Below, piece by piece: positions 1 through 64,000 of a stretch of 64,000 nucleotides of DNA. The DNA lies in contig JAUXTT010000024.1 in the NCBI GenBank assembly GCA_030684395.1, positions 124,001 through 188,000 of the forward strand. Direction: 5' to 3'. How positions within the stretch are numbered: position 1 is the first letter of the stretch; every line of letters begins with the position of its first letter. The stretch is from Bacteroidota bacterium. Lineage in GTDB: Bacteria > Bacteroidota > Bacteroidia > B-17B0 > Aurantibacillaceae. The translations under genes and the position numbers were made by a program. Below the pieces are notes generated by a model, which was given only the letters and a program-made list of their open reading frames with translations, was not told the DNA's origin and searched no databases.

Positions 1-2
1 TT

Positions 3-608
3 TATTTTCAATCGTCGGAAATGCCTGTAATGGCTGAGAAACCTGTTATTTATGTGTACGCTCCTGAAACAACCCAAGTGAAAATAAAATTAACGCCTAA
101 AGGTGCTTTTAATTTTACTTATCCTGAATACAAAAACGGATGGGGCTTTAAAGCAACACCAAATGGAGATTTGATAACAGCTAATTCAATTTATCCTTAT
201 TTGTTTTGGGATGGTCCTTTGAATATTAACACAAATGATATTAATATGAAAGAAGGTTATCATATTGGGAAAGATCAATTATTGAATTTCTTTGAAACCA
301 AACTAACCATGATGGGACTCAATGCAAAAGAAAAAGCAGATTTCATTACATATTGGTATCCTCTTATGAGCAAACACAACAGTTATGTTATTCGTTTTTT
401 GTTTAATGAAGATTACAATAAGTACGCAGCCATGACCATAGATCCCAAACCGGATACTATTTTCAGGGTTTTTATGATGTGGGAACCGGTAAATGAAAAA
501 GCAGAAATAACAAAACTTACCGAACAAAAGATCCCAAGGGTTAATAGAAAAGGATTAACTGTTATTGAATGGGGAGGCACTGAAACTTCTACTTTAAATA
601 AGTTATAA
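3..608 (+). CDS. Uncharacterised conserved protein, C-terminal part (5' end outside the window)
   Basis: The reading frame is open to the left edge, so the visible 195 residues from the first ATG at 21 are probably the C-terminal part of a longer protein. The segment starts with EKPVIYVYAPETTQVKIKL and continues through YPEYKNGWGFKATPNGDL, YLFWDG and a closing TVIEWGG. I recall this pattern (EKPVIYLYP...YLFWEG...EWGG) from a family of uncharacterised, mostly secreted bacterial proteins with no assigned activity. No catalytic motif is evident. The gene converges on the lipoprotein gene on the other strand and shares a bidirectional terminator with it. Family membership is moderately sure; function is unknown. 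Confidence 0.6.
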   Translation, partial: YFQSSEMPVMAEKPVIYVYAPETTQVKIKLTPKGAFNFTYPEYKNGWGFKATPNGDLITANSIYPYLFWDGPLNINTNDINMKEGYHIGKDQLLNFFETKLTMMGLNAKEKADFITYWYPLMSKHNSYVIRFLFNEDYNKYAAMTIDPKPDTIFRVFMMWEPVNEKAEITKLTEQKIPRVNRKGLTVIEWGGTETSTLNKL

Positions 609-611
609 ACT

Positions 612-643
612 AAAAAATCCCGAACTGAGCCGGGATTTTTTTT
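612..643. terminator. Bidirectional rho-independent terminator
   Basis: A perfect 10-bp stem (AAAAATCCCG at 613-622 with CGGGATTTTT at 631-640) has an 8-nt loop, with an A-run on the left and a T-run on the right. It lies between two convergent genes and can end transcription from both sides. Confidence 0.85.
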
Positions 644-659
644 AATGCACTTCAATTAT

Positions 660-1331
660 TTAAGGTGTTGTCAAGTTAACTTCAAGCGTATGCGGGGTTT
701 GTGAATTTAATTCTGCTGTGTTCATTCCGGTAATAGTAACTTTACGTTGTGTTCCATTTATTATCTGAACTGTTGAACCCCCATCAATTGGAAAATAAAC
801 AAGTGAGCTTCCATTATTATAAGCAGCCACAACACATTCAGTTGGTCCGGGATTCAATATATCGTTTGCCAAAGTGTACACTCCCGCAGCAGGTATTGCT
901 GTCCATCCTACGTAACATGTATCTCCCGCGGCTGTGCGTCCAATAATAGACCATGAGTTATTCCAAATTCCACCTGTAACCGTAGTACATGTGTAAACTG
1001 TATTATCTACCTTAAAATAATTACCTGTTGGTGGTGGAGCGGTAGTTGAACCTGATGTGGAAGAAGTTGTAGATCCTGAAGTAGTACTACCCGAAGTAGT
1101 ACTGCCCGAAGTGGTTAAAAAAGGTCCCCCCGTAGTTGAAGTACTTCCTACTGTAGTAGAGGTTGTTCCTCCACCTGTCGTTCCTGCGCTGGTGTTATCA
1201 GGGTTTCCTCCGGTTCCGCTTTCGTTTGCAAAACCTACTGTTAATCCATCCTGTTCATCCGTATTACAGGAAATAAAAACAAGGGAAGCTAAAAGCACAA
1301 ACGAGAAGAAAACAAATAATTTCTTTTTCAT
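660..1331 (-). CDS. Putative outer-membrane lipoprotein with Ser/Thr-rich linker
   Basis: The 223-residue protein starts with a lipoprotein signal peptide (MKKKLFVFFSFVLLASLVFISC), so Cys22 is the likely lipidated residue. A low-complexity linker of repeated GSTTSG-type units covers roughly residues 40-100 and is encoded by near-perfect 15-bp direct repeats. The C-terminal part (about residues 103-223) looks like a compact beta-rich domain with several cysteines. I recall DUF6252-type Bacteroidota lipoproteins with similar texture but cannot confirm membership. It has its own consensus promoter and ends at the shared terminator, so it is probably monocistronic. Cell-surface or periplasmic anchoring is inferred from the lipobox; the function is unknown. 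Confidence 0.75.
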   Translation of the reverse strand: MKKKLFVFFSFVLLASLVFISCNTDEQDGLTVGFANESGTGGNPDNTSAGTTGGGTTSTTVGSTSTTGGPFLTTSGSTTSGSTTSGSTTSSTSGSTTAPPPTGNYFKVDNTVYTCTTVTGGIWNNSWSIIGRTAAGDTCYVGWTAIPAAGVYTLANDILNPGPTECVVAAYNNGSSLVYFPIDGGSTVQIINGTQRKVTITGMNTAELNSQTPHTLEVNLTTP

Positions 1332-1351
1332 AGGTTTAATTTCTTGAGTTT

Positions 1352-1382
1352 CAAATATAAAGCATTTTAGCTATAAAACAAA
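1352..1382 (-). promoter_or_regulatory. Bacteroidota consensus promoter of the Ser/Thr-rich lipoprotein gene
   Basis: On the minus strand TTTG (1382-1379) is separated by exactly 19 nt from TATATTTG (1359-1352). This matches the -33/-7 consensus of Bacteroidota primary sigma factor promoters (TTTG, N19, TAnnTTTG). The start codon is 20 nt further, giving a leader of about 15 nt. Confidence 0.75.
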
Positions 1383-1411
1383 ACAACCCTTCCGCTTTGG
1401 AAGGGTTGTTT
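1382..1411 (-). terminator. Terminator of the enoyl-CoA hydratase gene
   Basis: A perfect 12-bp stem is formed by AACAACCCTTCC (1382-1393) and GGAAGGGTTGTT (1399-1410) with a 5-nt loop. On the minus strand it is followed by a T-rich stretch. It lies just downstream of the hydratase stop codon and abuts the -33 box of the next gene. Confidence 0.85.
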
Positions 1412-1422
1412 ACCTCATATTT

Positions 1423-2211
1423 TTAGTTCCCGGGGAAATTTGCTTTTCTTTTTTCAAGAAAGGCCTTTACACCTTCTTTAAAATCAGCTGTTCCGAACAT
1501 TTTACCAAATTCTTCTATCTCAACTTCATATCCGTTCTCCTGTTTATTATATCCTGCGTTTATAACTTTAATAGCAGTTTTAATAGCCACACCTGAACGT
1601 AAGGAGATTTTTGCTGCAATCTCTTTACATTTATTCAACAGGTCCTCCTGTTTGGTCACATAATTCACTAAACCCCACTTGTATGCTTCTTCAGCATTCA
1701 TCATATCGGCAGTAACGATCATTTCAAAAGCTTTTCCTTTACCAACCAATTGAGCCAGTCGCTGAGTTCCACCGTAACCCGGTATAACACCCAATGTTAC
1801 TTCCGGTAAACCCATTTTAGCATTCTCACTTGCTAAGCGCATGTGACAAGCCATTGCAAGTTCCAAACCTCCGCCTAAAGCAAATCCATTTACAGCTGCG
1901 ATAACGGGCTTTGAATAATTCTCAATAAAATTAAAAATCTTAAAGTGGCCTGTTGCACTTAGATGACGACCCTGAGAAATATTAAAATCTGAAAATTCTG
2001 CAATATCAGCTCCTGCAACAAATGCCTTTTGCCCGCTACCGGTTATAATGATCGCTCTGATATCCTTTTCATTTTCTGCTTCCATTAAAGCCTCGTGAAG
2101 TTCTTCAATGGTTCTGTTGTTAAGAGCATTTAGTTTATCAGGGCGATTAACAGTAATTATCAAAACTCCATTTTCCAATTCTGTTAAAACGTTTTCGTAA
2201 GTCATTGTCAT
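1423..2211 (-). CDS. Enoyl-CoA hydratase/isomerase family protein
   Basis: This is a crotonase-fold enzyme expected to hydrate trans-2-enoyl-CoA in fatty-acid beta-oxidation or a related acyl-CoA pathway in the cytoplasm. Visible motifs are the CoA/oxyanion-hole segment FVAGADIAEF, GFALGGGLELAMACHMRLA with the first catalytic Glu, and GLPEVTLGVIPGYGGTQRL with the second. Both hydratase glutamates are therefore present, favouring hydratase over a hydrolase or ligase relative. A start at 2211 gives the usual length of about 262 residues. The upstream ATG at 2241 lies upstream of the -7 box at 2234-2227 and is unlikely to be transcribed; a start at 2205 (MTYENV) is also possible. The gene appears monocistronic. 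Confidence 0.9.
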   Translation of the reverse strand: MTMTYENVLTELENGVLIITVNRPDKLNALNNRTIEELHEALMEAENEKDIRAIIITGSGQKAFVAGADIAEFSDFNISQGRHLSATGHFKIFNFIENYSKPVIAAVNGFALGGGLELAMACHMRLASENAKMGLPEVTLGVIPGYGGTQRLAQLVGKGKAFEMIVTADMMNAEEAYKWGLVNYVTKQEDLLNKCKEIAAKISLRSGVAIKTAIKVINAGYNKQENGYEVEIEEFGKMFGTADFKEGVKAFLEKRKANFPGN

Positions 2212-2226
2212 GGTTAAATTTTTGGG

Positions 2227-2234
2227 CAAATATA
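2227..2234 (-). promoter_or_regulatory. -7 box of the enoyl-CoA hydratase gene
   Basis: TATATTTG on the minus strand matches TAnnTTTG and ends 16 nt before the ATG at 2211. It decides against the longer ORF start at 2241. No well-spaced TTTG was found upstream. Confidence 0.55.
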
Positions 2235-2352
2235 CAATCAATCCATTACCAAGATTTCTTGAGTTATTAACCGATGTTAGTAGTATTTAAACGATTTTTA
2301 GTACTGTTTTATTGTGTATTCATACCCTACCTGATCCAACTAACCCTCACTC

Positions 2353-3216
2353 CTACTTTTCCCACATGTCATCTTCCGATTTAAGCACCTTTTCTTTTGC
2401 TCTTTCACTTTCTATCAGATCGTCAATCGCTTTCCCATTCTCCGTTTTATCTCTGTTAAACAAGTTGTTTTCTTTTTTAATGTAACAACTAAAAAAACGT
2501 TCGGCGAAGATTTCTTCAAATGACTTCATGTCGGAATAAATAGATTTACTGTTAGCAGGAAACGACGCTAACAGATCCTGCGCTTCCGGAAAATAAATCC
2601 AGAATAGCTCCTCATCTTTACCCGTTTTGGGGTTATTCCAAACAGGGCTCATCCCTACAATACGTTTCTCTATTTGTCCCCACTTCTTATTAAAATACCA
2701 TACTTCATTTACACGGAATTCTTTAATATCAATTGACTTTATAAATTCAGCCTTTAAAACAGAAGCCTGCGTTTCTATCCCACTCGAATCAATGCTTACC
2801 TGATTTACAGAATCCAGATAAAAAATGCGCGTGTTAAATTGCTCGCATGTTAATGGAATAGCATTCGGTTTAGAAAATATTCCCGTTTTAAACGCATGTA
2901 TTTTTTCCTGCATTACACCAAACACTAAAATATCAAACAACGTATAATAGCTGTTTTTAGGATCGTGATGCTGAAACAAAAGTTGGTTTGTTTTTTCCTT
3001 AAAATTTATCACTTTCACAAACTGCCTTGCCGACATTACATCTGCTTCAATAAGCGAATCCATCTTTTCAGGCTTATGGTAAAATTTTTTGAAGGACTTT
3101 GAAAAGGGATGCTGAGGATAAACTTTTTCTCCATGCACATTAAGATAAGGGCATTGACTCTGCCCAAAAAAAACATATCCAAAAAGGCAAAATACAAGTG
3201 TTAAAGATGCCTTCAT
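2353..3216 (-). CDS. GldN/PorN-like protein (T9SS/gliding family), stand-alone copy
   Basis: The 287-residue protein has a cleavable signal peptide (MKASLTLVFCLFGYVFFGQSQ). The rest follows the GldN/PorN pattern as I know it: a VINFKEKTNQLLF segment, YYTLFDILVFGVMQEKIHAF, IKEFRVNEVWYFNK, RIVGMSPVW, ELFWIYFPEAQDLLA, SFEEIFAERFFSCYIKKENN and a closing DLIESERAKEKVL...DDMWEK. GldN/PorN pairs with GldK/PorK in the periplasmic ring of the type IX secretion system. Here no gldK, gldL or gldM lies next to it, so this is probably a paralogue of the main gldKLMN operon copy. It is monocistronic. Family assignment is fairly sure; its separate role is unknown. Confidence 0.75.
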   Translation of the reverse strand: MKASLTLVFCLFGYVFFGQSQCPYLNVHGEKVYPQHPFSKSFKKFYHKPEKMDSLIEADVMSARQFVKVINFKEKTNQLLFQHHDPKNSYYTLFDILVFGVMQEKIHAFKTGIFSKPNAIPLTCEQFNTRIFYLDSVNQVSIDSSGIETQASVLKAEFIKSIDIKEFRVNEVWYFNKKWGQIEKRIVGMSPVWNNPKTGKDEELFWIYFPEAQDLLASFPANSKSIYSDMKSFEEIFAERFFSCYIKKENNLFNRDKTENGKAIDDLIESERAKEKVLKSEDDMWEK

Positions 3217-3327
3217 TTAGGTTTTGGTTAACGGGTACTACCAAATTTAGCTTTTATATCTGATTTTAACAATAGCATTGAAATATTTTTCAATCACTAT
3301 AAAAGATATTTTTCGAAAAAAATTAAT

Positions 3328-4623
3328 ATGAAGAAACTTATACTTCCATTATTACTCGTTTGCTCATTTACCAACATGTTTGCTCAAATGCACAAATGTT
3401 ATACTGATAATGCCACTGGTGTTTATCAAAACAACAATGTAAACTACAGGAACATTCAAAAGCAAAATGAATTAATTGTACAAAACTGGATTGCAGCAAA
3501 TAAATCCTCGTTAAAAACAATGGGTGGTATTATAACTATACCCGTGGTGTTTCATGTTGTATACAAAAATGCAACTCAAAATATTGCGGACTCAAACATT
3601 TTCAGGCAACTTACCGAATTAAACGAATGTTACAGAAAACAAAATTCAAACTTTAGTCAAACGCGCCCTGTGTTTGATTCAATAGGTGCTGATGTTCAAA
3701 TTGAGTTTTGCCTTGCCCAATTTGATCCTAATGGAAACCCTACTCAGGGAATTACACGTACTTCGGCTCCTTCAAGCGCCGCATTTGATCCGTTATTTAA
3801 TATGGATAAAGTAAAATCATCAGCAACCGATGGCGTGGATCCATGGCCAACCGATCAATACCTGAACATTTGGGTTTGCGATATGAGTTTTTTTGGCGTT
3901 CCGTTTGTTTTAGGATATGCAACTTTTCCGGGCTCTGATCCTGCATTAGATGGTGTTGTAATTCAATATGATTTTATCGGACATCAAAACAATGGAACCA
4001 GCAATAATCTTGGTAAAACCACTGTTCATGAAGTAGGTCATTGGTTGGGAATGCGTCACATTTGGGGAGACGGTCAGCAATCAAGTCCATTGTGCGATTC
4101 AACAGATTATGTAGACGACACCCCAAATGCAGATACTGCTTCACAACAAACCTGTATGATCAAAAATTCGTGTAGTAACGAATCTCCTTTTTGGAGCAAT
4201 GCAGGCATTGATCCTCCTGACATGATTGAAAATTACATGGATTATTCTTATGATGCATGTATGACTATGTTTACTTATGGGCAAAAAGCCCGCATGCTGG
4301 GTTTTCTTAACACCATTCGTTCAGGATTGATCACCTCACCTGCGGGCTGCAACCCCATTGGGTTAGATGAACACAAAAAGAATAGTACTTTACTTTCTGT
4401 TTTTCCCAATCCTGCAAATACAAATGTTACTCTTAATTTAATAAAAGAAGGTTCATACAGTGTACGATTAACCGACGTGCTTGGTAAAGAATTAAAAGTA
4501 CTGAATGTAATTGAAAAGAAAGCTTCAATAGATCTCAGTTCGTTTCCTTCGGGAGTTATTTTTTATTCGATCAGCGAAAATGGCCATGTTCTTGAATCAG
4601 GAAAATTAATAAAGTGTGACTAA
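3328..4623 (+). CDS. Secreted M43 (pappalysin-type) zinc metalloprotease with T9SS sorting domain
   Basis: The 431-residue preproprotein has a signal peptide ending MFAQ, an N-terminal propeptide-like stretch (about residues 21-65) and a metzincin domain. The zinc site HEVGHWLGMRH at about residue 234 has all three His and the Gly of HExxHxxGxxH; the Met-turn MDYSYDACMTMF follows at about residue 304. The C-terminal part, from about residue 350 (LSVFPNPANTNVTLNL to GKLIK), is a type A T9SS sorting domain, so the enzyme should cross the outer membrane through the T9SS and be surface-attached or released. Substrate is unknown; extracellular protein digestion is the likely role. It is transcribed divergently from the GldN-like gene. 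Confidence 0.9.
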   Translation: MKKLILPLLLVCSFTNMFAQMHKCYTDNATGVYQNNNVNYRNIQKQNELIVQNWIAANKSSLKTMGGIITIPVVFHVVYKNATQNIADSNIFRQLTELNECYRKQNSNFSQTRPVFDSIGADVQIEFCLAQFDPNGNPTQGITRTSAPSSAAFDPLFNMDKVKSSATDGVDPWPTDQYLNIWVCDMSFFGVPFVLGYATFPGSDPALDGVVIQYDFIGHQNNGTSNNLGKTTVHEVGHWLGMRHIWGDGQQSSPLCDSTDYVDDTPNADTASQQTCMIKNSCSNESPFWSNAGIDPPDMIENYMDYSYDACMTMFTYGQKARMLGFLNTIRSGLITSPAGCNPIGLDEHKKNSTLLSVFPNPANTNVTLNLIKEGSYSVRLTDVLGKELKVLNVIEKKASIDLSSFPSGVIFYSISENGHVLESGKLIKCD

Positions 4624-4642
4624 CACAAATAACTTACAAATT

Positions 4643-4789
4643 AAGAAGAGACTGCCTCAAAAGTCCACTATGAGTGTCACTTCGAGCGAAGTCGAGAAAG
4701 ACAGCATAGAACTCATAATTAAACTTCGACATTTTGCCTCTTTGCTTGACATTTGGGAAGAAAAATGGCTTTTGAGATAGCCTCTTCTT
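4643..4789. repeat. 147-bp intergenic inverted-repeat element (MITE/REP-like)
   Basis: The ends are imperfect 21-bp inverted repeats (4643-4663 and 4769-4789, 18 of 21 positions complementary). Inside is a short hairpin CTTCG/CGAAG within the string CACTTCGAGCGAAGTCGAGAA. No reading frame of note lies inside. It sits between convergent genes and may also act as a bidirectional terminator. Dispersed copies elsewhere in the genome are suspected, not shown. Confidence 0.6.
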
Positions 4790-4821
4790 TATTTAAACAC
4801 TTCTGATCCTTTATTATTCAA

Positions 4822-5850
4822 TTACTTTCCTTTCATATTCTGCTCCCACAACCAGGATGTTCGCATCATACTTTCTATATCATGTTTACATTTCCAGCCC
4901 AACAGAGTCTCTGCCTTCTTACTGTCTGAGTAAACGGCTATCACATCTCCCGGGCGTTTAGGGCCAATTTTATAATTCAATTTTTGTCCGGATACTTTTT
5001 CGAATGCAGAAATTGCCTCCAACACTGAAATACCTTTTCCTGTTCCCAAATTAAACACATCATAATTTTGTGTATTCCTTTTTTCTATCAAAAATTTCAT
5101 TGCAAGTACGTGAGCATCCGCAATATCAGAAACATGAATATAGTCTCTTACGCAAGTACCATCACGTGTTGGATAATCACCCCCGTGAATTGTAAGCTGT
5201 GGTATTTTACCAATAGCTGTTCCGGTAATAATTGGTACCAGATTATTTGGTTTGTTTATCGGGGACTCTCCGTTTAAACCACTTTCATGAGCGCCAACTG
5301 GATTGAAATAACGAAGGGCTATTGCATTAAAATCAGAGTTTATTTTACAGAAATCATCCAGCATTACCTCACCAATCTGCTTAGTAAATGCATACGGAGA
5401 TTCCGCTTTTGGCAGTGCTGTATTTTCATCAACAGGCAATGTTGTTACGTTCCCATAAACAGAACAACTGGAAGAAAAGATCAGGTTTGAAACAGAAAAC
5501 TCTTTGCTTAATGATAAAATAGTTACTAATGAAGATATATTGTTATGATAATATTTTAGTGGATTTTCTACCGACTCACCCACAGCTTTGTATGCTGCAA
5601 AATGAATGATACCTCCAAAAGAATACTTTTCAAAGATTTTTCTAGTCGCATCAATATCACACAAATCAACCGAATAGTGGTCAACTTTTTTTCCACTGAT
5701 TCTCTCCACATGTTTATATGCATCTAAACTTGAATTACTTTGATTATCTATGGAAACCACATCAAATCCATTGGTAAAAAGTTCTATAATGGTATGGGAA
5801 CCAATGTATCCTGACCCACCGGTAACAAGAATAGTTTTTTTCTTTTCCAT
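4822..5850 (-). CDS. galE: UDP-glucose 4-epimerase
   Basis: GalE interconverts UDP-glucose and UDP-galactose with bound NAD in the cytoplasm, feeding the Leloir pathway and surface polysaccharide synthesis. The 342-residue protein has the NAD-binding GGSGYIGSH motif at residues 11-19, the SSSCSVYG strand with the catalytic Ser, and the short-chain dehydrogenase YxxxK pair in SPYAFTKQIGE. The substrate-side segments ALRYFNPVGAH and RDGTCVRDYIHVSDIADAH are typical of GalE. The length is standard. It starts 3 nt after the stop codon of the glycosyltransferase gene, so the two form an operon, consistent with a role in glycan assembly. Confidence 0.95.
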   Translation of the reverse strand: MEKKKTILVTGGSGYIGSHTIIELFTNGFDVVSIDNQSNSSLDAYKHVERISGKKVDHYSVDLCDIDATRKIFEKYSFGGIIHFAAYKAVGESVENPLKYYHNNISSLVTILSLSKEFSVSNLIFSSSCSVYGNVTTLPVDENTALPKAESPYAFTKQIGEVMLDDFCKINSDFNAIALRYFNPVGAHESGLNGESPINKPNNLVPIITGTAIGKIPQLTIHGGDYPTRDGTCVRDYIHVSDIADAHVLAMKFLIEKRNTQNYDVFNLGTGKGISVLEAISAFEKVSGQKLNYKIGPKRPGDVIAVYSDSKKAETLLGWKCKHDIESMMRTSWLWEQNMKGK

Positions 5851-5853
5851 GCT

Positions 5854-7077
5854 TTACTTTTGAAACGTTGAATATATTTTTGAATAGGACTGTATTCCTT
5901 TACTCAAAGAAAACTGCTCTTCCGCTACTTGCCTGTAAAGATACTTATCCTTTTGCAAATAAGGTTCTATCGCATTAATTGCCTTTTTGTACTGATCGCT
6001 TGTAAATTCTTCTATAACAATGCCCGCAGAACCTGAATTAATAATTTTATCTACATCACCTACACCTGCATTTGCGATTACAGGAACTCCACACGCCATA
6101 AGTTCTGCAAGTTTAGTAGGAGATGATCCCTTTTTAGAATATAATGGTTTGATAAAAAACAAGCCAACATCAAAAGTAGAAATAAAAAGTGGAACCTCTT
6201 TTCTGGAAGCAGCTTTTATAACAAGATGCTCACTTGCAATTCCCCTCACGTTGGCAGCAGCTATTACATCTTCCTTTTTATCATTTGTTACAAAAAAGAA
6301 AGTAGCATCCGGCTTGATCTTTAGTACTTCTTTAAAAAAATCGAGCATTTCGTTTTGCATATACCAGGTTCCTAATGAACCCAAGTAACCGACCACGAAA
6401 TTGGCATAAGGAATTCCCAATCGTTCCTTTAACTCCACTATTTTTTGTTTTTCCTGAATCACAAAATGCTGAACATCTGCACAACAAGGTATAACATGTA
6501 TGTTGGGTTGTTTAGGAAGGGGCCAGGAAACTATTTCTTTTTTAGCATTGATGGTAAGTGTTACTACCTCATCAGCTGCTAACAGCATTTCCTTTTCTTT
6601 CTTTTTAAAAAAAGAATACAGTCGTTTGTGGATTGGGTTTTTCAAACTCCAGATGTTGCCGTCAATTCGTTCATCTGCCCAAAATCCACGCATATCAAAA
6701 ATAAACGGGATATTTAATTTCCGCTTAAAAAACAAACCGATCAATCCAGGCAAATAGCTTCTGCAATGCAAAAACACATTTTTATTATTGGCAAGTATAC
6801 GTTCTTCAGTAAGCTTTTTTAAACGTTTAAAATTTTTGCGTTGAGATACAACAGGAATACTGCTTTCATAGAAATTATAATTCCATGTGATATTGGCTGC
6901 TTTTGTAATAGCATTTACCTGCTCAAAATTCTTTTCAAAATTTAGTTTCTTTTCGGCACTTACAATTTCAACAGAAAAACCGGAAGCAGAAAGACCAGCC
7001 AAGTAAGGCAACACTTGTGATTGCCCTAATTGGTCGGTCATTCCGTCAATAGATATAAAAATTGCTTTACGGGTCAT
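5854..7077 (-). CDS. Glycosyltransferase, GT4-like (GT-B fold)
   Basis: The 407-residue protein has a GT-B layout: an N-terminal acceptor domain (FISIDGMTDQLGQSQVLPYLAGL) and a C-terminal nucleotide-sugar domain containing VVGYLGSLGTWY and SPTKLAELMACGVPVIANAGVGDVDKII, the region holding the conserved donor-binding Glu of family 4. No membrane segment is seen, so it is probably a cytoplasmic or peripheral enzyme. Sugar donor and acceptor cannot be read from the sequence. It is cotranscribed with galE (3-nt gap), so a UDP-galactose-linked glycan is a reasonable guess. A strong hairpin ends 3 nt upstream of its start codon. Confidence 0.85.
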   Translation of the reverse strand: MTRKAIFISIDGMTDQLGQSQVLPYLAGLSASGFSVEIVSAEKKLNFEKNFEQVNAITKAANITWNYNFYESSIPVVSQRKNFKRLKKLTEERILANNKNVFLHCRSYLPGLIGLFFKRKLNIPFIFDMRGFWADERIDGNIWSLKNPIHKRLYSFFKKKEKEMLLAADEVVTLTINAKKEIVSWPLPKQPNIHVIPCCADVQHFVIQEKQKIVELKERLGIPYANFVVGYLGSLGTWYMQNEMLDFFKEVLKIKPDATFFFVTNDKKEDVIAAANVRGIASEHLVIKAASRKEVPLFISTFDVGLFFIKPLYSKKGSSPTKLAELMACGVPVIANAGVGDVDKIINSGSAGIVIEEFTSDQYKKAINAIEPYLQKDKYLYRQVAEEQFSLSKGIQSYSKIYSTFQK

Positions 7078-7080
7078 GTA

Positions 7081-7125
7081 TCGGGAGGATAAATTTACGA
7101 ATTAATTCGAAGCCTATCCTCCCGA
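7081..7125 (-). promoter_or_regulatory. Hairpin between clpB and the glycosyltransferase gene
   Basis: An 11-bp perfect stem (TCGGGAGGATA 7081-7091 with TATCCTCCCGA 7115-7125) encloses a second palindrome CGAATTAATTCG (7098-7109). It could end clpB transcription, although no T-run follows on the minus strand. It also directly abuts the ATG of the next gene, so it could limit readthrough or translation. Confidence 0.5.
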
Positions 7126-7129
7126 AAAT

Positions 7130-9724
7130 TTAATTTCTGAATACAAATTGTTTGTCAAACATATCCAGCATAATAGGTTTAGATTTATCTATAGTACCTG
7201 CCAGGATTTGTTTTGATAATTCGTTCAACACCTGTTTTTGCATAACCCTTTTTACCGGTCGTGCTCCAAATTGGGGATCGTATCCTAATTGTGCCAACCA
7301 CTCAATTGCTTCGTCCGTTGCACTAATTGAAATATGTTGTTCTGCCAAACGTTGTGCAACATGGTCAAACTGTATTTTCACAATATTAGCCACATCTTCC
7401 CTATTCAAAGGCTCAAACATAATCACTTCATCAATACGATTTAAAAACTCGGGGCGAATTGTTTTTTTCAATAGATCAAACACTTCGCTTTTTGCTTTTG
7501 CAATAACATCTTCCCTGTTGAGTTCTGTTAACTTTTCAAACTGTTCCTGAATCAAATGCGAGCCTATGTTAGAAGTCATGATGATAATGGTGTTCTTAAA
7601 ATTAACTACCCTACCTTTATTATCTGTTAAACGGCCATCATCTAAAACCTGCAGCAAAATATTAAACACATCAGGATGTGCTTTTTCAATCTCATCCAGC
7701 AAAACAACGCTATAAGGTTTTCTTCTAACTGCTTCTGTTAATTGCCCGCCTTCTTCGTATCCAACGTATCCCGGAGGCGCTCCAATCAATCTGCTCACTG
7801 CGTGACGTTCCTGATATTCACTCATATCAATTCTTGTCATCGAGTTTTCATTGTTAAACAAATAATCTGCCAGTGCCTTTGCTAATTCTGTTTTACCAAC
7901 ACCGGTTGTACCAAGGAAAATGAATGAACCAATTGGTTTTTTCGCATCCTGTAAACCAGCTCTGCTTCTCCTGACAGCATCTGCAATACTTTCAATTGCT
8001 TCATGCTGACCAACTACACGTTTGTGTAATTCATCTTCCAATTTCAATAATTTTTCTTTATCACTTTGGAGCATTTTACTAACCGGAATTCCGGTCCATG
8101 CACTTATCACATCAGCAATATCTTCACTATCTACTTCCTCTTTCACCATCTGGCTTCCGCTTGCTTTTGCAGCACTCAGTTGATCTTCCAGTTCAAGCAA
8201 TTGCTTTTCCGATTCCTGAACTTTTCCATAGCGGATCTCTGCAACCTTTCCATAATCACCTTGCTTTTCATAATTTGCAGCCTGAAGCTTGAGATCCTCT
8301 ATTTGCAATTTCAATCTTTGCACATTTTCTATTAATTCTTTTTCACCTTGCCATTTGGCTCTCAGGTTATTTCTTTTATCATTTAATTCTGAAATTTCTT
8401 TATTCAGCAATTCCACTTTTGTGTTTTCCCCTTCTCGCTTCATGGCTTCACGCTCAATCTCCACCTGCATGATCCTGCGTTCTACTTCATCCAATTCAAT
8501 AGGCATAGAGTTTATCTGCATCCTCAATTTGGAAGCTGCTTCATCCATTAAATCAATGGCTTTATCCGGAAGGAAACGATTACTGATATAACGTTGAGAT
8601 AATTCTACAGCAGCAATGATCGCCTCATCTTTTATACGCACACGGTGATGGGTTTCATATTTTTCTTTTATCCCTCTCATAATTGAGATGGCATCTTCCG
8701 AACTTGGTTCATCCACCATCACTTTTTGAAACCTGCGTTCCAGTGCTTTATCTTTTTCGAAATACTTTTGATACTCACTTAAAGTAGTAGCGCCAATTGC
8801 TCTTAACTCTCCTCGGGCCAATGCAGGTTTTAATATGTTTGCCGCATCCATTGCTCCTTCTCCACCGCCGCCTGCACCAACTAAGGTGTGAATCTCATCA
8901 ATAAATAAAATAATCTCTCCACTTGCGCCTGTTACTTCTTTCACAACAGATTTTAAGCGCTCTTCAAATTCACCTTTGTATTTTGCACCGGCGATCAAAG
9001 CTCCCATGTCTAAAGAAAAAATTTGTTTCGTCTTTAAATTTTCAGGAACATCCCCATTATTGATACGATGTGCCAACCCTTCAGCTATGGCAGTTTTACC
9101 AACACCGGGTTCACCCACTAAAATAGGATTGTTTTTTGTTCTTCGAGACAAGATTTGCAATACACGGCGGATCTCTTCATCTCTGCCAATAACAGGATCC
9201 AGTTTTCCGTTTTTTGCCTGCTCGTTCAGATTAATTGCATACTTGTTTAATGAATTGTAAGTGTCTTCCTGTGTTTGACTGGTAACTTTACTTCCCTTTC
9301 TTAATTCTTTAATAGATGCTTTCAAATCTTTTTCATTAAACCCTAAATCCTTCATCATTTTTGAAACGGTATCACCACTTGCTAAAATACCAAGCAACAA
9401 ATGTTCGATGGAAATAAATTCATCTCCAAATTCCTTTAAGTACCCGGTAGCTTTCGCAACTGTTTGATTTGCTCCGTTAGATAGGTATGGTTGCCCACCG
9501 CTTACTTTAGGATAAGAGGAAACAATACTCTCCAATGTTTTCTTAAACACATCACTGTTGACCCCAACCTTTTTTAAAATGTATGGAGTAACGTTTTCAT
9601 CCGTATCCAGAATAGCTTTTAAGATATGTCCGTTCTCTACAGCTTGCTGACCATTCATAGTTGCAATTGTCACAGCTTGCTGAACAGCTTCTTGAGATTT
9701 GATAGTAAAATTATTAAAGTTCAT
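7130..9724 (-). CDS. clpB: ATP-dependent chaperone ClpB (Hsp100 disaggregase)
   Basis: ClpB is a hexameric AAA+ protein that pulls polypeptides out of aggregates together with DnaK in the cytoplasm. At 864 residues the length is standard. The N-domain (about 1-145) contains two Clp_N repeats. NBD1 has Walker [10 protein letters not shown] and Walker [12 protein letters not shown] long coiled-coil middle domain (roughly 400-530) separates it from NBD2, with Walker [10 protein letters not shown] and Walker [13 protein letters not shown]; the C-terminal domain includes [10 protein letters not shown]. The long middle domain and absence of a ClpP-binding loop distinguish it from ClpA/ClpC. It appears monocistronic. 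No heat-shock operator was recognised upstream. Confidence 0.97.
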
Positions 9725-9879
9725 AATTAGTGTAATTAATTGTTACGCGAGGAGATCAGATTCTATTCCAAGTCAAATTAAAGGAAAATTTGTCGGTATT
9801 TCGACTACCAATAGGACTAATTGACCTTTTATTGAACGTATGTATGTCGAAAATTCAGAAATCACGGGAGTTTTAAGGG

Positions 9880-9887
9880 TAAATTTG
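9880..9887 (+). promoter_or_regulatory. -7 box of the orphan histidine kinase gene
   Basis: TAAATTTG matches TAnnTTTG and ends 25 nt before the ATG at 9913. No well-spaced TTTG was seen at -33. Confidence 0.45.
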
Positions 9888-9912
9888 AATATAATTATAA
9901 TGGCAATCATTC

Positions 9913-11154
9913 ATGTTAAAAAAGTTTTGGAGGTTTATTTCGGGGATTGGGGTACAGGATCATTATGATGAAAAGCAGATCAAAAGGATCAATCTTACGA
10001 ATCAATTTAACCTACTTGTACTTTTGACGGTTGTATTTAATGGCATTCATAATATTCTTTTAAATGATGTTTATTCAGGTTTAGCTTTGGAGGGTTTGGG
10101 AATACTCTGTATGGTTGGTTATTGGATCAATCATAAACACTTTCACAAATTCGCCACTTCTTTTTTGATGTTCACCATTTTAACCTCTCTCTTTTACTTT
10201 GATTCATATGCAGGCTTGGGCTCCGGAACTTACCTGTTTTATTTTTTAGTGGTTCTTGGTGTGCCTTTTGTTTTTGATTACAAAACAGAAAGGCTTATGA
10301 TGCTTATTCATGGTGGCATAGCTCTTTCCTATTTATCCATAAATCTTCTTACACACCATAAATTATTTGCAAACCCTCTCATCTCGGAAGAAGATCGTTA
10401 TCAAATGTTTATTTTCAATATTTTCTTCAGTGCAGTCACTGTTGGTTTCTTCATTTATCTGAATGTATCAAATAATTTAAGGGAAAACTACCTCTACGAA
10501 CAACACATTAATGAACGCATGGCCTCAGAAAAGACTATTCACCAAGCTCTTGAAGAAAAAGAATTATTATTAGCAGAATTACATCACCGGGTTAAAAACA
10601 ATATGGCTATTATTTCGGGTTTATTCACCTTTACTATTGATACTACTCAAAGTGAAGAAGCAAAAATTGTTCTGTTGGAAAGCAAAAACAGAATCCAATC
10701 AATGTCCCTTATTCATAACAAACTATTTAAAAGTAAGGATCTCTCTAAAATTAATTTTTCAGAATACCTGAATGAATTACTAAAAGAAATTCAAGCTTCT
10801 TATCCTTCTACAAGCAATACAGTGATTGTCCAAAAAAACATCTCAGACATTGAACTGAATGTAAGTAAAGCAATACCGTGTGGTTTAATTTTGAATGAAC
10901 TGCTCACCAACTGTTATAAACATGCTTTTAAAGGTAAAGAAGCAGGAAATATTGATATTCTTTTTTCCCGGGAAGCAACTAAATTAAAATTAACAGTAAA
11001 AGATAATGGTGTTGGATTAAAACCTGATTACGATAAAAGTGAATCTATTGGTTTAACTGTTGTTCATGCATTATCGGATCAGTTAGAAGGCACTTATAGT
11101 TATGTTTCTCATGAAGGAACTCATTTTGAACTTAGCTTCGAACACGCAAACTAG
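9913..11154 (+). CDS. Membrane sensor histidine kinase (HisKA_2 type)
   Basis: The 413-residue protein has about six hydrophobic helices in residues 30-195, then a short coiled linker and the dimerisation/phosphoacceptor segment LLAELHHRVKNNMAIISGLF, with His224 or His225 as the phosphorylation site. This LHHRVKNN form is typical of HisKA_2 kinases. The ATPase domain has the N-box ILNELLTNCYKHAFKG and the G1 box VKDNGVGLKPDY; ESIGLTVVHAL forms the G2 region. No response regulator lies next to it, so it is an orphan whose partner is elsewhere. The membrane part has no obvious ligand-binding domain, so the signal is unknown. It converges on the scramblase-like gene with a 5-nt gap. Confidence 0.9.
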   Translation: MLKKFWRFISGIGVQDHYDEKQIKRINLTNQFNLLVLLTVVFNGIHNILLNDVYSGLALEGLGILCMVGYWINHKHFHKFATSFLMFTILTSLFYFDSYAGLGSGTYLFYFLVVLGVPFVFDYKTERLMMLIHGGIALSYLSINLLTHHKLFANPLISEEDRYQMFIFNIFFSAVTVGFFIYLNVSNNLRENYLYEQHINERMASEKTIHQALEEKELLLAELHHRVKNNMAIISGLFTFTIDTTQSEEAKIVLLESKNRIQSMSLIHNKLFKSKDLSKINFSEYLNELLKEIQASYPSTSNTVIVQKNISDIELNVSKAIPCGLILNELLTNCYKHAFKGKEAGNIDILFSREATKLKLTVKDNGVGLKPDYDKSESIGLTVVHALSDQLEGTYSYVSHEGTHFELSFEHAN

Positions 11155-11159
11155 TTTAA

Positions 11160-11747
11160 TTATTCTTTCAAAACCATATCAATACACAAAACCGCTGCCA
11201 TTATCATCTCACGGATAGGACTGTTTTGGGGCGTTGCAGGTTTAATTTCAAGCATATAATTATCTGCACTGGTGAACATTTCTTTACCAATACCGGCCCA
11301 CTTTTTGCTTACATGGGCTAACTCAGTTTCTCCCTGCATAAAACGGAAATCCCAGCTGGTCCATTTTCCTTTTAAAGTACAAACTACCTGATTATTTACA
11401 TCCAACACGTCAAACTTTCCTCCTATCGAGAAAAATTTTTGCTTAAAAAAACCGATCGTTTTGTCGTTTTCATCCAACACTTCCACCGTCGACAAAATAA
11501 TGGAAATCCCCCTTTTTACGGTTATTATTTTCTTACCATCCGGAGTTTTTATCTCCACATGAAAAGGAGTCATGCGTTTGTAATCTGTAAAACGAAGCAT
11601 TTTTGTAAAAGTTCCCAATTGTTCCTCACGACAAGTTAAAATTAACTTTTGGGTCGTAGGATCTAAAATATCGAAATTATTAGCAGCCTTAAAAATACCA
11701 GTATGCTCCTTTACAAAGAAATTATTCAGGTTTAAAACAGGGTTCAT
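11160..11747 (-). CDS. LURP-one/phospholipid scramblase-like protein
   Basis: The 195-residue protein resembles the Tubby-C-terminal-like superfamily, which includes phospholipid scramblases and plant LURP-one proteins. Supporting segments are NNFFVKEHTGIFKAANNFDILDP, TVKRGISIILSTVEVLDEND, GKFDVLDVNNQVVCTLKGKW and VSKKWAGIGKEMFTSADNYML, the alternating strand-turn pattern of that 12-strand barrel. The closing IREMIMAAVLCIDMVL is a hydrophobic helix like the central helix of the fold. Bacterial members have no settled function. It is transcribed from its own promoter, divergently from the large propeller sensor, and is not clearly linked to the histidine kinase it converges on. Confidence 0.65.
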   Translation of the reverse strand: MNPVLNLNNFFVKEHTGIFKAANNFDILDPTTQKLILTCREEQLGTFTKMLRFTDYKRMTPFHVEIKTPDGKKIITVKRGISIILSTVEVLDENDKTIGFFKQKFFSIGGKFDVLDVNNQVVCTLKGKWTSWDFRFMQGETELAHVSKKWAGIGKEMFTSADNYMLEIKPATPQNSPIREMIMAAVLCIDMVLKE

Positions 11748-11769
11748 AGTGCTGATTTTGATTGTGTTC

Positions 11770-11777
11770 CAAATATA
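11770..11777 (-). promoter_or_regulatory. -7 box of the scramblase-like gene
   Basis: TATATTTG on the minus strand matches TAnnTTTG and ends 22 nt before the ATG at 11747. It forms a divergent pair with the box at 11844-11851. Confidence 0.55.
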
Positions 11778-11843
11778 ACAGAGTTTTTTAGATAATAGCG
11801 GGGAAGAAGCGTTTTTTGCCTTCTTTTTTTAATTCTCTTTTCC

Positions 11844-11851
11844 TATATTTG
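11844..11851 (+). promoter_or_regulatory. -7 box of the propeller sensor/SpoIIE gene
   Basis: TATATTTG ends 9 nt before the ATG at 11861. The box lies downstream of the alternative ATG at 11816, so the shorter start is the one transcribed; the leader would be only about 5 nt. Confidence 0.6.
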
Positions 11852-11860
11852 GTGCCTATC

Positions 11861-14800
11861 ATGCAAATTATCAAACGTATAGCCACATTACTACTGCTGT
11901 TTATTTCGGTATGTAATGGTTACACTCAAACCTATAATTTTAAAAACTATAATGTTGAGGATGGATTGGCACAATCTCAAATCTTTACTTTGTTTCAGGA
12001 TAAACAAGGTTATATGTGGTTTGGTACCAGTGCCGGCGGAGTTTCGATGTACGATGGTAATAAATTCACAACATTTTCTTCCAAAGATGGCTTAACTGGT
12101 AACACCGTTTATAGCATAACTCAAAACAAAAAAGGAGACATTTTTTTTGGTACTTATGATGGTTTATGTGTTTATAACGGGTTTGGATTTAAAAGTTATA
12201 CTGAAAAAAACCTGCTTCCCTCAAATACCGTGTATGCTGTTTATATCGACAGAAAAGACAAATTATGGATTGGAACCAATAAAGGTGTGTGTACCTGGGA
12301 AAACGGGAAAATTGTTCCGTTTACAAAAGATACAGCATTAAAAGGAAAATCAGTTTTTACTATTTATGAAGATGCAGCTGGGAATATGTGGTTCGGAACC
12401 ACACGAAATGGTGCGATTAAATACAACACTTCTACCCATAAATTCATTACTTTTTCTACCGAAAATGGCATGTTGCTTACCGAAAATTTTGTTCGGTCGT
12501 TTGGTGAAGATCATAAGGGAAATGTTATAATAGCTACTGTTGCCGGTTGCTCTATTATATCACCGGATAATCAAAAGAAAAAATTGAACATTAACATGCA
12601 AGAGTTCGTTGGGTTCACCTCCGTTTTTCGCGACAATCAAAACGTACTGTGGCTTACAAGTGAAAATGGAATTTATAAGTATGCAAACGACAAACTACAA
12701 AACCATTTCACTATTAAAAAAGGCTTAATTGGAAATGCCATTTTATGCGGATTACAGGATAAGGAAGGAAATTACTGGTTTGGAACCAATGGATTTGGAA
12801 TAACAAAACTTACCAGTGAGATGTTTACAAATTATAGTGTAGCAAATGGATTACCCGGCGAGTACATTAATTGTGTTTTTCAGGACTCAAAAGGCAATAC
12901 ATGGATGGGAGTTGGCGACAATGGTGCAGTTAGGCTGAAAGATGGTGAGATGACCCGCTTTCACGTTAGCGCCTCTTCAAAAAACGAACGGATCATTGAT
13001 AAAACGGTACAAACTATTACAGAAGATAAATATGGCAATATCTGGATAGGAACACAAACAGGTATATCGGTTTACAACGGTACATCTATTACAAATTACT
13101 CCTCTAAACATGGTTTGCTCGACACAAGCGTATATTCTATTCACGTAAAAAAACAAGGGGATATTTTAATAGGCACGCATAATGGCTTGTATATCTTTGA
13201 CGGAAATCGATTTCATCCTATTGAAGAAATAAACGCTTTGAAAGGTAAAGAAGATGCTCCCATTTATTCTATCATGGAAGATAAGAAGGGGGTTATTTGG
13301 CTATCAACAAGTAAAGGAGTAATTAAATATCAAGACAAGCAGGTATCTTTATTCAATGCCTCGAACGGGTTTATTGATCAATATGTGTTTTCAAGCATTC
13401 AGGATAAAAAAGGTAATTACTGGTTCGCGACCGAAAGTGGAGTTTACCAATATAATGGAAGCACTTTCAATAACATTAATGATACACTGGGTTTAAGTTC
13501 AAACCAGGTTTGGTCGTTATTGATGGACGATAAAAATAATTTATGGATTGGAACAAATAATGGTCTTGATAAAATGAGTCTTGACGATTATTATTCAGCA
13601 GGCAAAATATCCATAAACCATTATGGCAAAGAAGAAGGTTTAAAAGGTTTAGAATGTAATATGAATGCAGGTATGCATGATGCAGACGGGAATCTTTGGT
13701 TTGGAACCATTAAAGGTGTTACCATTTACAATCCCCGTTTCGACAAAATTAATTACAAAGAACCTTATACTCATATCACTTCTTTACGACTGTTTTTTGA
13801 GAATGCTGATTTAACTGAATTTTCGGATGGAGTTGATTCCTCGAGCAGATTGCCAATTAATTTAGTATTACCATATAGTAAAAACCACGTAACTTTTGAC
13901 TTTATAGGAATTTGTGAAACCAATCCGTCAAAAGTTTTGTATTCATTTAAACTTGAAGGTTCAGATGAAAACTGGTCGCCCCCTTCTTCACGAACCGATG
14001 CAACCTATTCTTCTTTACAACCGGGCGAATACACCTTTATGCTAAAGGCAATGAACAATGACGGTATTTGGAATGAAACTCCTGTAACTTTTAAATTTAA
14101 AGTATTGCCGCCCTGGTATCGTACCTGGTGGTTCTATAGTATTTGTGTGATCATTGTAATTGCGTCTGTATATTTTTACAACGCATACAAAACACAAAAA
14201 CTTACTCAGGATAAAATAAAACTTGAAAAAGAAGTTCAATTAAGAACAAGAGAATTACGTGAGGAGAAAGAAAAAGTGGAGATGGTAAATAAAGAAGTGA
14301 TTGAGCAAAAAGCTATTATTGAACACAAGAATAGTGAGATCACTGATAGTATTCGTTACGCCAAAGATATTCAACAAGCTCTATTACCATCAAAAACTTT
14401 GCTTCAAAAAGATATTCCCGATTCGTTCATGCTATACATGCCGAAGGATATTGTTAGTGGTGATTTTTATTGGTTCGCTAAACGTAATGGTAAAAATTAT
14501 TTTGCATCTTGTGATTGTACAGGTCATGGTGTACCCGGTGCATTTATGAGTATTGTTGGAAATTCATTGTTACAGGAGATAGTTGGTGAGCAAAATATTT
14601 TTCAACCTTCCGAAATCTTAAATCATTTGGATGCAGGAGTTAAAATAGCTCTTAATCACAACAAAGGTGAACAGGAACGCAGAGATGGTATGGACATTGC
14701 CTTGTGCGCTATCGATCGTAAATCAATGAAACTGGAATACGCGGGAGCTAATCGTCCGTTATGGATCTTTAGAAATGGATGCGGAGGGGTTTGTGAAATT

Positions 14801-15100
14801 GTGAAGCCCGATAAGTTTGCAATTGGTGGAATTGATCTGGAACAAAAACACCCGTTTACCCCGCATGAAATAGATGTAAACCAGGGTGATGTGCTATACA
14901 CATTTAGTGATGGATATGCCGATCAGTTTGGTGGCGACAGAGGAAAGAAAATGATGGTTGGTAACCTTCAAAAGCTTTTGGGGCAGATCTATACAAAACC
15001 TATGGAAGAGCAAAGAGAATTGTTATTGAATCATTTTAATAACTGGAAAGGTGAACACGAACAAATTGATGACGTGTTAATTATTGGGGTGAGAGTATAA
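11861..15100 (+). CDS. Two-component-type propeller sensor with SpoIIE/PP2C phosphatase output
   Basis: The start at 11861 gives a clean signal peptide (MQIIKRIATLLLLFISVCNGYTQ). The periplasmic part consists of about a dozen Reg_prop repeats with the recurrent W(F/I)GT(S/N) signature, forming one or two beta-propellers, followed by a Y_Y_Y domain (YSFKLEGSDENWSPP ... LQPGEYTFMLKAMNNDG). A transmembrane helix (WWFYSICVIIVIASVYFY) leads to a coiled coil, then a SpoIIE/PP2C-like phosphatase domain (SGDFYWFAKRNGKNYFASCDCTGHGVPGAFMS; TFSDGYADQFGG) with the metal-binding Asp residues. It should dephosphorylate a serine-phosphorylated regulator in response to an extracytoplasmic signal, as in partner-switching systems. 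No anti-sigma partner lies nearby. The propeller-Y_Y_Y front end is like that of hybrid sensors, with the kinase replaced by a phosphatase. Confidence 0.92.
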   Translation: MQIIKRIATLLLLFISVCNGYTQTYNFKNYNVEDGLAQSQIFTLFQDKQGYMWFGTSAGGVSMYDGNKFTTFSSKDGLTGNTVYSITQNKKGDIFFGTYDGLCVYNGFGFKSYTEKNLLPSNTVYAVYIDRKDKLWIGTNKGVCTWENGKIVPFTKDTALKGKSVFTIYEDAAGNMWFGTTRNGAIKYNTSTHKFITFSTENGMLLTENFVRSFGEDHKGNVIIATVAGCSIISPDNQKKKLNINMQEFVGFTSVFRDNQNVLWLTSENGIYKYANDKLQNHFTIKKGLIGNAILCGLQDKEGNYWFGTNGFGITKLTSEMFTNYSVANGLPGEYINCVFQDSKGNTWMGVGDNGAVRLKDGEMTRFHVSASSKNERIIDKTVQTITEDKYGNIWIGTQTGISVYNGTSITNYSSKHGLLDTSVYSIHVKKQGDILIGTHNGLYIFDGNRFHPIEEINALKGKEDAPIYSIMEDKKGVIWLSTSKGVIKYQDKQVSLFNASNGFIDQYVFSSIQDKKGNYWFATESGVYQYNGSTFNNINDTLGLSSNQVWSLLMDDKNNLWIGTNNGLDKMSLDDYYSAGKISINHYGKEEGLKGLECNMNAGMHDADGNLWFGTIKGVTIYNPRFDKINYKEPYTHITSLRLFFENADLTEFSDGVDSSSRLPINLVLPYSKNHVTFDFIGICETNPSKVLYSFKLEGSDENWSPPSSRTDATYSSLQPGEYTFMLKAMNNDGIWNETPVTFKFKVLPPWYRTWWFYSICVIIVIASVYFYNAYKTQKLTQDKIKLEKEVQLRTRELREEKEKVEMVNKEVIEQKAIIEHKNSEITDSIRYAKDIQQALLPSKTLLQKDIPDSFMLYMPKDIVSGDFYWFAKRNGKNYFASCDCTGHGVPGAFMSIVGNSLLQEIVGEQNIFQPSEILNHLDAGVKIALNHNKGEQERRDGMDIALCAIDRKSMKLEYAGANRPLWIFRNGCGGVCEIVKPDKFAIGGIDLEQKHPFTPHEIDVNQGDVLYTFSDGYADQFGGDRGKKMMVGNLQKLLGQIYTKPMEEQRELLLNHFNNWKGEHEQIDDVLIIGVRV

Positions 15101-15133
15101 ACACCGGTATCTATCGGTATATATAATTGTTGT

Positions 15134-17089
15134 ATGAAAATTAAAAAATTACTCGTATTAAGTTTGCTATTGTGTTTTGTTGTCGGATTTGGAGCATTCT
15201 ATACCGATATTATCCAATTTTCTCAAAGCAAAAAAACTTTTCACACCGAAAAGGAGAAAGAACTCCTGCAAAGCATTGCTGTGAACCCGATTGATTCGGG
15301 GCAATATTTTTTGCATTCGAAAGAGTGTAGAACCTGCCACGGATTTGACTCTACCTATTACGCAAATGTTAATGCAAATGGAGAAAGTGTAAATGTATTT
15401 GATGATTGGGAATCTTCTATGATGGCCAACTCAGCTAAAGACCCTTTGTGGAGAGCAAAAGTAAGTCATGAGATCCTGATAAACCCTTCACACTCTCTTG
15501 CTCTTCAAAACAAATGTACTTCCTGCCATGCTCCTATGGGGCATTATACAGCAAAATATCATGGCGCCAGCAGCTACACCATCGCCGATCTGGATAATGA
15601 TTCACTTGGTTTAAATGGCATTTCCTGCCTGGCCTGCCACACTATTGGACCAAACGTAGGGCAAACTTTTTCCGGGGAAATTCCTTACGATACCAATAAA
15701 GTGATTTACGGCCCTTACCAAAACCCGAACATGGGACCAATGCAATTATATATTGGAATGGATCCCACATATAGCCCTCACATGAGCGAAGGAAGAGTTT
15801 GTTCTTCTTGTCACACTTTATTGACCAATAGTGTTGACTTAAGTGGAGTGCCGACCGGAAGAACATTTATTGAACAAGCTACTTTTCACGAGTGGCTAAA
15901 CTCCTCGGCTGCTGCTGATAATGTTACTTGTCAAAATTGCCACATGCCAAAAGTAGAAGACTCAGTTATTATAGCAAATCAATATTTGAATTTACCACCC
16001 CGTTCTCCTTTTAACCGTCACAAATTTATGGGCGGAAATGAGTTTATGGTAAAGCTTATAAAAAATAATAAAACCGCTTTGGGTATCACTGTTTCTGATA
16101 AGAATTTTGATTCTACAATTGCTATTACTAATAGAGTACTTAAGGAGCAAACCCTGACGGTTGATTTGTTGTTGGACAGTATTACTTCGGACTCCGCTTT
16201 TGTTAAACTAAAATTGACTAATAAGGTCGGGCATAAATTCCCTTCGGGGTATCCAAGCAGAAGAACAGTTGTACAATTAATAGCTATTGACCAAAATAAC
16301 GACACCCTATTTAAATCAGGATTGTTTGCTGCAAATTACGCGCTTCAAAATGCGCCTGTTAGTCATCAACCGCATTATGATGTAATTAATGATGACACTA
16401 AAACCCAGGTTTATGAAATGATAATGGGCGATGTAAATGGAGATAAAACAACTGTACTTGAAAGAGCCGACAGTATTTTAAAAGACAATCGAATTCCACC
16501 CGAAGGATTTACGAGCGGAACACCTTTATATGATACGATAAAAGTAGTGGGTGATGCAGAAACCGATTCTGATTTTAATAAATACAGTGGAGGCATTGAA
16601 GGAAGTGGTCAGGATTACGTTCATTACCACATAAACATTGCAGGCCTTCCAACTTATTTTAAGATCGTTGCCCGTGTTTATTATCAATCAGTTCCACCGG
16701 AGTGGTTGCAGGAAATGTTTACACTTTCAAGTCAACCCATCGATGATTTTAAAACCATGTTTGACAATGCCGATAAAACACCCGTTTTAGTTGGTTCAGA
16801 TTCGTTGATTAATTTGAATATAGGAATGAAAGTGATTCCTGAAAAAGAATTTGACCTTGTAGCTTCGCCTACTTTGAGCGCAGATGGATGGGTAAATATT
16901 AAAGGTGCAGATGTAAATAAAATAAAATTATTACAGATACATAATATGGCCGGGCAATTACTCAAATCGTATAAACCCGAAAGATCAGAGAACTCCGTTC
17001 TTCTCAAAATACCGGAAACGAAAGGAATTTATTTGATCTCATTATATGTTGAGGACCGAAGAACCACACTAAAAGTAATAAGGCAATAA
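15134..17089 (+). CDS. Secreted multihaem cytochrome c with T9SS-like C-terminal domain
   Basis: The 651-residue protein has an N-terminal signal segment (MKIKKLLVLSLLLCFVVGFGAFY) and five CxxCH haem c motifs: CRTCH at about residue 65, CTSCH at 128, CLACH at 165, CSSCH at 223 and CQNCH at 266. Residues 300-560 form a non-haem region of beta character (KLTNKVGHKFPSGYPSRRTVVQ), similar to parts of cytochrome c554/nitrite-reductase-like proteins. The last 75 residues (VNIKGADVNKIKLLQIHNMAGQLLKSY to LKVIRQ) resemble a T9SS sorting domain, although the usual YPNP start is replaced by ASPT. Surface electron transfer is an inference. It stands alone, with a strong terminator behind it. Confidence 0.85.
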   Translation: MKIKKLLVLSLLLCFVVGFGAFYTDIIQFSQSKKTFHTEKEKELLQSIAVNPIDSGQYFLHSKECRTCHGFDSTYYANVNANGESVNVFDDWESSMMANSAKDPLWRAKVSHEILINPSHSLALQNKCTSCHAPMGHYTAKYHGASSYTIADLDNDSLGLNGISCLACHTIGPNVGQTFSGEIPYDTNKVIYGPYQNPNMGPMQLYIGMDPTYSPHMSEGRVCSSCHTLLTNSVDLSGVPTGRTFIEQATFHEWLNSSAAADNVTCQNCHMPKVEDSVIIANQYLNLPPRSPFNRHKFMGGNEFMVKLIKNNKTALGITVSDKNFDSTIAITNRVLKEQTLTVDLLLDSITSDSAFVKLKLTNKVGHKFPSGYPSRRTVVQLIAIDQNNDTLFKSGLFAANYALQNAPVSHQPHYDVINDDTKTQVYEMIMGDVNGDKTTVLERADSILKDNRIPPEGFTSGTPLYDTIKVVGDAETDSDFNKYSGGIEGSGQDYVHYHINIAGLPTYFKIVARVYYQSVPPEWLQEMFTLSSQPIDDFKTMFDNADKTPVLVGSDSLINLNIGMKVIPEKEFDLVASPTLSADGWVNIKGADVNKIKLLQIHNMAGQLLKSYKPERSENSVLLKIPETKGIYLISLYVEDRRTTLKVIRQ

Positions 17090-17121
17090 AAAAAGGGATG
17101 TTCGTTTGAACATCCCTTTTT
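17090..17121. terminator. Bidirectional rho-independent terminator
   Basis: A perfect 14-bp stem (AAAAAGGGATGTTC 17090-17103 with GAACATCCCTTTTT 17108-17121) has a 4-nt loop GTTT. It serves both the cytochrome gene and the convergent tryptophan-repeat gene. Confidence 0.92.
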
Positions 17122-17141
17122 AGTTTTCACTCAAATGCCAC

Positions 17142-17585
17142 TTATTTCACAGCAGCACACGCTTTCATCCAACCATCTCTGCGTGCTTTCCATGCTTCGG
17201 CAACCGATTCCCATGCGACATAGGATTCAAATTCAACCAATAATTTAGCAACAGAAGCGTTTGTTTTTGCCGCCGCACACTCCTTAATCCAACCAGCTCT
17301 TCTTACTTTCCATTTTGGATTCACATCACCCCACTTTGTGTTCACTTCAAACTCCACCAATTTTTTAGCAACACAAGCTGCATCTGAGCATCCGTTTGTA
17401 GCGGTAACCCATGGACCCCTTGCTTTTTTCCAATTATCAACTACAGCACTCCAGTTCAAATTCGATTCGAATTCCACCATTAAGGTAGCTACAGGATTTG
17501 CCGCAGCAGGAGGTTGTTGTTTTCCGTTTTTCGCATTTGCAAGCATTGTACTTGCGACCATTAAAAGTAAGATTAGTTTTTTCAT
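17142..17585 (-). CDS. Small exported protein with three Trp-rich repeats
   Basis: The 147-residue protein has a signal peptide (MKKLILLLMVASTMLANA), a Gln/Pro/Ala spacer and three consecutive units of about 37-40 residues. Each unit follows the pattern LxVEFExxxxWxxVxxxWKxxRxxWxxxC: LMVEFESNLNWSAVVDNWKK, LVEFEVNTKWGDVNPKWKVR and LVEFESYVAWESVAEAWKAR. A Cys near the end of each unit could form disulfides. I do not recognise the family. The units appear alpha-helical and may form a small solenoid or a bundle. It sits between two terminators and is probably transcribed alone. Export is well supported; function is unknown. Confidence 0.75.
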   Translation of the reverse strand: MKKLILLLMVASTMLANAKNGKQQPPAAANPVATLMVEFESNLNWSAVVDNWKKARGPWVTATNGCSDAACVAKKLVEFEVNTKWGDVNPKWKVRRAGWIKECAAAKTNASVAKLLVEFESYVAWESVAEAWKARRDGWMKACAAVK

Positions 17586-17639
17586 TTGATTTTGGTTTGT
17601 TTGTTAATTTATAAATTCTAATTCAACTATTTTTTACAC

Positions 17640-17667
17640 AAAAACAAAGCCACAAAAAAAGGTGGCT
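17640..17667 (-). terminator. Probable terminator of the Tudor-knot lipoprotein gene
   Basis: On the minus strand AGCCAC (17667-17662) and GTGGCT (17653-17648) form a 6-bp stem with an 8-nt loop, followed by TTTGTTTTTGTG. The short stem makes this moderately strong. Confidence 0.55.
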
Positions 17668-17680
17668 GTTGTCAGCTCTT

Positions 17681-18562
17681 TTACATCAATTTTAATCTAT
17701 CCGCTTTAACCCACTCATCATAACTGCTTGCCCAGCCTTCATAATGAATTTTGTATTCGCTTCCCTTAGTTTCTAAAACACTTCCTTTGTACCATTTAGA
17801 ATTCCATAAGATTTCAACCTTATCGCCTTTCAAGTAAACCATATCCGCAGAAGATTCTTTTGATGTGGTTGTTGGCTTACCATCTGCACCAGCTTCACCC
17901 TGATAGTTTAACTTCAATGTGGTGCCGCCCATTTTAATATCAAAGAACAAAGAAGTTAACTGAATTACTTCACACTTCATCCCTCCAATTTTAATTGTTT
18001 TATCATCAAACCAACTCCATTTCTCTTCTTTGAAACCTGTGTTGCTGTCGAAGAAGCGACCGTCATTCATAAATGTATAAGTATAATCAGCCTTTTCACC
18101 TTTCCAAACCGTACCATAAGTTGTTCCGGTCATCCATTTTTTATCGGTTCCTTTACTCAATTTAGAATCATCCGCTTTTGGTTTTTCGGTGGTAACATCA
18201 TAAATTAAAACAACACCTTTCTCCGATTTAAGAGTCATTTTATTATCGCTGATCTCAACAATTGTAAAGATAAAATCTTTATAATCCTTTACTGTGATAC
18301 TCGAACCATCCAATAAGAAAGTCATTTTATAATCTGAATGATCACGAAATTCTCCGTTCACATTGAAACACATCATCTTCAAAAACTCTTCTCCTGATGC
18401 GAGCTTCCAGTTTTTCTCACTTTTTCCGGCCAATAGTTCTAATGCATCCTTTCCTTTAAGCTCTTCTCCCTTTTTTGATGTTCCTTTGTTACCACACGAG
18501 GTAATAATGAATACGGCAATTAATGCCATTGCCACAGAGGCACTTTTAAAATTTACTTTCAT
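17681..18562 (-). CDS. Lipoprotein with C-terminal Tudor-knot/chromo-barrel-like domain
   Basis: The 293-residue protein has a lipoprotein signal (ALIAVFIITSC, lipid Cys at residue 23). The middle contains two beta-rich segments that look like repeats of one module (about 45-125 and 140-225), each with a W-K start and a TFxxDG(S/R) strand, as in lipocalin-like or copper-resistance-type small barrels. The last 50 residues (GDKVEILWNSKWYKGSVLET ... IHYEGWASSYDEWV ... RLKL) match the Tudor-knot/agenet pattern, in which an aromatic cage is formed by W, Y and W residues. Such domains bind modified peptides or nucleic acids in eukaryotes; here, outside the cytoplasm, the ligand is unknown. Module identity is inferred by eye. 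Confidence 0.7.
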   Translation of the reverse strand: MKVNFKSASVAMALIAVFIITSCGNKGTSKKGEELKGKDALELLAGKSEKNWKLASGEEFLKMMCFNVNGEFRDHSDYKMTFLLDGSSITVKDYKDFIFTIVEISDNKMTLKSEKGVVLIYDVTTEKPKADDSKLSKGTDKKWMTGTTYGTVWKGEKADYTYTFMNDGRFFDSNTGFKEEKWSWFDDKTIKIGGMKCEVIQLTSLFFDIKMGGTTLKLNYQGEAGADGKPTTTSKESSADMVYLKGDKVEILWNSKWYKGSVLETKGSEYKIHYEGWASSYDEWVKADRLKLM

Positions 18563-18689
18563 TGTTCTTGTTTTATTATTGATTATTTTTTATTTCTATT
18601 TTTTAAGGCATCAATGCTAATCGTGGTATTTTGAAGAGTAAAAATAATATAATTTTATGAGTGCGCTAAGACATGGGTGATTTTTAAAT

Positions 18690-18697
18690 TACATTTG
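18690..18697 (+). promoter_or_regulatory. -7 box of the pseudouridine synthase gene (leaderless geometry)
   Basis: TACATTTG ends 4 nt before the ATG at 18702. In Bacteroidota, transcription starts a few nucleotides after this box, so the mRNA should begin at or next to the start codon. Confidence 0.6.
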
Positions 18698-18701
18698 CCA
18701 A

Positions 18702-19286
18702 ATGTTTCATTACTACGGTATCTTCAAGCCTTACAAAATGCTTTCTCAGTTCGTTCCCATAAAAAAGAAGCGAACACTCAGCAATTTAGAATACGCTTTC
18801 CCGGATGGAACACACGCATTAGGCCGACTGGATGATAATACGGAAGGCTTGTTGTTACTTACTACCGATAAATCAGTCACGAAATTACTCATGCATCCCT
18901 CACAAAAACACAAGCGTGTTTATTGGGTGCAGGTACATGGGACAGTTAGTGGTGATACATTGGAAATGCTGCAAAAAGGAGTTATTATTCGATTGGAACA
19001 TAAGGATTATATTACTCTTCCCTGTGAAGCACGTTTTCTCGCCCCACCTGAAAACCTTCCTCCCCGTGCGCACCCTGTGAGTCCTCAGCTTGCAACAACC
19101 TGGCTAGAACTCACTTTGTATGAAGGCAAATTCCACCAGATTCGAAAAATGTGCGCTGCCATTGGCCATCAAACCCTGCGGCTTTTACGAATTTCTATGG
19201 AAGACCTTGAACTTCACGATTTTGTCCCAGGATCTGTTAAGGAGTATTCGAAAGAAGAGTTTTTTGAAAAACTGAAATTGGATTAA
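18702..19286 (+). CDS. Pseudouridine synthase, RsuA/RluE family
   Basis: This enzyme isomerises a uridine in rRNA to pseudouridine. The 194-residue protein lacks the N-terminal S4 domain and matches the short RluE-like form. Motif II HALGRLDDNTEGLLLLTTD contains the catalytic Asp (GRLD). Motif I is the FKPYKMLSQF start, and LTLYEGKFHQIRKMCAAIGH is the conserved GxxHQIRRM region, with L(R)LLRISMEDLEL near the end. The substrate position (for RluE, U2457 of 23S rRNA) is inferred from the family. Its mRNA is predicted to be leaderless. The stop codon coincides with the first base of the first palindrome of the ATPase cassette, which may serve as its terminator. Confidence 0.9.
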   Translation: MFHYYGIFKPYKMLSQFVPIKKKRTLSNLEYAFPDGTHALGRLDDNTEGLLLLTTDKSVTKLLMHPSQKHKRVYWVQVHGTVSGDTLEMLQKGVIIRLEHKDYITLPCEARFLAPPENLPPRAHPVSPQLATTWLELTLYEGKFHQIRKMCAAIGHQTLRLLRISMEDLELHDFVPGSVKEYSKEEFFEKLKLD

Positions 19287-19324
19287 CCTTGAAATATTCA
19301 AATGTGATTTGAATATTTCAAGGT
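19286..19324. repeat. 39-nt palindrome, left end of the AAA_14/DUF4143 cassette
   Basis: Two perfect 18-nt arms, ACCTTGAAATATTCAAAT (19286-19303) and its reverse complement (19307-19324), flank a GTG loop. The partner palindrome at 20522-20560 has the same length, the same loop size and arms that differ at two positions, each compensated on the other arm. Confidence 0.9.
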
Positions 19325-19331
19325 AAGTACT

Positions 19332-19339
19332 TATATTTG
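19332..19339 (+). promoter_or_regulatory. -7 box of the AAA_14/DUF4143 ATPase gene (leaderless geometry)
   Basis: TATATTTG lies 7 nt after the left palindrome and ends 4 nt before the ATG at 19344. The palindrome falls across the -33 to -12 region, so it could act as an operator. The predicted mRNA is leaderless. Confidence 0.6.
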
Positions 19340-19343
19340 CAGT

Positions 19344-20513
19344 ATGATAAACCGCAATATAAGATTACTGATTTCTTCTTACATCAAGGAGTTTCCTGTT
19401 ATTGCCATATTGGGGCCAAGGCAGGTTGGAAAAACAACACTTGTCAAAACCATTTCACAATCTCTCAAGAAAAAAACACATTACCTGGATCTGGAAAAGA
19501 CCAGCGACTACGAAAAATTAAACAGAGACCCGGAAGAATACCTAAGTACATACAAAGACGAGTGTGTTTTAATTGATGAAGTACAGCGAATGCCTGCTTT
19601 GTTTCCGCTACTTAGAGCTTTAGTAGATGAAAAACGAAAGCCTGCTCGATTTATCATTACCGGCTCTGCCGCACCCGAACTATTAAAAGACGCTTCTGAA
19701 AGCCTTGCAGGAAGAGTGTACTATTTTAATCTTACCCCAATTGGCTTACATGAATTACCCTCTAACATAAGTTTAAAAAAGCACTGGTTCAGAGGTGGTT
19801 TTCCAAAACCTTTGACTTTAAAAACAAATGAACTTGTTTCAGCCTGGCTGGACGCTTTTATTACTACTTATATTGAACGTGATCTTCCATTCTTATTCGA
19901 TGTAAAATTTTCGCCTATCGTAATGCGCAAACTATGGGGTATGCTTGCCCACACACATGGGAATTTATTAAATGCAGAACAATTAGGTTCTTCACTTGGA
20001 GTTACAGGTACAACGGTTAAAAGATATCTCGATTACCTGGAAGGTGCTTTTCTTATCAAAAGGCTTCCTCCCTACTTCGTAAATATTGGAAAACGCTTGG
20101 TAAAATCACCAAAAGTCTATATTAATGATAGCGGCATACTTCATCATTTGTTAAGGATCGAAAATGAACAGGAACTGATGAGTCATCCTTCAGTTGGCCC
20201 ATCATGGGAAGGATATGTAATCAGCCAGGTGATATATGCCGCCCCTCGCAGGATAGATAGTTATTTTTACAGAACACAGGTAGGTGCAGAGTGTGACCTG
20301 GTATTGGTTCACGGGAATTCGGTAAAGGCGTGTATTGAAATAAAACTCAGTAAATCACCCGTGGCTACAAAAGGTTTTTATAATACAATTGCTGATTTAA
20401 AGAGTAAAAATAACTTTATTATATGTTCTGCAGATGTTGATTACAAAACAGCAGAAAATATTATTATTGTCAGTTTACCCATCTTTATTTCAAAATACCT
20501 TCCAACTTTATAA
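19344..20513 (+). CDS. AAA_14/DUF4143 family ATPase, palindrome-flanked
   Basis: The 389-residue protein has an N-terminal AAA ATPase domain with Walker A GPRQVGKTTLVK at about residues 26-37, Walker B CVLIDEVQRMP at about 74-84 and a sensor segment ARFIITGSAAPELL. The middle (about 160-260) contains a winged-helix-like segment (NAEQLGSSLGVTGTTVKRYLDYLEGAFLIKRL). The C-terminal DUF4143 region (about 290-370) carries a PD-(D/E)XK-like pattern: AECDLVLVHG then KACIEIKLSKSP. These proteins are common in Bacteroidota and archaea and have no settled function; nuclease activity of the C-terminal part is inferred from the D-x-V, E-I-K pattern. It is alone between two palindromes. Confidence 0.88.
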   Translation: MINRNIRLLISSYIKEFPVIAILGPRQVGKTTLVKTISQSLKKKTHYLDLEKTSDYEKLNRDPEEYLSTYKDECVLIDEVQRMPALFPLLRALVDEKRKPARFIITGSAAPELLKDASESLAGRVYYFNLTPIGLHELPSNISLKKHWFRGGFPKPLTLKTNELVSAWLDAFITTYIERDLPFLFDVKFSPIVMRKLWGMLAHTHGNLLNAEQLGSSLGVTGTTVKRYLDYLEGAFLIKRLPPYFVNIGKRLVKSPKVYINDSGILHHLLRIENEQELMSHPSVGPSWEGYVISQVIYAAPRRIDSYFYRTQVGAECDLVLVHGNSVKACIEIKLSKSPVATKGFYNTIADLKSKNNFIICSADVDYKTAENIIIVSLPIFISKYLPTL

Positions 20514-20521
20514 ATTAAACT

Positions 20522-20560
20522 ACCTTGTAAAATTCAAATAAAATTTGAATTTTACAAGGT
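20522..20560. repeat. 39-nt palindrome, right end of the AAA_14/DUF4143 cassette
   Basis: Two perfect 18-nt arms, ACCTTGTAAAATTCAAAT (20522-20539) and its reverse complement (20543-20560), flank an AAA loop. It begins 8 nt after the ATPase stop codon. It could also act as a terminator, but no long T-run follows. Confidence 0.9.
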
Positions 20561-20833
20561 TAAGTAAATTAGTAGAAGTTAACCCGAAAACGTTAAGTTT
20601 TCGGAATTATCAGCCATTTTGTTAAAATTATCAGCGCATCCCTACCACAATTCAATCCGGCAAATTTGAATTGTTAGCGTTTTCAACCACTAATTAACAA
20701 ACTCCCTCCTGTTTTTCAACACATTACAAAACCTATCCAAACCCCTTGATAAATGTTGCTTTTTTGTTGAAAACCATAATTTTTCAGCCGATGCCGTTGT
20801 TGTATCTTTCAGAGTTGAAACTACCTTAAAAAC
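20561..20833 (+). promoter_or_regulatory. Leader region of the Mks operon
   Basis: This non-coding stretch has a small hairpin (CCGAAAAC 20584-20591 with GTTTTCGG 20597-20604) and a near-consensus -7 box TATCTTTC at 20803-20810, 23 nt before the mksF ATG. No convincing -33 element was found. Nothing else was recognised. Confidence 0.35.
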
Positions 20834-22078
20834 ATGGGCTTACAGGTAAATGTAAAAGAATTATTAACTCAGTTGTATTACAATCGTAATGTGATCGAAT
20901 ACCTTTTTGGTAATCGTGATAGCATTACGGTAACGGAACTGATGAATAGAGAAGATATTACTCAGGAGCAATATCAGAAGCTGATCAGCTACGAAGTATT
21001 GTATGAGTATCAGAATATCGTAAGTGTGAATGATGCTGTGATAGCTATGTTCGAAGATTTTATGGAGATCGGTGAAGTAACACCGGGTTTCATTAATGAT
21101 TATCTGAATGAACTGAATCGTCACATCAAATATTATTCGGAAGGAAAAGAAAATCGTTTCTTACGTTCAATCAAAAAATATTTGAAACGTATCAATACTG
21201 CTATCACACGTGAGATCATTAAGCTCCAGAAAAATGTAGATGATACTTACAAGAACGAAAGTAATTACCGTATCAAATTACAAAAACTGGATGATTATCG
21301 TGGAAAGCGTGATACCATCATTCAATTCATCAAAAAAACGGAAGACACGATTGAAGAAACACGTTTGTTGTTCAATATCACAAACGATCTTGAATTGTAT
21401 TCCATTGTTTCTTCGTTAAAAGCAGGATTGATAGAGAATTTAGATTTCTTAATTGAGATCCAAACAGACATTACCGATTACATCAACAAGATCCAGTTCC
21501 AATTAGATGTTTACAAAAAAGTACAACAACTGAAGGAAGTGAAAGATCGCGGAGAATTGCATTACCGTACCAATTTCAGGGAAGTGATTAAGGGTATAAA
21601 TCCAATTGGTTTCAACGGACACAAAACGCCACGTACAAAAATTCCGATCGAATTCCTTTATACGGATGACGGATATATGTTGTGCGGACGTGTAGCTGAA
21701 AAATACAAACTTACCCGATTGATGGCTCGCCGTATGGCAGATAAAATGGCCGGTAATTTTAAGGATGTGCAAATTGAGAATTCACTGCGATTAGATGTTT
21801 CCGCTTTGGTAGATAAATTCCTTGCACAACAAAAACATAATTTATTCGAATTCCTTGTTGCATACAAATTCCCTAAAGCAGTTGGCTCCATTACTTTTGA
21901 AGAACGAATTACTTTGTTCGTAGAAATCGTATTGGAATACGAAAAGAATTTTGAGTTCAAGTATCGTTTAGGATACCACGATTACCTGGTAAACGAAGTA
22001 AAAAAACGATTGGGTTATACCATCATTTTACCCAAGGCAAACGTTAAAAAGAAAGAAAGTAAAAAGGCGACAGCTTAA
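20834..22078 (+). CDS. MksF/JetA-like kleisin subunit of an SMC complex
   Basis: The 414-residue protein is the first gene of a three-gene run with the order kleisin, KITE, SMC that is typical of MksBEF and Wadjet JetABC. It starts with a helical N-terminal domain (VNVKELLTQLYYNRNVIEYLFG), has long charged helices in the middle (about 100-250) as in MukF/MksF, and ends in a compact domain (FLVAYKFPKAVGSITFEERITLFVE) likely to contact the SMC head. The last residues are lysine-rich. The assignment rests on gene order, size and helical texture rather than a signature motif. Arginine is mostly encoded by CGT, unlike neighbouring genes. It would bridge the two SMC heads. Confidence 0.65.
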   Translation: MGLQVNVKELLTQLYYNRNVIEYLFGNRDSITVTELMNREDITQEQYQKLISYEVLYEYQNIVSVNDAVIAMFEDFMEIGEVTPGFINDYLNELNRHIKYYSEGKENRFLRSIKKYLKRINTAITREIIKLQKNVDDTYKNESNYRIKLQKLDDYRGKRDTIIQFIKKTEDTIEETRLLFNITNDLELYSIVSSLKAGLIENLDFLIEIQTDITDYINKIQFQLDVYKKVQQLKEVKDRGELHYRTNFREVIKGINPIGFNGHKTPRTKIPIEFLYTDDGYMLCGRVAEKYKLTRLMARRMADKMAGNFKDVQIENSLRLDVSALVDKFLAQQKHNLFEFLVAYKFPKAVGSITFEERITLFVEIVLEYEKNFEFKYRLGYHDYLVNEVKKRLGYTIILPKANVKKKESKKATA

Positions 22079-22091
22079 CACATAGAAGAAA

Positions 22092-22730
22092 ATGGAAAAC
22101 AACGAAAATAATTACAACGAGTCGAGTACAAACGTTAAGCTACCAAAGCAAACCCACGACATATTTGCTATAATGGCGCGTGGACATTTTATTTCCAGTA
22201 ACGGAAGTAAAGACGGGATGAACAGATTGTATGACGTGATCAACAATCCTGACAACTTCGATAAACTTCAGGCTTACTTCAACGTTATTAAATACAATAT
22301 CGAAAGAGGAAATAATTTTTTCTACTTCGCTAAAATTGATGAAGCAAACAGTTTGATCGAGAAAAAATTAGAAACATTTGAAAAGTATATCGACATCATC
22401 GATCTTTTCGCATCAATGGATAATAAGATTACTATCGGTTCACGTTTCCGTCCGAGTGAAATTGCGGAAGAGTGTAACGCAAATGTGCGTTTGAAACAAA
22501 AACTTCAGAAAATTCCACTATACCGTTCAGAAACATTGAGCAACAAGGTGCGTGAGATCTGCGACTTAATGACACGTGATTCTTTTTTAGAACGTGAAGA
22601 CGAACAAAGTGAAACATACAAAGTACTGGATTCTTATTCTTACTTAATGGACATTGTTAACTCGATAGCCATTTACGAAGATCCGGGAACAGGCGGAACC
22701 GAACCTGCAGGCGGAATCATTTACAACTAA
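22092..22730 (+). CDS. MksE/JetB-like KITE subunit
   Basis: The 212-residue protein follows the kleisin gene after 13 nt. It begins with an unstructured Asn-rich stretch, then DIFAIMARGHFISSNG, a start I associate with MksE-family proteins, followed by winged-helix-like helices (YDVINNPDNFDKLQAYFNVI, FFYFAKIDEANSLIEKKLET, IDLFASMDNKITIGSRFRPSEIA). MksE dimers bind the kleisin and regulate SMC head closure. Its place between the kleisin and SMC genes fits. The end is Gly-rich and possibly flexible. The CGT-rich codon use is shared with its two operon partners. Confidence 0.7.
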   Translation: MENNENNYNESSTNVKLPKQTHDIFAIMARGHFISSNGSKDGMNRLYDVINNPDNFDKLQAYFNVIKYNIERGNNFFYFAKIDEANSLIEKKLETFEKYIDIIDLFASMDNKITIGSRFRPSEIAEECNANVRLKQKLQKIPLYRSETLSNKVREICDLMTRDSFLEREDEQSETYKVLDSYSYLMDIVNSIAIYEDPGTGGTEPAGGIIYN

Positions 22731-22758
22731 TTTTTAGCAACGAATTTATACATAATAC

Positions 22759-25700
22759 ATGGAACATAGAATATTAAACCGAATCGTAATGATCAACATC
22801 GCGTCTAACAAATACGCTGATGTGGAAATGAGTGGAAACACTTGTTTTGTGGGGACGAACAACTTCGGTAAAACTTCTTTACAGCGTGCAATCCTTTTCT
22901 TCTACAGTGCAAACAGCCGTGGATTGGGGATCTCAGCATCTCAAAAACCTTTTGAGGAACATTACTTCCGTTACGAAAATTCATTTTTAGTATATGAGGT
23001 TGCAACAGAAGAAAAGAACTTCTTTGTCATTATCTATCGTCACCACAAACTGAATTTCCGTTTTGTGGATTCCCCATACAATCCTGATTATTTCTTCACT
23101 GAAAATGATGAAGCGATGAAGATCGGTGATGTATTGAAAAAGTTAGATAAATACGGCGTGTATTACAGTAACCAGATCGATACTTTCGAGCGTTACCGTA
23201 ATATCCTTTATGGAACAGAGACTGATAAAATGTTGAGCAAGTTCCACATCTTACGTGGTAACGAAAAATATCAGAACATTCCGAAGTCGATTACGAATGT
23301 ATTCTTGTCTTCTAAATCTTCTATTGATTCACGTTTCATCAAAGACTTTATTGCGAACTCGCTTTCTTCGGAAAACACAAGCATTAAGTTAGAGCAGGTA
23401 GAACGTCAGCTTCGTCAGTTCAACGAGAAGTACACTGATATCGAAACTTATCTGAAAAAAGAAACTCAACAACTAATTGAGTTGATGGATAAGAAATTTG
23501 ATCAGGTAAAAATGCTAAAAGGTTCTCAGTTAGAAATGGCTGACAAGCTTGGTAGCAGCTTGAAGTACGCGGAAGTGCAAAACGAAGCTATTCGTGATGC
23601 ATCTAAACAAAAAGAAGAAGAATTAGATCTGTTACAAGCTGAACACAATTCAACAAAAGAAGGAATTGAAGGTAAACAACAGGATATCCGTGAAGAGATC
23701 GGTTATTATGATCGTACTATTCGTGACTCAAACAAAAAATTAAAAGAGTACCAATCTCAGAATATTGAAGAAGCGGTTGAGAAACATAAACAACGCGAAC
23801 AGTTACAGGTTGAGTTAAACATGGCTCGTAAAGAGTATGAAACTCTTACCAGTAACGTATCGAGCATCGAATTAAAATACTCTACTTTATTAGAGCAGTT
23901 AAAAAATGAGCGCGGTTCTTTTATAAATGGTGTTAACTCTAAAACAAGTACGATCTTTAATGATTATAACGAACGTCAGTTATTAGCTAAGAACGAACTC
24001 AACAAAAAAGAGAACGAGTTAAAACAAAAACGTGAAGATTCATTAGGTGATATCGGAGCAGAGATCACTTCTAAGCAAATTGAGTTCAACGAATTAAAAT
24101 CGGAAGAAAAAGTAATTCGTAACACTCGTTTCTATGAGACCGAGATCAAAGCATTGGAAACAGAGCTTGCTGAACTAAGAGCGGTTACTTATAAGAACCG
24201 TTCGGAGAAAGCGATCAAGAGTAATATGATCCAAACCATTCAAAAAGACTGGGAAGGAACAGAAGCGAAGATCAAAGGTTCATTAGCTAATCAGGTTACG
24301 AAAGTTAATAATGAGATCATCAAGAAAAGAGCGGAGATCAAAGAGATCGAAAGCAAGCTGGATGTTCAGGACGGCGCATTGTACGGTTTCTTAGAAGGAA
24401 ACATTAAAGACTGGCACAATACAATTGGTAAGGTTTGTAACGAGGATATTTTATTCCGTACCGATCTTGAGCCGGAAATGCAAAAGGAAATTGCTAACTC
24501 ATTATATGGTGTAAGTTTAAAATTAGACACTGTAAATATTGTTTCTAAATCTTTGGAAGAATACCAGGGAGTGAAAAATGAATTGCTTGCACAAATTCGT
24601 GAGCTGGAAGATTCATTAAATTCATTTCAGGTAAGCAATAACGAAGAGAAGATGTTGGCTGCCGACCGCTTTGGTAAGCAATTAGGCGAGTTAAAAGAAG
24701 ATGTGAAGGTTCTTACCTACTCTTTGGAACTTGCTGAGAAACGTGAGAAAAAATTAATGCTGGAGCTTGACGACTGGAAACAGAAAGCAAGCGAAGAAGT
24801 AGAAACTTCCTTATCAGGCAACAGAAGTAAATTTAATTTGGTTGAAGAAGAATTAGCCATATTAAATAAGAAGAAAAATAATATGCTGAATGATTTCAAT
24901 TTGCAGTTCGAGCAATTGAGAGCGTATCATTTAGATCGTATTGCTGATTTGAAAGAACGCCAGGAAGCGGAGATCAAAGACATTGAAACGGAAAAAGACA
25001 AAACCGTTGCAGCCTTTGATGCGAAAGAAAAAGAAATGAACGACGAAAAAGAAACGATGTTCAAATCGAAAGGTGTAGATAACAAACAAGTAAAAGACGT
25101 TGACAAAAAGATCAAAGAACTTCAGGAAGCTATTAAGCAGATTGAGCAGTATTCACAAATTGTAAACGATTACTTAAAAGATAAACGTGAGTTATTTGAT
25201 AAACTTCCTGATTTTATTCAGAAGAAAGAGGAATTCATGAAAACCTCTCAGGACCTGAATAATCAATTGGAAGAAGCTGCTCGTAAGTTCAACTTAAAGA
25301 ACATGGAGTTGCGTAAACAAAAACGTGGCTTTGATGAAGAATTGATCGAGTTCAATAACGGTATCAATTACTTCACAAAAAATTTCCGCGAAACTCCGGT
25401 TTACAATAAATACGAAGATGTAATTGAGCGCGCTGAGCCAAAGAAAACTACTTATTCAGTAATGGATCTTTGTACCCAGTTATTAAAGAACGATTCGCAT
25501 TTTAACGAAGAGTACGGTGCATTCCAGCGTTATGTAAACGAGTTCTCAGGTAAGTTCCGCTTGGATAATCACTTTAACTTTGTGATCCGTAACGATGCTT
25601 CACAGGCAGAATATGAGCGCTTTGCACAAAACGTTTCTAATTTCATTCACGAAAATAAAATTGAATTATCGATTGCTGAAACCGCAACTCAAATTGGTTT

Positions 25701-26442
25701 GGTAACAGACAGTATTGCAAGTAAAGTAAAAGAACTAAGTGGACAACAGGAGAAGATCCAGCATATTATTACTTTAATCGCAGACGATTTCAAGAAAGCG
25801 GAGTTTGAAGAAAGTAAATTGATCGAGTTCATCAAGATCAAATTAGAAGAATCAGACAACAAGGTGTACAAGATGTTGAAGAAGATCGAAGAATTCAAAG
25901 ATGAGCACGGTGTGTTCTACGGAGAAGGATTGTTCAACACTGATTACGCAACAGGTGGTAAAAACAAAGAGATCAACAACCGTGCGGTTAAGTTATTGGA
26001 AAACCTTCGTTCAGCTATTAAAGAACAAGAGCAGGAAGAAATTCGTTTGCAAGACTTATTTGAATTAAAGTTCAACATCAAAGAAGGTATGAACGAAACC
26101 GGCTGGACACACAAGATAGACAGTATCGGAAGTACCGGAACAGATATCCTTGTAAAAGCGATCATCTACATTACGTTGCTTCACGTATTCATCAAAGAAT
26201 CTTCACACAGAAGTTCAAAAGCATTTAAGGTGCATTGTATCATCGACGAGGTTGGACAGATCTCTGCACATTACTTAAAAGAGTTATTGAAATTCGCGAA
26301 GAACAGAAATATTATGATGATCAACGGTTTGCCAAACAAGAGCGGATTGGAAAGTCATTACAAATACACTTATCAGTTCAGAAGAGAAGAAGACGGAAAC
26401 GTACGTATCTTCCCAAGTATTGTAACTGAGGTGGAAGCTTAA
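22759..26442 (+). CDS. MksB/JetC-like SMC ATPase
   Basis: The 1227-residue protein has SMC architecture. The N-terminal head has Walker A GTNNFGKTSLQRA at residues 32-44. Long coiled coils occupy about 220-550 and 640-900, with a hinge-like, less charged region near 550-620 (KDWHNTIGKVCNEDILFRTDLEP). The C-terminal head has the signature motif SIGSTGTDILVKA near residue 1124 and Walker B VHCIIDEVGQI near 1158. The STGTD form resembles MukB/MksB rather than canonical SMC (LSGG). It would load on DNA and extrude loops. No JetD/MksG-like nuclease gene follows: the next gene encodes a small membrane protein. So a chromosome-maintenance role is at least as likely as plasmid defence. Confidence 0.85.
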   Translation: MEHRILNRIVMINIASNKYADVEMSGNTCFVGTNNFGKTSLQRAILFFYSANSRGLGISASQKPFEEHYFRYENSFLVYEVATEEKNFFVIIYRHHKLNFRFVDSPYNPDYFFTENDEAMKIGDVLKKLDKYGVYYSNQIDTFERYRNILYGTETDKMLSKFHILRGNEKYQNIPKSITNVFLSSKSSIDSRFIKDFIANSLSSENTSIKLEQVERQLRQFNEKYTDIETYLKKETQQLIELMDKKFDQVKMLKGSQLEMADKLGSSLKYAEVQNEAIRDASKQKEEELDLLQAEHNSTKEGIEGKQQDIREEIGYYDRTIRDSNKKLKEYQSQNIEEAVEKHKQREQLQVELNMARKEYETLTSNVSSIELKYSTLLEQLKNERGSFINGVNSKTSTIFNDYNERQLLAKNELNKKENELKQKREDSLGDIGAEITSKQIEFNELKSEEKVIRNTRFYETEIKALETELAELRAVTYKNRSEKAIKSNMIQTIQKDWEGTEAKIKGSLANQVTKVNNEIIKKRAEIKEIESKLDVQDGALYGFLEGNIKDWHNTIGKVCNEDILFRTDLEPEMQKEIANSLYGVSLKLDTVNIVSKSLEEYQGVKNELLAQIRELEDSLNSFQVSNNEEKMLAADRFGKQLGELKEDVKVLTYSLELAEKREKKLMLELDDWKQKASEEVETSLSGNRSKFNLVEEELAILNKKKNNMLNDFNLQFEQLRAYHLDRIADLKERQEAEIKDIETEKDKTVAAFDAKEKEMNDEKETMFKSKGVDNKQVKDVDKKIKELQEAIKQIEQYSQIVNDYLKDKRELFDKLPDFIQKKEEFMKTSQDLNNQLEEAARKFNLKNMELRKQKRGFDEELIEFNNGINYFTKNFRETPVYNKYEDVIERAEPKKTTYSVMDLCTQLLKNDSHFNEEYGAFQRYVNEFSGKFRLDNHFNFVIRNDASQAEYERFAQNVSNFIHENKIELSIAETATQIGLVTDSIASKVKELSGQQEKIQHIITLIADDFKKAEFEESKLIEFIKIKLEESDNKVYKMLKKIEEFKDEHGVFYGEGLFNTDYATGGKNKEINNRAVKLLENLRSAIKEQEQEEIRLQDLFELKFNIKEGMNETGWTHKIDSIGSTGTDILVKAIIYITLLHVFIKESSHRSSKAFKVHCIIDEVGQISAHYLKELLKFAKNRNIMMINGLPNKSGLESHYKYTYQFRREEDGNVRIFPSIVTEVEA

Positions 26443-26447
26443 TTAAA

Positions 26448-27068
26448 ATGAATAGCAAACACATTGAGAAATGGGAAATGATCGGCTTGATCATTTCCAT
26501 TTTAATTGTAGCTGCATCTATTGTTCTTGAATTTATTAAATTCAAACCTGCATTAGATCATCCAACAACTGTATCAATAATAACTGGACTTGCATCTGGT
26601 TTTATAGCAACTATTACAGTTTTATTCTTTGAGCGAAAACATAATCAAAGCAAATTGGACAATCACTTTGTTAAATTTGTTGGGAAATACGAAAGAATTG
26701 ACATTGGACAAGACAATACCAAGGAAGAGAAATTAACTAATTTGAAGAATCAAAATATTGGTCTATTAATCGAATTATCCTATAAAGAAGATCATGAATT
26801 TACATTTGTCGCCAATTACTGGAAAGATCGATCAGCACAAACAATTGGTTTCATAGAATTTAATTCAAAAGATAAAAATACTGCCTACGGTCATTATAGA
26901 TATATTTCTGGTGAAAATCTAAAAGATAATTACGGGAAATTAGAACTTTCTTGGGATAATAATAAGAATGAATTTATTGTTTTCTACAATCACAAATATC
27001 CTAGAACACTTTTACACAACCCTGATAACAATCGAGGTTGGGAAGTTTGGAAAAAACTAAGTGTATAA
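26448..27068 (+). CDS. Small membrane protein of unknown function
   Basis: The 206-residue protein starts 5 nt after the mksB stop codon. It has two N-terminal membrane segments (MIGLIISILIVAASIVLEFI and VSIITGLASGFIATITVLFF) and a soluble C-terminal domain of about 130 residues with beta-strand character (IGLLIELSYKEDHEFTFVANYW, YGKLELSWDNNKNEFIVFYN). I do not recognise the family. Its base composition is more AT-rich and its Arg codons differ from the mks genes. It therefore may not belong functionally to that operon despite the close spacing. It is not a JetD/MksG homologue: no TOPRIM motif is visible. Confidence 0.6.
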   Translation: MNSKHIEKWEMIGLIISILIVAASIVLEFIKFKPALDHPTTVSIITGLASGFIATITVLFFERKHNQSKLDNHFVKFVGKYERIDIGQDNTKEEKLTNLKNQNIGLLIELSYKEDHEFTFVANYWKDRSAQTIGFIEFNSKDKNTAYGHYRYISGENLKDNYGKLELSWDNNKNEFIVFYNHKYPRTLLHNPDNNRGWEVWKKLSV

Positions 27069-27090
27069 CACAAAAACTTCCTTGCCAGTA

Positions 27091-27284
27091 ATGAAACACA
27101 TCATCTTAATAACCCTCTTCTTCCTAGTCCTCATCTGGTCTGCCATAAATCCGCACGACTACTTTACATGGATTTTAGAAGTGTTTCCCGGTATTATCGC
27201 TTTTATTATTCTGTTTACTACACGAAAGAAATTTCCGCTTACTGATATTACTTACACGTTGATTCTTATTCATTGTATTATTTT
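27091..27284 (+). pseudogene. Truncated 5' duplicate of the DUF2238 membrane-protein gene
   Basis: These 194 bp align without gaps to 28132-28325, the start of the intact DUF2238 gene, with about 27 differences counted by hand (about 86% identity). Most differences are synonymous: 60 of 65 encoded residues are identical. Homology stops 5 bp before the REP palindrome at 27290, and the frame then runs into the repeat and ends at 27336. It therefore looks like a gene copy cut by the mobile element, or a partial duplication. The remaining 3' part of this copy was not found between or behind the repeats. Confidence 0.85.
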
Positions 27285-27289
27285 GACGC

Positions 27290-27315
27290 CCTTGTTGGTG
27301 TTATCACCAACAAGG
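27290..27315 (+). repeat. REP palindrome A (loop TTAT)
   Basis: Perfect 11-bp arms CCTTGTTGGTG and CACCAACAAGG enclose TTAT. It is identical to palindrome C at 27497-27522. Confidence 0.95.
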
Positions 27316-27320
27316 ATTTC

Positions 27321-27328
27321 TATATTTG
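27321..27328 (+). promoter_or_regulatory. -7 box of the RAYT relic
   Basis: TATATTTG, 4 nt before the ATG of the relic at 27333, is the same geometry as in the intact element. Confidence 0.5.
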
Positions 27329-27332
27329 AACG

Positions 27333-27403
27333 ATGAATATCCAAACAAACCTATAGTACTTATGCTAATTCCACTGACTAAATACTATTGGGGAAGCAAC
27401 AAA
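27333..27403 (+). pseudogene. 5' remnant of a RAYT transposase gene
   Basis: The first codons (MNIQT, then N in place of S, L) match the intact RAYT at 27540, but codon 8 is a stop (TAG) and further stops follow within 50 bp. Beyond the start only fragments such as CTATTGG resemble the intact gene. Not functional. Confidence 0.75.
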
Positions 27404-27427
27404 GCTGTTGGTGATAACACCAACAGC
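27404..27427 (-). repeat. REP palindrome B (loop ATAA, inverted)
   Basis: Perfect 10-bp arms GCTGTTGGTG and CACCAACAGC enclose ATAA. The loop is the reverse complement of TTAT, so this copy is oriented opposite to palindrome A and closes the short element. Confidence 0.95.
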
Positions 27428-27496
27428 GGCCAGCCACTCTATCTTTTCCACTCAGTTGCTTAACAAGCTGCAAATACCGTTTACTAAGTTTTTAGC

Positions 27497-27522
27497 CCTT
27501 GTTGGTGTTATCACCAACAAGG
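27497..27522 (+). repeat. REP palindrome C (loop TTAT)
   Basis: Perfect 11-bp arms CCTTGTTGGTG and CACCAACAAGG; identical to palindrome A, and the following 14 bp up to the -7 box are also shared. Confidence 0.95.
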
Positions 27523-27527
27523 ATTTC

Positions 27528-27535
27528 TATATTTG
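27528..27535 (+). promoter_or_regulatory. -7 box of the RAYT gene (leaderless geometry)
   Basis: TATATTTG ends 4 nt before the ATG at 27540. The palindrome occupies the -33 to -15 area, as in the AAA_14 cassette, and could influence transposase expression. Confidence 0.65.
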
Positions 27536-27539
27536 AAAG

Positions 27540-28067
27540 ATGAATATCCAAACGAGCTTATACTTTAGCACCTTTACTAATCTCAATTGGTTGCATCTTT
27601 TGGAAGACAATTTCCATAAACAAATTATACTTAAAAGTCTTAAGTTTCTGGTTGAAGATAAACGAATCACACTCTATGGATTTGTGATCATGCCTAATCA
27701 CATTCATTTACTTTGGCAAATTGAAAAAGAGCATGAGCTAAAGAATGTGCAAAGAGATTTCCTGAAATACACTGCCCAACAAATCAAATTTAACCTGATC
27801 GATACGGGGAACAAGATCCTTGCTGATTTAGTGGTCTATTCTAAAGATCGAAAAGCGCAGATCTGGGAACGAAATGGTCTTTCGTTTATGTTGAATAATC
27901 CCGAAACCATTAAACAAAAATTGAATTATATTCATAACAATCCGATTAAGGAAAAATGGAGCTTGGCTGAAGTGCCTGAGAAATATCATTATTCAAGCGC
28001 AGCTTTTTACGCAACCGGTAACGATACTTTTGAAATGCTGACTCACCTGAGTGAGGTTCTCAACTAA
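27540..28067 (+). CDS. REP-associated tyrosine transposase (RAYT, Y1/HUH family)
   Basis: The 175-residue protein is an IS200-like single-strand transposase. The HUH metal-binding motif is in LYGFVIMPNHIHLLW (about residues 45-60). The catalytic Tyr is the Y of KLNYIHNNPIKEKW near residue 131, the form typical of RAYTs. Further conserved segments are FLKYTAQQIKF and the C-terminal YHYSSAAFY. It should nick single-stranded DNA at the folded REP palindromes through a 5'-phosphotyrosine link. Opposed palindromes flank it on both sides. All key residues are present, so the gene looks intact. Confidence 0.9.
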   Translation: MNIQTSLYFSTFTNLNWLHLLEDNFHKQIILKSLKFLVEDKRITLYGFVIMPNHIHLLWQIEKEHELKNVQRDFLKYTAQQIKFNLIDTGNKILADLVVYSKDRKAQIWERNGLSFMLNNPETIKQKLNYIHNNPIKEKWSLAEVPEKYHYSSAAFYATGNDTFEMLTHLSEVLN

Positions 28068-28068
28068 T

Positions 28069-28096
28069 CCTTTGTTGGTGATAACACCAACAAAGG
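28069..28096 (-). repeat. REP palindrome D (loop ATAA, inverted)
   Basis: Perfect 12-bp arms CCTTTGTTGGTG and CACCAACAAAGG enclose ATAA. Orientation is opposite to palindrome C, marking the right end of the complete element. Confidence 0.95.
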
Positions 28097-28131
28097 CATG
28101 TCTTCCAATTGATATTTTGTACATTTACCCA

Positions 28132-28737
28132 ATGAAATACATCATCCTAATCGCCATCTTCTTCCTTGTCCTCATCTGGTCGGCCATAAACCCGCACGAT
28201 TACTTTACCTGGATCTTAGAAGTGTTTCCGGGTTTAATAGCTTTTATTATTCTGTTTGCTACCCGCAAAAAATTCCCGCTTACGGATATTACTTATACTT
28301 TGATATTGATTCATTGCATTATTTTATTTGTCGGAGGAAAATACACTTACGCAGAAGTTCCTTTGTTTAATACCATCAAAGAGTACTTCGGGCACAGTCG
28401 CAATAATTATGATAAGATCGGACACGTTGCACAGGGCTTTATTCCGGCAATTATTATCCGTGAAATATTTATTCGTAAAGAAGTTGTAAAAAGAGGAATG
28501 TGGTTAGCGGTGATAGTAGTTTTCTTTTGCACCGGCATCAGTGCCATGTATGAATTGCTGGAATGGGGTGTTGCAGAGATGAGCGGAGAAGGAGCTGATG
28601 CATTTCTTGGTACACAAGGTTATGCCTGGGATACACAATCGGATATGTTATGCGCGATGCTGGGAGCAATTACTTCTTTAACACTATTTTCTAAATGGCA
28701 GGATAAACAAATAAATAAGTTAAATTTACATCCATGA
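28132..28737 (+). CDS. DUF2238 (YjdF-like) inner-membrane protein
   Basis: The 201-residue protein has about six membrane helices, starting MKYIILIAIFFLVLIWSAINPHDYFTWILEVFPG. It contains the DUF2238-type segments YDKIGHVAQGFIPAIIIREIFIR, GISAMYELLEWGVAEMSGEGADAFLGTQGYAWDTQSDM and a final helix. The role of the family is unknown. The start at 28132 is chosen by homology with the duplicated copy and the family start; an earlier in-frame codon at 28051 would place the N-terminus inside the transposase gene and palindrome D. It overlaps the next gene by 4 nt (ATGA), so the two are cotranscribed. The nearby REP element may have changed its promoter. Confidence 0.88.
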   Translation: MKYIILIAIFFLVLIWSAINPHDYFTWILEVFPGLIAFIILFATRKKFPLTDITYTLILIHCIILFVGGKYTYAEVPLFNTIKEYFGHSRNNYDKIGHVAQGFIPAIIIREIFIRKEVVKRGMWLAVIVVFFCTGISAMYELLEWGVAEMSGEGADAFLGTQGYAWDTQSDMLCAMLGAITSLTLFSKWQDKQINKLNLHP

Positions 28738-29498
28738 AAAATCTATTCTTTATAGCATTACTATTAGCATTTGTTTCTCCCAAACATTCATTGGCCTGGG
28801 GAAAAACAGGACATCAGATCGTAGCGCAAATTGCTAAGGAAAATTTGGAACCCGGTGTATTGGATTCTGTGCAAAAATATTTAGGAGCTATGAGTTTTGA
28901 AGATGCTGCCACCTGGATGGATGATGTAAGGAAAGATACAAGTCTTAGTTACATGAAACCCTGGCATTATGTAAACGTTGAGAAAGACAAAACCTATGTA
29001 AAGAACAACAATCCAAATATTATTAATGAATTGGAAATTGTGATCGCCGCATTAAACAACAGAAAAGGAACTAAAAAAGAAGAAATCAATTTTACTCTTA
29101 AACAATTGTTTCATTTAGTTGGAGATCTGCATCAACCTCTTCATGTTGGTTATGGAGTAGATAAAGGAGGAAACGAAATAAAAGTAAAACACGAAGGAAA
29201 AGATAAAAACCTGCATTGGGCATGGGATTCGGAGATCATTAAAAGTGCTAACATTACTCATGAAACCATTTCGAAAAAAGATAGAAAACTATCTAAAGGC
29301 AAAAAGAAAAAGATTATGCAAATTGATGTACTGAAGTGGATGGATGAATCAAGGTCGTATTTACCGCAGGTTTATAAATTCAAGAACGGAGAACTGGATG
29401 CAAAATACGTAAAGAAAAATGTAAAGATCATTGAAAAACAGTTACTGTACGGTGGATTGAGATTAGCTGCTGTTTTGAATGCCGCCTTTAAAAAATAA
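28734..29498 (+). CDS. S1/P1 nuclease family protein
   Basis: The 254-residue protein has a signal peptide ([21 protein letters not shown]). The mature protein starts [13 protein letters not shown], where the N-terminal Trp and the His bind the trinuclear zinc cluster. Further zinc-ligand segments are [28 protein letters not shown] and [10 protein letters not shown], all with the conserved His and Asp. S1/P1 enzymes cut single-stranded nucleic acids and remove 3'-phosphates, in the periplasm or outside the cell; here, nutrient phosphate scavenging is a fair guess. It is translationally coupled to the DUF2238 gene. Confidence 0.93.
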
Positions 29499-29500
29499 TT

Positions 29501-29725
29501 ATGCCCGAACAACACAAAAATCCTCTTCACGGAAAAACACTTCAAATGATACTGGAATATCTTGTAGAAAAATTTGGCTGGGAAGAACTCGACAGAAGAA
29601 TCCGAATAAATTGTTTTGCTGTAAATCCGAGTATTAAATCAAGTCTTACTTTTTTAAGAAAAACTCCCTGGGCACGAAAAAAGGTAGAAGATTTATACAT
29701 TGAAACTATAGGCACCACGGGGTAG
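29501..29725 (+). CDS. VF530 (DUF2132) family small DNA-binding protein
   Basis: The 74-residue protein contains [25 protein letters not shown] and [30 protein letters not shown], which match the VF530/DUF2132 family; Vibrio fischeri VF530 was described as a double-stranded DNA-binding protein. It starts 2 nt after the nuclease stop codon, hence is probably part of the same operon. The biological role is unknown. Confidence 0.85.
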
Positions 29726-29769
29726 AATTGATGCCGTGGGAAAATAAGCAATCAAATAAATACATCATC

Positions 29770-30219
29770 ATGGACAAAGGAAAAGCACTGTACGACAAAG
29801 CAACAAAAGAATTGAATAAGAAAAGACCAAATGTGTTACTTGCTATAGATGACATGAGCAAAGCAGCTACACTTGGTAACGGATATGCAATTTATACAAT
29901 TGGCACATGGTTCTTTCACGGATTAAACGGACTGAAACAAAATCGCAAAAAAGGAATTGAACATTGGAAAACTGCAGCACTTCAAAATATTCACGAAGCA
30001 TTTTTTGATCTTGCCGTAGCTCACGAAATGGGATTGGGCGTTACTAAAAACGAAGCAAAATCTTTCAATTACTATTTACAAGCAGCTATTTGCGGAGATG
30101 CTCAGGCACATCAGGAAGTGGGAAGATTATACTACTATGGCATTGGAATTAAAAAAGACAAAGAAACCGGGTTGTTCTTTTTTGAAGTAGCAAAAGCTTT
30201 GGGAGTTACTGTGGAATAA
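29770..30219 (+). CDS. Sel1/TPR-like repeat protein
   Basis: The 149-residue protein (start at 29770, MDKGKALYDKAT) consists of Sel1-like repeats: AIYTIGTWFFHGLNGLKQNRKKGIEHWKTAA, AFFDLAVAHEMGLGVTKNEAKSFNYYLQAA and AHQEVGRLYYYGIGIKKDKETGLFFFEVA. Such alpha-alpha solenoids mediate protein-protein contacts. No signal peptide is present. An earlier TTG start at 29728 is possible but gives an unrelated extension. It follows the VF530 gene with a short gap. Partner proteins are unknown. Confidence 0.82.
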   Translation: MDKGKALYDKATKELNKKRPNVLLAIDDMSKAATLGNGYAIYTIGTWFFHGLNGLKQNRKKGIEHWKTAALQNIHEAFFDLAVAHEMGLGVTKNEAKSFNYYLQAAICGDAQAHQEVGRLYYYGIGIKKDKETGLFFFEVAKALGVTVE

Positions 30220-30311
30220 GATCCACAAAACCGATAAGCTATATCTTTTTCATTTTCAATCTATTATTCTACCGTTTGTAATAAATTTCATTTTTATTCT
30301 TGTGGCAATAC

Positions 30312-30319
30312 TACTTTTG
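30312..30319 (+). promoter_or_regulatory. -7 box of the NTF2-like gene
   Basis: TACTTTTG matches TAnnTTTG and ends 20 nt before the ATG at 30340. Confidence 0.4.
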
Positions 30320-30339
30320 TTTTACAAAATAAATTTCAC

Positions 30340-30840
30340 ATGAAAAATTTTTATAGATCACTTATTCTCATTCTTTACATTACTGTTTCCTTCTCTAATG
30401 CTTTTGCACAAAAGACTGGCAAGAAAACTGAAGCACTTACAAAAGACGTAAATACTTTTATGGATACATGGCACAAAGATGCCGCCAATGCAGATACCGT
30501 TTTCTTTGATAAAATGGCTCCAAATGGCGTGTACATTGGGACAGATAAAACAGAGAACTGGAAACGTGATGAATTTAAAAAATGGGCAAAACCGTTTTTT
30601 CTTAGAAAATCCGCATGGGATTTTAAAGCACTACAACGTAATGTTTATTTTTCTGATGATAAAAAATATGTATGGTTTGATGAACAACTGGATACTTGGA
30701 TGGGAGTTTGTCAGTCATCCGGTGTACTTAAAAGAAAAGGAAAAACATGGGAAATAGAACACTATCAATTGTCGGTTACACTGCCCAACGATATCACAAA
30801 AGAGTTTATTAAGATGGTGAAAGAGTTTGAGAAAAAATAA
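30340..30840 (+). CDS. Exported NTF2/SnoaL-like protein
   Basis: The 166-residue protein has a signal peptide (MKNFYRSLILILYITVSFSNAFAQ) and one NTF2-like (SnoaL) alpha+beta barrel: DVNTFMDTWHKDAANADTVFFDKM, YIGTDKTENWKRDEFKKWAKPFF, KYVWFDEQLDTWMG, GVLKRKGKTWEIEHYQLSVTLPND. The (G)VL...W.I.HYQLS pattern is common in exported Bacteroidota members of this superfamily, whose ligand is unknown. It converges on the PBP1A gene. Confidence 0.85.
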   Translation: MKNFYRSLILILYITVSFSNAFAQKTGKKTEALTKDVNTFMDTWHKDAANADTVFFDKMAPNGVYIGTDKTENWKRDEFKKWAKPFFLRKSAWDFKALQRNVYFSDDKKYVWFDEQLDTWMGVCQSSGVLKRKGKTWEIEHYQLSVTLPNDITKEFIKMVKEFEKK

Positions 30841-30851
30841 TCTCAACCGGC

Positions 30852-33155
30852 TTAAAGATCGAACGGATCTTGTGAGTCTTCCTCTTCAAAAATATTTTGT
30901 GTTTCCTGATCGTATTTAGAACAATCCAATTCTACTTCAGTCATGCGCGCAGGTCGGAAAAAATCTCCTTTTGAAATTTTAATAGTTTTATCTGCATAAA
31001 CCTTTTGAAAGAACTTTCCCCAAATAGGTAAGGCCATACTTGCACCTTGTCCTTCAGCAGTTGAATTAAAGTGCACACTTCTGTCTTCCCCGCCAACCCA
31101 ACATCCACCAACCAGATCGGGTGTCAGTCCCATAAACCAACCATCGGCATTGTTTTGTGTAGTGCCTGTTTTACCTGCAATCGGATTTGTTAACTTATAT
31201 CTGCTTCTTATTCTGGATCCGGTTCCTCCCTGCACAACACCTTGCATCAACTGAGTCATCACATAAGCTTTTTCTTCACTAAACACTTCTTCACTTTTTG
31301 GAACAAACTCTTCCAATACTTTTCCGTTTCTATCTTCAATGCGTGTCACAAAAATTGGTTCTATCCATCTTCCCCTATTGGCAAATGTACTATTAGCACC
31401 AACCATTTCCAATACAGAAATATCAGCTGTTCCCAAACAAATAGAAGGCACAGGTTCTATTTTTGTGGTAACTCCCAGGCGTTTTACCAAATCAACAACT
31501 GCCTGAGGCCCGTATCTTTTCATCAAAGCTGCCGTTACGTAATTTACCGAATTGGCAAGTGCCATTCTCAGAGTAATATTAACCCCTGTTCCCTTGCTTC
31601 CATCAGAGTTATCCGGGCACCAATCAGGTTGCCCTTCACCTGTTGGAATACATGTACGAACATTAGGAATTAATTCACAAGGTGATGAACCTTCCTGAAT
31701 CGCCAACGCGTAAACAAATGGCTTAAAAGTTGAACCCACCTGTCGTTTCGCATTTTTATTTACGTGATCGTATTTAAAATGTTTGTGGTTGATCCCGCCT
31801 ACCCATGCTTTGATATATCCGGTTTCCGGTTCCATAGCCATAAAACCTGTTTGCAAAAAACTTTTGTAGTAGCGAATAGAATCGGATGGAGTAAGCACTG
31901 TATCTATATCACCATGATTACTGTATACCGTCATTTTTATTGGAACCTGAAAAGATTTTTTTATTTCATCTTCACTTATTCCACCTTTTTTCATAGAACG
32001 CCACCGCTCACTACGCTTCATAGCGGAATTCATTATATTATCAATTTCCTTTTTGTTTACGTTCCATGCAAAAGGTGCATTCTTCTTTTTCTTACAATCC
32101 TTAATAAACATATCCTGCAATGAATGCATATGTTCATCCACTGCCTCTTCCGCATACTTCTGCATCCTCGAATCAATAGTAGTGTATATTTTTAATCCAT
32201 CCTTATAAACATTATATGGTTTATTTGTTTCTGGATTAACATGAGATTTACACCATTCATCAAGGAATGTTGTTCTCAGGTACTCTCTGAAATACGGTGC
32301 CAATCCTTCATTATGATCTTCCGGCATAAAATGCAGATTAAGCGGAATCACTTTTAATGAGTCGTATTTTTCTTTGGTCAGATACCCGTATTTCACCATT
32401 TGATTCATCACCACATTTCTGCGTTGCATGGTTGCCTCAGCTCTTTTAGGATTAACCGGATTAAACAAAGACGGGTTCTTTGCCATTCCAACAAGCATCG
32501 CAGCTTCTTCCAGTTTCAATTTATCGGGGGTAGTATTAAAATAAATTTGTGCTGCTGATCTCACCCCAACTGCCTGATTCAAAAAATCGAATTTGTTCAG
32601 GTACATCGTCATAATCTCTTCTTTCGTATAAAGTTTCTCCAACTTTAAAGCGATCACCCACTCCTTTAACTTTCTGAAAATAAATTCGAACTTACTCATC
32701 TTCTCACGTGGAAATTGCATCTTCGCTAATTGCTGTGTTAATGTACTTCCTCCACCACTACTTGCACTTCCGCTTACCAAACCTGAAATCGATCGAAATA
32801 AAGCTTTCATATCAACACCACTATGCTCATGAAAACGCGCGTCTTCTGTTGCAATCAAAGCATTAACCATAAAAGGACTTAAATCTGAATACTTAACATT
32901 AGTTCTGTTTTCGAGATAATATTTTCCCAAAATTTTCGCATCACTGCTATACACTACAGTTGCTAAATTACTTTTAGGGTTTTGCAATTCTTCTACATTT
33001 GGCAAGTCTCCAAAAACATTAATAGAAGTAAGTGTAAATACAAGGAGTAAAATCAATACCGGTGTTAACGCCAATACCCATATTATCTTTTTGTATTTAG
33101 AGACCTTTTGTTGGTTCAAACCCGATTTTCCGGATTTAGCTTCTTCTTTTGCCAT
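30852..33155 (-). CDS. Penicillin-binding protein 1A (bifunctional glycosyltransferase/transpeptidase)
   Basis: The 767-residue class A PBP polymerises lipid II and cross-links peptidoglycan at the outer face of the inner membrane. It has an N-terminal membrane anchor (IIWVLALTPVLILLLVFTL, about residues 29-48). The GT51 domain carries ATEDARFHEHSGVD, with its catalytic Glu, and GGSTLTQQLAKMQF. The transpeptidase domain carries GSTFKPFVYA (catalytic Ser of SxxK), ANSVNYVTA (SxN) and GKTGTTQNNADGW (KTG). All motifs are present. The start is followed by a Lys-rich cytoplasmic tail. No partner gene is adjacent. Confidence 0.95.
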   Translation of the reverse strand: MAKEEAKSGKSGLNQQKVSKYKKIIWVLALTPVLILLLVFTLTSINVFGDLPNVEELQNPKSNLATVVYSSDAKILGKYYLENRTNVKYSDLSPFMVNALIATEDARFHEHSGVDMKALFRSISGLVSGSASSGGGSTLTQQLAKMQFPREKMSKFEFIFRKLKEWVIALKLEKLYTKEEIMTMYLNKFDFLNQAVGVRSAAQIYFNTTPDKLKLEEAAMLVGMAKNPSLFNPVNPKRAEATMQRRNVVMNQMVKYGYLTKEKYDSLKVIPLNLHFMPEDHNEGLAPYFREYLRTTFLDEWCKSHVNPETNKPYNVYKDGLKIYTTIDSRMQKYAEEAVDEHMHSLQDMFIKDCKKKKNAPFAWNVNKKEIDNIMNSAMKRSERWRSMKKGGISEDEIKKSFQVPIKMTVYSNHGDIDTVLTPSDSIRYYKSFLQTGFMAMEPETGYIKAWVGGINHKHFKYDHVNKNAKRQVGSTFKPFVYALAIQEGSSPCELIPNVRTCIPTGEGQPDWCPDNSDGSKGTGVNITLRMALANSVNYVTAALMKRYGPQAVVDLVKRLGVTTKIEPVPSICLGTADISVLEMVGANSTFANRGRWIEPIFVTRIEDRNGKVLEEFVPKSEEVFSEEKAYVMTQLMQGVVQGGTGSRIRSRYKLTNPIAGKTGTTQNNADGWFMGLTPDLVGGCWVGGEDRSVHFNSTAEGQGASMALPIWGKFFQKVYADKTIKISKGDFFRPARMTEVELDCSKYDQETQNIFEEEDSQDPFDL

Positions 33156-33339
33156 AGTGAGCGAAGGTAAGAATTTGGAATCAATATTTTTGGCTGAATT
33201 ACCCGTTTTTATTCATAAAAAGCTTTAAAAATACTGTTATTTTTACCGCACTTTTTGTTATATTAGATGCTAAAGTAAAAAAATCCTGACCTTTGCATTA
33301 ATTCTATATCAATTAAACCATAGCTCAGCTCATTTGTAC

Positions 33340-33347
33340 TATGTTTG
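33340..33347 (+). promoter_or_regulatory. -7 box of the purple acid phosphatase gene
   Basis: TATGTTTG ends 14 nt before the ATG at 33362. The in-frame ATG at 33341 lies inside this box and so cannot be the translation start. Confidence 0.6.
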
Positions 33348-33361
33348 ATAAAATAAATTAC

Positions 33362-35674
33362 ATGAAAAAATTTTTCACTGCCATCATTTTATTAGCCTCC
33401 GTGGGTGTTTACCCAGCACAAACAACACTTGTGTCTTCAGGTTCAAGTTGGAAATATTTCACTGGCTCGTTTCCGGGAGCTGGATGGAATGCATCTTCCT
33501 TCAATGATGGAAGTTGGAGCAGTGGCCCCTCCCAACTTGGTTTTGGAGAAGGTGACGAAGCCACAGTGATTCCATCAGGTCCTTTGGGTAATTATTTCCC
33601 TGCAGCGTACTTCCGAAGCACTTTTAATGTTACTGACGCCTCCCTGTTTGGAACACTTGCTTTGAAAGTAAAACGTGATGACGGAGTTGTTTTGTATTTA
33701 AATGGAACCGAAATATTCAGAGATAACATGTCTGCAGGAACTCCCGGTTACCCTACATTGGCACCTGCTGCAAGTAATGATGATGGTCAGAGTTGGCTCA
33801 ATATAACTATTCCCTCTACATCGCTAATTACCGGTACAAATTTAATTTCCGCTGAAATACATCAATCAAGTGTTGCCAGTTCCGATCTTTCCTTCGACCT
33901 TCAATTGATAGCGAATCCTGTTGGCACTATTCTCGTTGAGCGTGGACCCTATCTACAAATGGGGACTTCCAATTCCATCATAATAAAATGGAATACAGAT
34001 GTTGCTACAGATGCAAAAGTAACTTACGGAGAAAGTCCTATTCAGTTAACTTCACAAGTAACAGATGTTGCCTCTAATAAAAACCATAACATTCAGCTTA
34101 GCGGGCTTTTACCTAATACAAAGTATTATTATTCAATTGGAACCTCAACTAGTGTTTTACAAAACAGCAACGAGCATTTTTTTATTACAGCACCAGCAAT
34201 AGGATCCTCAAAAAAGTCGAATATCTGGATAACAGGTGATTGTGGAACAGGATATATAGAACAAACAAACGTGCTTCAGGCTTATGAAAATTTCATTGAT
34301 ACAAATTATACCGATTGTTGGTTATTGGTAGGTGACAATGCTTATACAACAGGCTTAGATCATGAATATCAAAATAATTTTTTTCAGCCCTACATGTCCA
34401 GTCACTTGATGAAACAAACCGTTATATGGCCAACACCCGGCAATCATGATTATTACAATACATCAGATTTGAATTCACGAACTACCCCATACTTTCAAAA
34501 CTTTACTGTGCCTACAAACGGCGAAGTGGGAGGTGTTCCTTCAGGAACAGAATCGTACTATAGTTACAATTATGCCAACATTCATTTTATAAGCCTCGAT
34601 TCGTATGGCACGGAGAACGATGAAAAGTTGTATGATACAACCTGCGCTCAGATTAATTGGTTGAAACAGGATTTAGTTGCAAACACCCAAAAATGGACGA
34701 TTGTTTACTGGCATCATCCGCCATATACAAAAGGTTCACATAATTCAGATACAGAAACTGATTTGGTAAGTGTAAGAAACAAAGTAGTAAGAATACTCGA
34801 AAGATATAAAGTTGACATGATTATTTGCGGACACAGCCATTGTTATGAAAGGTCAAAACTAATGAAAGGACATTATGGTTTAGAAAACACATTTAATGCA
34901 GGAACTCACCAATTAAGTACTTCTTCTGCAAAGTACGATGGGAGCAGCAATTCTTGTCCTTATTTAAAATCCTCCTCCACCGCCATTAACGATGGAGTAG
35001 TTTATGTAGTTACAGGGTCGGCGGGCAAACTTAGCGGCACAACTTCAGGATGGCCCCATAATGCAATGTACTATTCAAACAACACCAATGCAGGATCCAT
35101 GTACTTAGAGATAAATGATAACCGGCTTGACGCAAAGTTTATCAGCGAAACAGGTTCTATTTTGGACAAGTTCACTATCATGAAAGATGTGAATACAACA
35201 ACCAATGTTACAATTCCTCAGGGGCAGCAAATAACTATGAATGCTACCTGGCCTGGAGATTATAACTGGAATATAAATGCTGCAACAACTCAACAACTTG
35301 CAATAAACCCCAGTCAGGATACTATTTATGTGGTTAATGACGATCTTAATTGTTTAAGGGATTCTTTCATTGTTAATGTTACACCATCAATAAATATTTC
35401 CGAAAATCTAACTATTAAAAAACTGAAAATCTTCCCAAACCCCACGAGTGGAAAGTTTTCAATTCAACTAAATGAACAAAGCAATGAAAAAACAAGTTTG
35501 GAGGTTTTTAATTTTGAAGGAAAAAAAATAGCCGCTGAAAAACTCAAATTAAACAAAGACAAGGATCTTTATGAGTTCGATTTAAGATCTATAAATGATG
35601 GACAATACTTAATTTTAATAAAATTAAAACAAGTAGTTTATGAAGCTGTGATTCAGGTTCAAAAGGTTGAATAA
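33362..35674 (+). CDS. Purple acid phosphatase-like metallophosphoesterase with T9SS sorting domain
   Basis: The 770-residue protein has a signal peptide (MKKFFTAIILLASVGVYPAQ), then a galactose-binding-like jelly roll (about 20-185), an N-terminal PAP fibronectin-like domain (VERGPYLQMGTSNSIIIKW ... LLPNTKYYYSIG), and the catalytic domain with five metal-ligand motifs: ITGDCGTG, VGDNAYTTG, TPGNHDYY, YWHHPPYT and CGHSHCYERS. The last 85 residues (LKIFPNPTSGKFSIQL to AVIQVQKV) are a type A T9SS sorting domain. It should release phosphate from organic esters at the cell surface. The start at 33362 follows the promoter and the signal peptide. Confidence 0.92.
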   Translation: MKKFFTAIILLASVGVYPAQTTLVSSGSSWKYFTGSFPGAGWNASSFNDGSWSSGPSQLGFGEGDEATVIPSGPLGNYFPAAYFRSTFNVTDASLFGTLALKVKRDDGVVLYLNGTEIFRDNMSAGTPGYPTLAPAASNDDGQSWLNITIPSTSLITGTNLISAEIHQSSVASSDLSFDLQLIANPVGTILVERGPYLQMGTSNSIIIKWNTDVATDAKVTYGESPIQLTSQVTDVASNKNHNIQLSGLLPNTKYYYSIGTSTSVLQNSNEHFFITAPAIGSSKKSNIWITGDCGTGYIEQTNVLQAYENFIDTNYTDCWLLVGDNAYTTGLDHEYQNNFFQPYMSSHLMKQTVIWPTPGNHDYYNTSDLNSRTTPYFQNFTVPTNGEVGGVPSGTESYYSYNYANIHFISLDSYGTENDEKLYDTTCAQINWLKQDLVANTQKWTIVYWHHPPYTKGSHNSDTETDLVSVRNKVVRILERYKVDMIICGHSHCYERSKLMKGHYGLENTFNAGTHQLSTSSAKYDGSSNSCPYLKSSSTAINDGVVYVVTGSAGKLSGTTSGWPHNAMYYSNNTNAGSMYLEINDNRLDAKFISETGSILDKFTIMKDVNTTTNVTIPQGQQITMNATWPGDYNWNINAATTQQLAINPSQDTIYVVNDDLNCLRDSFIVNVTPSINISENLTIKKLKIFPNPTSGKFSIQLNEQSNEKTSLEVFNFEGKKIAAEKLKLNKDKDLYEFDLRSINDGQYLILIKLKQVVYEAVIQVQKVE

Positions 35675-35764
35675 GGCTATGTATGAGAATGCTCTTGGTT
35701 AATATTTATTGATATACTTATTAAAAATAAGTATCTTAGAGCCTTTATTTAATTGATCATTCGA

Positions 35765-36745
35765 ATGGGCATGAAAGGACATATAGACAGGTTTCCGAAA
35801 CAATTAGAGGAAGCATTAAGCATTTCAGAAAAAGCAGTTCTCACAAAAAAAGAAAACGTTCATCAGGTTTTGGTAACCGGATTAGGTGGTTCCGGAATAG
35901 GCGGAAGTGTTGTTGCTGAACTAGTGCAAAATGATTGCAAAATACCTGTTTTGGTAAACAAAGATTATTTTCTTCCGGCTTATATCAATCAAAACACTTT
36001 AGTTGTTGTTTCTTCTTATTCCGGTAATACAGAAGAAACATTAAACTGTTTGCATCAGGCTCTTGAAAAGAAAGCTCAAATAGTATGCATCACTAGCGGC
36101 GGAAAAGTGGCCGAAATAGCAAAAGCAAATAACCTTGATCTGATTATTGTTCCGGGAGGAAACCCTCCACGTACTTGTTTGGGCTACTCGGTAACCCAAC
36201 TGTTAAAGGTTTTACATTTCAATAAATTTATCTCTATAGATTTTATTTCATTATTGAGTAAGTCAATAAATTTAATGAAAAACTTAAGTTCCGATATTCA
36301 AAAGGAGGCTTATGAAATTGCACAAAAACTTCATAATAAAATGCCTGTTATTTATTCATTAGGCTCTACAGAAAGCATTTCAGTTAGATTCAGGCAACAA
36401 ATAAATGAAAACAGTAAAATGCTGTGCTGGCACAATGTGATTCCGGAAATGAACCATAATGAGTTGGTGGGCTGGACCAGTAAAAATGAAGATTTGGTGG
36501 TGATTGTTTTGAGAACTTCATTTGACTTTGACAAAAACATTAAACGTTTAAACATTTGCAAAGACGTATTTTCAAAATATACGCCGCACTATATTGAAAT
36601 AAATGCAAAAGGTGAAAGTAAAATGGAGCAAACGTTTTATCTTATTCATTTAACCGATTATGTTTCTTATTTCCTTGCTGAATTAAGAGGTGTGGACGCA
36701 GTAGAAGTAAACGTTATTGATTACCTGAAAAAAGAATTAGCCTGA
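35765..36745 (+). CDS. Bifunctional phosphoglucose/phosphomannose isomerase
   Basis: The 326-residue enzyme of the SIS fold interconverts aldose and ketose 6-phosphates (glucose-6-P or mannose-6-P with fructose-6-P) in the cytoplasm. Sugar-phosphate binding segments are VLVTGLGGSGIGGSVVAEL and VVVSSYSGNTEETLNC; NPPRTCLGYSVTQLLKVL is the PRxxLGY family hallmark. The catalytic region VIPEMNHNELVGW has the conserved Glu and His. Length is typical. The start at 35765 (MGMKGHIDRFPKQLEEAL) is preferred; 35771 is possible. It is separated by 5 nt from the following lipoprotein gene. Confidence 0.92.
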   Translation: MGMKGHIDRFPKQLEEALSISEKAVLTKKENVHQVLVTGLGGSGIGGSVVAELVQNDCKIPVLVNKDYFLPAYINQNTLVVVSSYSGNTEETLNCLHQALEKKAQIVCITSGGKVAEIAKANNLDLIIVPGGNPPRTCLGYSVTQLLKVLHFNKFISIDFISLLSKSINLMKNLSSDIQKEAYEIAQKLHNKMPVIYSLGSTESISVRFRQQINENSKMLCWHNVIPEMNHNELVGWTSKNEDLVVIVLRTSFDFDKNIKRLNICKDVFSKYTPHYIEINAKGESKMEQTFYLIHLTDYVSYFLAELRGVDAVEVNVIDYLKKELA

Positions 36746-36750
36746 TAGAG

Positions 36751-37164
36751 ATGGGCAGGTTTTATCTGTTATCCTGTGTGTTAATTCCCTGTTTTATTGT
36801 TTCCTGTAATATTCCGACATCTATGGACAGTAAGGGCGATTCTTTAAAAAGAAAGCTGACTGATAACGGAATGCAATTAAAGGCAGACAGTCTTTCACTC
36901 ATTGAATACAAAGAACTTCGTGGTGATTATAGTATTCTTCCCGAGCTTCCTCCTGCGGCTGACTCTATTGAAATCAACTATTATCATGATGACTTTTTAG
37001 GTGATTACAGTATTGATATTTTATTTACGCTTCCGAAATCGATGCCTTTGCCTCCCGACACTTTATTCAGTGTTTGTAAATTCAGATATAAAAACCTGAA
37101 ACAGATTAAAATTGATACAACGCTTAATTACAAATGGTGCAATTATTCAGATGGTAGAATGTAG
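36751..37164 (+). CDS. Short putative lipoprotein
   Basis: The 137-residue protein has a lipoprotein signal (LLSCVLIPCFIVSC, lipid Cys at residue 19) and a mainly polar C-terminal part with two GDYSI strings (RGDYSILPELPP and LGDYSIDILFTLP), perhaps a small internal repeat. I do not recognise the family. It starts 5 nt after the isomerase stop codon and ends just before a strong terminator, so the two are cotranscribed. Confidence 0.7.
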   Translation: MGRFYLLSCVLIPCFIVSCNIPTSMDSKGDSLKRKLTDNGMQLKADSLSLIEYKELRGDYSILPELPPAADSIEINYYHDDFLGDYSIDILFTLPKSMPLPPDTLFSVCKFRYKNLKQIKIDTTLNYKWCNYSDGRM

Positions 37165-37171
37165 TTGTTAT

Positions 37172-37208
37172 AAATAAAGAAGGAGGTTTTCGACCTCCTT
37201 CTTTATTT
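37172..37208. terminator. Bidirectional rho-independent terminator
   Basis: A perfect 15-bp stem (37172-37186 with 37194-37208; core AAGGAGG/CCTCCTT) has a 7-nt loop and A/T-rich flanks, between the lipoprotein gene and the convergent gldJ. Confidence 0.92.
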
Positions 37209-37221
37209 ATATAATTTGCTG

Positions 37222-38910
37222 TTATTTTCCTCCTAAACCTGTTGGGCTACCAACGCGGGTCATTGCACAACGGAATCCTAAATAAGCCAATGATTGACGT
37301 TGATCCAAAAATCTTCTTGTTCCGGGATTCAACCAGTATGCGCGGTCTTTCCAAGAACCACCTTTATATACGTGAGCTACATCATTTATCAAAGTTGTTT
37401 TGGTATATTGGTACATCAAACCACTGGTAAAGCCCGGATTTAAACTGGTAACCCCATTCAAGGTTCCTCCGGTTACAATGCTTTGTGTATTTCCTCCATC
37501 AAGCCCTGTTATAGCTCCCTCGCCATTTTGATACTGAAGTGTAGAGTTTACATCTCCATCATTATAATTTCTGTAATCAGAAGATTTGTAATTTCTTCTT
37601 TCATCCAAATTATCCTGAGCATATTTAATGCTAACATCTCTCCACATAACTCTTCCAGGTATAGAAACCAAAATACTATCTACAACCAAAGAATCAGCAG
37701 AAGATCCATTTGCACCATAAGTACCCGGTTGTGCAACAACGTGTACAAATTTTTGATAAACTGCACCTGTATCATTCACACGAATAGTATTATCAATAGG
37801 GTCACGTTGTTGTGTTTGGAAAACATTACCACGGAATGGACGGAACTCATCAGCATCTTCTGAAGTTAAAGGACGATAAACATCCAATACCCACTCAGAT
37901 ACGTTACCAGCCATATTATACAAACCATAATCGTTTGGCCAGTATGAATAAACAGGTGAAGTAACATCAGCGTTATCATTTAACCATCCTGAAGTACCCA
38001 TGTAGTCACCACCTCCTCTAACAAAGTTAGCCATGATCTGACCAATGTATTTTTCATCAGGATTACGAACACCATGCCCGTTCCAAGGATAAATTCTACG
38101 ATCAGTAATACGCTCACCTATTGTGTTACCAATTAAACCATAAGCGGCAAATTCCCACTCAGCTTCTGTTGGTAGTCTGTATTTTGGTAAAAATATACCA
38201 TCTTCCATACGAACATCTCTTTCCGGAGCTTGCTCATCAAAAGAAGGTAGTTTTTGTTTTAACTGTCCGCCCCATTTACCTGCAAGGTACGATTCAGTAC
38301 TAAAATAATCTGTTTCTGTAGCAGTTGGAACGTGTTCTAACAAACCTTCACGAATCAAAATGAATTCATTAACACGATCTGTTCTCCATGAACAGAAATC
38401 ATTTGCCTGCAACCAATTAACGCCTACAACCGGATAATCACGATAAGCAGGGTGGCGCAAATAATATTCTACATAAGGCTCATTATAAGCCATTTTCTCA
38501 CGCCATACCAATGTATCCGGTAAAGCAGTTACGTATACTTCGGGATAAGAAGGACCAAATACACGGTTTGTCCAATATAGGTACTCTAAATAAGAGAAAT
38601 TGCTAACTTCTGTTTCATCCATATAAAAAGAGGAAACAGTTACACGACGCGGAACGTTGTTCCAATCATAAGTAACGTCCTGTTCAGCACGACCAAAAGT
38701 AAAAGTTCCACCTTCTACAAGCACTAAACCAGGACCGGTTTCTTGCTCTTCGTAAGGAACTTTTTCAAAACCACCGTTTTGTGGATCGTTGTATGCCCAG
38801 CCTGTAACAGGTGAACGCTCGCTTCCGCAAGAGCCTAAAAATAAAGAAGACGTTATCATTAACGCTCCTGCACCAAAAGACAATGCTGATTTATAATTTA
38901 ATTTAGTCAT
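37222..38910 (-). CDS. gldJ: Gliding motility / T9SS lipoprotein GldJ
   Basis: The 562-residue lipoprotein has a lipobox ITSSLFLGSC (lipid Cys at residue 28). The body is the formylglycine-generating-enzyme (SUMF1/FGE) fold: LVEGGTFTFGRAEQ, SSFYMDETEVSNFSYLEYLYW, YPVVGVNWLQANDFCSWRT, YRLPTEAEWEFAAYG, YNMAGNVSEWVLDVYRP and the C-terminal YKGGSWKDRAYWLNPGTRRF with GFRCAM. GldJ and GldK share the fold. GldJ is favoured because in Flavobacterium johnsoniae gldJ is beside porU and porV, as it is here. GldJ stabilises GldK and is needed for T9SS and gliding. It has its own -7 box. Confidence 0.85.
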   Translation of the reverse strand: MTKLNYKSALSFGAGALMITSSLFLGSCGSERSPVTGWAYNDPQNGGFEKVPYEEQETGPGLVLVEGGTFTFGRAEQDVTYDWNNVPRRVTVSSFYMDETEVSNFSYLEYLYWTNRVFGPSYPEVYVTALPDTLVWREKMAYNEPYVEYYLRHPAYRDYPVVGVNWLQANDFCSWRTDRVNEFILIREGLLEHVPTATETDYFSTESYLAGKWGGQLKQKLPSFDEQAPERDVRMEDGIFLPKYRLPTEAEWEFAAYGLIGNTIGERITDRRIYPWNGHGVRNPDEKYIGQIMANFVRGGGDYMGTSGWLNDNADVTSPVYSYWPNDYGLYNMAGNVSEWVLDVYRPLTSEDADEFRPFRGNVFQTQQRDPIDNTIRVNDTGAVYQKFVHVVAQPGTYGANGSSADSLVVDSILVSIPGRVMWRDVSIKYAQDNLDERRNYKSSDYRNYNDGDVNSTLQYQNGEGAITGLDGGNTQSIVTGGTLNGVTSLNPGFTSGLMYQYTKTTLINDVAHVYKGGSWKDRAYWLNPGTRRFLDQRQSLAYLGFRCAMTRVGSPTGLGGK

Positions 38911-38950
38911 GATTTTCGCTTAAAGTACACTTATAACGTAAAAAGTTCGA

Positions 38951-38958
38951 CAAAGTTA
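38951..38958 (-). promoter_or_regulatory. -7 box of gldJ
   Basis: TAACTTTG on the minus strand matches TAnnTTTG and ends 40 nt before the ATG at 38910. It lies in the gap after the PorP/SprF stop codon. Confidence 0.5.
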
Positions 38959-38966
38959 CAATTTTT

Positions 38967-39926
38967 TTAAAATGAAGGGCAGCTTACTGTTCTAAACTTC
39001 CTCTTTTTAGGCTTACATTCAAATTGCAATTGCATGGTAACCTCATGGGATCCGGCAGAAACGTTTGCCAATTTTGATACTGTAACATCGTAGCTATAAC
39101 CAACTTTGAAATTTTTAGTTTGTAATCCAATCAAAACTATAAAAGCATCTTGATTTCTATACCACAAACCTCCCACAATTTTGTTCTTTACGAAATATAG
39201 TCCCAGATTTAGTTGCTGGAAATCTTGCTGACGTTGGTATAGGATATTTGGAGATATAAATGTTTCATTACCTTTTTCCAATGGAATCATTGCTCCGGCG
39301 TGACCGGTAAATTTAATAGGTAATTTCACGTTCGTTTTTGTAATAAATCCTTCTTCCGGCTGAGTAATATGGTGTGCAGCAAAACCAAAGAAATAACGTT
39401 TGCTATAACCCAAAATACCCGCACTTACATCAACTGCCTGGGCTCTGTTGGAAACAGGTATTTCGTTTGTATTCCAAACAAACCCTCTTCTTCTGTCAAT
39501 CATATCTCCAAAGGTTAGTTTGCTCCAATCCAAACTTTTTTGATGATACGTTCCTTCCAGACCAAACTTCATTGAAAACTCTCTGCTAACATTTAATTGA
39601 TATGAGTAAATACCACTAATTCTATTAGTTGTAAGAGTTCCATCACCTGCACGATCAGAAGTAGCTAAAATTCCAATACCTCCTGACAAATTATCTACGT
39701 GTTGGTCGTAAGATGCGCTATAAGTAATATAGGCATTATTTAATCCGGGCCATTCGTTACGGTAATTCATACAGATTCGGGGACATTTTGCTGTTCCTGC
39801 AAATGCCGGGTTTAAATAAAGTGGGTTTGCATAAAACTGCGTAAAACCCGGGTCTTGAGCCATTAGTTCTATCGAACCAATAGATAAAACAGACAGTATG
39901 GCAAGTAATTTCTTCATCATATGCAA
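38967..39926 (-). CDS. PorP/SprF family T9SS outer-membrane protein
   Basis: The 319-residue protein has a signal peptide ending IELMAQ and the canonical mature start DPGFTQFYANPLYLNPAFAGTAKCPRICMNYRNEWPG. The rest is a beta-barrel of alternating strands (YITYSASYDQHV, GGIGILATSDRAG, RISGIYSYQLNVSREFSMKFGLE, KVGYSYDVTVSKLAN). PorP/SprF proteins are T9SS outer-membrane components, often paired with a particular adhesin (for example SprB). The ATG at 39926, 39920 or 39917 may be the start. It is cotranscribable with gldJ (56-nt gap), although gldJ has its own promoter. Confidence 0.92.
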   Translation of the reverse strand: MHMMKKLLAILSVLSIGSIELMAQDPGFTQFYANPLYLNPAFAGTAKCPRICMNYRNEWPGLNNAYITYSASYDQHVDNLSGGIGILATSDRAGDGTLTTNRISGIYSYQLNVSREFSMKFGLEGTYHQKSLDWSKLTFGDMIDRRRGFVWNTNEIPVSNRAQAVDVSAGILGYSKRYFFGFAAHHITQPEEGFITKTNVKLPIKFTGHAGAMIPLEKGNETFISPNILYQRQQDFQQLNLGLYFVKNKIVGGLWYRNQDAFIVLIGLQTKNFKVGYSYDVTVSKLANVSAGSHEVTMQLQFECKPKKRKFRTVSCPSF

Positions 39927-39951
39927 AAAGCCTTAAATTAATAAAGGAAGA

Positions 39952-39959
39952 CAAATCTA
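39952..39959 (-). promoter_or_regulatory. -7 box of the porP/sprF-type gene
   Basis: TAGATTTG on the minus strand matches TAnnTTTG and ends 25-34 nt before the possible starts. It forms a divergent pair with the porU box. Confidence 0.5.
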
Positions 39960-40046
39960 ATATTAAAAAATCATAAAAAGAAAAAAAAATCGCATAATAT
40001 TTTGCGTTTGTGTACGTTAAAGACAGAAAAAAGATACAATTAAGCT

Positions 40047-40054
40047 TAAATTTG
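40047..40054 (+). promoter_or_regulatory. -7 box of porU
   Basis: TAAATTTG ends 16 nt before the GTG start at 40071. Confidence 0.55.
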
Positions 40055-40070
40055 TAGATTAAGAAGACCC

Positions 40071-43000
40071 GTGTTGAAACTAAAATCACTATATTATATT
40101 ATTTCTTTTCTGATCCTGAGCCAATTTGTTTTCGGGCAAAAAGTTTCGAAAGTTCCCCAATCTTATGAAAAGTTAGATTGGAAGGCGACTTCGTTCTCTG
40201 TTGATACGGAAACCGGTAAAAAAAAACCTAATTTTTATTTTAAAAATATTGAGTTTAATAATGAACTTAATTTTCGTCCTTTTTTCGCAGTTTACCACAT
40301 TTCTGACCCAAACACTATTTTAGATGCCAATTTAACTGTAATTTCAGTTGATCCGGTTTCAGAAGAAGAAAAGCAGGCTATTGAGTTTGCCTGGCCAACC
40401 GTTTCCGAATCATTTGAAATTAAAAATACCAGTGGAATTGGAAGTGGTAAACGACATAACAGAGCTGAAATATGTCCTTTCAGAAAAAACAATGCGGGAT
40501 CTTACGATAAACTTACCTCTTACTCCATTCAGTGGAAATCAAAACCTGGTACAGAAAAGATTAACTCTCTTAATTCGGTAAGTACTTATGCAACTAACTC
40601 TGTTTTATCTTCAGGAACCTGGTACAAAATTGGAATTACAAAAAATGGTGTTTACAAAATTGACAAGCAATTTTTGCAAACAATGGGCATTAATCCGGAA
40701 GGTATTGACCCAAGAAATATTCAACTATATGGTAATGGCGGTCGACTACTGAGTGAAAAAAATTCTGACCCGAAATATGATGACCTTATTGAAAACGCAA
40801 TAAGCATTGTAGGTGAAAACGATGGCAGCTTTGACCAGGGAGATTATATTTCATTTTATGGGAAAGGTCCTAACCAATGGGAATACAATATGCTCAATAG
40901 TTCTGACCTTAAATATAATTATATTAAACACTATTATTCGGATACTGCCTATTATTTTCTTACCATAGGTAGTTCTCCCGGAAAAAGAACACAACAAAAA
41001 GTTTCTCTGGATGGTTCAGAAAACTATAACACTTCCACTTTTGATGACTTTGGTTTTCACGAATTAGATGCGCAAAACCTGATCAAATCAGGAAGAGAAT
41101 TTTATGGTGAACATTTCGATATTCTTACTCAATATAGTTTTGGTTTCAATTTTCCTAATTTGGTTTCCGGTGATACTATGTTTGTGAAAGCGTCAGTTAC
41201 GGGAAGAAATACCTCTCCAACTTCAGGAACGGGCTCTATTCCAACTTCTTTTATCATGTCGCTAACAGATAATCAATCGATGAGTTTTTTAATTTCACCG
41301 GTTGGGCCTGTTTATACATCACCTATTGCGAATGAACAAACCTTATTTAAAAAATATGTTTCCAACAGTGCTTCAGCTTTTAGTTATAGTATCACAAAAC
41401 AAACTCCCTCTTCAACAGGATGGTTTAATTATGTGCGCGTGAATGCAAGACGAAGTCTTCAGTATGTAAATAGTCAACTAAGTTTCAGAGATAGCAGAAC
41501 ATACGCAACAGGCAGGATAAGTAAATTTGCATTAAACAGTTCTTTAGCACTTACTATTTGGGATGTTACCGATCACTTCAATGTGGAAGAGCAATTAACC
41601 AATACTTCGGGCAACCTAATAGATTTCGTTTCTGCAACAGATACCTTGCGTGAATATGTAGCCTTTGGTATCAATGATTTGTACTCTCCAAATTTTATAG
41701 GCAAAGTTGCTAATCAAAATTTACACGCCTATACTCAGGACTATGACTATATTATTATTACGCATCCGATGTTTAAATCACAGGCTTTACAGCTTGCAGA
41801 AATACATCAGCAATACGACACTTTAAGTTATGTTATTGCAACCCCGCAGGAAATTTATAATGAATTTTCATCCGGCTCACAGGATATTACCGCTATCAGG
41901 GAATTTATACGCATGTTGTATACACGTGCAACTGTAAAACCACGTTATCTTTTATTATTAGGAGACGCATCCTATGTATACAAAACAGGTATTAGCGGAA
42001 ATAACACCAACTATGTTCCAACTTATCAAACATACAACTCATTAGCATTTACAGTATCCAAAAGTGCTGACGATTTTTTTGGTTTGCTGGACGATAATGA
42101 AGGCGCTGCGACAGGTTCGGAAATTGTTGATATCGGTATTGGCAGACTACCTGTAAAAACAAGTGATGAAGCGACTGCCATGGTTGAAAAAGTAAAACAT
42201 TATTATTTACAACAGGGAGATCTCAATACAGAGATGACGGCCTGCGACAATTCTGTTTACAGCACTTTTGGAGACTGGAGAAATTGGGTTTGTTTTTTAG
42301 CCGATGATGTTGATGAAGGATGGGAAACTGCTTTTGTTGCTAGCCACAGTGAACCTTTTTCAGCTCAGGTAAAAAGTTTAGCCCCAACATTTAATATTGA
42401 TAAAATATACCTGGATGCCTTTCAGCAATTTTCTACTTCTTCGGGACAAAGATACCCGGATGCTGAAACAGCTTTAGAAAAAAGAATTCAAAAAGGAGCT
42501 TTGATTTTAAATTATTCAGGTCATGGAGGTGAACTGGCTCTCACTACTGAAGGCATTGTAGATGTAAACATTGTAAACAACTGGAAAAACCTGAACAATA
42601 TGCCCATGTTTTTAACTGCAACATGCGAGTTTAGCCGTTTTGACGACCCGTCGCGAACATCTGCCGGTGAGTACGTTTTATTAAATCCTCAGGGGGGCGG
42701 TATCAGTTTGTTTACAACAACACGCATTGCTTTTTCTACGGATGCTAATAGTTTATGTCCTCCATTTTTTAATGCAGCACTAAATGAATTAAATGGTTGG
42801 TTTCCACGAACAGGAGACATCATAAAATTAACTAAGCAATCAGCCAGCCCAAGTTATACACATTTTGTATTATTGGGGGATCCCGCTGTTACTTTAGCTT
42901 ATCCTAAACTTAAAATTTTTACAAGTGAAATTAATTCTGTTCCCGTTTCAGCAGCAGGCAACGATACATTGAAGGCACTTTCTAAAATTACCATAAAGGG

Positions 43001-43994
43001 TTATGTAGGTACAAAAGACAGTACTAAACTTACAAATTTTAATGGTATTGTCTTTCCAACCGTATTTGATAAACCAATTGCTTTAAGTACACTTGGAAAT
43101 GACCAGGGGCCGAGCAGTGTAATAAATTTTAGCATGCAAAAAAATGTGCTGTACAAAGGTAAGTGCAGTGTAAGCAACGGCGAGTTTGAGTTTACTTTTG
43201 TAGTTCCTAAGGACATCAATTATCAATTCGGTAATGGTAAAATAAGTTATTACGGGCATAATGGCTCTATTGATGCAAGTGGTTATTACGACAAAATTGT
43301 GGTGGGTGGTTCTAACCCAAATGCACCAATTGATAATGAGGGCCCTCAGTTAAACTTATATATGAACGACGATCATTTTGTATATGGTGGTACAACAAAT
43401 GAGAACCCAAAAATCTTCATGAAGTTATTTGATTCTTGTGGCATAAATACTGTCGGGAACGGAATTGGTCATGATATCACAGCCATTCTTGATAACAATC
43501 AAACCAATCCTATTGTTCTTAATGATTTTTATGAAGCCAACTACAATAGCTATCAGTCGGGTAAAATATTCTACCCTCTAAACAATATGAGCGAAGGGAA
43601 TCATACATTGAGTGTAAAAGCCTGGGATGTCCAAAATAATTCTTCAACCATAAACACGGAATTTATTGTAGCAGCATCTGCCGAGCTCGCATTGAGACAA
43701 GTACTTAATTATCCAAACCCTTTTACAACAAAAACAAAGTTTTTTGTGGAGCATAACCAATGTTGTACGGACTTAAATCTACAAATTCAAATCTTTACGG
43801 TTTCCGGGAAACTTATAAAAACCATTCACTCCGATATTCAAAATCAAGGGTATAGAATTGATGGGATTGATTGGGACGGAAAGGATGATTATGGTGATAA
43901 AATTGGGGCGGGTGTATACATATATAGGGTAAAGGCACGTAGTTCGGACGGAAAATCATCAGAAAAAATAGAAAAGTTAGTAATATTAAATTAA
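40071..43994 (+). CDS. porU: T9SS sortase PorU (C25 family cysteine peptidase)
   Basis: PorU is the outer-membrane sortase that cleaves T9SS sorting domains from cargo and couples the cargo to A-LPS. The 1307-residue protein starts at GTG (40071); TTG at 40074 is the alternative, and an ATG further in would cut off the signal peptide (YIISFLILSQFVFGQ). The gingipain-like C25 domain has the catalytic His in ILNYSGHGGELALTTEG (about residue 818) and the catalytic Cys in MFLTATCEFSRFDDP (about 852). The C-terminal part has FlgD-like and sorting-domain-like Ig strands (LNYPNPFTTKTKFFVEHN ... GAGVYIYRVKA). It is followed by porV and precedes it in the same operon. Confidence 0.95.
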   Translation: MLKLKSLYYIISFLILSQFVFGQKVSKVPQSYEKLDWKATSFSVDTETGKKKPNFYFKNIEFNNELNFRPFFAVYHISDPNTILDANLTVISVDPVSEEEKQAIEFAWPTVSESFEIKNTSGIGSGKRHNRAEICPFRKNNAGSYDKLTSYSIQWKSKPGTEKINSLNSVSTYATNSVLSSGTWYKIGITKNGVYKIDKQFLQTMGINPEGIDPRNIQLYGNGGRLLSEKNSDPKYDDLIENAISIVGENDGSFDQGDYISFYGKGPNQWEYNMLNSSDLKYNYIKHYYSDTAYYFLTIGSSPGKRTQQKVSLDGSENYNTSTFDDFGFHELDAQNLIKSGREFYGEHFDILTQYSFGFNFPNLVSGDTMFVKASVTGRNTSPTSGTGSIPTSFIMSLTDNQSMSFLISPVGPVYTSPIANEQTLFKKYVSNSASAFSYSITKQTPSSTGWFNYVRVNARRSLQYVNSQLSFRDSRTYATGRISKFALNSSLALTIWDVTDHFNVEEQLTNTSGNLIDFVSATDTLREYVAFGINDLYSPNFIGKVANQNLHAYTQDYDYIIITHPMFKSQALQLAEIHQQYDTLSYVIATPQEIYNEFSSGSQDITAIREFIRMLYTRATVKPRYLLLLGDASYVYKTGISGNNTNYVPTYQTYNSLAFTVSKSADDFFGLLDDNEGAATGSEIVDIGIGRLPVKTSDEATAMVEKVKHYYLQQGDLNTEMTACDNSVYSTFGDWRNWVCFLADDVDEGWETAFVASHSEPFSAQVKSLAPTFNIDKIYLDAFQQFSTSSGQRYPDAETALEKRIQKGALILNYSGHGGELALTTEGIVDVNIVNNWKNLNNMPMFLTATCEFSRFDDPSRTSAGEYVLLNPQGGGISLFTTTRIAFSTDANSLCPPFFNAALNELNGWFPRTGDIIKLTKQSASPSYTHFVLLGDPAVTLAYPKLKIFTSEINSVPVSAAGNDTLKALSKITIKGYVGTKDSTKLTNFNGIVFPTVFDKPIALSTLGNDQGPSSVINFSMQKNVLYKGKCSVSNGEFEFTFVVPKDINYQFGNGKISYYGHNGSIDASGYYDKIVVGGSNPNAPIDNEGPQLNLYMNDDHFVYGGTTNENPKIFMKLFDSCGINTVGNGIGHDITAILDNNQTNPIVLNDFYEANYNSYQSGKIFYPLNNMSEGNHTLSVKAWDVQNNSSTINTEFIVAASAELALRQVLNYPNPFTTKTKFFVEHNQCCTDLNLQIQIFTVSGKLIKTIHSDIQNQGYRIDGIDWDGKDDYGDKIGAGVYIYRVKARSSDGKSSEKIEKLVILN

Positions 43995-44030
43995 AAACTT
44001 AAATTCGTGGCTCATTTCAGATCAGGTAGA

Positions 44031-45281
44031 ATGCAATTTAAAAACATATTTTTCACTACTTTTTTTTCCTTGCTAATTGCGAGTACTTTGTTTGCGCAAG
44101 TAACCAGTACCTCACAACTTAAGGGGCAGGAAATTAACGCTATAACTACTGCGGTTCCTTTGTTACTTATTTCACCGGACTCAAGAGCGGGTGCAATGGG
44201 AGAATGTGGAGTCGCTACCAGCCCGGATATAAACTCCATGCATTGGAATTGTGCCAAGTATGCTTTTATCGATAAAAAAATGGGGGTTTCTGCTTCTTAT
44301 AATCCTTGGTTGCGCCAGTTAGTACCCGACATAAATCTTGCTTATCTGGCAGGTTACGGTAAGTTAGACAAAAACTCTGCTATTGCAGGTTCATTACGTT
44401 ATTTCTCTTTAGGAAACATTACATTTACTGATATCGTTGGAAATACTACAGGTAACTATAAGCCAAATGAATTTGCTTTAGATGTGGGCTATACACGTAA
44501 ACTAGGTGAGCGTTTCTCAGCTGCAATGGCATTGCGTTACATTAACTCTAATTTAACGGGAGGTGTTGCTTTATCAAACGGAACAGGTACGCATGCCGGA
44601 CAAGCTGTTGCGGTGGATATAGCAGGTTATTATACTAACAATGAGATAAAAATCAGCGGAAAAAAATCGGAAATCAGTGGTGGGCTAAACATTTCAAATA
44701 TCGGGAATAAACTTTCTTATACAGATAATTCCAGTCCCGACAGCAAAAATTTTCTGCCTATGAATCTAAAACTAGGGAGTTGTTTAAAAATTAATCTTGA
44801 CGATTATAACACATTTGCTTTTACTGCGGACATAAATAAACTATTGGTTCCAACTCCACCCATTTATAAAAAAGACAACAGTGGAAATACTGTTACAGAT
44901 GCTAATGGGGAGAAAGTTATTGAATCAGGTAAAGATCCATACAGAAGTGTAGCATCAGGTTTATTTGGGTCATTTAGTGATGCTCCAGGTGGTTTTAAAG
45001 AAGAGATGCGTGAAGTGATTTTACAAACCGGTATGGAATACTGGTATGATAAATTATTTGCGGTTAGAGCAGGCTATTTCCATGAACACCAAACAAAAGG
45101 TGGCCGGCAGTTTTTTACTATGGGATTAGGGGTTAAGTACAATGTATTTGGTTTCGACTTTGCTTATTTGATACCAACGGTTAGAAGAAACAACCCACTT
45201 CAAAACACGCTTCGTTTTAGCCTTTCCTTCGATTTTGATGCTTTCAATAAGCAAAATAAGGAATCGAATTCCGAAAACTAA
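44031..45281 (+). CDS. porV: T9SS outer-membrane protein PorV
   Basis: PorV is the outer-membrane shuttle that carries T9SS cargo from the translocon to the PorU sortase. The 416-residue protein has a signal peptide (MQFKNIFFTTFFSLLIASTLFAQ), then the family hallmark VPLLLISPDSRAGAMGECGVATSPDINSMHWNCAKYAF, followed by repeated beta-barrel strands (SAIAGSLRYFSLGNITF, FSAAMALRYINSNLTGG, DKLFAVRAGYFHEHQTKGG). The start at 44031 fits the signal peptide. A GTG at 44007 would add eight residues and is less likely. It begins 36 nt after porU. Confidence 0.95.
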   Translation: MQFKNIFFTTFFSLLIASTLFAQVTSTSQLKGQEINAITTAVPLLLISPDSRAGAMGECGVATSPDINSMHWNCAKYAFIDKKMGVSASYNPWLRQLVPDINLAYLAGYGKLDKNSAIAGSLRYFSLGNITFTDIVGNTTGNYKPNEFALDVGYTRKLGERFSAAMALRYINSNLTGGVALSNGTGTHAGQAVAVDIAGYYTNNEIKISGKKSEISGGLNISNIGNKLSYTDNSSPDSKNFLPMNLKLGSCLKINLDDYNTFAFTADINKLLVPTPPIYKKDNSGNTVTDANGEKVIESGKDPYRSVASGLFGSFSDAPGGFKEEMREVILQTGMEYWYDKLFAVRAGYFHEHQTKGGRQFFTMGLGVKYNVFGFDFAYLIPTVRRNNPLQNTLRFSLSFDFDAFNKQNKESNSEN

Positions 45282-45409
45282 TTTTAATCGAATTAATAAA
45301 ACTTCGCCTAAATCAGTTAAAATAATTGATTATAAACAAGTTAACTCTTATTGGATTCCGAAACCAAATAATTAAATTCATTCTTTTTCATTTCGCTTTT
45401 CAACGTTTA

Positions 45410-45417
45410 TACATTTG
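45410..45417 (+). promoter_or_regulatory. -7 box of the large Omp28-family gene
   Basis: TACATTTG matches TAnnTTTG and ends 45 nt before the ATG at 45463, giving a leader of about 40 nt. Confidence 0.5.
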
Positions 45418-45462
45418 TAGGGATCAACAACTACTAATTTATCAACTAACCATACAAAAGAA

Positions 45463-47403
45463 ATGAAAAAATCAGTACAAATCTTATCGGCTTTATTGTT
45501 GGGAACAGCATTAAGCATGAACGCTCAAACTCAGCGAATAAGTTTATTTGAAGAGTGGACTGGAGAAAATTGTGGACCGTGTGCAGCAACAAATCCCGGT
45601 ATCACAACTTTAGCAAATGCTAATTTTACAGGGCCCAAAAAATTGATTTTATTACGTTATCAGGTTGCGATACCTTCTGCTCCAACTTATACTGCTTCTT
45701 TATATCAACAAAATTCTTCTGAACCAACTGCAAGACAGTCTTATTATTACCCAAGTTCAGGTGACCGATTCGCACCACAAGGACGTTTGAATGGCGGAGA
45801 ACTGGGTATTGGTGATCCTAACCAGGGCCATGCAGGTTTCTTAGATCAACCTTCAATTGATGGCGCTTATTTAAATGATGCTCCATTTGCATTAACTACG
45901 GGGTATACATGGAATGCTACTTTCGATTCAGTTACCATTACCACTACAATCACTGCAGCTCAGGCATTTTCTACTGCAAATCCTTTAAAATTACAATTAG
46001 CAATTATAGAAGAAGAAATTCATTATGCAACGGCTCCGGGTTCAAACGGAGAAAAAGATTTTGAATTTGTAATGCGTAAAATGGTTCCAAGTCAAACCGG
46101 GCAAACACTTGTTGGAACATGGACAAATGGCCAAACTCAAACAATAGTTAATACAGTTAAAATGCCAACTTACATCTGGAATAAAGGTGAAGTTGCCATT
46201 GTTGGATTTATACAAGAAGACGTTCCCAGCCCGGGACCAAATACAGTGAGAACCGTTCATCAGGCTGCTTACGGGAATCCTCAGCCATTGGCTATAGATG
46301 CAACTGTAACATCATTATCGGGCATCAATGCTTCCTCATGTTCTCCTGATTTTACTCCAAGCCTTACTATTGCAAATGCAGGTGTTTCAACTTTAACTTC
46401 TTGCACAATCAATTACAAAATTGATAATGGAACGGTTATGACTCAGCCGTGGACAGGTAGTATTGCTACCGGACAGAATGAAGTTGTTGCTTTACCAATG
46501 CAAACTGCAACTGCAGGAACTCATACATTTACTGCATATACTTCTAACCCTAACGGAGCATCCGATAATAATATTCAAAATGATGATGGGGCACAAACGT
46601 TTATAGTTTTCGGGCCAACATCAATAGCTCCGATAAGCCAGGCGTTTGCAACAACAGGCATACCTGCAGGTTATAGTGTTGGAAATCCTGATGGTGGTTA
46701 TACCTGGGCACGTGTTACAACAATGGGCGGATGTTTAAAATATGACGCTTACAATAATGGTAATGAAGGTGATCTTGATTATTTCTACCTTCCCCGTTTA
46801 GATTTTACAGGACTTTCCAATATGGAAATAAAATTTGATGTTGCCCATCGCCCTTATGATGCTACTTATCTTGAAAGACTAGAACTGTTAGTTTCTCCTG
46901 ATTGCGGAACAACCTGGACTTCATTGTATGATAAATCTGGAGCAACGTTAGGTACAGGAACTGCAACTACAAGTGCATTTACACCTACAACTGCTGCTAA
47001 CTGGAGAACAGAAACCGTATCATTAGCTTCATACTCTAACGCAGCTGACTTGTTATTTGCATTTAAACTTACCAATGGTTACGGAAACAACGTTTATTTA
47101 GATAATATTAATGTTTCTACTCCTGTAGGTGTTAAAGAAATTGTAGGTGTTACGAATGTTAGTGTATTCCCTAATCCTGCAAATAATAGTGCAAGCTTGA
47201 AAATCAACAGTGAGACTAGCGAAAATGTGACTGTTAGTATGTATAATACTATTGGTCAGCAAGTGTACACAGTTTCCGAAAAAATTTCTACAGGAATCAA
47301 TGTTATTGATTTAAATACAGCTGAATTATCAAATGGTATCTACAATATCATTATAACTAATTCAACCGGAAAAATCGTTCAAAAATTAACTGTTAATCAC
47401 TAA
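45463..47403 (+). CDS. Omp28-related thiol-motif protein with T9SS sorting domain
   Basis: The 646-residue protein has a signal peptide ending SMNAQ. The mature start RISLFEEWTGENCGPCAATNPG is the Omp28-family thioredoxin-like segment with the CxxC pair at Cys37/Cys40. Residues 25-270 form the Omp28/thioredoxin-like region. The middle (about 270-375) has CARDB-like Ig strands, and residues 390-550 look like a MAM/jelly-roll domain (CLKYDAYNNGNEGDLDYF; NMEIKFDVAHRPYDATYLERL). The last 80 residues (VSVFPNPANNSASLKI to KIVQKLTV) are a type A T9SS sorting domain, so the protein should be on the cell surface. It begins a run of thiol-motif genes and is closed by a terminator. Confidence 0.88.
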   Translation: MKKSVQILSALLLGTALSMNAQTQRISLFEEWTGENCGPCAATNPGITTLANANFTGPKKLILLRYQVAIPSAPTYTASLYQQNSSEPTARQSYYYPSSGDRFAPQGRLNGGELGIGDPNQGHAGFLDQPSIDGAYLNDAPFALTTGYTWNATFDSVTITTTITAAQAFSTANPLKLQLAIIEEEIHYATAPGSNGEKDFEFVMRKMVPSQTGQTLVGTWTNGQTQTIVNTVKMPTYIWNKGEVAIVGFIQEDVPSPGPNTVRTVHQAAYGNPQPLAIDATVTSLSGINASSCSPDFTPSLTIANAGVSTLTSCTINYKIDNGTVMTQPWTGSIATGQNEVVALPMQTATAGTHTFTAYTSNPNGASDNNIQNDDGAQTFIVFGPTSIAPISQAFATTGIPAGYSVGNPDGGYTWARVTTMGGCLKYDAYNNGNEGDLDYFYLPRLDFTGLSNMEIKFDVAHRPYDATYLERLELLVSPDCGTTWTSLYDKSGATLGTGTATTSAFTPTTAANWRTETVSLASYSNAADLLFAFKLTNGYGNNVYLDNINVSTPVGVKEIVGVTNVSVFPNPANNSASLKINSETSENVTVSMYNTIGQQVYTVSEKISTGINVIDLNTAELSNGIYNIIITNSTGKIVQKLTVNH

Positions 47404-47421
47404 AAATAGCTTATCTTTAAG

Positions 47422-47452
47422 TTTCTCTGCCGAACAGGCGGAGAAATTTTTT
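47422..47452 (+). terminator. Rho-independent terminator of the Omp28-family gene
   Basis: TTTCTCTGCC (47422-47431) pairs with GGCGGAGAAA (47437-47446), 10 bp including one G-U pair, loop GAACA, followed by TTTTTT. Readthrough into the TlpA-like gene is still possible. Confidence 0.85.
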
Positions 47453-47488
47453 GGTATTAATTTTGAAGGCTTTATAAACAAACATCAA

Positions 47489-48007
47489 ATGAAAAAAATC
47501 ACTGCCCTTAGCATTTTGGTTGTAATACTCATGAGTTTTACTTCACCAAGTTTGTTCACAACAGAAATTCCTTCAGCAACAGTAAAAAAACTGGATGGAT
47601 CTAAAGTAAGTACAACCGGGTTTAATAATGATGGTAAACCAATTATTATCAGCTTTTGGGCAACATGGTGCAAACCTTGTAAAAAGGAATTAGATGCAAT
47701 TGCAGAAAATTATAGTGAATGGCAAAAGGAAACAGGAGTAAAGCTAATTGCAATATCAATAGACGATGCTAGAAGTTCTTCTAAGGTTGCACCTGATGTA
47801 AAAGCTAAAGGATGGGAATATGAAGTTTATATTGATGAAAATCAGGATTTCAAAAGAGCAATGAATGTTAACAATGTTCCTCATACATTTTTATTGAACG
47901 GTAAAGGTGAAATTGTTTGGAGCCACAATTCATACGCTGAAGGTGATGAAGAGATTTTATATGAGAATGTAAAAAAAGTAGCCAAAGGCGAAAAAATTGT
48001 TCATTAA
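47489..48007 (+). CDS. TlpA-like thioredoxin-fold protein
   Basis: The 172-residue exported protein has an N-terminal signal segment (MKKITALSILVVILMSFTSPSLF) and a thioredoxin fold with active site SFWATWCKPCKKELDAIAENY (Cys61, Cys64). The cis-Pro loop is NVNNVPHTFLLNGKGEIVW. TlpA/ResA-like proteins reduce disulfides or apocytochromes in the periplasm. It lies between two Omp28-family genes and a DUF6029 gene. A joint role in disulfide handling of T9SS cargo is inferred, not shown. Confidence 0.92.
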   Translation: MKKITALSILVVILMSFTSPSLFTTEIPSATVKKLDGSKVSTTGFNNDGKPIIISFWATWCKPCKKELDAIAENYSEWQKETGVKLIAISIDDARSSSKVAPDVKAKGWEYEVYIDENQDFKRAMNVNNVPHTFLLNGKGEIVWSHNSYAEGDEEILYENVKKVAKGEKIVH

Positions 48008-48019
48008 ATTTTGATTTAA

Positions 48020-49756
48020 GTGAAGAGATATTTTAATTTGAAAAGAGTACTTGTTAAAGGTACTTTTTTCTGTTTAATAGGGTTCGGTTTTTCTAATTCG
48101 TCTTATGCACAGCTCAACGAAGCAGTGAACAATGTTCATGGGAATTTTCAGATCGACATGCAAAACTGCCAGACTGATACTGTAACAGGTGCTGAAGATA
48201 AACAAGGCGAAAATTTCAGGTACAATGCTTTTGGCAATGTAAATTATATTTCCGGCGATTTTTCAATGGGCTTTCGTTATGAAAGCTACAATCCGGTAAT
48301 GCTTGGTTTTCCGGATGCCTACAGCAATAAGTCAGGAATACCTTATCGCTATGCCAGATATAAACACAAGGATATTGATGTTACTGTCGGGAATTTTTAT
48401 GAGCAGTTTGGTTCCGGGTTAATTTTTCGAACTTACGAAGACAGGGGTCTTTTGTATGATAACGCTATGGATGGTTTCAGAGCTATTGTGACTCCTAAAA
48501 ATGGTATCACACTAAAAGGAATTATTGGAAAACAGCGTGTTTTTTGGGGCCTTAGTGATGGGATACTCAAAGGTTTTGATGGAGAAATAAATATTACAGA
48601 GCTTTTTGATTCATTAAATAAGTCCAAAACAAAATTCATAATAGGCGGAAGTTTCGTTAGCAAATTTCAGGATGATAAAAATCCATCGCTTGTGCTTCCA
48701 AAAAATGTGGGGTGTTTTGGTGGTCGGGCAAACATTCTCAATGAAAACTTCAACTTCTATGGAGAGTATGCCTATAAAATTAATGATCCATCTTACCAAA
48801 ATCAATATAGTTATAAGGATGGTCAGGCTCTTTATCTTTCTTCTTCCTACGCACAAAAAGGATTTTCAGTATTGTTATCCGGGAAATATGTAGATAATAT
48901 GAGTTACCGCAGTGACCGCTCGCAACAACTCACTTCAGCAATGATCAATTTTTTACCTGCACTTTCAAAGCCTCATACCTATCTTATGATGGCGTATTAC
49001 CCCTATGCATCGCAACCAAATGGAGAAGTAGGTGGAAGCATTGATGTTCAATACAAAGTAAAAAAAGAAACATGGCTTGGAGGAAAGTATGGGATGGATA
49101 TAAACATAAACGGTTCTATCTTTTATGGAACCGATACAACAAATATTTCTCCAACACTTGATTCTGTTAGACAATATAAATATTCGGTAAATCCGGCAGG
49201 AGTCGGTGATAAATATTTTCATGATGTCAATATTGAGATCTCTAAAAAAATCAATAAAAAGGTGAAATGTACATTTATGTACGCTAACCAATTCCTGAAT
49301 GCATCCATCGTACAATCAGGTACCACAAGCAAAGAAGAGCACCCCGATGTATATTCCAATATATTTGTTTTTGATCTTACTTACAGATACAAAACAGGCT
49401 CCGCAATCAGAACAGAAAGTCAACTATTTTTGGGTCAATACAACAAGGGAGACGTAAGTCATTTAACTGACTCGCAAAAAAAAGATGGAGTGACAGGAAG
49501 TTGGGTGACAGAGACAATTGAATGGACACCTACTTCAAGATGGTTTTTTGTATTGGTTGATCAGTTTAATTACAGCAACCCTACAGATTATAAGAAACTA
49601 CACTATTATTATGGAGGAATTACATACGTAAGTGGCCCAAGTAGGATAATGCTGAGCTACGGAAGGCAAAGACAAGGTATCTTTTGTGCAGGAGGCGTAT
49701 GCAGGCAGGTTCCGGCATTTACAGGATTTCAACTAAGTATTTCTTCCAGTTTTTAA
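48020..49756 (+). CDS. DUF6029-type outer-membrane beta-barrel protein
   Basis: The 578-residue protein starts at GTG (48020); no ATG gives the signal peptide (VLVKGTFFCLIGFGFSNSSYAQ). The mature part is a beta-barrel of repeated aromatic strands (GNFQIDMQNCQTDT, FSMGFRYESYNPVMLGFPD, YEQFGSGLIFRTYEDRGLLYDNAMDGF, IMLSYGRQRQGIFCAGGVCRQVPAFTGFQLSISSSF). This matches the DUF6029 family, which in Bacteroidota often lies next to Omp28/TlpA genes. Two Cys in the last hairpin (FCAGGVC) could be oxidised. It may be an outer-membrane partner of the redox proteins; function is unknown. Confidence 0.8.
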   Translation: MKRYFNLKRVLVKGTFFCLIGFGFSNSSYAQLNEAVNNVHGNFQIDMQNCQTDTVTGAEDKQGENFRYNAFGNVNYISGDFSMGFRYESYNPVMLGFPDAYSNKSGIPYRYARYKHKDIDVTVGNFYEQFGSGLIFRTYEDRGLLYDNAMDGFRAIVTPKNGITLKGIIGKQRVFWGLSDGILKGFDGEINITELFDSLNKSKTKFIIGGSFVSKFQDDKNPSLVLPKNVGCFGGRANILNENFNFYGEYAYKINDPSYQNQYSYKDGQALYLSSSYAQKGFSVLLSGKYVDNMSYRSDRSQQLTSAMINFLPALSKPHTYLMMAYYPYASQPNGEVGGSIDVQYKVKKETWLGGKYGMDININGSIFYGTDTTNISPTLDSVRQYKYSVNPAGVGDKYFHDVNIEISKKINKKVKCTFMYANQFLNASIVQSGTTSKEEHPDVYSNIFVFDLTYRYKTGSAIRTESQLFLGQYNKGDVSHLTDSQKKDGVTGSWVTETIEWTPTSRWFFVLVDQFNYSNPTDYKKLHYYYGGITYVSGPSRIMLSYGRQRQGIFCAGGVCRQVPAFTGFQLSISSSF

Positions 49757-49767
49757 TACCATAAAAA

Positions 49768-50628
49768 ATGAAACGCACACTTTTTATATCAGTATTCGCT
49801 TTAGTTGGTTTATTTTTTTCAGCATGCGATTATGTTTCTAATGTTGTGGAAACAAGCAATAATCAAGGAACCCCGGATGACACCGCGGTAGTATACCGTA
49901 AAGTACTCATAGAAGATTTCACCGGGCATAAGTGTTTGAATTGCCCAAATGCAGCAAGAGAACTTCATCGCATTGATTCAGCATATCATGGGAAAATTGT
50001 TCCAATAGCAATTCATGCAGGAACATTTGCCAATACAAACCCACAATATCCCGACGACTACAGAACACCGGAAGGAAATACACTTAATACTACCTTCGGG
50101 TTTAATGCTTATCCCAATGGCCTCATAAGTAGAAAAGATTACGGAACGCCAACCTTCATCAAAGGTTATGACACATGGGAAACAAGCTCCTATCAGTTAA
50201 TGAGTGAGTTAGCCGACTTTAAGATAGACATTGTAAATACATTTAATTCAGGCACCAGCAAACTCACCTGTGAAGTTAATGTAAAAGCATTAAACGATTT
50301 AACCGGAATATATAATTTGTGTGTATTCCTTACTGAAGATAGTATAATTGGTAATCAACTTGATGGTAGTACCCAGGTTCCAAATTATGTTTTTATGCAT
50401 GTTTTAAGAGGATCTTTAAATAGTACTCCTACCGCTTGGGGCGAAGAGATATGGAACGGTGCGGTAACAAAAAACCAAACTACAACAAAAACCTACTCTA
50501 ACTTTACTGTTTCAGGTACCTTTATACCTAAGAATTGCCATGTTGTAGCATATGTTTATAACAACGATAATGCTTCTGCCTCATACTACGAAGTAAAGCA
50601 GGTCGAAATAAAAGAAATTACAGAGTAG
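49768..50628 (+). CDS. Omp28-family lipoprotein with CxxC motif
   Basis: The 286-residue lipoprotein has a signal ending LFFSAC (lipid Cys20). The Omp28 start VYRKVLIEDFTGHKCLNCPNAAREL carries the CxxC pair (Cys56, Cys59), then KIVPIAIHAGTFANTNP and an Ig-like C-terminal half. It begins 11 nt after the DUF6029 stop codon, so the TlpA-like, DUF6029 and this gene form an operon. Compared with the 45463 gene it lacks a T9SS tail and is instead membrane-anchored, giving one surface and one tethered form. Redox or metal handling is inferred. Confidence 0.85.
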   Translation: MKRTLFISVFALVGLFFSACDYVSNVVETSNNQGTPDDTAVVYRKVLIEDFTGHKCLNCPNAARELHRIDSAYHGKIVPIAIHAGTFANTNPQYPDDYRTPEGNTLNTTFGFNAYPNGLISRKDYGTPTFIKGYDTWETSSYQLMSELADFKIDIVNTFNSGTSKLTCEVNVKALNDLTGIYNLCVFLTEDSIIGNQLDGSTQVPNYVFMHVLRGSLNSTPTAWGEEIWNGAVTKNQTTTKTYSNFTVSGTFIPKNCHVVAYVYNNDNASASYYEVKQVEIKEITE

Positions 50629-50636
50629 ACAGAATC

Positions 50637-51353
50637 CTACAAACTCATCATATCCTTTAGCTTAACAGCCTGCCTGCGACTAATCTCAACCTGTTCACCA
50701 CCTTTTAATTTTACCATCAAACCTCCGTTGAACCAGGTTTCGATAGTATCGACCCATTTAAGGTTGATGATGTGTTTTCTGCTTGCCCTGAAAAAAGTTT
50801 TTGGATTTAAGCGTAGATCCAGGTTATTTAAACTTCTTAATATAAGAGGTCGATTGGTATCGAAATAAACGCGCACATAATTTCCTTCACTTTCAAATAA
50901 ACGAATGTTTGAAAGTTTCACAAACCAGCACTTCTCACCATCTTTCACAAACACCTGGTCGTCGTCGTGAAAAGGAGTTGTATTTTCTTTTTTTGTATCC
51001 TTATCTTCCTTTGCAAGTAGTTTCTTTATGGTTTCGTTTAAGCGTTGTTCGGAAACAGGCTTTAATAAATAATCCAGTGCATTTACTTCAAAAGCTCTTA
51101 AAGCAAATTCATCGTACGCAGTAACAAACACCACTTCAGGTAAACCTGAAATTTCTTCTATTAACTCTAAGCCTGTTTTTCCGGGCATCTGAATATCCAG
51201 AAATAAAACATCGGGTTTTAAAGCGTTTATTTTTTCCTTTGCTTCTTCCGCATTGGTACATTCGCCAATAACTTCAATTTCCTTATGGGCTGCAAGCAGG
51301 TTTTTTAGTTCTTGTCTTGCCAGTCTTTCGTCATCAATGATCAATGCTTTCAT
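50637..51353 (-). CDS. LytTR-family response regulator
   Basis: The 238-residue protein has a receiver domain with phosphoacceptor Asp53 (DVLFLDIQMPGKTG), acidic pair DDE at residues 7-9, and the TAYDEFAL segment. A LytTR DNA-binding domain follows (about 135-235: IRLFESEGNYVRVYF, TFFRASRKHIINLKWVDTIE, VEISRRQAVKLKDMM). It would bind direct repeats and regulate transcription; targets are unknown. It follows the LytS-type kinase gene by 39 nt and is its cognate regulator. Confidence 0.95.
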   Translation of the reverse strand: MKALIIDDERLARQELKNLLAAHKEIEVIGECTNAEEAKEKINALKPDVLFLDIQMPGKTGLELIEEISGLPEVVFVTAYDEFALRAFEVNALDYLLKPVSEQRLNETIKKLLAKEDKDTKKENTTPFHDDDQVFVKDGEKCWFVKLSNIRLFESEGNYVRVYFDTNRPLILRSLNNLDLRLNPKTFFRASRKHIINLKWVDTIETWFNGGLMVKLKGGEQVEISRRQAVKLKDMMSL

Positions 51354-51392
51354 ACTTATTTTATTTTCATTACTTAAATATACTCAATTCTC

Positions 51393-52430
51393 TTATGATT
51401 CCTTATACTTAGGAAATTTAACAACTGTGAGCACATGCTCATCACCTTCATTCTGAATGGTGATTTCGGCATCTTCCCCAAAAACATATTTCAACCTATC
51501 AATCGAATTTCTTAAACCAAATCCTGTTTCAGAAATCTGGTTCGCCGTATATCTTCCACTGTTTCTAATACTTACATACAAACAATCTTCTTTCACTTCA
51601 GTGGTCATTAAAAGGTCTCCGCCTTTGGTTAATTTAGAGATTCCATGCTTAATTCCATTTTCCACGAGTGTTTGAATAAGCAAAGGCGGAATAAAAAATT
51701 CATTTGCCTCCGGAATTATTTTAACATCAAAATTCAATCTTTCTTCGAACCGCACCTTTTCCAAATTCAAATAGTCGGTAACTATCTTTACTTCATCGGA
51801 AAAAGAAATAACCTTATTCTTTTCCATCATTAAGGTATTACGCAAAATATTGGAAAGTTGGGTAATGGATTCCTTTGCTTTAGCAGGGTTTTCATCTATC
51901 AAAGCTCGAATACTATTCATAGAATTAAACATAAAATGCGGGTTCAACTGAGACTTCAGTTTGTTCAACTCAATTTCTTTAATGTTCGCCTGCCATCTTA
52001 AAGATTGCATCTCTGCCTGGGTAAAATTCAATAAAAAGTGGTAAGAGAAATAAGCCAAACTCCAGAAGAAAAACACAAAAGCATAATTGATGATATTTGC
52101 TATTGAATCAATGAAAACTATTTTGGTAGAAATGTCATGAACAAAAATTTCTAAAACGTATTGTCCGAAGTAAAAAAGTGTAGCATTAATAAATGAACCG
52201 ATAATCACCAGAGGTATTTGAATATACAATTTCAATTCCATCAAGTGCAAACGAATAAATATAGTCCGGAAGAGGTGCGTAATTCCAATGCCTAGTGGAA
52301 GCCAGGTGAAATAAATAATAAGGTCCGAAAATTCGATGGGATTCTGAAGAACAAAAAAGAGTAAGTTAAGCAGTACGTAAACAAACCATCCTGCTAACTG
52401 ACATAACCAATACAGCTTCTTTTTTGACAT
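51393..52430 (-). CDS. LytS-type membrane histidine kinase
   Basis: The 345-residue kinase has four membrane helices (about residues 7-150), then the His_kinase domain with phosphoacceptor His in LKSQLNPHFMFNSMNSIRALI. The ATPase domain has the segments LVENGIKHGISKLTKGG and IRNSGRYTANQISETGFGLRNSIDRL. It is transcribed with the LytTR regulator. The membrane domain is too short to show the ligand; the pair is typical of Bacteroidota and could sense envelope state or small molecules. Confidence 0.93.
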   Translation of the reverse strand: MSKKKLYWLCQLAGWFVYVLLNLLFFVLQNPIEFSDLIIYFTWLPLGIGITHLFRTIFIRLHLMELKLYIQIPLVIIGSFINATLFYFGQYVLEIFVHDISTKIVFIDSIANIINYAFVFFFWSLAYFSYHFLLNFTQAEMQSLRWQANIKEIELNKLKSQLNPHFMFNSMNSIRALIDENPAKAKESITQLSNILRNTLMMEKNKVISFSDEVKIVTDYLNLEKVRFEERLNFDVKIIPEANEFFIPPLLIQTLVENGIKHGISKLTKGGDLLMTTEVKEDCLYVSIRNSGRYTANQISETGFGLRNSIDRLKYVFGEDAEITIQNEGDEHVLTVVKFPKYKES

Positions 52431-52447
52431 CCCTTTAGTTTTTCAGT

Positions 52448-52463
52448 CCCGATAGCTATCGGG
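52448..52463. repeat. 16-bp palindrome CCCGATAGCTATCGGG
   Basis: A perfect self-complementary 16-mer lies in the 41-nt gap between the M61 peptidase and LytS-type kinase genes. I recall this sequence as recurrent between genes in Bacteroidota. A weaker relative (ACCGGTATCTATCGGT) follows the SpoIIE gene near 15103. It could be a dispersed repeat, an attenuator or a terminator. Confidence 0.75.
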
Positions 52464-52471
52464 ATAAACGA

Positions 52472-54331
52472 TCAATTACCATTTAAACCTAACCATGCAT
52501 TGCGGGCAACGATTTGTTTAGAGGTAGCACTTTTATTGATATCTATATTGTTATAAAATGTGGTTATTACTGATCTTTGTTTTGCTTTTAACTTCACTTT
52601 CTTTTCTTTCCCCTTTTTGTTTTTACGCATCACAACAACAACCAGCTTGTCGCCCTCTTTTGAGCTGCCCATAAATTCCTGAAATACATTTTGTACATTC
52701 TCTATATTCAACGTTTTGTTATCAAACGAAATTACCTCATCGCCGTCTTTGTATCCCAAATCTTTTCCGAACTCATTCATTTCGGATATATCGTACACAA
52801 TGATCCTTTCGTTTTGCGGGTTAACACCAAAACCAACTCCTCCAATTGTCAGAACTTTTTTCTGTTCTTTATATGTATACTTTAAACCGACTTTATCGAA
52901 TATTTCTTCATAAGGAAGTTTTTGGTTTCCCGCAACATATGCATTCAAAAACTTTCTTACTTCCGGGGAAGTAAGTTTTTCAATGTCATTAAAAAGATCG
53001 GAGTCTTTAAATGAAGTGTTCTTTCCGTATTTTTTAGCCAGATCCCTCATCAGTTCTTGTGTACCATATTTGCCATTACTATTATAACGTAAAAGGATGT
53101 CCAAACACATTCCTATCAAAGCTCCTTTGGCATATACATTTTGATATTGTTCGTGATACAAAGGGTCTAAAACATTTTTACTCATATAAGTGAAAGGGAG
53201 GGTGTCATTAAAATACTTTTGTGACTCCTCCATTTTCCCCTGCATTATATTCAAAAAATTATCGATGTCAATCAAGCCATATTTTACCTGGACATGGTGC
53301 GCCGCGTATTCTGTAAGGCCTTCATATAACCACAAATGTTCGCTCATCTTTGGATTATTAAAGTCAAAAAATCCAATCTCTTCTGAATGTATATTTAAAG
53401 GCGTAACGATGTGAAAAAATTCGTGAGCCGCAACATCTTTCATCGTTTGAGCTAACTGTTGCGGGTCGCTTTCCATTAAAACGTAAAAAGAAGAATAGGA
53501 ATGTTCCAACGCTCCTGTTGCCCCTGAACCTGTAAGAGAATCAGTGAGGTAGATCAAAAAAGCATATTTTTCAACAGGTAAAGTGCCTCCCAGGTATTCC
53601 TTTTGAGCATTTAACACCGAATCAATATTTCTGGCAATAAACTCAGAGCTAACTTTTTTATTCGGGCTAAAAACTGAAACCAGCACTTTAGTTCCACCCA
53701 CATTTATAACAGTTGTATCAGGCCTGCAATACATAATGGGAGAATCAACCAGGTCATGATAGTCGAATACATTGATTACATCTTTTGTTCCTTCCGTTTT
53801 GATATTGGTTAAACCTGTAGAAGCATAAAAACCTTCGGGCTTGATAATTTCCAATCTGAAATTCAAATTCAGTTTATCTTTGAAGTAACCAAAAAAACCA
53901 TGGTTATTCAATACATAATTCTGGTTTCTTTCAATGTTGGTTCCCCCGGGTTCAAACACAAAATCTTTTTTGATCTTTGTATCCCATGTATCTTCAACAG
54001 TATACGTGATATAATCAATTTGTGACGGGTCGGTGATAAGGTATGAGTTAACATCGGGTTGCGTGTATGTGATTTCTTTTCCCTCTTTACCAATTACTTT
54101 AAAATTCTTTATGAATCTTCCGAAATCATAAACAGCATAAGTGCCCGGGATAATAGAAGGGAACATAAAAGTTGCCTCTATTTCATTAATTGCCGGAGGA
54201 ATCAGTTTAACATCGATATCATCGATTGTTCCTTTTGTTAGATCAACAAAATACTTGTATTCTGAAACAGGTTGAGAAAATGAAATTGCTACTGACAAAA
54301 AAGAGATCAGTAAGGTAAAATGCAGCCGCAT
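52472..54331 (-). CDS. M61 glycyl aminopeptidase-like metallopeptidase with PDZ domain
   Basis: The 619-residue protein has a signal peptide (MRLHFTLLISFLSVAISFSQ), an N-terminal beta domain (about 20-200), then the gluzincin catalytic domain with HEFFHIVTP at about residues 303-311 (HExxH) and the downstream Glu in LYEGLTEYAAH. A PDZ domain follows near the C-terminus (VGFGVNPQNERIIVYDI ... DLGYKDGDEVISFDNKTL). M61 enzymes release N-terminal residues, often Gly or Ala, in the periplasm or outside. Its neighbours are the two-component genes, which may or may not be linked. Confidence 0.93.
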   Translation of the reverse strand: MRLHFTLLISFLSVAISFSQPVSEYKYFVDLTKGTIDDIDVKLIPPAINEIEATFMFPSIIPGTYAVYDFGRFIKNFKVIGKEGKEITYTQPDVNSYLITDPSQIDYITYTVEDTWDTKIKKDFVFEPGGTNIERNQNYVLNNHGFFGYFKDKLNLNFRLEIIKPEGFYASTGLTNIKTEGTKDVINVFDYHDLVDSPIMYCRPDTTVINVGGTKVLVSVFSPNKKVSSEFIARNIDSVLNAQKEYLGGTLPVEKYAFLIYLTDSLTGSGATGALEHSYSSFYVLMESDPQQLAQTMKDVAAHEFFHIVTPLNIHSEEIGFFDFNNPKMSEHLWLYEGLTEYAAHHVQVKYGLIDIDNFLNIMQGKMEESQKYFNDTLPFTYMSKNVLDPLYHEQYQNVYAKGALIGMCLDILLRYNSNGKYGTQELMRDLAKKYGKNTSFKDSDLFNDIEKLTSPEVRKFLNAYVAGNQKLPYEEIFDKVGLKYTYKEQKKVLTIGGVGFGVNPQNERIIVYDISEMNEFGKDLGYKDGDEVISFDNKTLNIENVQNVFQEFMGSSKEGDKLVVVVMRKNKKGKEKKVKLKAKQRSVITTFYNNIDINKSATSKQIVARNAWLGLNGN

Positions 54332-54454
54332 AGAGTTAGTAATTGTATTACAAATATATAATAAGTTTTTTCATAAAAGCCAAACAGATTTACCATATAC
54401 ATTAGAACTTTATGACAGGCAAAAATCAGGTATTAACGACAATTCAGATTTAAT

Positions 54455-55150
54455 TTAGTCTCTTGTAAGGAGTGAGTCATTAATTAACTTAATAACATAT
54501 TCCAATTGCTCTTCTTTGCTAAGATCGGTATTATCCAGTACGATGGCATCCTTTGCCCTTGTAAGCGGGCTTTCCTTCCGGCGTGTATCATCATAATCAC
54601 GTTGTTGAAGGTTTTGTTTAACCTCATCAAACTCTACGTGCTCACCCTTACTGTTTAACTCATCCAACCGTCTGTTAACCCTGGTTTCAATATCAGCGGT
54701 CATAAACAGTTTTAACTCCGCATCGGGGAAAACGTGTGAACCAATATCTCTTCCATCCATAACTACGCCCTTGTTAACCCCAAATTCACGTTGAATAGCC
54801 ACCATATGCTCGCGTACCTCTTTTATTGTACTAATCTTGCTTACATTCTCAGCAATTTCCATGGAACGGATCTCTTTTTCAACATTTTCACCATTCATGT
54901 ATGTTTCCGAAGTTTTTGTAAATGGATTAAACTGAAAACTTAAATGGATCTCAGGGAGGCAGGCAATTATTTCTTCAGCTATAAATTTTTTCTTTTTAAT
55001 GAGTCCTTTTCGCATACAGAAAAGGGTAACACATCTGTACATAGCTCCTGAATCAATGTATGCGTAATTCAACCGTGCAGCTAAAGCTTTTGCAATGGTA
55101 CTTTTTCCGCAGGATGAATAACCATCTATGGCAATGGTAATATTACTCAT
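54455..55150 (-). CDS. cmk: Cytidylate kinase
   Basis: Cmk phosphorylates CMP and dCMP with ATP in the cytoplasm. The 231-residue protein has the P-loop AIDGYSSCGKSTIAKALA (residues 7-24), the CMP-binding segment YIDSGAMYRCVTLF, the Asp-Gly-Arg motif GVVMDGRDIGSHVFPDAELKLF, and the lid RRLDEL ... QRDYDDTRRKESPL. Length fits the family. It is monocistronic and separated from its neighbours by gaps above 100 nt. Confidence 0.96.
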   Translation of the reverse strand: MSNITIAIDGYSSCGKSTIAKALAARLNYAYIDSGAMYRCVTLFCMRKGLIKKKKFIAEEIIACLPEIHLSFQFNPFTKTSETYMNGENVEKEIRSMEIAENVSKISTIKEVREHMVAIQREFGVNKGVVMDGRDIGSHVFPDAELKLFMTADIETRVNRRLDELNSKGEHVEFDEVKQNLQQRDYDDTRRKESPLTRAKDAIVLDNTDLSKEEQLEYVIKLINDSLLTRD

Positions 55151-55212
55151 AACGTTCGTAAAGATAATTAAAATATAGAAGTTTCAAAGTAGATTGTTTG
55201 AGCCCGGTGTAA

Positions 55213-55252
55213 ACAAAAAGGCCGGAAAACCCACTAAGAGCCACCAGCCTTT
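55213..55252 (-). terminator. Terminator of the PKD-repeat gene
   Basis: On the minus strand AAAGGCTGG (55252-55244) pairs with CCGGCCTTT (55225-55217), 9 bp with one G-U, an 18-nt loop, followed by TTTGTTT. Confidence 0.7.
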
Positions 55253-55275
55253 CCACCTTTCTCAACAAAGATCAA

Positions 55276-58200
55276 TTATCTTACAACATCAACAGTGCCG
55301 TGATAATTATGCTTTTTACTAAACACGTCGGTTAACTGAACTTTATACACATAAATATCCTGCTGAACTGTTTTACCACTTTTACCCTGAACGGTTCCAT
55401 CCCATGATTTGTTTAATTCCTCGGAGAAGAAAATCATATTCCCCCAACGATCATATATCCACATTTTGTACTCCTCAATTCCCATTCCTTCGCCTTTAAA
55501 ACCCTCATTCACTCCATCTTCATTAGGACTAAATGCATTTGGAATATAGAAAGTGAAAGCAGGTTTGATCTCTACTGTTTTTTCAATGCTGTCTCTACAA
55601 CCGTAAGTATTTGTAACCACCTGAGTGATCGAATAAGTTTGGGCAATATCACTGTTAAACAGATAGGTAAAATCAACACTTTGAGTTGTAAATCCATCGC
55701 TCACAACGTAATTTAATGTAGAAGCTCCACTTGAAGTATTTTGAATCCCAATCTCAGGATTAATTACATTCAAATCAAGATCCTCCTGAGTGCTTATAGT
55801 AAACCCGGCAGTAGGTGAAGGAAATACGTTTATAAGATTTGGTTTTGTTACACTCGACGAACATCCGTTATCCGAAACCGCTGTTAAGGTCACACTATAA
55901 TTTCCTGATCCATAACAATGATTGCCCACTGCATTTTCTTCGGTATTTCCATCTCCGAAATCCCAGGTGTAAGTTGCAATACTTCCGGAAGCAATAGTTG
56001 TTTGATTTGTAAAATCAACACACATGGTTGGGCAAGCCGAAACCTGAGGAGCAGTAAACTGAACATTCGGGTTTGGATTCACACGAATGGAAGAAGAATA
56101 ACTTGCCTCACACCCGTATTCTGTTTGGATTTGTAATGTCACCAAATAAGTTCCGAAAGAAGTGTAATTATAAGCGGGCGACGATCCAATGTTATCAATA
56201 GTTCCATCCGTTGTAAAATCCCAGTTAAATGAACTGATAGCACCATCAACTGAACTTGATACATTTGAGAAAGTAGTTGCATCCCCTAAACACTGGGTTG
56301 TTCCGTTAAAAAAAGCCACTGGGTTGTTGTGTACCACCACCTGACTTATAGCCTGATTGTAACAGCCATTATTGGTGGTGGTCTCTAATTTAGCATTAAA
56401 CAGTCCTGCATTGGCGTATGTGAATGTTGGGTTTGTGAACCCACTCGCATCAGTTATGCCGTCATTATTAAAATCCCACACACGTGAAACAATCATGCCT
56501 CCGCCCGGAACTGTGGTTTGATCACTAAATTGTGTTGACTGGGTATGACATTCGGTAGTAGCAGCAAAACTGGTAACAGGCAAAGGAAATACTGTTATAG
56601 GAAAACTATAAGTATTTAAACAACCTTCATTTGTACCAATGCTTAAACTTACCTGATATGTTCCTGCAGCGCTATACTGATGCGTGGGGTTTAATCCACC
56701 GGATGTTGTATTGTCTCCGAAATCCCATGCATATTGATTGATTTGAGAAGGCAAAGTCACTGAAGATGTGTTTTGAAAAACAGCAAAGGCATTGGTGCAA
56801 ACATTACTTGTAGTAAAAGCTGCAATAGGATTAGGGCTCACAACGGAAACATTTATAATATTAGACATGCAACCCACATTAGTAGTAACAGCTAAACGTA
56901 CATTATGATTGCCGGCTGCCGGGAAAGTGTAAATTGGATTTGTTAAAGTATTGTCGGTAATACCGTCAGAATTAAAATCCCATTGCCAGTTTACAATGCT
57001 ACCCGTAGGAACGGTGCTATTACTTGTGAAAGAAGTAACCTGTGTTAAACACACAGAAGTACTTACAAATGCAGCAGTTGGAAGAGGTGCAATAGTTACA
57101 GGATAACTTGCAGTACCCGAACACCCATTAGCATTAGTAATAGTAAGTGTGATGTTATAATTTCCTGATATCGCATAAATATGGTTTGCATTTAATGATG
57201 TAGCTGTTGTATTATCCCCAAAATTCCATAACCACATCTCTCCACCGATAAGCCCCGGAGTTTGGTTAGTGAAATTTACGGGACTACCTGCACAAACACC
57301 TCCTGTAATAAACTGGGGAGTTGGCGGAATATCAATAGTAATTACCTGAGTAGTTGTATCACTGCAACCTGTAGAAGCTACAGTAGCAACTAGTGTTACC
57401 GTGTATGTACCATCACTCAAGTATGTATGCATAGGTTGTTCCATAAATGATGCGGTACCATCACCAAAATCCCACAGGAAATTCATCTGATTATTTCCGT
57501 TTACTGAACTTGTATTGTTAAATAACACATTTAAACTACAGGCATTGGTTCCACCAACTACGCCAAATTGCGCAACAGGAGTTGGATAATTATTAACTAC
57601 ATAATTGATAAGTGGTGTGCTACAACCTGTTACGGTAGTAAGCTGAACCGAATAATTACCCGGAGCATTAACCGTTGCACAATTTCCGCTTTGGTTCACT
57701 ATGCCTAGGCCTACCCATGCATAAGTTTGAAATCCGGGAGGAGCACAAATATCAGTCACACCACCTACACACAAACTATCGTTTTGAGTAATACCATACG
57801 ATACACAAGAACCATCTATGTATGCATAAGCATAATGTCCACCCAAAGCGCAATCATAGGTTGTAAAACGGATGGTCACATTTTGTCCTACATAAGCACT
57901 AAGATCAACACTAACAGTTGTCCACGGTTTGTATATAGCTCCGTTACAATTTGCTGAATTTTGAAAACCCGGAATTCCTTGACCTGCAGACACCTGATAA
58001 AAAGTACATGGGATTTGAACTCCTGCATTATCCAACATTTCGATCTGAAAACTTGGTTGTTCAGTTGCGGTGTGCCCCGGTTCTTCCAGTACAACAGCAT
58101 AACGATAAGTGTAATTTGCATTTGCCTGTGTAACTGTAAAAGTTTGTTCCAATCTGTCAGCTACACCATTCACATTGTTATCGCCCAAACGAACAGAGAA

Positions 58201-58644
58201 ATTTCCTCCGGGTGCTACAAGCGGAAACCCACCACATGGATCAGTTCCTGTTCCTGACATTACTTGCTGAGCTCCACCTGCACCAGCACAACATCCCTGA
58301 GCGTTATACAGCGGGTTGTAACCTGTTGAAGTTGTCCAACCGGTAAGATCTCCTGATTCGAAATCCATGTTGGTACATGCCGCCTGAACAGACGGGGGTG
58401 TTTGGATTAAACGTTCTGTTACATAGAAATTATGAAAAACATAATCTCTTTTTTTAGCACTAATATACTCGCCATAGTGCTCGTGGTTGTGGGGATGGCT
58501 TTGCAAAAAGAAATCTCTTTCCTTTTGTTCGTTAAAGCCTTGCAAACTGTCAGTCGTAGTAACGACCGGAGTTTGGCCAAACATACTTGCCGTAATAAGG
58601 CTCAGCAAGAATGCTATTCTTAAAATTAATAATTTCTTTTTCAT
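55276..58644 (-). CDS. Large PKD-repeat surface protein with T9SS type B (gliding-associated) C-terminal domain
   Basis: The 1122-residue protein has a signal peptide (MKKKLLILRIAFLLSLITASMFGQ). After an N-terminal jelly-roll domain (about 80-280), about seven or eight PKD-type Ig domains follow, each with the strand ...W(D/N)FGDG(T/N)... (FLWDFGDGTASF, WLWNFGDNTTATS, YAWDFGDNTTSGG, YTWDFGDGNTEEN). Some units instead carry WDFN(S/N)DGITDN. The end (FYIPNAFSPNEDGVNEGF, MWIYDRWGNMIFFS, SWDGTVQGK, YVYKVQLTDVFSKKHNYHGTVDVVR) is the type B T9SS sorting domain of SprB-like proteins. It is probably an adhesin or a filamentous surface protein. The start at 58644 gives the signal peptide; the ATG at 58671 adds nine residues. 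It is transcribed alone. Confidence 0.93.
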   Translation of the reverse strand: MKKKLLILRIAFLLSLITASMFGQTPVVTTTDSLQGFNEQKERDFFLQSHPHNHEHYGEYISAKKRDYVFHNFYVTERLIQTPPSVQAACTNMDFESGDLTGWTTSTGYNPLYNAQGCCAGAGGAQQVMSGTGTDPCGGFPLVAPGGNFSVRLGDNNVNGVADRLEQTFTVTQANANYTYRYAVVLEEPGHTATEQPSFQIEMLDNAGVQIPCTFYQVSAGQGIPGFQNSANCNGAIYKPWTTVSVDLSAYVGQNVTIRFTTYDCALGGHYAYAYIDGSCVSYGITQNDSLCVGGVTDICAPPGFQTYAWVGLGIVNQSGNCATVNAPGNYSVQLTTVTGCSTPLINYVVNNYPTPVAQFGVVGGTNACSLNVLFNNTSSVNGNNQMNFLWDFGDGTASFMEQPMHTYLSDGTYTVTLVATVASTGCSDTTTQVITIDIPPTPQFITGGVCAGSPVNFTNQTPGLIGGEMWLWNFGDNTTATSLNANHIYAISGNYNITLTITNANGCSGTASYPVTIAPLPTAAFVSTSVCLTQVTSFTSNSTVPTGSIVNWQWDFNSDGITDNTLTNPIYTFPAAGNHNVRLAVTTNVGCMSNIINVSVVSPNPIAAFTTSNVCTNAFAVFQNTSSVTLPSQINQYAWDFGDNTTSGGLNPTHQYSAAGTYQVSLSIGTNEGCLNTYSFPITVFPLPVTSFAATTECHTQSTQFSDQTTVPGGGMIVSRVWDFNNDGITDASGFTNPTFTYANAGLFNAKLETTTNNGCYNQAISQVVVHNNPVAFFNGTTQCLGDATTFSNVSSSVDGAISSFNWDFTTDGTIDNIGSSPAYNYTSFGTYLVTLQIQTEYGCEASYSSSIRVNPNPNVQFTAPQVSACPTMCVDFTNQTTIASGSIATYTWDFGDGNTEENAVGNHCYGSGNYSVTLTAVSDNGCSSSVTKPNLINVFPSPTAGFTISTQEDLDLNVINPEIGIQNTSSGASTLNYVVSDGFTTQSVDFTYLFNSDIAQTYSITQVVTNTYGCRDSIEKTVEIKPAFTFYIPNAFSPNEDGVNEGFKGEGMGIEEYKMWIYDRWGNMIFFSEELNKSWDGTVQGKSGKTVQQDIYVYKVQLTDVFSKKHNYHGTVDVVR

Positions 58645-59343
58645 TGCTAATAAGGTTTTGAATATTTTCAACTACAATTTCGTTTTTCATACACAGCATA
58701 TTATTTCTTTTATTATTTATAAATTTCCCAAGGTGTTCAATTGAAGATAACAATAGAGGTTTATTGTTTTTTGCGGGACGTACTTTCCCCTTCAACGGAT
58801 AAATGTAATTTCTCTCCGCTGTACGCTTTAAATTAAAACCAGATTGTTATTAAGCTGAAAAATAAATTTTCATTTCGCCTCCTCTTCTAAATCAATTCCA
58901 ATTAATCTGAAAAATTGAGTTCTACTGAAATAACGTTTGACAAGGGTAGTATAACGTTTTCCTCTACCTTTTACGTGGTCGTTTTTTAAAAGGTTGTGCA
59001 AATGTAAGAAGGTGAAAAGTTCTTTTTTTGATATTTAAGGCCAATTAAATGTGCTTTGGAGAGCTCACAACATCAATACTTGTAGACGAATAATGAAAAA
59101 TAAAAGACGAACAACGATAATGTGCTAGTCGTTTTGTTACATATTTCTTTTATCAAAGATCAAGGCCAAGAGCAACTATTAGATAAAATAGCAAAAATGA
59201 TAGACAAAAACAAATCTATTTTAACTTTTTTATTGATTTCATGAAACTTCTACATTGATGTACCCAAATTTTAACTTTCTTTTAAAGAAAACTTGAAAAC
59301 TGAATACTCTAGTAAGTATCTTTAAACCTTAAATAAACATAGT
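58645..59343. other. AT-rich gap between two divergent genes
   Basis: About 700 bp with no convincing reading frame. It lies upstream of both the PKD-repeat gene (minus) and the TerB-DnaJ gene (plus). A consensus -7 box TACATTTG is present on the minus strand at 59006-58999, which would give the PKD gene a leader of about 350 nt or start an unrecognised small RNA. A near-consensus box TATCTTTA lies before the 59344 start codon. Confidence 0.4.
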
Positions 59344-60090
59344 ATGGTGAAATTTGGAAAATGGCTTGGCGGTGGTATCGGCTGGGCACTTGGCGGACCG
59401 ATTGGAGGCCTTGTTGGATTTGCTTTAGGGGCAATATTTGACAATGCCAGTATTGCGGTTCAAAAATCAACCTCAGCAGGTGCACATCATACACACTCAA
59501 CGGGTACACAAGCGGGTGATTTTGCTATCTCGCTTTTGGTGCTTTCTGCCGCAGTGATGAAAGTGGATGGAAAAACTCTACGATCGGAGTTGGATTATGT
59601 AAAAGGTTTTTTGGTAACTCAATTTGGAGAATCGCAGGCAAAACAGCTTTTACAATTACTAAATGATATTTTGAAAAAGGACATCCCTGTTTATGATGTA
59701 TGCGTTCAGATACGTCAGAACATGCCTATTAGTGCCAGATTACAACTATTGCATTATTTGTACGGAATATCAAAAGCTGATGGAGATGTGAGTCTTAAAG
59801 AAGTTCAGCTCATAGATTCTATTGCTGATTACCTAAATATTTCGGGCGCAGACGCTGCATCAATTAAGTCGATGTATTACAAAGATGTAGAAAGTGATTA
59901 TAAGATTCTTGAAATCTCTCCGTATGCAAGTGATGATGAGTTAAAAAAGGCTTACAGAAAGATGGCCATGAAATACCATCCGGATAAAGTAAACGGGATG
60001 GGAGATGCAGTTTTAAAGTCGGCAGAGGAAAAATTCAAGAGCCTTCAGGAGGCATATGAAAGAATAAAGAAACAACGCAACATGAATTAA
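59344..60090 (+). CDS. TerB-DnaJ protein (DjlA-like co-chaperone)
   Basis: The 248-residue protein starts with a Gly-rich hydrophobic segment ([27 protein letters not shown], about residues 6-32) that may insert in the membrane. A TerB-like helical domain follows (about 55-165: [40 protein letters not shown]), then a C-terminal J domain (about 182-245) with the HPD motif in KYHPDKVNG. This order matches DjlA. It would stimulate DnaK ATPase at the inner membrane. The next gene starts directly after its stop codon. Confidence 0.93.
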
Positions 60091-60438
60091 ATGAAAAATC
60101 TATTTTATTTTCTTCCATTATTATTTATTGCTTGTTCAAGTCAGGAAGTTGAATTTGAAAAATCAACCGGCACCATAAATAAAGTAAAAGCCAATTCAAG
60201 GTTCTTTATCAATTTAAGCGAAAGCCATAAAGTAGGATCAGGTTTATGGGCAGTTGATAATAATAATTACGATAGAAAAGTAGTCAACTATCTTGGTTCT
60301 GCCTACAAATCTGAAGATGGTGGGAGTGTGAATTTTAACTTTGAAGCACTCGAAAAAGGTAAAACCGAAATTAACCTGGTGCAAAGCTTTGCAGGTGATA
60401 CTCTTCAGACTTCTACTTTTGTTGTGGAAGTGGAGTGA
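60091..60438 (+). CDS. Short lipoprotein, chagasin-like
   Basis: The 115-residue protein has a lipoprotein signal (FYFLPLLFIAC, Cys15). The rest is beta-rich with VGSGLWAVDNN, SVNFNFEALEKGKTEINLVQ and TSTFVVEVE, similar to inhibitors of the chagasin (I42) type in strand order and the (N)F.F.A...G.T.I.L segment. The NPTTG loop of true chagasins is not visible. Inhibition of cysteine peptidases is thus only a possibility. Its start codon follows the TerB-DnaJ stop codon with no gap, hence they are cotranscribed. Confidence 0.65.
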   Translation: MKNLFYFLPLLFIACSSQEVEFEKSTGTINKVKANSRFFINLSESHKVGSGLWAVDNNNYDRKVVNYLGSAYKSEDGGSVNFNFEALEKGKTEINLVQSFAGDTLQTSTFVVEVE

Positions 60439-60445
60439 TTTGAAT

Positions 60446-60476
60446 TTTGCAAACTCTTTTGCATCACTTATCTTCG
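60446..60476 (+). promoter_or_regulatory. Promoter of the TonB-dependent receptor gene
   Basis: TTTG (60446-60449), N19, TATCTTCG (60469-60476; one mismatch to TAnnTTTG). The spacing is the Bacteroidota optimum. The ATG at 60485 is 8 nt after the box. Confidence 0.6.
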
Positions 60477-60484
60477 TGCCGCAA

Positions 60485-62848
60485 ATGAGAACCATCTATT
60501 CAACATTATTCCTTTTAATCTCCCTTTCTGTCTTTTCACAGGAGCTTACTCAAACTATCCGCGGAACTATTATTGACAAACAAACACAAAGTCCATTACC
60601 GGGAGCAGTGATTGTTCTTCAAAATTCTTCTCCAACAATTGCTACATCAAGTGATGAGAATGGTAAATTCAGACTAGAGAATGTTGCTATCGGAAGGTTA
60701 CAGATCAAAATTTCTTTATTGAGTTACAAAGAAAAAATTCAATCTATTATTTTAACTACGGGAAAAGAAATTGTATTGAATATAGAATTGGAAGAGAATG
60801 CCGTTCAGGCAGACGAAGTAGTGATAGTTGCAGAACAGGATAAAACCAAAACCAATAATAAAATGGCAATGGTAAGTGCGCGCGTTTTTTCAACTGAAGA
60901 AGCGAACAGATACTCCGGTAGCAGAGGCGATCCTGCGCGTATGGCTTCCAACTTTGCAGGTGTTAGTGGAGCTAATGACAGTAGAAATGATATAATTATC
61001 AGAGGTAATTCTCCCATGGGTGTTTTATGGAGAGTGAACGGATTAGATATTCCCAATCCAAACCACTTCGGCTCTTTGGGTTCAACGGGTGGACCCATAA
61101 GTATTTTAAACAATAATACTTTAGATAATTCTGATTTTATGACCGGTGCCTTTCCTTCAGATTACGGAAATGCAACAGCAGGTGTTTTTGATTTGAAGAT
61201 GAGAACCGGAAACAATGAGAAACACGAGTTCCTTGGGCAAGTTGGTTTTAACGGCTTTGAACTTGGAGCAGAAGGCCCTTTCTCTCTGAAAAAAAAGAAC
61301 AGTTCTTTTTTGGTAAACTACCGCTACTCTACTCTTTCTGTTTTTAAATATTTAAATATAGACTTCGGTACAGGTAACGCTGTCCCGCAATATCAGGATC
61401 TTACATTTAAAATGGATTTCCCCACCAAAAAAGCCGGGAAATTTTCAATTTGGGGAATTGGTGGCATTAGTAATATTAACATGCTTTCTAAAGATCAGTC
61501 GAAAGAAAATAATTTATACGGCTACAGTGGAAGAGATATTTATTATAAATCAAATGTTGGGGCTTCGGGAATTTCGCATGTTTACATTTTGAATTCATCT
61601 TCCTACATTAAGTCAAACATAGGGGTGAGCGCGCAACAAAACATTATTTTAGCGGATAGAATTGATACGAATGTGGTGCCGAATACGATGGTTCCTGAAT
61701 ATCACAATCGGTCTTATACCATTCGTTATTCGGGCAACACTACTTATAATAAAAAATTTAATTCACGTAATTTCTTCAGCGTCGGTCTCTATTCTGACGT
61801 TTATAAAACATCATTTATAGACAGTACCAACAATTTTGACAGTGCCGGGTTTCTTCCGCTGCGAAGTTATGAAGGGCAAACATTATTCTCAAGGGCCTTT
61901 ACACAATGGCAACATAAGTTTAGCAATAAGTTCTCTATGAATACAGGAGTTACTTATCAGCAATTTTTTCTAAACAATTCAAACGCACTGGAAGGTAGAT
62001 TTGGAATGAAATATGAGATTAATACTAAACAATCATTGAGTTTTGGTGCAGGCATGCATAGTCAGTTACAACCTTTGTACATTTATTTTTCCACTTCACG
62101 AACCCCAAACGGATTGGTAGAGTCAAATCGAAACCTTGGATTTACAAAAGCTGCTCACGCGGTACTTGCTTACGATATTTCTATTTTTAAAGATGCAAGG
62201 ATAAAAACAGAGATCTATTACCAATACCTCTACAATGTTCCGGTGCGCAACCAACCCGATTATTTTTCTGCCATCAATTTAGGTGCTGATTTTAACAGCC
62301 CGAACGTTGACAGCTTAGTTAATAAAGGAACCGGAGACAACTATGGATTTGAATTAACGGTCGAGAAATTTTACAGCAAAGGCTATTATTTTCTTTTCAC
62401 TACTTCTCTATTTCAAAGTAAATACACTGCCAGTGATAACAAATACAGAAATACTGCTTTCAACGGGAATTACGTTATCAATTTATTATTCGGAAAAGAA
62501 TTTAAGATCAAAGAAAAACACACCTTGGCTATTGATACCAAATTTTTATTCGCAGGCGGAAAGCGTTATGTACCAATTGATCTGGCATCATCCGTTGCTT
62601 ATAATATAGAAATGTATAACACTTCGCAAGCTTACGTTCCCCAGTTCGATCCTTACTTCCGCTGGGACATCAAACCTTCTTACAGAATGAATAGCAAAAA
62701 ATTTACACAGGAGTGGAGTATAGATATTCAAAACTTAACAAAGCACAATAATGTGTTTCAGCAAACGTATGATTTGAATACAAAATCAATCAGAACTGAT
62801 TATCAATTGAAGTTTTTTGTTGTACCGCAGTACAGGCTGACTTTTTAG
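60485..62848 (+). CDS. TonB-dependent outer-membrane receptor with CarboxypepD_reg-like domain
   Basis: The 787-residue protein has a signal peptide (MRTIYSTLFLLISLSVFSQ), an N-terminal carboxypeptidase-regulatory-like domain (TIRGTIIDKQTQSPLPGAVIVLQ ... GKFRLENVAIGRLQIKI), a plug (YSGSRGDPARMASNFAGVSGANDSRNDIIIRGN) and a 22-strand barrel ending in KFFVVPQYRLTF, with terminal Phe. The substrate cannot be told; no SusD-like gene is next to it, so glycan uptake of the SusCD type is unlikely. The start at 60485 is set by the promoter and signal peptide. Confidence 0.93.
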   Translation: MRTIYSTLFLLISLSVFSQELTQTIRGTIIDKQTQSPLPGAVIVLQNSSPTIATSSDENGKFRLENVAIGRLQIKISLLSYKEKIQSIILTTGKEIVLNIELEENAVQADEVVIVAEQDKTKTNNKMAMVSARVFSTEEANRYSGSRGDPARMASNFAGVSGANDSRNDIIIRGNSPMGVLWRVNGLDIPNPNHFGSLGSTGGPISILNNNTLDNSDFMTGAFPSDYGNATAGVFDLKMRTGNNEKHEFLGQVGFNGFELGAEGPFSLKKKNSSFLVNYRYSTLSVFKYLNIDFGTGNAVPQYQDLTFKMDFPTKKAGKFSIWGIGGISNINMLSKDQSKENNLYGYSGRDIYYKSNVGASGISHVYILNSSSYIKSNIGVSAQQNIILADRIDTNVVPNTMVPEYHNRSYTIRYSGNTTYNKKFNSRNFFSVGLYSDVYKTSFIDSTNNFDSAGFLPLRSYEGQTLFSRAFTQWQHKFSNKFSMNTGVTYQQFFLNNSNALEGRFGMKYEINTKQSLSFGAGMHSQLQPLYIYFSTSRTPNGLVESNRNLGFTKAAHAVLAYDISIFKDARIKTEIYYQYLYNVPVRNQPDYFSAINLGADFNSPNVDSLVNKGTGDNYGFELTVEKFYSKGYYFLFTTSLFQSKYTASDNKYRNTAFNGNYVINLLFGKEFKIKEKHTLAIDTKFLFAGGKRYVPIDLASSVAYNIEMYNTSQAYVPQFDPYFRWDIKPSYRMNSKKFTQEWSIDIQNLTKHNNVFQQTYDLNTKSIRTDYQLKFFVVPQYRLTF

Positions 62849-62854
62849 CTGCAT

Positions 62855-63000
62855 TCGGCACGCAGATAACGCAGACAGCATAGCTGCGCAGATTTAACAT
62901 GATTTCTTTATTCTAAATTATAAAAGAAATGCGAACGAATTTTATTGACTCCACATATTCTCCTCTGTGTAACTCAGTGTTCTCAATACCTCTGTGGTAA
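62855..63000. repeat. Dispersed intergenic repeat (suspected)
   Basis: The gap holds two strings that I associate with repeats between genes in Bacteroidota: a cacgcagataacgcagac-type segment near 62858 and a ctctgtgtaactcagtgttctc-like segment near 62961, the latter followed by acctctgtggtaaag. No copy is present elsewhere in this window, so the call rests on recall. Confidence 0.4.
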
Positions 63001-63005
63001 AGATC

Positions 63006-63800
63006 CTAGATTAATTGGTTGAAGTACTCCGGAGAATGTATCAATCTTGAGCCATACCAACTGAATAATTCCCCATCCACTACCATTACTTTAGCAGAAG
63101 GAAGTAGTTGTTGAAATTCTTTCAGATGAATTTCGGAAAAAGGATAAGGTTCTGACGACAATAAGATTAATTCCGGATTTAAATCTTTTAATTCTTCTGA
63201 AGTAATTTCAGGGTATCTTGAGTTTTTATCTTGCAGGCAATTCTCAAAACCACACCGTTGCAACATATCATTTATAAATGTATCTCTTCCTGCCAGCATT
63301 AATGGGTTTTTCCAAATAAAATACGCAACCCTTTTCCCGTCTGAAGGTCGGGCAGGTGTTTGTGTATATGATCTGAGTCTGGAGAACTGTTCTTCAATTT
63401 TTGTTGAAATACGACTCGCATCATCCTGCTTCCCTAAAAGCTCTCCAAGTGAATGAATCATATTCATTGAATCATTCAGGTTTTTTATATCGCTGATCCA
63501 AACCGGAAAATGCCTTTGCAATTCTTCAATATCACTTCTTTCATTCTCTTCCTTGTTTGCAATAATGATATCAGGATTTAATTCTTTTATCTTATCGATG
63601 TGAAGTTTTTTCGTCCCACCAACACGAGTAATAGAAATAAACATCTCATTCGGGTGAATACAAAATTTGGTAATACCTATCAATTCATCTCTTAGTCCAA
63701 GATCCCACAGCAATTCGCTTTGTGATGGAACAACAGAAATAATTCGTCTGGGTGTTTCTTTTACTTCTACTATACTACCCGTTTGATCTTTGAACTGCAT
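63006..63800 (-). CDS. BtuF-like helical-backbone metal receptor (ABC substrate-binding family)
   Basis: The 264-residue protein has the two-lobe substrate-binding fold of cluster A: RRIISVVPSQSELLWDLGLRDELIGITKFC, the linker helix in the middle and LKDLNPELILLSSEPYPFSE in the second lobe. Related proteins bind vitamin B12 or chelated iron. No signal peptide is visible: the sequence starts MQFKDQTGSIVEVK at the family's first strand. So it may be cytoplasmic or exported by another route, unlike BtuF. It starts 5 nt after the adenine deaminase stop codon and is probably cotranscribed with it. The ligand is unknown. Confidence 0.85.
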   Translation of the reverse strand: MQFKDQTGSIVEVKETPRRIISVVPSQSELLWDLGLRDELIGITKFCIHPNEMFISITRVGGTKKLHIDKIKELNPDIIIANKEENERSDIEELQRHFPVWISDIKNLNDSMNMIHSLGELLGKQDDASRISTKIEEQFSRLRSYTQTPARPSDGKRVAYFIWKNPLMLAGRDTFINDMLQRCGFENCLQDKNSRYPEITSEELKDLNPELILLSSEPYPFSEIHLKEFQQLLPSAKVMVVDGELFSWYGSRLIHSPEYFNQLI

Positions 63801-63805
63801 AGTAT

Positions 63806-64000
63806 TTATACAAACACATTTGTAAATTCAAACTTCTCTCCATTAAACAAACCTTTATCACTTAATTTAAGTTGAGGGATAACTAATAAAGCCATAAATG
63901 ATAAAGTCATAAAAGGCGCACCTAATTTGCTTCCCAATTCTTTAGCTCTTTTGTCAATAGCAATATATTCCCGTGCAACTTCATAACCATTTGTATTTGT
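63806..64000 (-). CDS. Adenine deaminase, C-terminal part (5' end outside the window)
   Basis: The frame is open to the right edge; 64 residues and the stop codon are visible. The sequence GYEVAREYIAIDKRAKELGSKLGAPFMTLSFMALLVIPQLKLSDKGLFNGEKFEF matches the closing segment of adenine deaminases (Ade family), with the diagnostic APFMTLSFMALLVIP and LKLSDKGLF. The full enzyme converts adenine to hypoxanthine. The call is made on this C-terminal region only; catalytic residues are outside the window. It overlaps no other gene and is followed 5 nt later by the metal receptor gene. Confidence 0.85.
   Translation of the reverse strand, partial: TNTNGYEVAREYIAIDKRAKELGSKLGAPFMTLSFMALLVIPQLKLSDKGLFNGEKFEFTNVFV

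What the first reader, a model, noticed from the sequence alone, without database searches (positions are those of the whole stretch)
19286..20560. AAA_14/DUF4143 ATPase cassette bounded by two covarying palindromes
Seen: the ATPase gene lies between two 39-nt perfect palindromes, each with 18-bp arms and a 3-nt loop. The left arms differ at two positions (7 and 10), and both changes are matched on the opposite arm, so base pairing is conserved while sequence drifts. The gene has its own promoter inside the left flank. Inference: the palindromes are ends of a mobile or selfish unit, or paired binding sites of the ATPase. AAA_14/DUF4143 proteins have no settled role. This is the best candidate here for an undescribed system.
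Basis: partly seen in the sequence, partly recalled or inferred. Interest (0 to 1): 0.78.

Follow-up and report, generated by a model that had tools for sequence, protein, structure and literature searches.

The report
Self-recognition palindromes of an ATPase-nuclease gene
A very common bacterial gene of unknown role, an ATP-driven putative nuclease, carries beside it its own palindromic DNA sites, and one amino acid next to its catalytic centre predicts one base of those sites across many species, so each gene seems to recognise its own sites and to avoid those of its relatives.

Summary
It is not peculiar to this locus. Of 34 close homologues, 31 have such a palindrome before the ATG, mostly at a fixed distance over the promoter, and 20 a second one after the stop; in others the second site lies in tandem upstream. 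The palindromes are best read as duplex binding sites of the encoded protein, not as hairpins, terminators or obligatory transposon ends. Residue 313, three residues before the PD-(D/E)XK motif, predicts palindrome base 4: Ala/Val/Ser/Thr-T, Asn/Gln-A, Asp-C, His-G. This held in 74 of 74 non-Gly genes with a confident site, with at least 16 switches on the tree. In 43 of 44 multi-site genes all sites share base 4. Paralogues in one genome share it less often than chance. The family is PADLOC's untested defence candidate PDC-S01. 'Paired binding sites' is supported; 'ends of a mobile unit' is weakened, though nine empty alleles lack gene and palindromes together. What the nuclease does at, or away from, its sites is open but now directly testable.

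The parts
19286..19324 (.). left palindromic site (arm 18, loop 3); base 4 = T at 19289, mirror 19321
   Evidence: homologous site starting 57-62 nt before ATG in 25 of the 31 close homologues that have one
19308..19311 (+). TTTG, candidate -33 promoter element inside the palindrome's inner arm
   Evidence: sequence; consensus recalled
19332..19339 (+). TATATTTG, candidate -7 box (TAnnTTTG), ends 4 nt before ATG
   Evidence: in 32 of 47 homologues with the same site spacing, control 30 of 2350 windows
19344..20513 (+). AAA_14/DUF4143 protein, 389 aa (PADLOC PDC-S01)
   Evidence: model pLDDT 93.5
19413..19439 (+). Walker A, GPRQVGKTT (residues 24-32)
   Evidence: G24, R26, G29, K30 invariant in 59 sequences
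19575..19580 (+). Walker B D78 E79
   Evidence: invariant in 59
20010..20012 (+). residue 223 in the HTH-like helix; best-scoring partner of palindrome base 14
   Evidence: score 0.46, next 0.21; HTH_11 match 200-235 below its cut-off
20208..20210 (+). E289, first acidic residue of the PD-(D/E)XK-like set
   Evidence: invariant in 59; motif assignment recalled
20277..20282 (+). Q312-V313: residue 313 predicts palindrome base 4, residue 312 is top partner of base 7
20289..20297 (+). E316-x-D318 of the nuclease motif
   Evidence: invariant in 59
20337..20345 (+). E332-x-K334 of the nuclease motif
   Evidence: invariant in 59
20522..20560 (.). right palindromic site, same orientation as the left
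   Evidence: same base 4 as the left in all 31 gene pairs compared

Best explanation
The two palindromes are cognate duplex DNA sites of the protein encoded between them. A symmetric dimer (or larger ring) of the ATPase-nuclease binds each palindrome: the nuclease domain, through residues 312-313 beside its catalytic motif, reads bases 7 and 4 of each arm, and the winged-helix part, around residue 223, reads base 14. Because both arms are read by the same residues, a switch of specificity must change both arms and every site of that gene, which is why the sites look like covarying palindromes. The left site lies over the -33 region at a fixed distance from ATG, so binding there most likely represses the gene (inferred). 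The second site, after the stop or in tandem upstream, most likely lets two bound dimers cooperate or loop to keep a dangerous ATPase-nuclease scarce and idle until a trigger releases it (inferred). Coexisting paralogues keep different codes so as not to seize each other's sites (inferred from their codes). Shown here: site-gene association, residue-base code, identity of read bases among the sites of a gene, fewer shared codes among paralogues than chance. Inferred: dimer, repression, trigger, cleavage.
For: Left site in 31 of 34 close homologues (12 or more of 18 pairs), right site in 20 of 34, null 3.2% of 1020 windows. 34 aligned sites: 95.9% of cells paired, slid controls 31-57%; base 4 takes four pair types 9/9/8/8. 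Base 4 against residue 313: 1.99 bits in 17 genes, highest-ranked column. Code fixed, then tested on newly fetched genes: 38 of 38 confident of 57 examined (3 were re-fetches of training genes), 14 of 15 confident of 26 examined (the miss is a Gly). 74 of 74 non-Gly confident rows concordant, at least 16 switches on the tree, 17 on a tree without residues 311-314. APC score 1.25 for base 4/residue 313, next 0.23; base 7/residue 312 0.59, next 0.37; base 14/residue 223 0.46, next 0.21. Left against right in 31 genes: 0 of 62 differences at bases 4, 5 and 6, but 15-26% at 1-3, 10-13 and 17. All sites of a gene share base 4 in 43 of 44 multi-site genes. Paralogues: 3 of 36 same-genome pairs share base 4, shuffled mean 10.3, P 0.001; 0 of 36 share bases 4, 5 and 7, mean 3.0, P 0.034. 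TAnnTTTG ending 4-5 nt before ATG in 32 of 47.
Against: No binding, repression or cleavage was measured. The code test used only genes with a confident palindrome. Of the 19 not confident, 17 had a table entry: 9 agree, 8 do not (5 of the 8 Gly; L209 looks one base out of register, L221 and L225 have no clear site). Of the 11 not confident, 8 had an entry: 5 agree, 3 do not (2 Gly, and L281, whose two arms disagree). Gly is degenerate and its table entry failed. 37 of 119 homologues have no site in the strict scan; some have weaker palindromes, others, many of them Gly-313 genes, none that this profile finds. L214 has a perfect downstream palindrome of another code. In the window residue 312 is Gln, which goes with T at base 7: the right site has T, the left A. 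Pairs independent on well-supported branches all agree or do not differ, but each test is too small for significance. Same-genome pairs come from 16 genomes, some of one order with similar repertoires. The C-terminal domain alone gave no Foldseek match below E 0.001.
Confidence: 0.72

Rival explanations
1. The palindromes are the ends of an IS-like mobile unit and the ATPase-nuclease is its transposase: it cuts at the sites and moves the gene.
For: Compact unit, promoter at the left end and stop codon at or in the right end. Empty alleles without palindromes: sister species at the window locus and 8 of 8 examined at the L017 locus. Homology of distant copies ends within a few nt of the palindromes, e.g. 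L001/L073 and L125/L251. Homology ends at one palindrome edge, the other flank being shared, in L128 and L243. Invariant nuclease residues.
Against: The second site can be upstream instead of downstream (11 of 119 with two up and none down; 35 of 119 with one up only). The two sites lie in direct, not inverted, orientation. No near-identical copy in the own genome (next copy 50%); other genomes were not checked for this systematically. No consistent target duplication by eye. No stray copy of the window's palindrome in its genome.
Confidence: 0.15
2. A selfish incompatibility or addiction unit: the nuclease cuts its own kind of site when the site is not properly occupied or is carried by a competitor, so it keeps itself and excludes kin of the same code.
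For: Base reading sits three residues from the catalytic motif; catalytic residues invariant in 59; codes diversify and coexisting paralogues differ; found on plasmids, 486 of 72,556 records.
Against: No cleavage shown; no antitoxin or methylase partner was looked for; the same orthogonality is expected of plain operators.
Confidence: 0.2
3. Stem-loops selected as DNA cruciforms or RNA hairpins (including bidirectional terminators).
For: Near-perfect pairing; one minus-strand terminator-like call at the right palindrome; matched changes at positions 7 and 10 in the window; at bases 1-3, 12 compensated changes where about 3.5 both-arm changes are expected.
Against: Inner unread positions (10-13, 17) change on one arm only in 45 cells against 4 compensated (about 1.7 expected). 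The left site lies upstream of the -7 box, so it should not be in the gene's own mRNA. No terminator call on the + strand at either site. A residue-base code is not expected of a hairpin.
Confidence: 0.06
4. Anti-phage gene (PDC-S01) whose palindromes are plain autoregulatory operators, with no further role of the nuclease at the sites.
For: PADLOC match E 6.9e-91; reported as the fourth most common defence across prokaryotes (passages of PMC12988326); fixed promoter spacing of the left site.
Against: Validation is said to be pending for most such candidates. Does not explain why the nuclease domain, and not only the HTH, reads the site. It is the conservative form of the best explanation rather than its opposite.
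Confidence: 0.4

Closest known systems
PADLOC PDC-S01 (phage defence candidate, single gene)
   Same: the protein is a member by profile
   Different: cognate DNA sites, a recognition code or orthogonality are not mentioned in the passages seen; no held paper has both DUF4143 and 'palindrom'. The paper that named the candidates was not seen
Archaeal STAND/MNS-type AAA+ ATPases (2QEN, 2FNA; clade name recalled)
   Same: fold of residues 1-271, VIA-align Z 17.1 and 16.4 over 245 and 250 residues
   Different: those rows do not cover the C-terminal nuclease domain; their DNA sites are not compared here
PD-(D/E)XK nucleases (Type II restriction enzymes, McrC, Card1, VRR_NUC)
   Same: E289, E316-x-D318, E332-x-K334 invariant in 59; among the weak Foldseek rows are nucleases I recall as of this kind
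   Different: fused to an AAA+ ATPase and an HTH-like part, and its sites lie beside its own gene; a methylase partner was not looked for
Autoregulated operators (repressors, antitoxins, R-M controller proteins; recalled)
   Same: palindromic site over own promoter, paralogue-specific
   Different: outer bases read, by covariation, by the nuclease domain; a second site can lie 1.2 kb away past the stop codon
Insertion sequences and REP/RAYT elements (recalled)
   Same: single gene between palindromic repeats, compact
   Different: second repeat not obligatory at the far end, no known transposase domain, no dispersed copies of the window's repeat

Membership tests
AAA_14 / DUF4143 | Pfam matches above gathering score | tested here: met
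   PF13635 136.2 bits (cut-off 28.1), PF13173 104.7 bits (cut-off 27)
PDC-S01 | profile match | tested here: met
   E 6.9e-91
PDC-S01 | anti-phage activity | not testable with these tools
   no assay; validation pending for most such candidates per passages of PMC12988326
PD-(D/E)XK nuclease superfamily | acidic/lysine motif set conserved | tested here: met
   E289, E316, D318, E332, K334 invariant in 59; motif assignment recalled
PD-(D/E)XK nuclease superfamily | solved-structure fold match | tested here: inconclusive
   C-terminal model pLDDT 93.6; best Foldseek row 6ut7_G, a McrB/McrC complex, E 0.016, TM 0.39
STAND/MNS AAA+ ATPase | fold of ATPase plus following helical/winged part | tested here: met
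   2QEN Z 17.1, rmsd 2.8, 245 aligned; 2FNA Z 16.4, rmsd 3.0, 250 aligned
Insertion sequence / transposon | known transposase domain | tested here: not met
   none among the 6 Pfam families at E 0.001
Insertion sequence / transposon | repeat at both ends in all members | tested here: not met
   35 of 119 one upstream site only, 11 two upstream and none downstream
Insertion sequence / transposon | target-site duplication | tested here: inconclusive
   no consistent duplication by eye; empty sites too diverged
Intrinsic terminator | GC-rich stem followed by T-tract | tested here: inconclusive
   the scan calls the right site on the minus strand (4 G-C of 18 pairs) and neither site on the + strand
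Autoregulatory operator | site overlaps own promoter at fixed spacing | tested here: met
   41 of 61 genes (3 of the 61 are re-fetches) start at -57 to -59 from ATG; TAnnTTTG in 32 of 47
Autoregulatory operator | binding represses transcription | not testable with these tools
   needs a reporter assay

The most novel reading that the evidence does not exclude
One of the most abundant 'defence' genes of prokaryotes is in fact a self-recognising nuclease module: its nuclease domain reads, by a one-residue code, palindromic sites next to its own gene, and acts at those sites (cutting or licensing) to keep itself, exclude kin of the same code, or move. Repeated code switching and orthogonality among paralogues are the marks of that selfish or immunity logic.
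Probability: 0.25. Interest if true: 0.92.

Novelty: new variant of a known kind. Interest (0 to 1): 0.8.

Why it matters
PDC-S01 is described as the fourth most common defence system of prokaryotes, with validation pending for most such candidates (passages of PMC12988326). This work gives the family a likely DNA ligand, a residue-to-base code, and a rule that coexisting copies keep different codes. Each is a prediction that a gel shift, a footprint or one residue swap can test. If the nuclease acts at these sites, the family would need to be re-read as self-recognising modules rather than, or as well as, phage defence.

Tried and rejected
Hairpin or cruciform selection: rejected as the main cause, because inner unread positions drift one arm at a time; the symmetry of bases 1-3 remains unexplained. 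Terminators: disfavoured. Dispersed REP-like repeats: the window's palindrome occurs nowhere else in its genome under a pattern that lets four arm places and the loop vary. In the 464 kb held, a scan fixed on G6 and C34 finds 8 places, of which only the window's two score well on the profile.

Palindrome as a pre-existing target duplicated on insertion: 0 of 8 empty alleles examined at the L017 locus has it. Eleven loci were at hand there: L194 and L201 are filled, and L202 has no matching right flank and was left out. Three further genomes with the left flank (G412, G421, G020) were not examined.

First left/right similarity screen: 22 of 40 close and 13 of 78 far genes reach score 18 (null 3.2%), but some were not palindromes: L161 proved an integron-like cassette repeat and L023 a repeat without palindromic symmetry. 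It was replaced by the strict scan. In the arm comparison, 26 genes were run; L019, L129, L111 and L034 were misaligned and dropped (22 left; 15 compensated changes in 9 genes). The 34 genes leave out duplicates and the viral-contig genes L160, L161 and L163. The 31 left/right pairs leave out L002, L127, L129 and L131 (palindrome placed otherwise in the 39-base frame), L247 (weak left site), L214 (downstream site of another code, below the profile limit) and the re-fetches.

My first orientation of minus-strand loci was wrong (repeated correctly). The Gly entry of the code (from two weak cases) failed. Fold search of the C-terminal domain was weak. No library of predicted cellular structures was on hand.

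Full report
WHAT IS THERE. They lie in direct orientation to each other. The own genome holds 14 tblastn matches to the protein, two of them parts of one gene. The six closest genes (L001-L006) each have a left and a right palindrome that resemble each other but differ from those of the other genes; in L007-L014 no such pair was seen. In 464 kb of the same genome 19 palindromes score 13 or more, and by eye only those of the two DUF4143 genes in that sample match each other. Of 41 genomes (own plus 40 relatives), 21 hold a match to the protein and the nearest complete relative, G001, none.

HOW GENERAL. Among 34 homologues at 43% identity or more (duplicates and three viral-contig genes left out), 31 have a left site with at least 12 of 18 pairs, 25 of these starting 57-62 nt before ATG, and 20 have a right site; the rate in 1020 random windows is 3.2%. 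A strict profile scan over 119 homologues at 36% or more gives upstream/downstream counts of 1/0 in 35, 1/1 in 30, 2/0 in 11, 0/0 in 37, 0/1 in 3, and one each of 3/0, 1/3 and 3/2, against 0 sites in 369,507 nt of control sequence. So 82 have at least one site and 44 at least two. Tandem sites often repeat every 52-54 bp (L239, L246, L260, L261, L217, L226), about five helical turns (inference). The plasmid members read from Thermus, Dinoroseobacter, Agrobacterium and Thiothrix have at most an imperfect AT-rich palindrome touching the ATG, in Thermus a doubtful one, and none downstream. Downstream sites were likewise not found in the second sample of more distant Bacteroidota genes L262-L281.

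NOT HAIRPINS. 34 aligned sites pair in 95.9% of cells, slid controls in 31-57%. But comparing the left and right sites of 31 genes separates the positions. At bases 4, 5 and 6 there are 0 differences in 62 arm comparisons, and at most 4 at each of 7-9 and 14-16. At 1-3, 10-13 and 17 there are 15-26%. At the inner variable positions (10-13, 17) one arm changes alone in 45 cells and both change in a compensated way in 4, where about 1.7 would be expected. Symmetry is held where something reads the base, not along the whole stem. At bases 1-3, 12 compensated changes stand against about 3.5 both-arm changes expected, so the outer rim is symmetric too, and I cannot say why. The left site also lies upstream of a TAnnTTTG box that ends 4 or 5 nt before ATG in 32 of 47 genes with that spacing (30 of 2350 in control windows), so it should not be transcribed from the gene's own promoter (inference).

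WHO READS IT. Base 4 of the palindrome takes all four values in nearly equal numbers. Residue 313 is the protein column that goes with it best (17 genes), and the table is chemically sensible: Ala, Val, Ser or Thr with T; Asn or Gln with A; Asp with C; His with G (registers partly by eye). I fixed this table, with Gly to A from two weak cases, and tested it on newly fetched genes; the site finder was blind to base 4. In one search, 57 were examined, 38 had a confident site, and 38 were right; three of these (L234, L241, L244) are re-fetches of training genes, so 35 of 35 are new. In one search, 26 were examined, 15 confident, 14 right; the miss is Gly (L270), and two more Gly genes with weaker sites (L272, L276) also had T, so Gly carries no fixed code. 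L118 and L119 in that set are near duplicates. Of the genes without a confident site, 14 of the 25 with a table entry agree and 11 do not, 7 of the 11 being Gly. Leaving out Gly, 74 of 74 confident genes agree, and base 4 changed at least 16 times on the tree (17 on a tree without residues 311-314). With the average product correction the pair stands at 1.25 against 0.23 for the next residue. Base 7 pairs best with residue 312 (0.59), and base 14 with residue 223 in the HTH-like part (0.46). Residues 312-313 lie just before E316-x-D318 of the nuclease motif, which with E289, E332 and K334 is invariant in 59 sequences, as are Walker residues. Bases 4 and 14 are one helical turn apart, which fits one protein face on duplex DNA (inference).

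ALL SITES OF A GENE AGREE. In 43 of 44 genes with two or more sites every site has the same base 4; the exception is L214, whose downstream palindrome has another code. At one locus, shared by G014, G007 and G419, the first two have His/G and the third Gln/A, with its two left sites and its right site all of the A type.

ORTHOGONALITY. In 16 genomes with more than one usable gene (40 genes), 3 of 36 same-genome pairs share base 4 (shuffled mean 10.3, P 0.001), 2 share bases 4 and 5 (mean 7.5, P 0.005) and none shares bases 4, 5 and 7 (mean 3.0, P 0.034) (which mends one typed base). Some genomes belong to one order and share repertoires, so the P values flatter the case.

MOBILE OR NOT. At the window locus the sister species G001 has the two flanking genes side by side, with neither gene nor palindromes between them. 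At the L017 locus 8 of 8 empty alleles examined lack palindromes. Homology between distant copies stops within a few nt of the palindromes (L001/L073, L125/L251), and in two loci it stops at one palindrome edge while the other flank is shared (L128 right, L243 left). So the unit comes and goes as a cassette. But the second site can sit upstream, no near-identical copy was seen in the own genome, and no target duplication was found by eye, so I do not call it a transposon.

KNOWN CONTEXT. PADLOC names the family PDC-S01. Passages of PMC12988326 call it the fourth most common defence across prokaryotes, with validation pending for most such candidates, and an ATPase fused to a PD-(D/E)XK domain; passages of PMC13356809 report it as abundant in rumen genomes. 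In the held library no paper has both DUF4143 and 'palindrom', one has DUF4143, seven COG1373 and three PDC-S01, seen as listings except the two just named. The original paper that named the candidates was not seen. The model (pLDDT 93.5) best matches archaeal ATPases 2QEN and 2FNA over residues 1-271; the C-terminal model gives only weak rows, some of them nucleases.

VERDICT. Cognate duplex sites: about 0.93. Autoregulation by the left site: about 0.7. A triggered defence role: about 0.4. Action of the nuclease at its own sites: about 0.25-0.35. Transposition proper: about 0.15.

Noticed in passing
window 20834-26442 +: MksBEF-like condensin operon next to the unit (414 aa; MksE 1.1e-31; 1227 aa DUF3584); its first gene is 94% identical over the 392 residues held in the sister species, where it follows the pseudouridine synthase gene directly.
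   Followed up: partly
L017 2661-2844 (genome G014): A repeat of about 175 bp with ten further 90-92% identical copies listed in that genome lies between the gene's stop and its right palindrome.
   Followed up: no
L161 4740-6300: A DUF4143 gene lies between two similar attC-like repeats (likeness recalled), apparently an integron cassette, on a viral-collection contig.
   Followed up: partly
L116 (genome G038): A 50-aa N-terminal remnant of the gene keeps a nearly intact left palindrome, 17 of 18 pairs.
   Followed up: no
L038 (genome G032): An N-terminal gene fragment with its own palindrome stands just upstream of a full gene with a similar palindrome; the sites stay AT-rich in GC-rich surroundings.
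   Followed up: no
L124 downstream; L226 both sides: Arrays of sites: three downstream with a period of 88-89 bp (L124), three upstream and two downstream with a period of 53-54 bp (L226).
   Followed up: partly
L006, L025, L027, L039 and L029, L030, L098: More distant branches have other palindromes (centre GGAATnnnATTCC or similar, or AAATTCCGTCA...TGACGGAATTT) beside the gene; their code was not worked out.
   Followed up: no
window 19292 and 20528: Base 7 differs between the two window sites (A left, T right); residue 312 is Gln, which mostly goes with T elsewhere, while the 76%-identical L073 has His and A on both sides: possibly a switch caught half way.
   Followed up: partly
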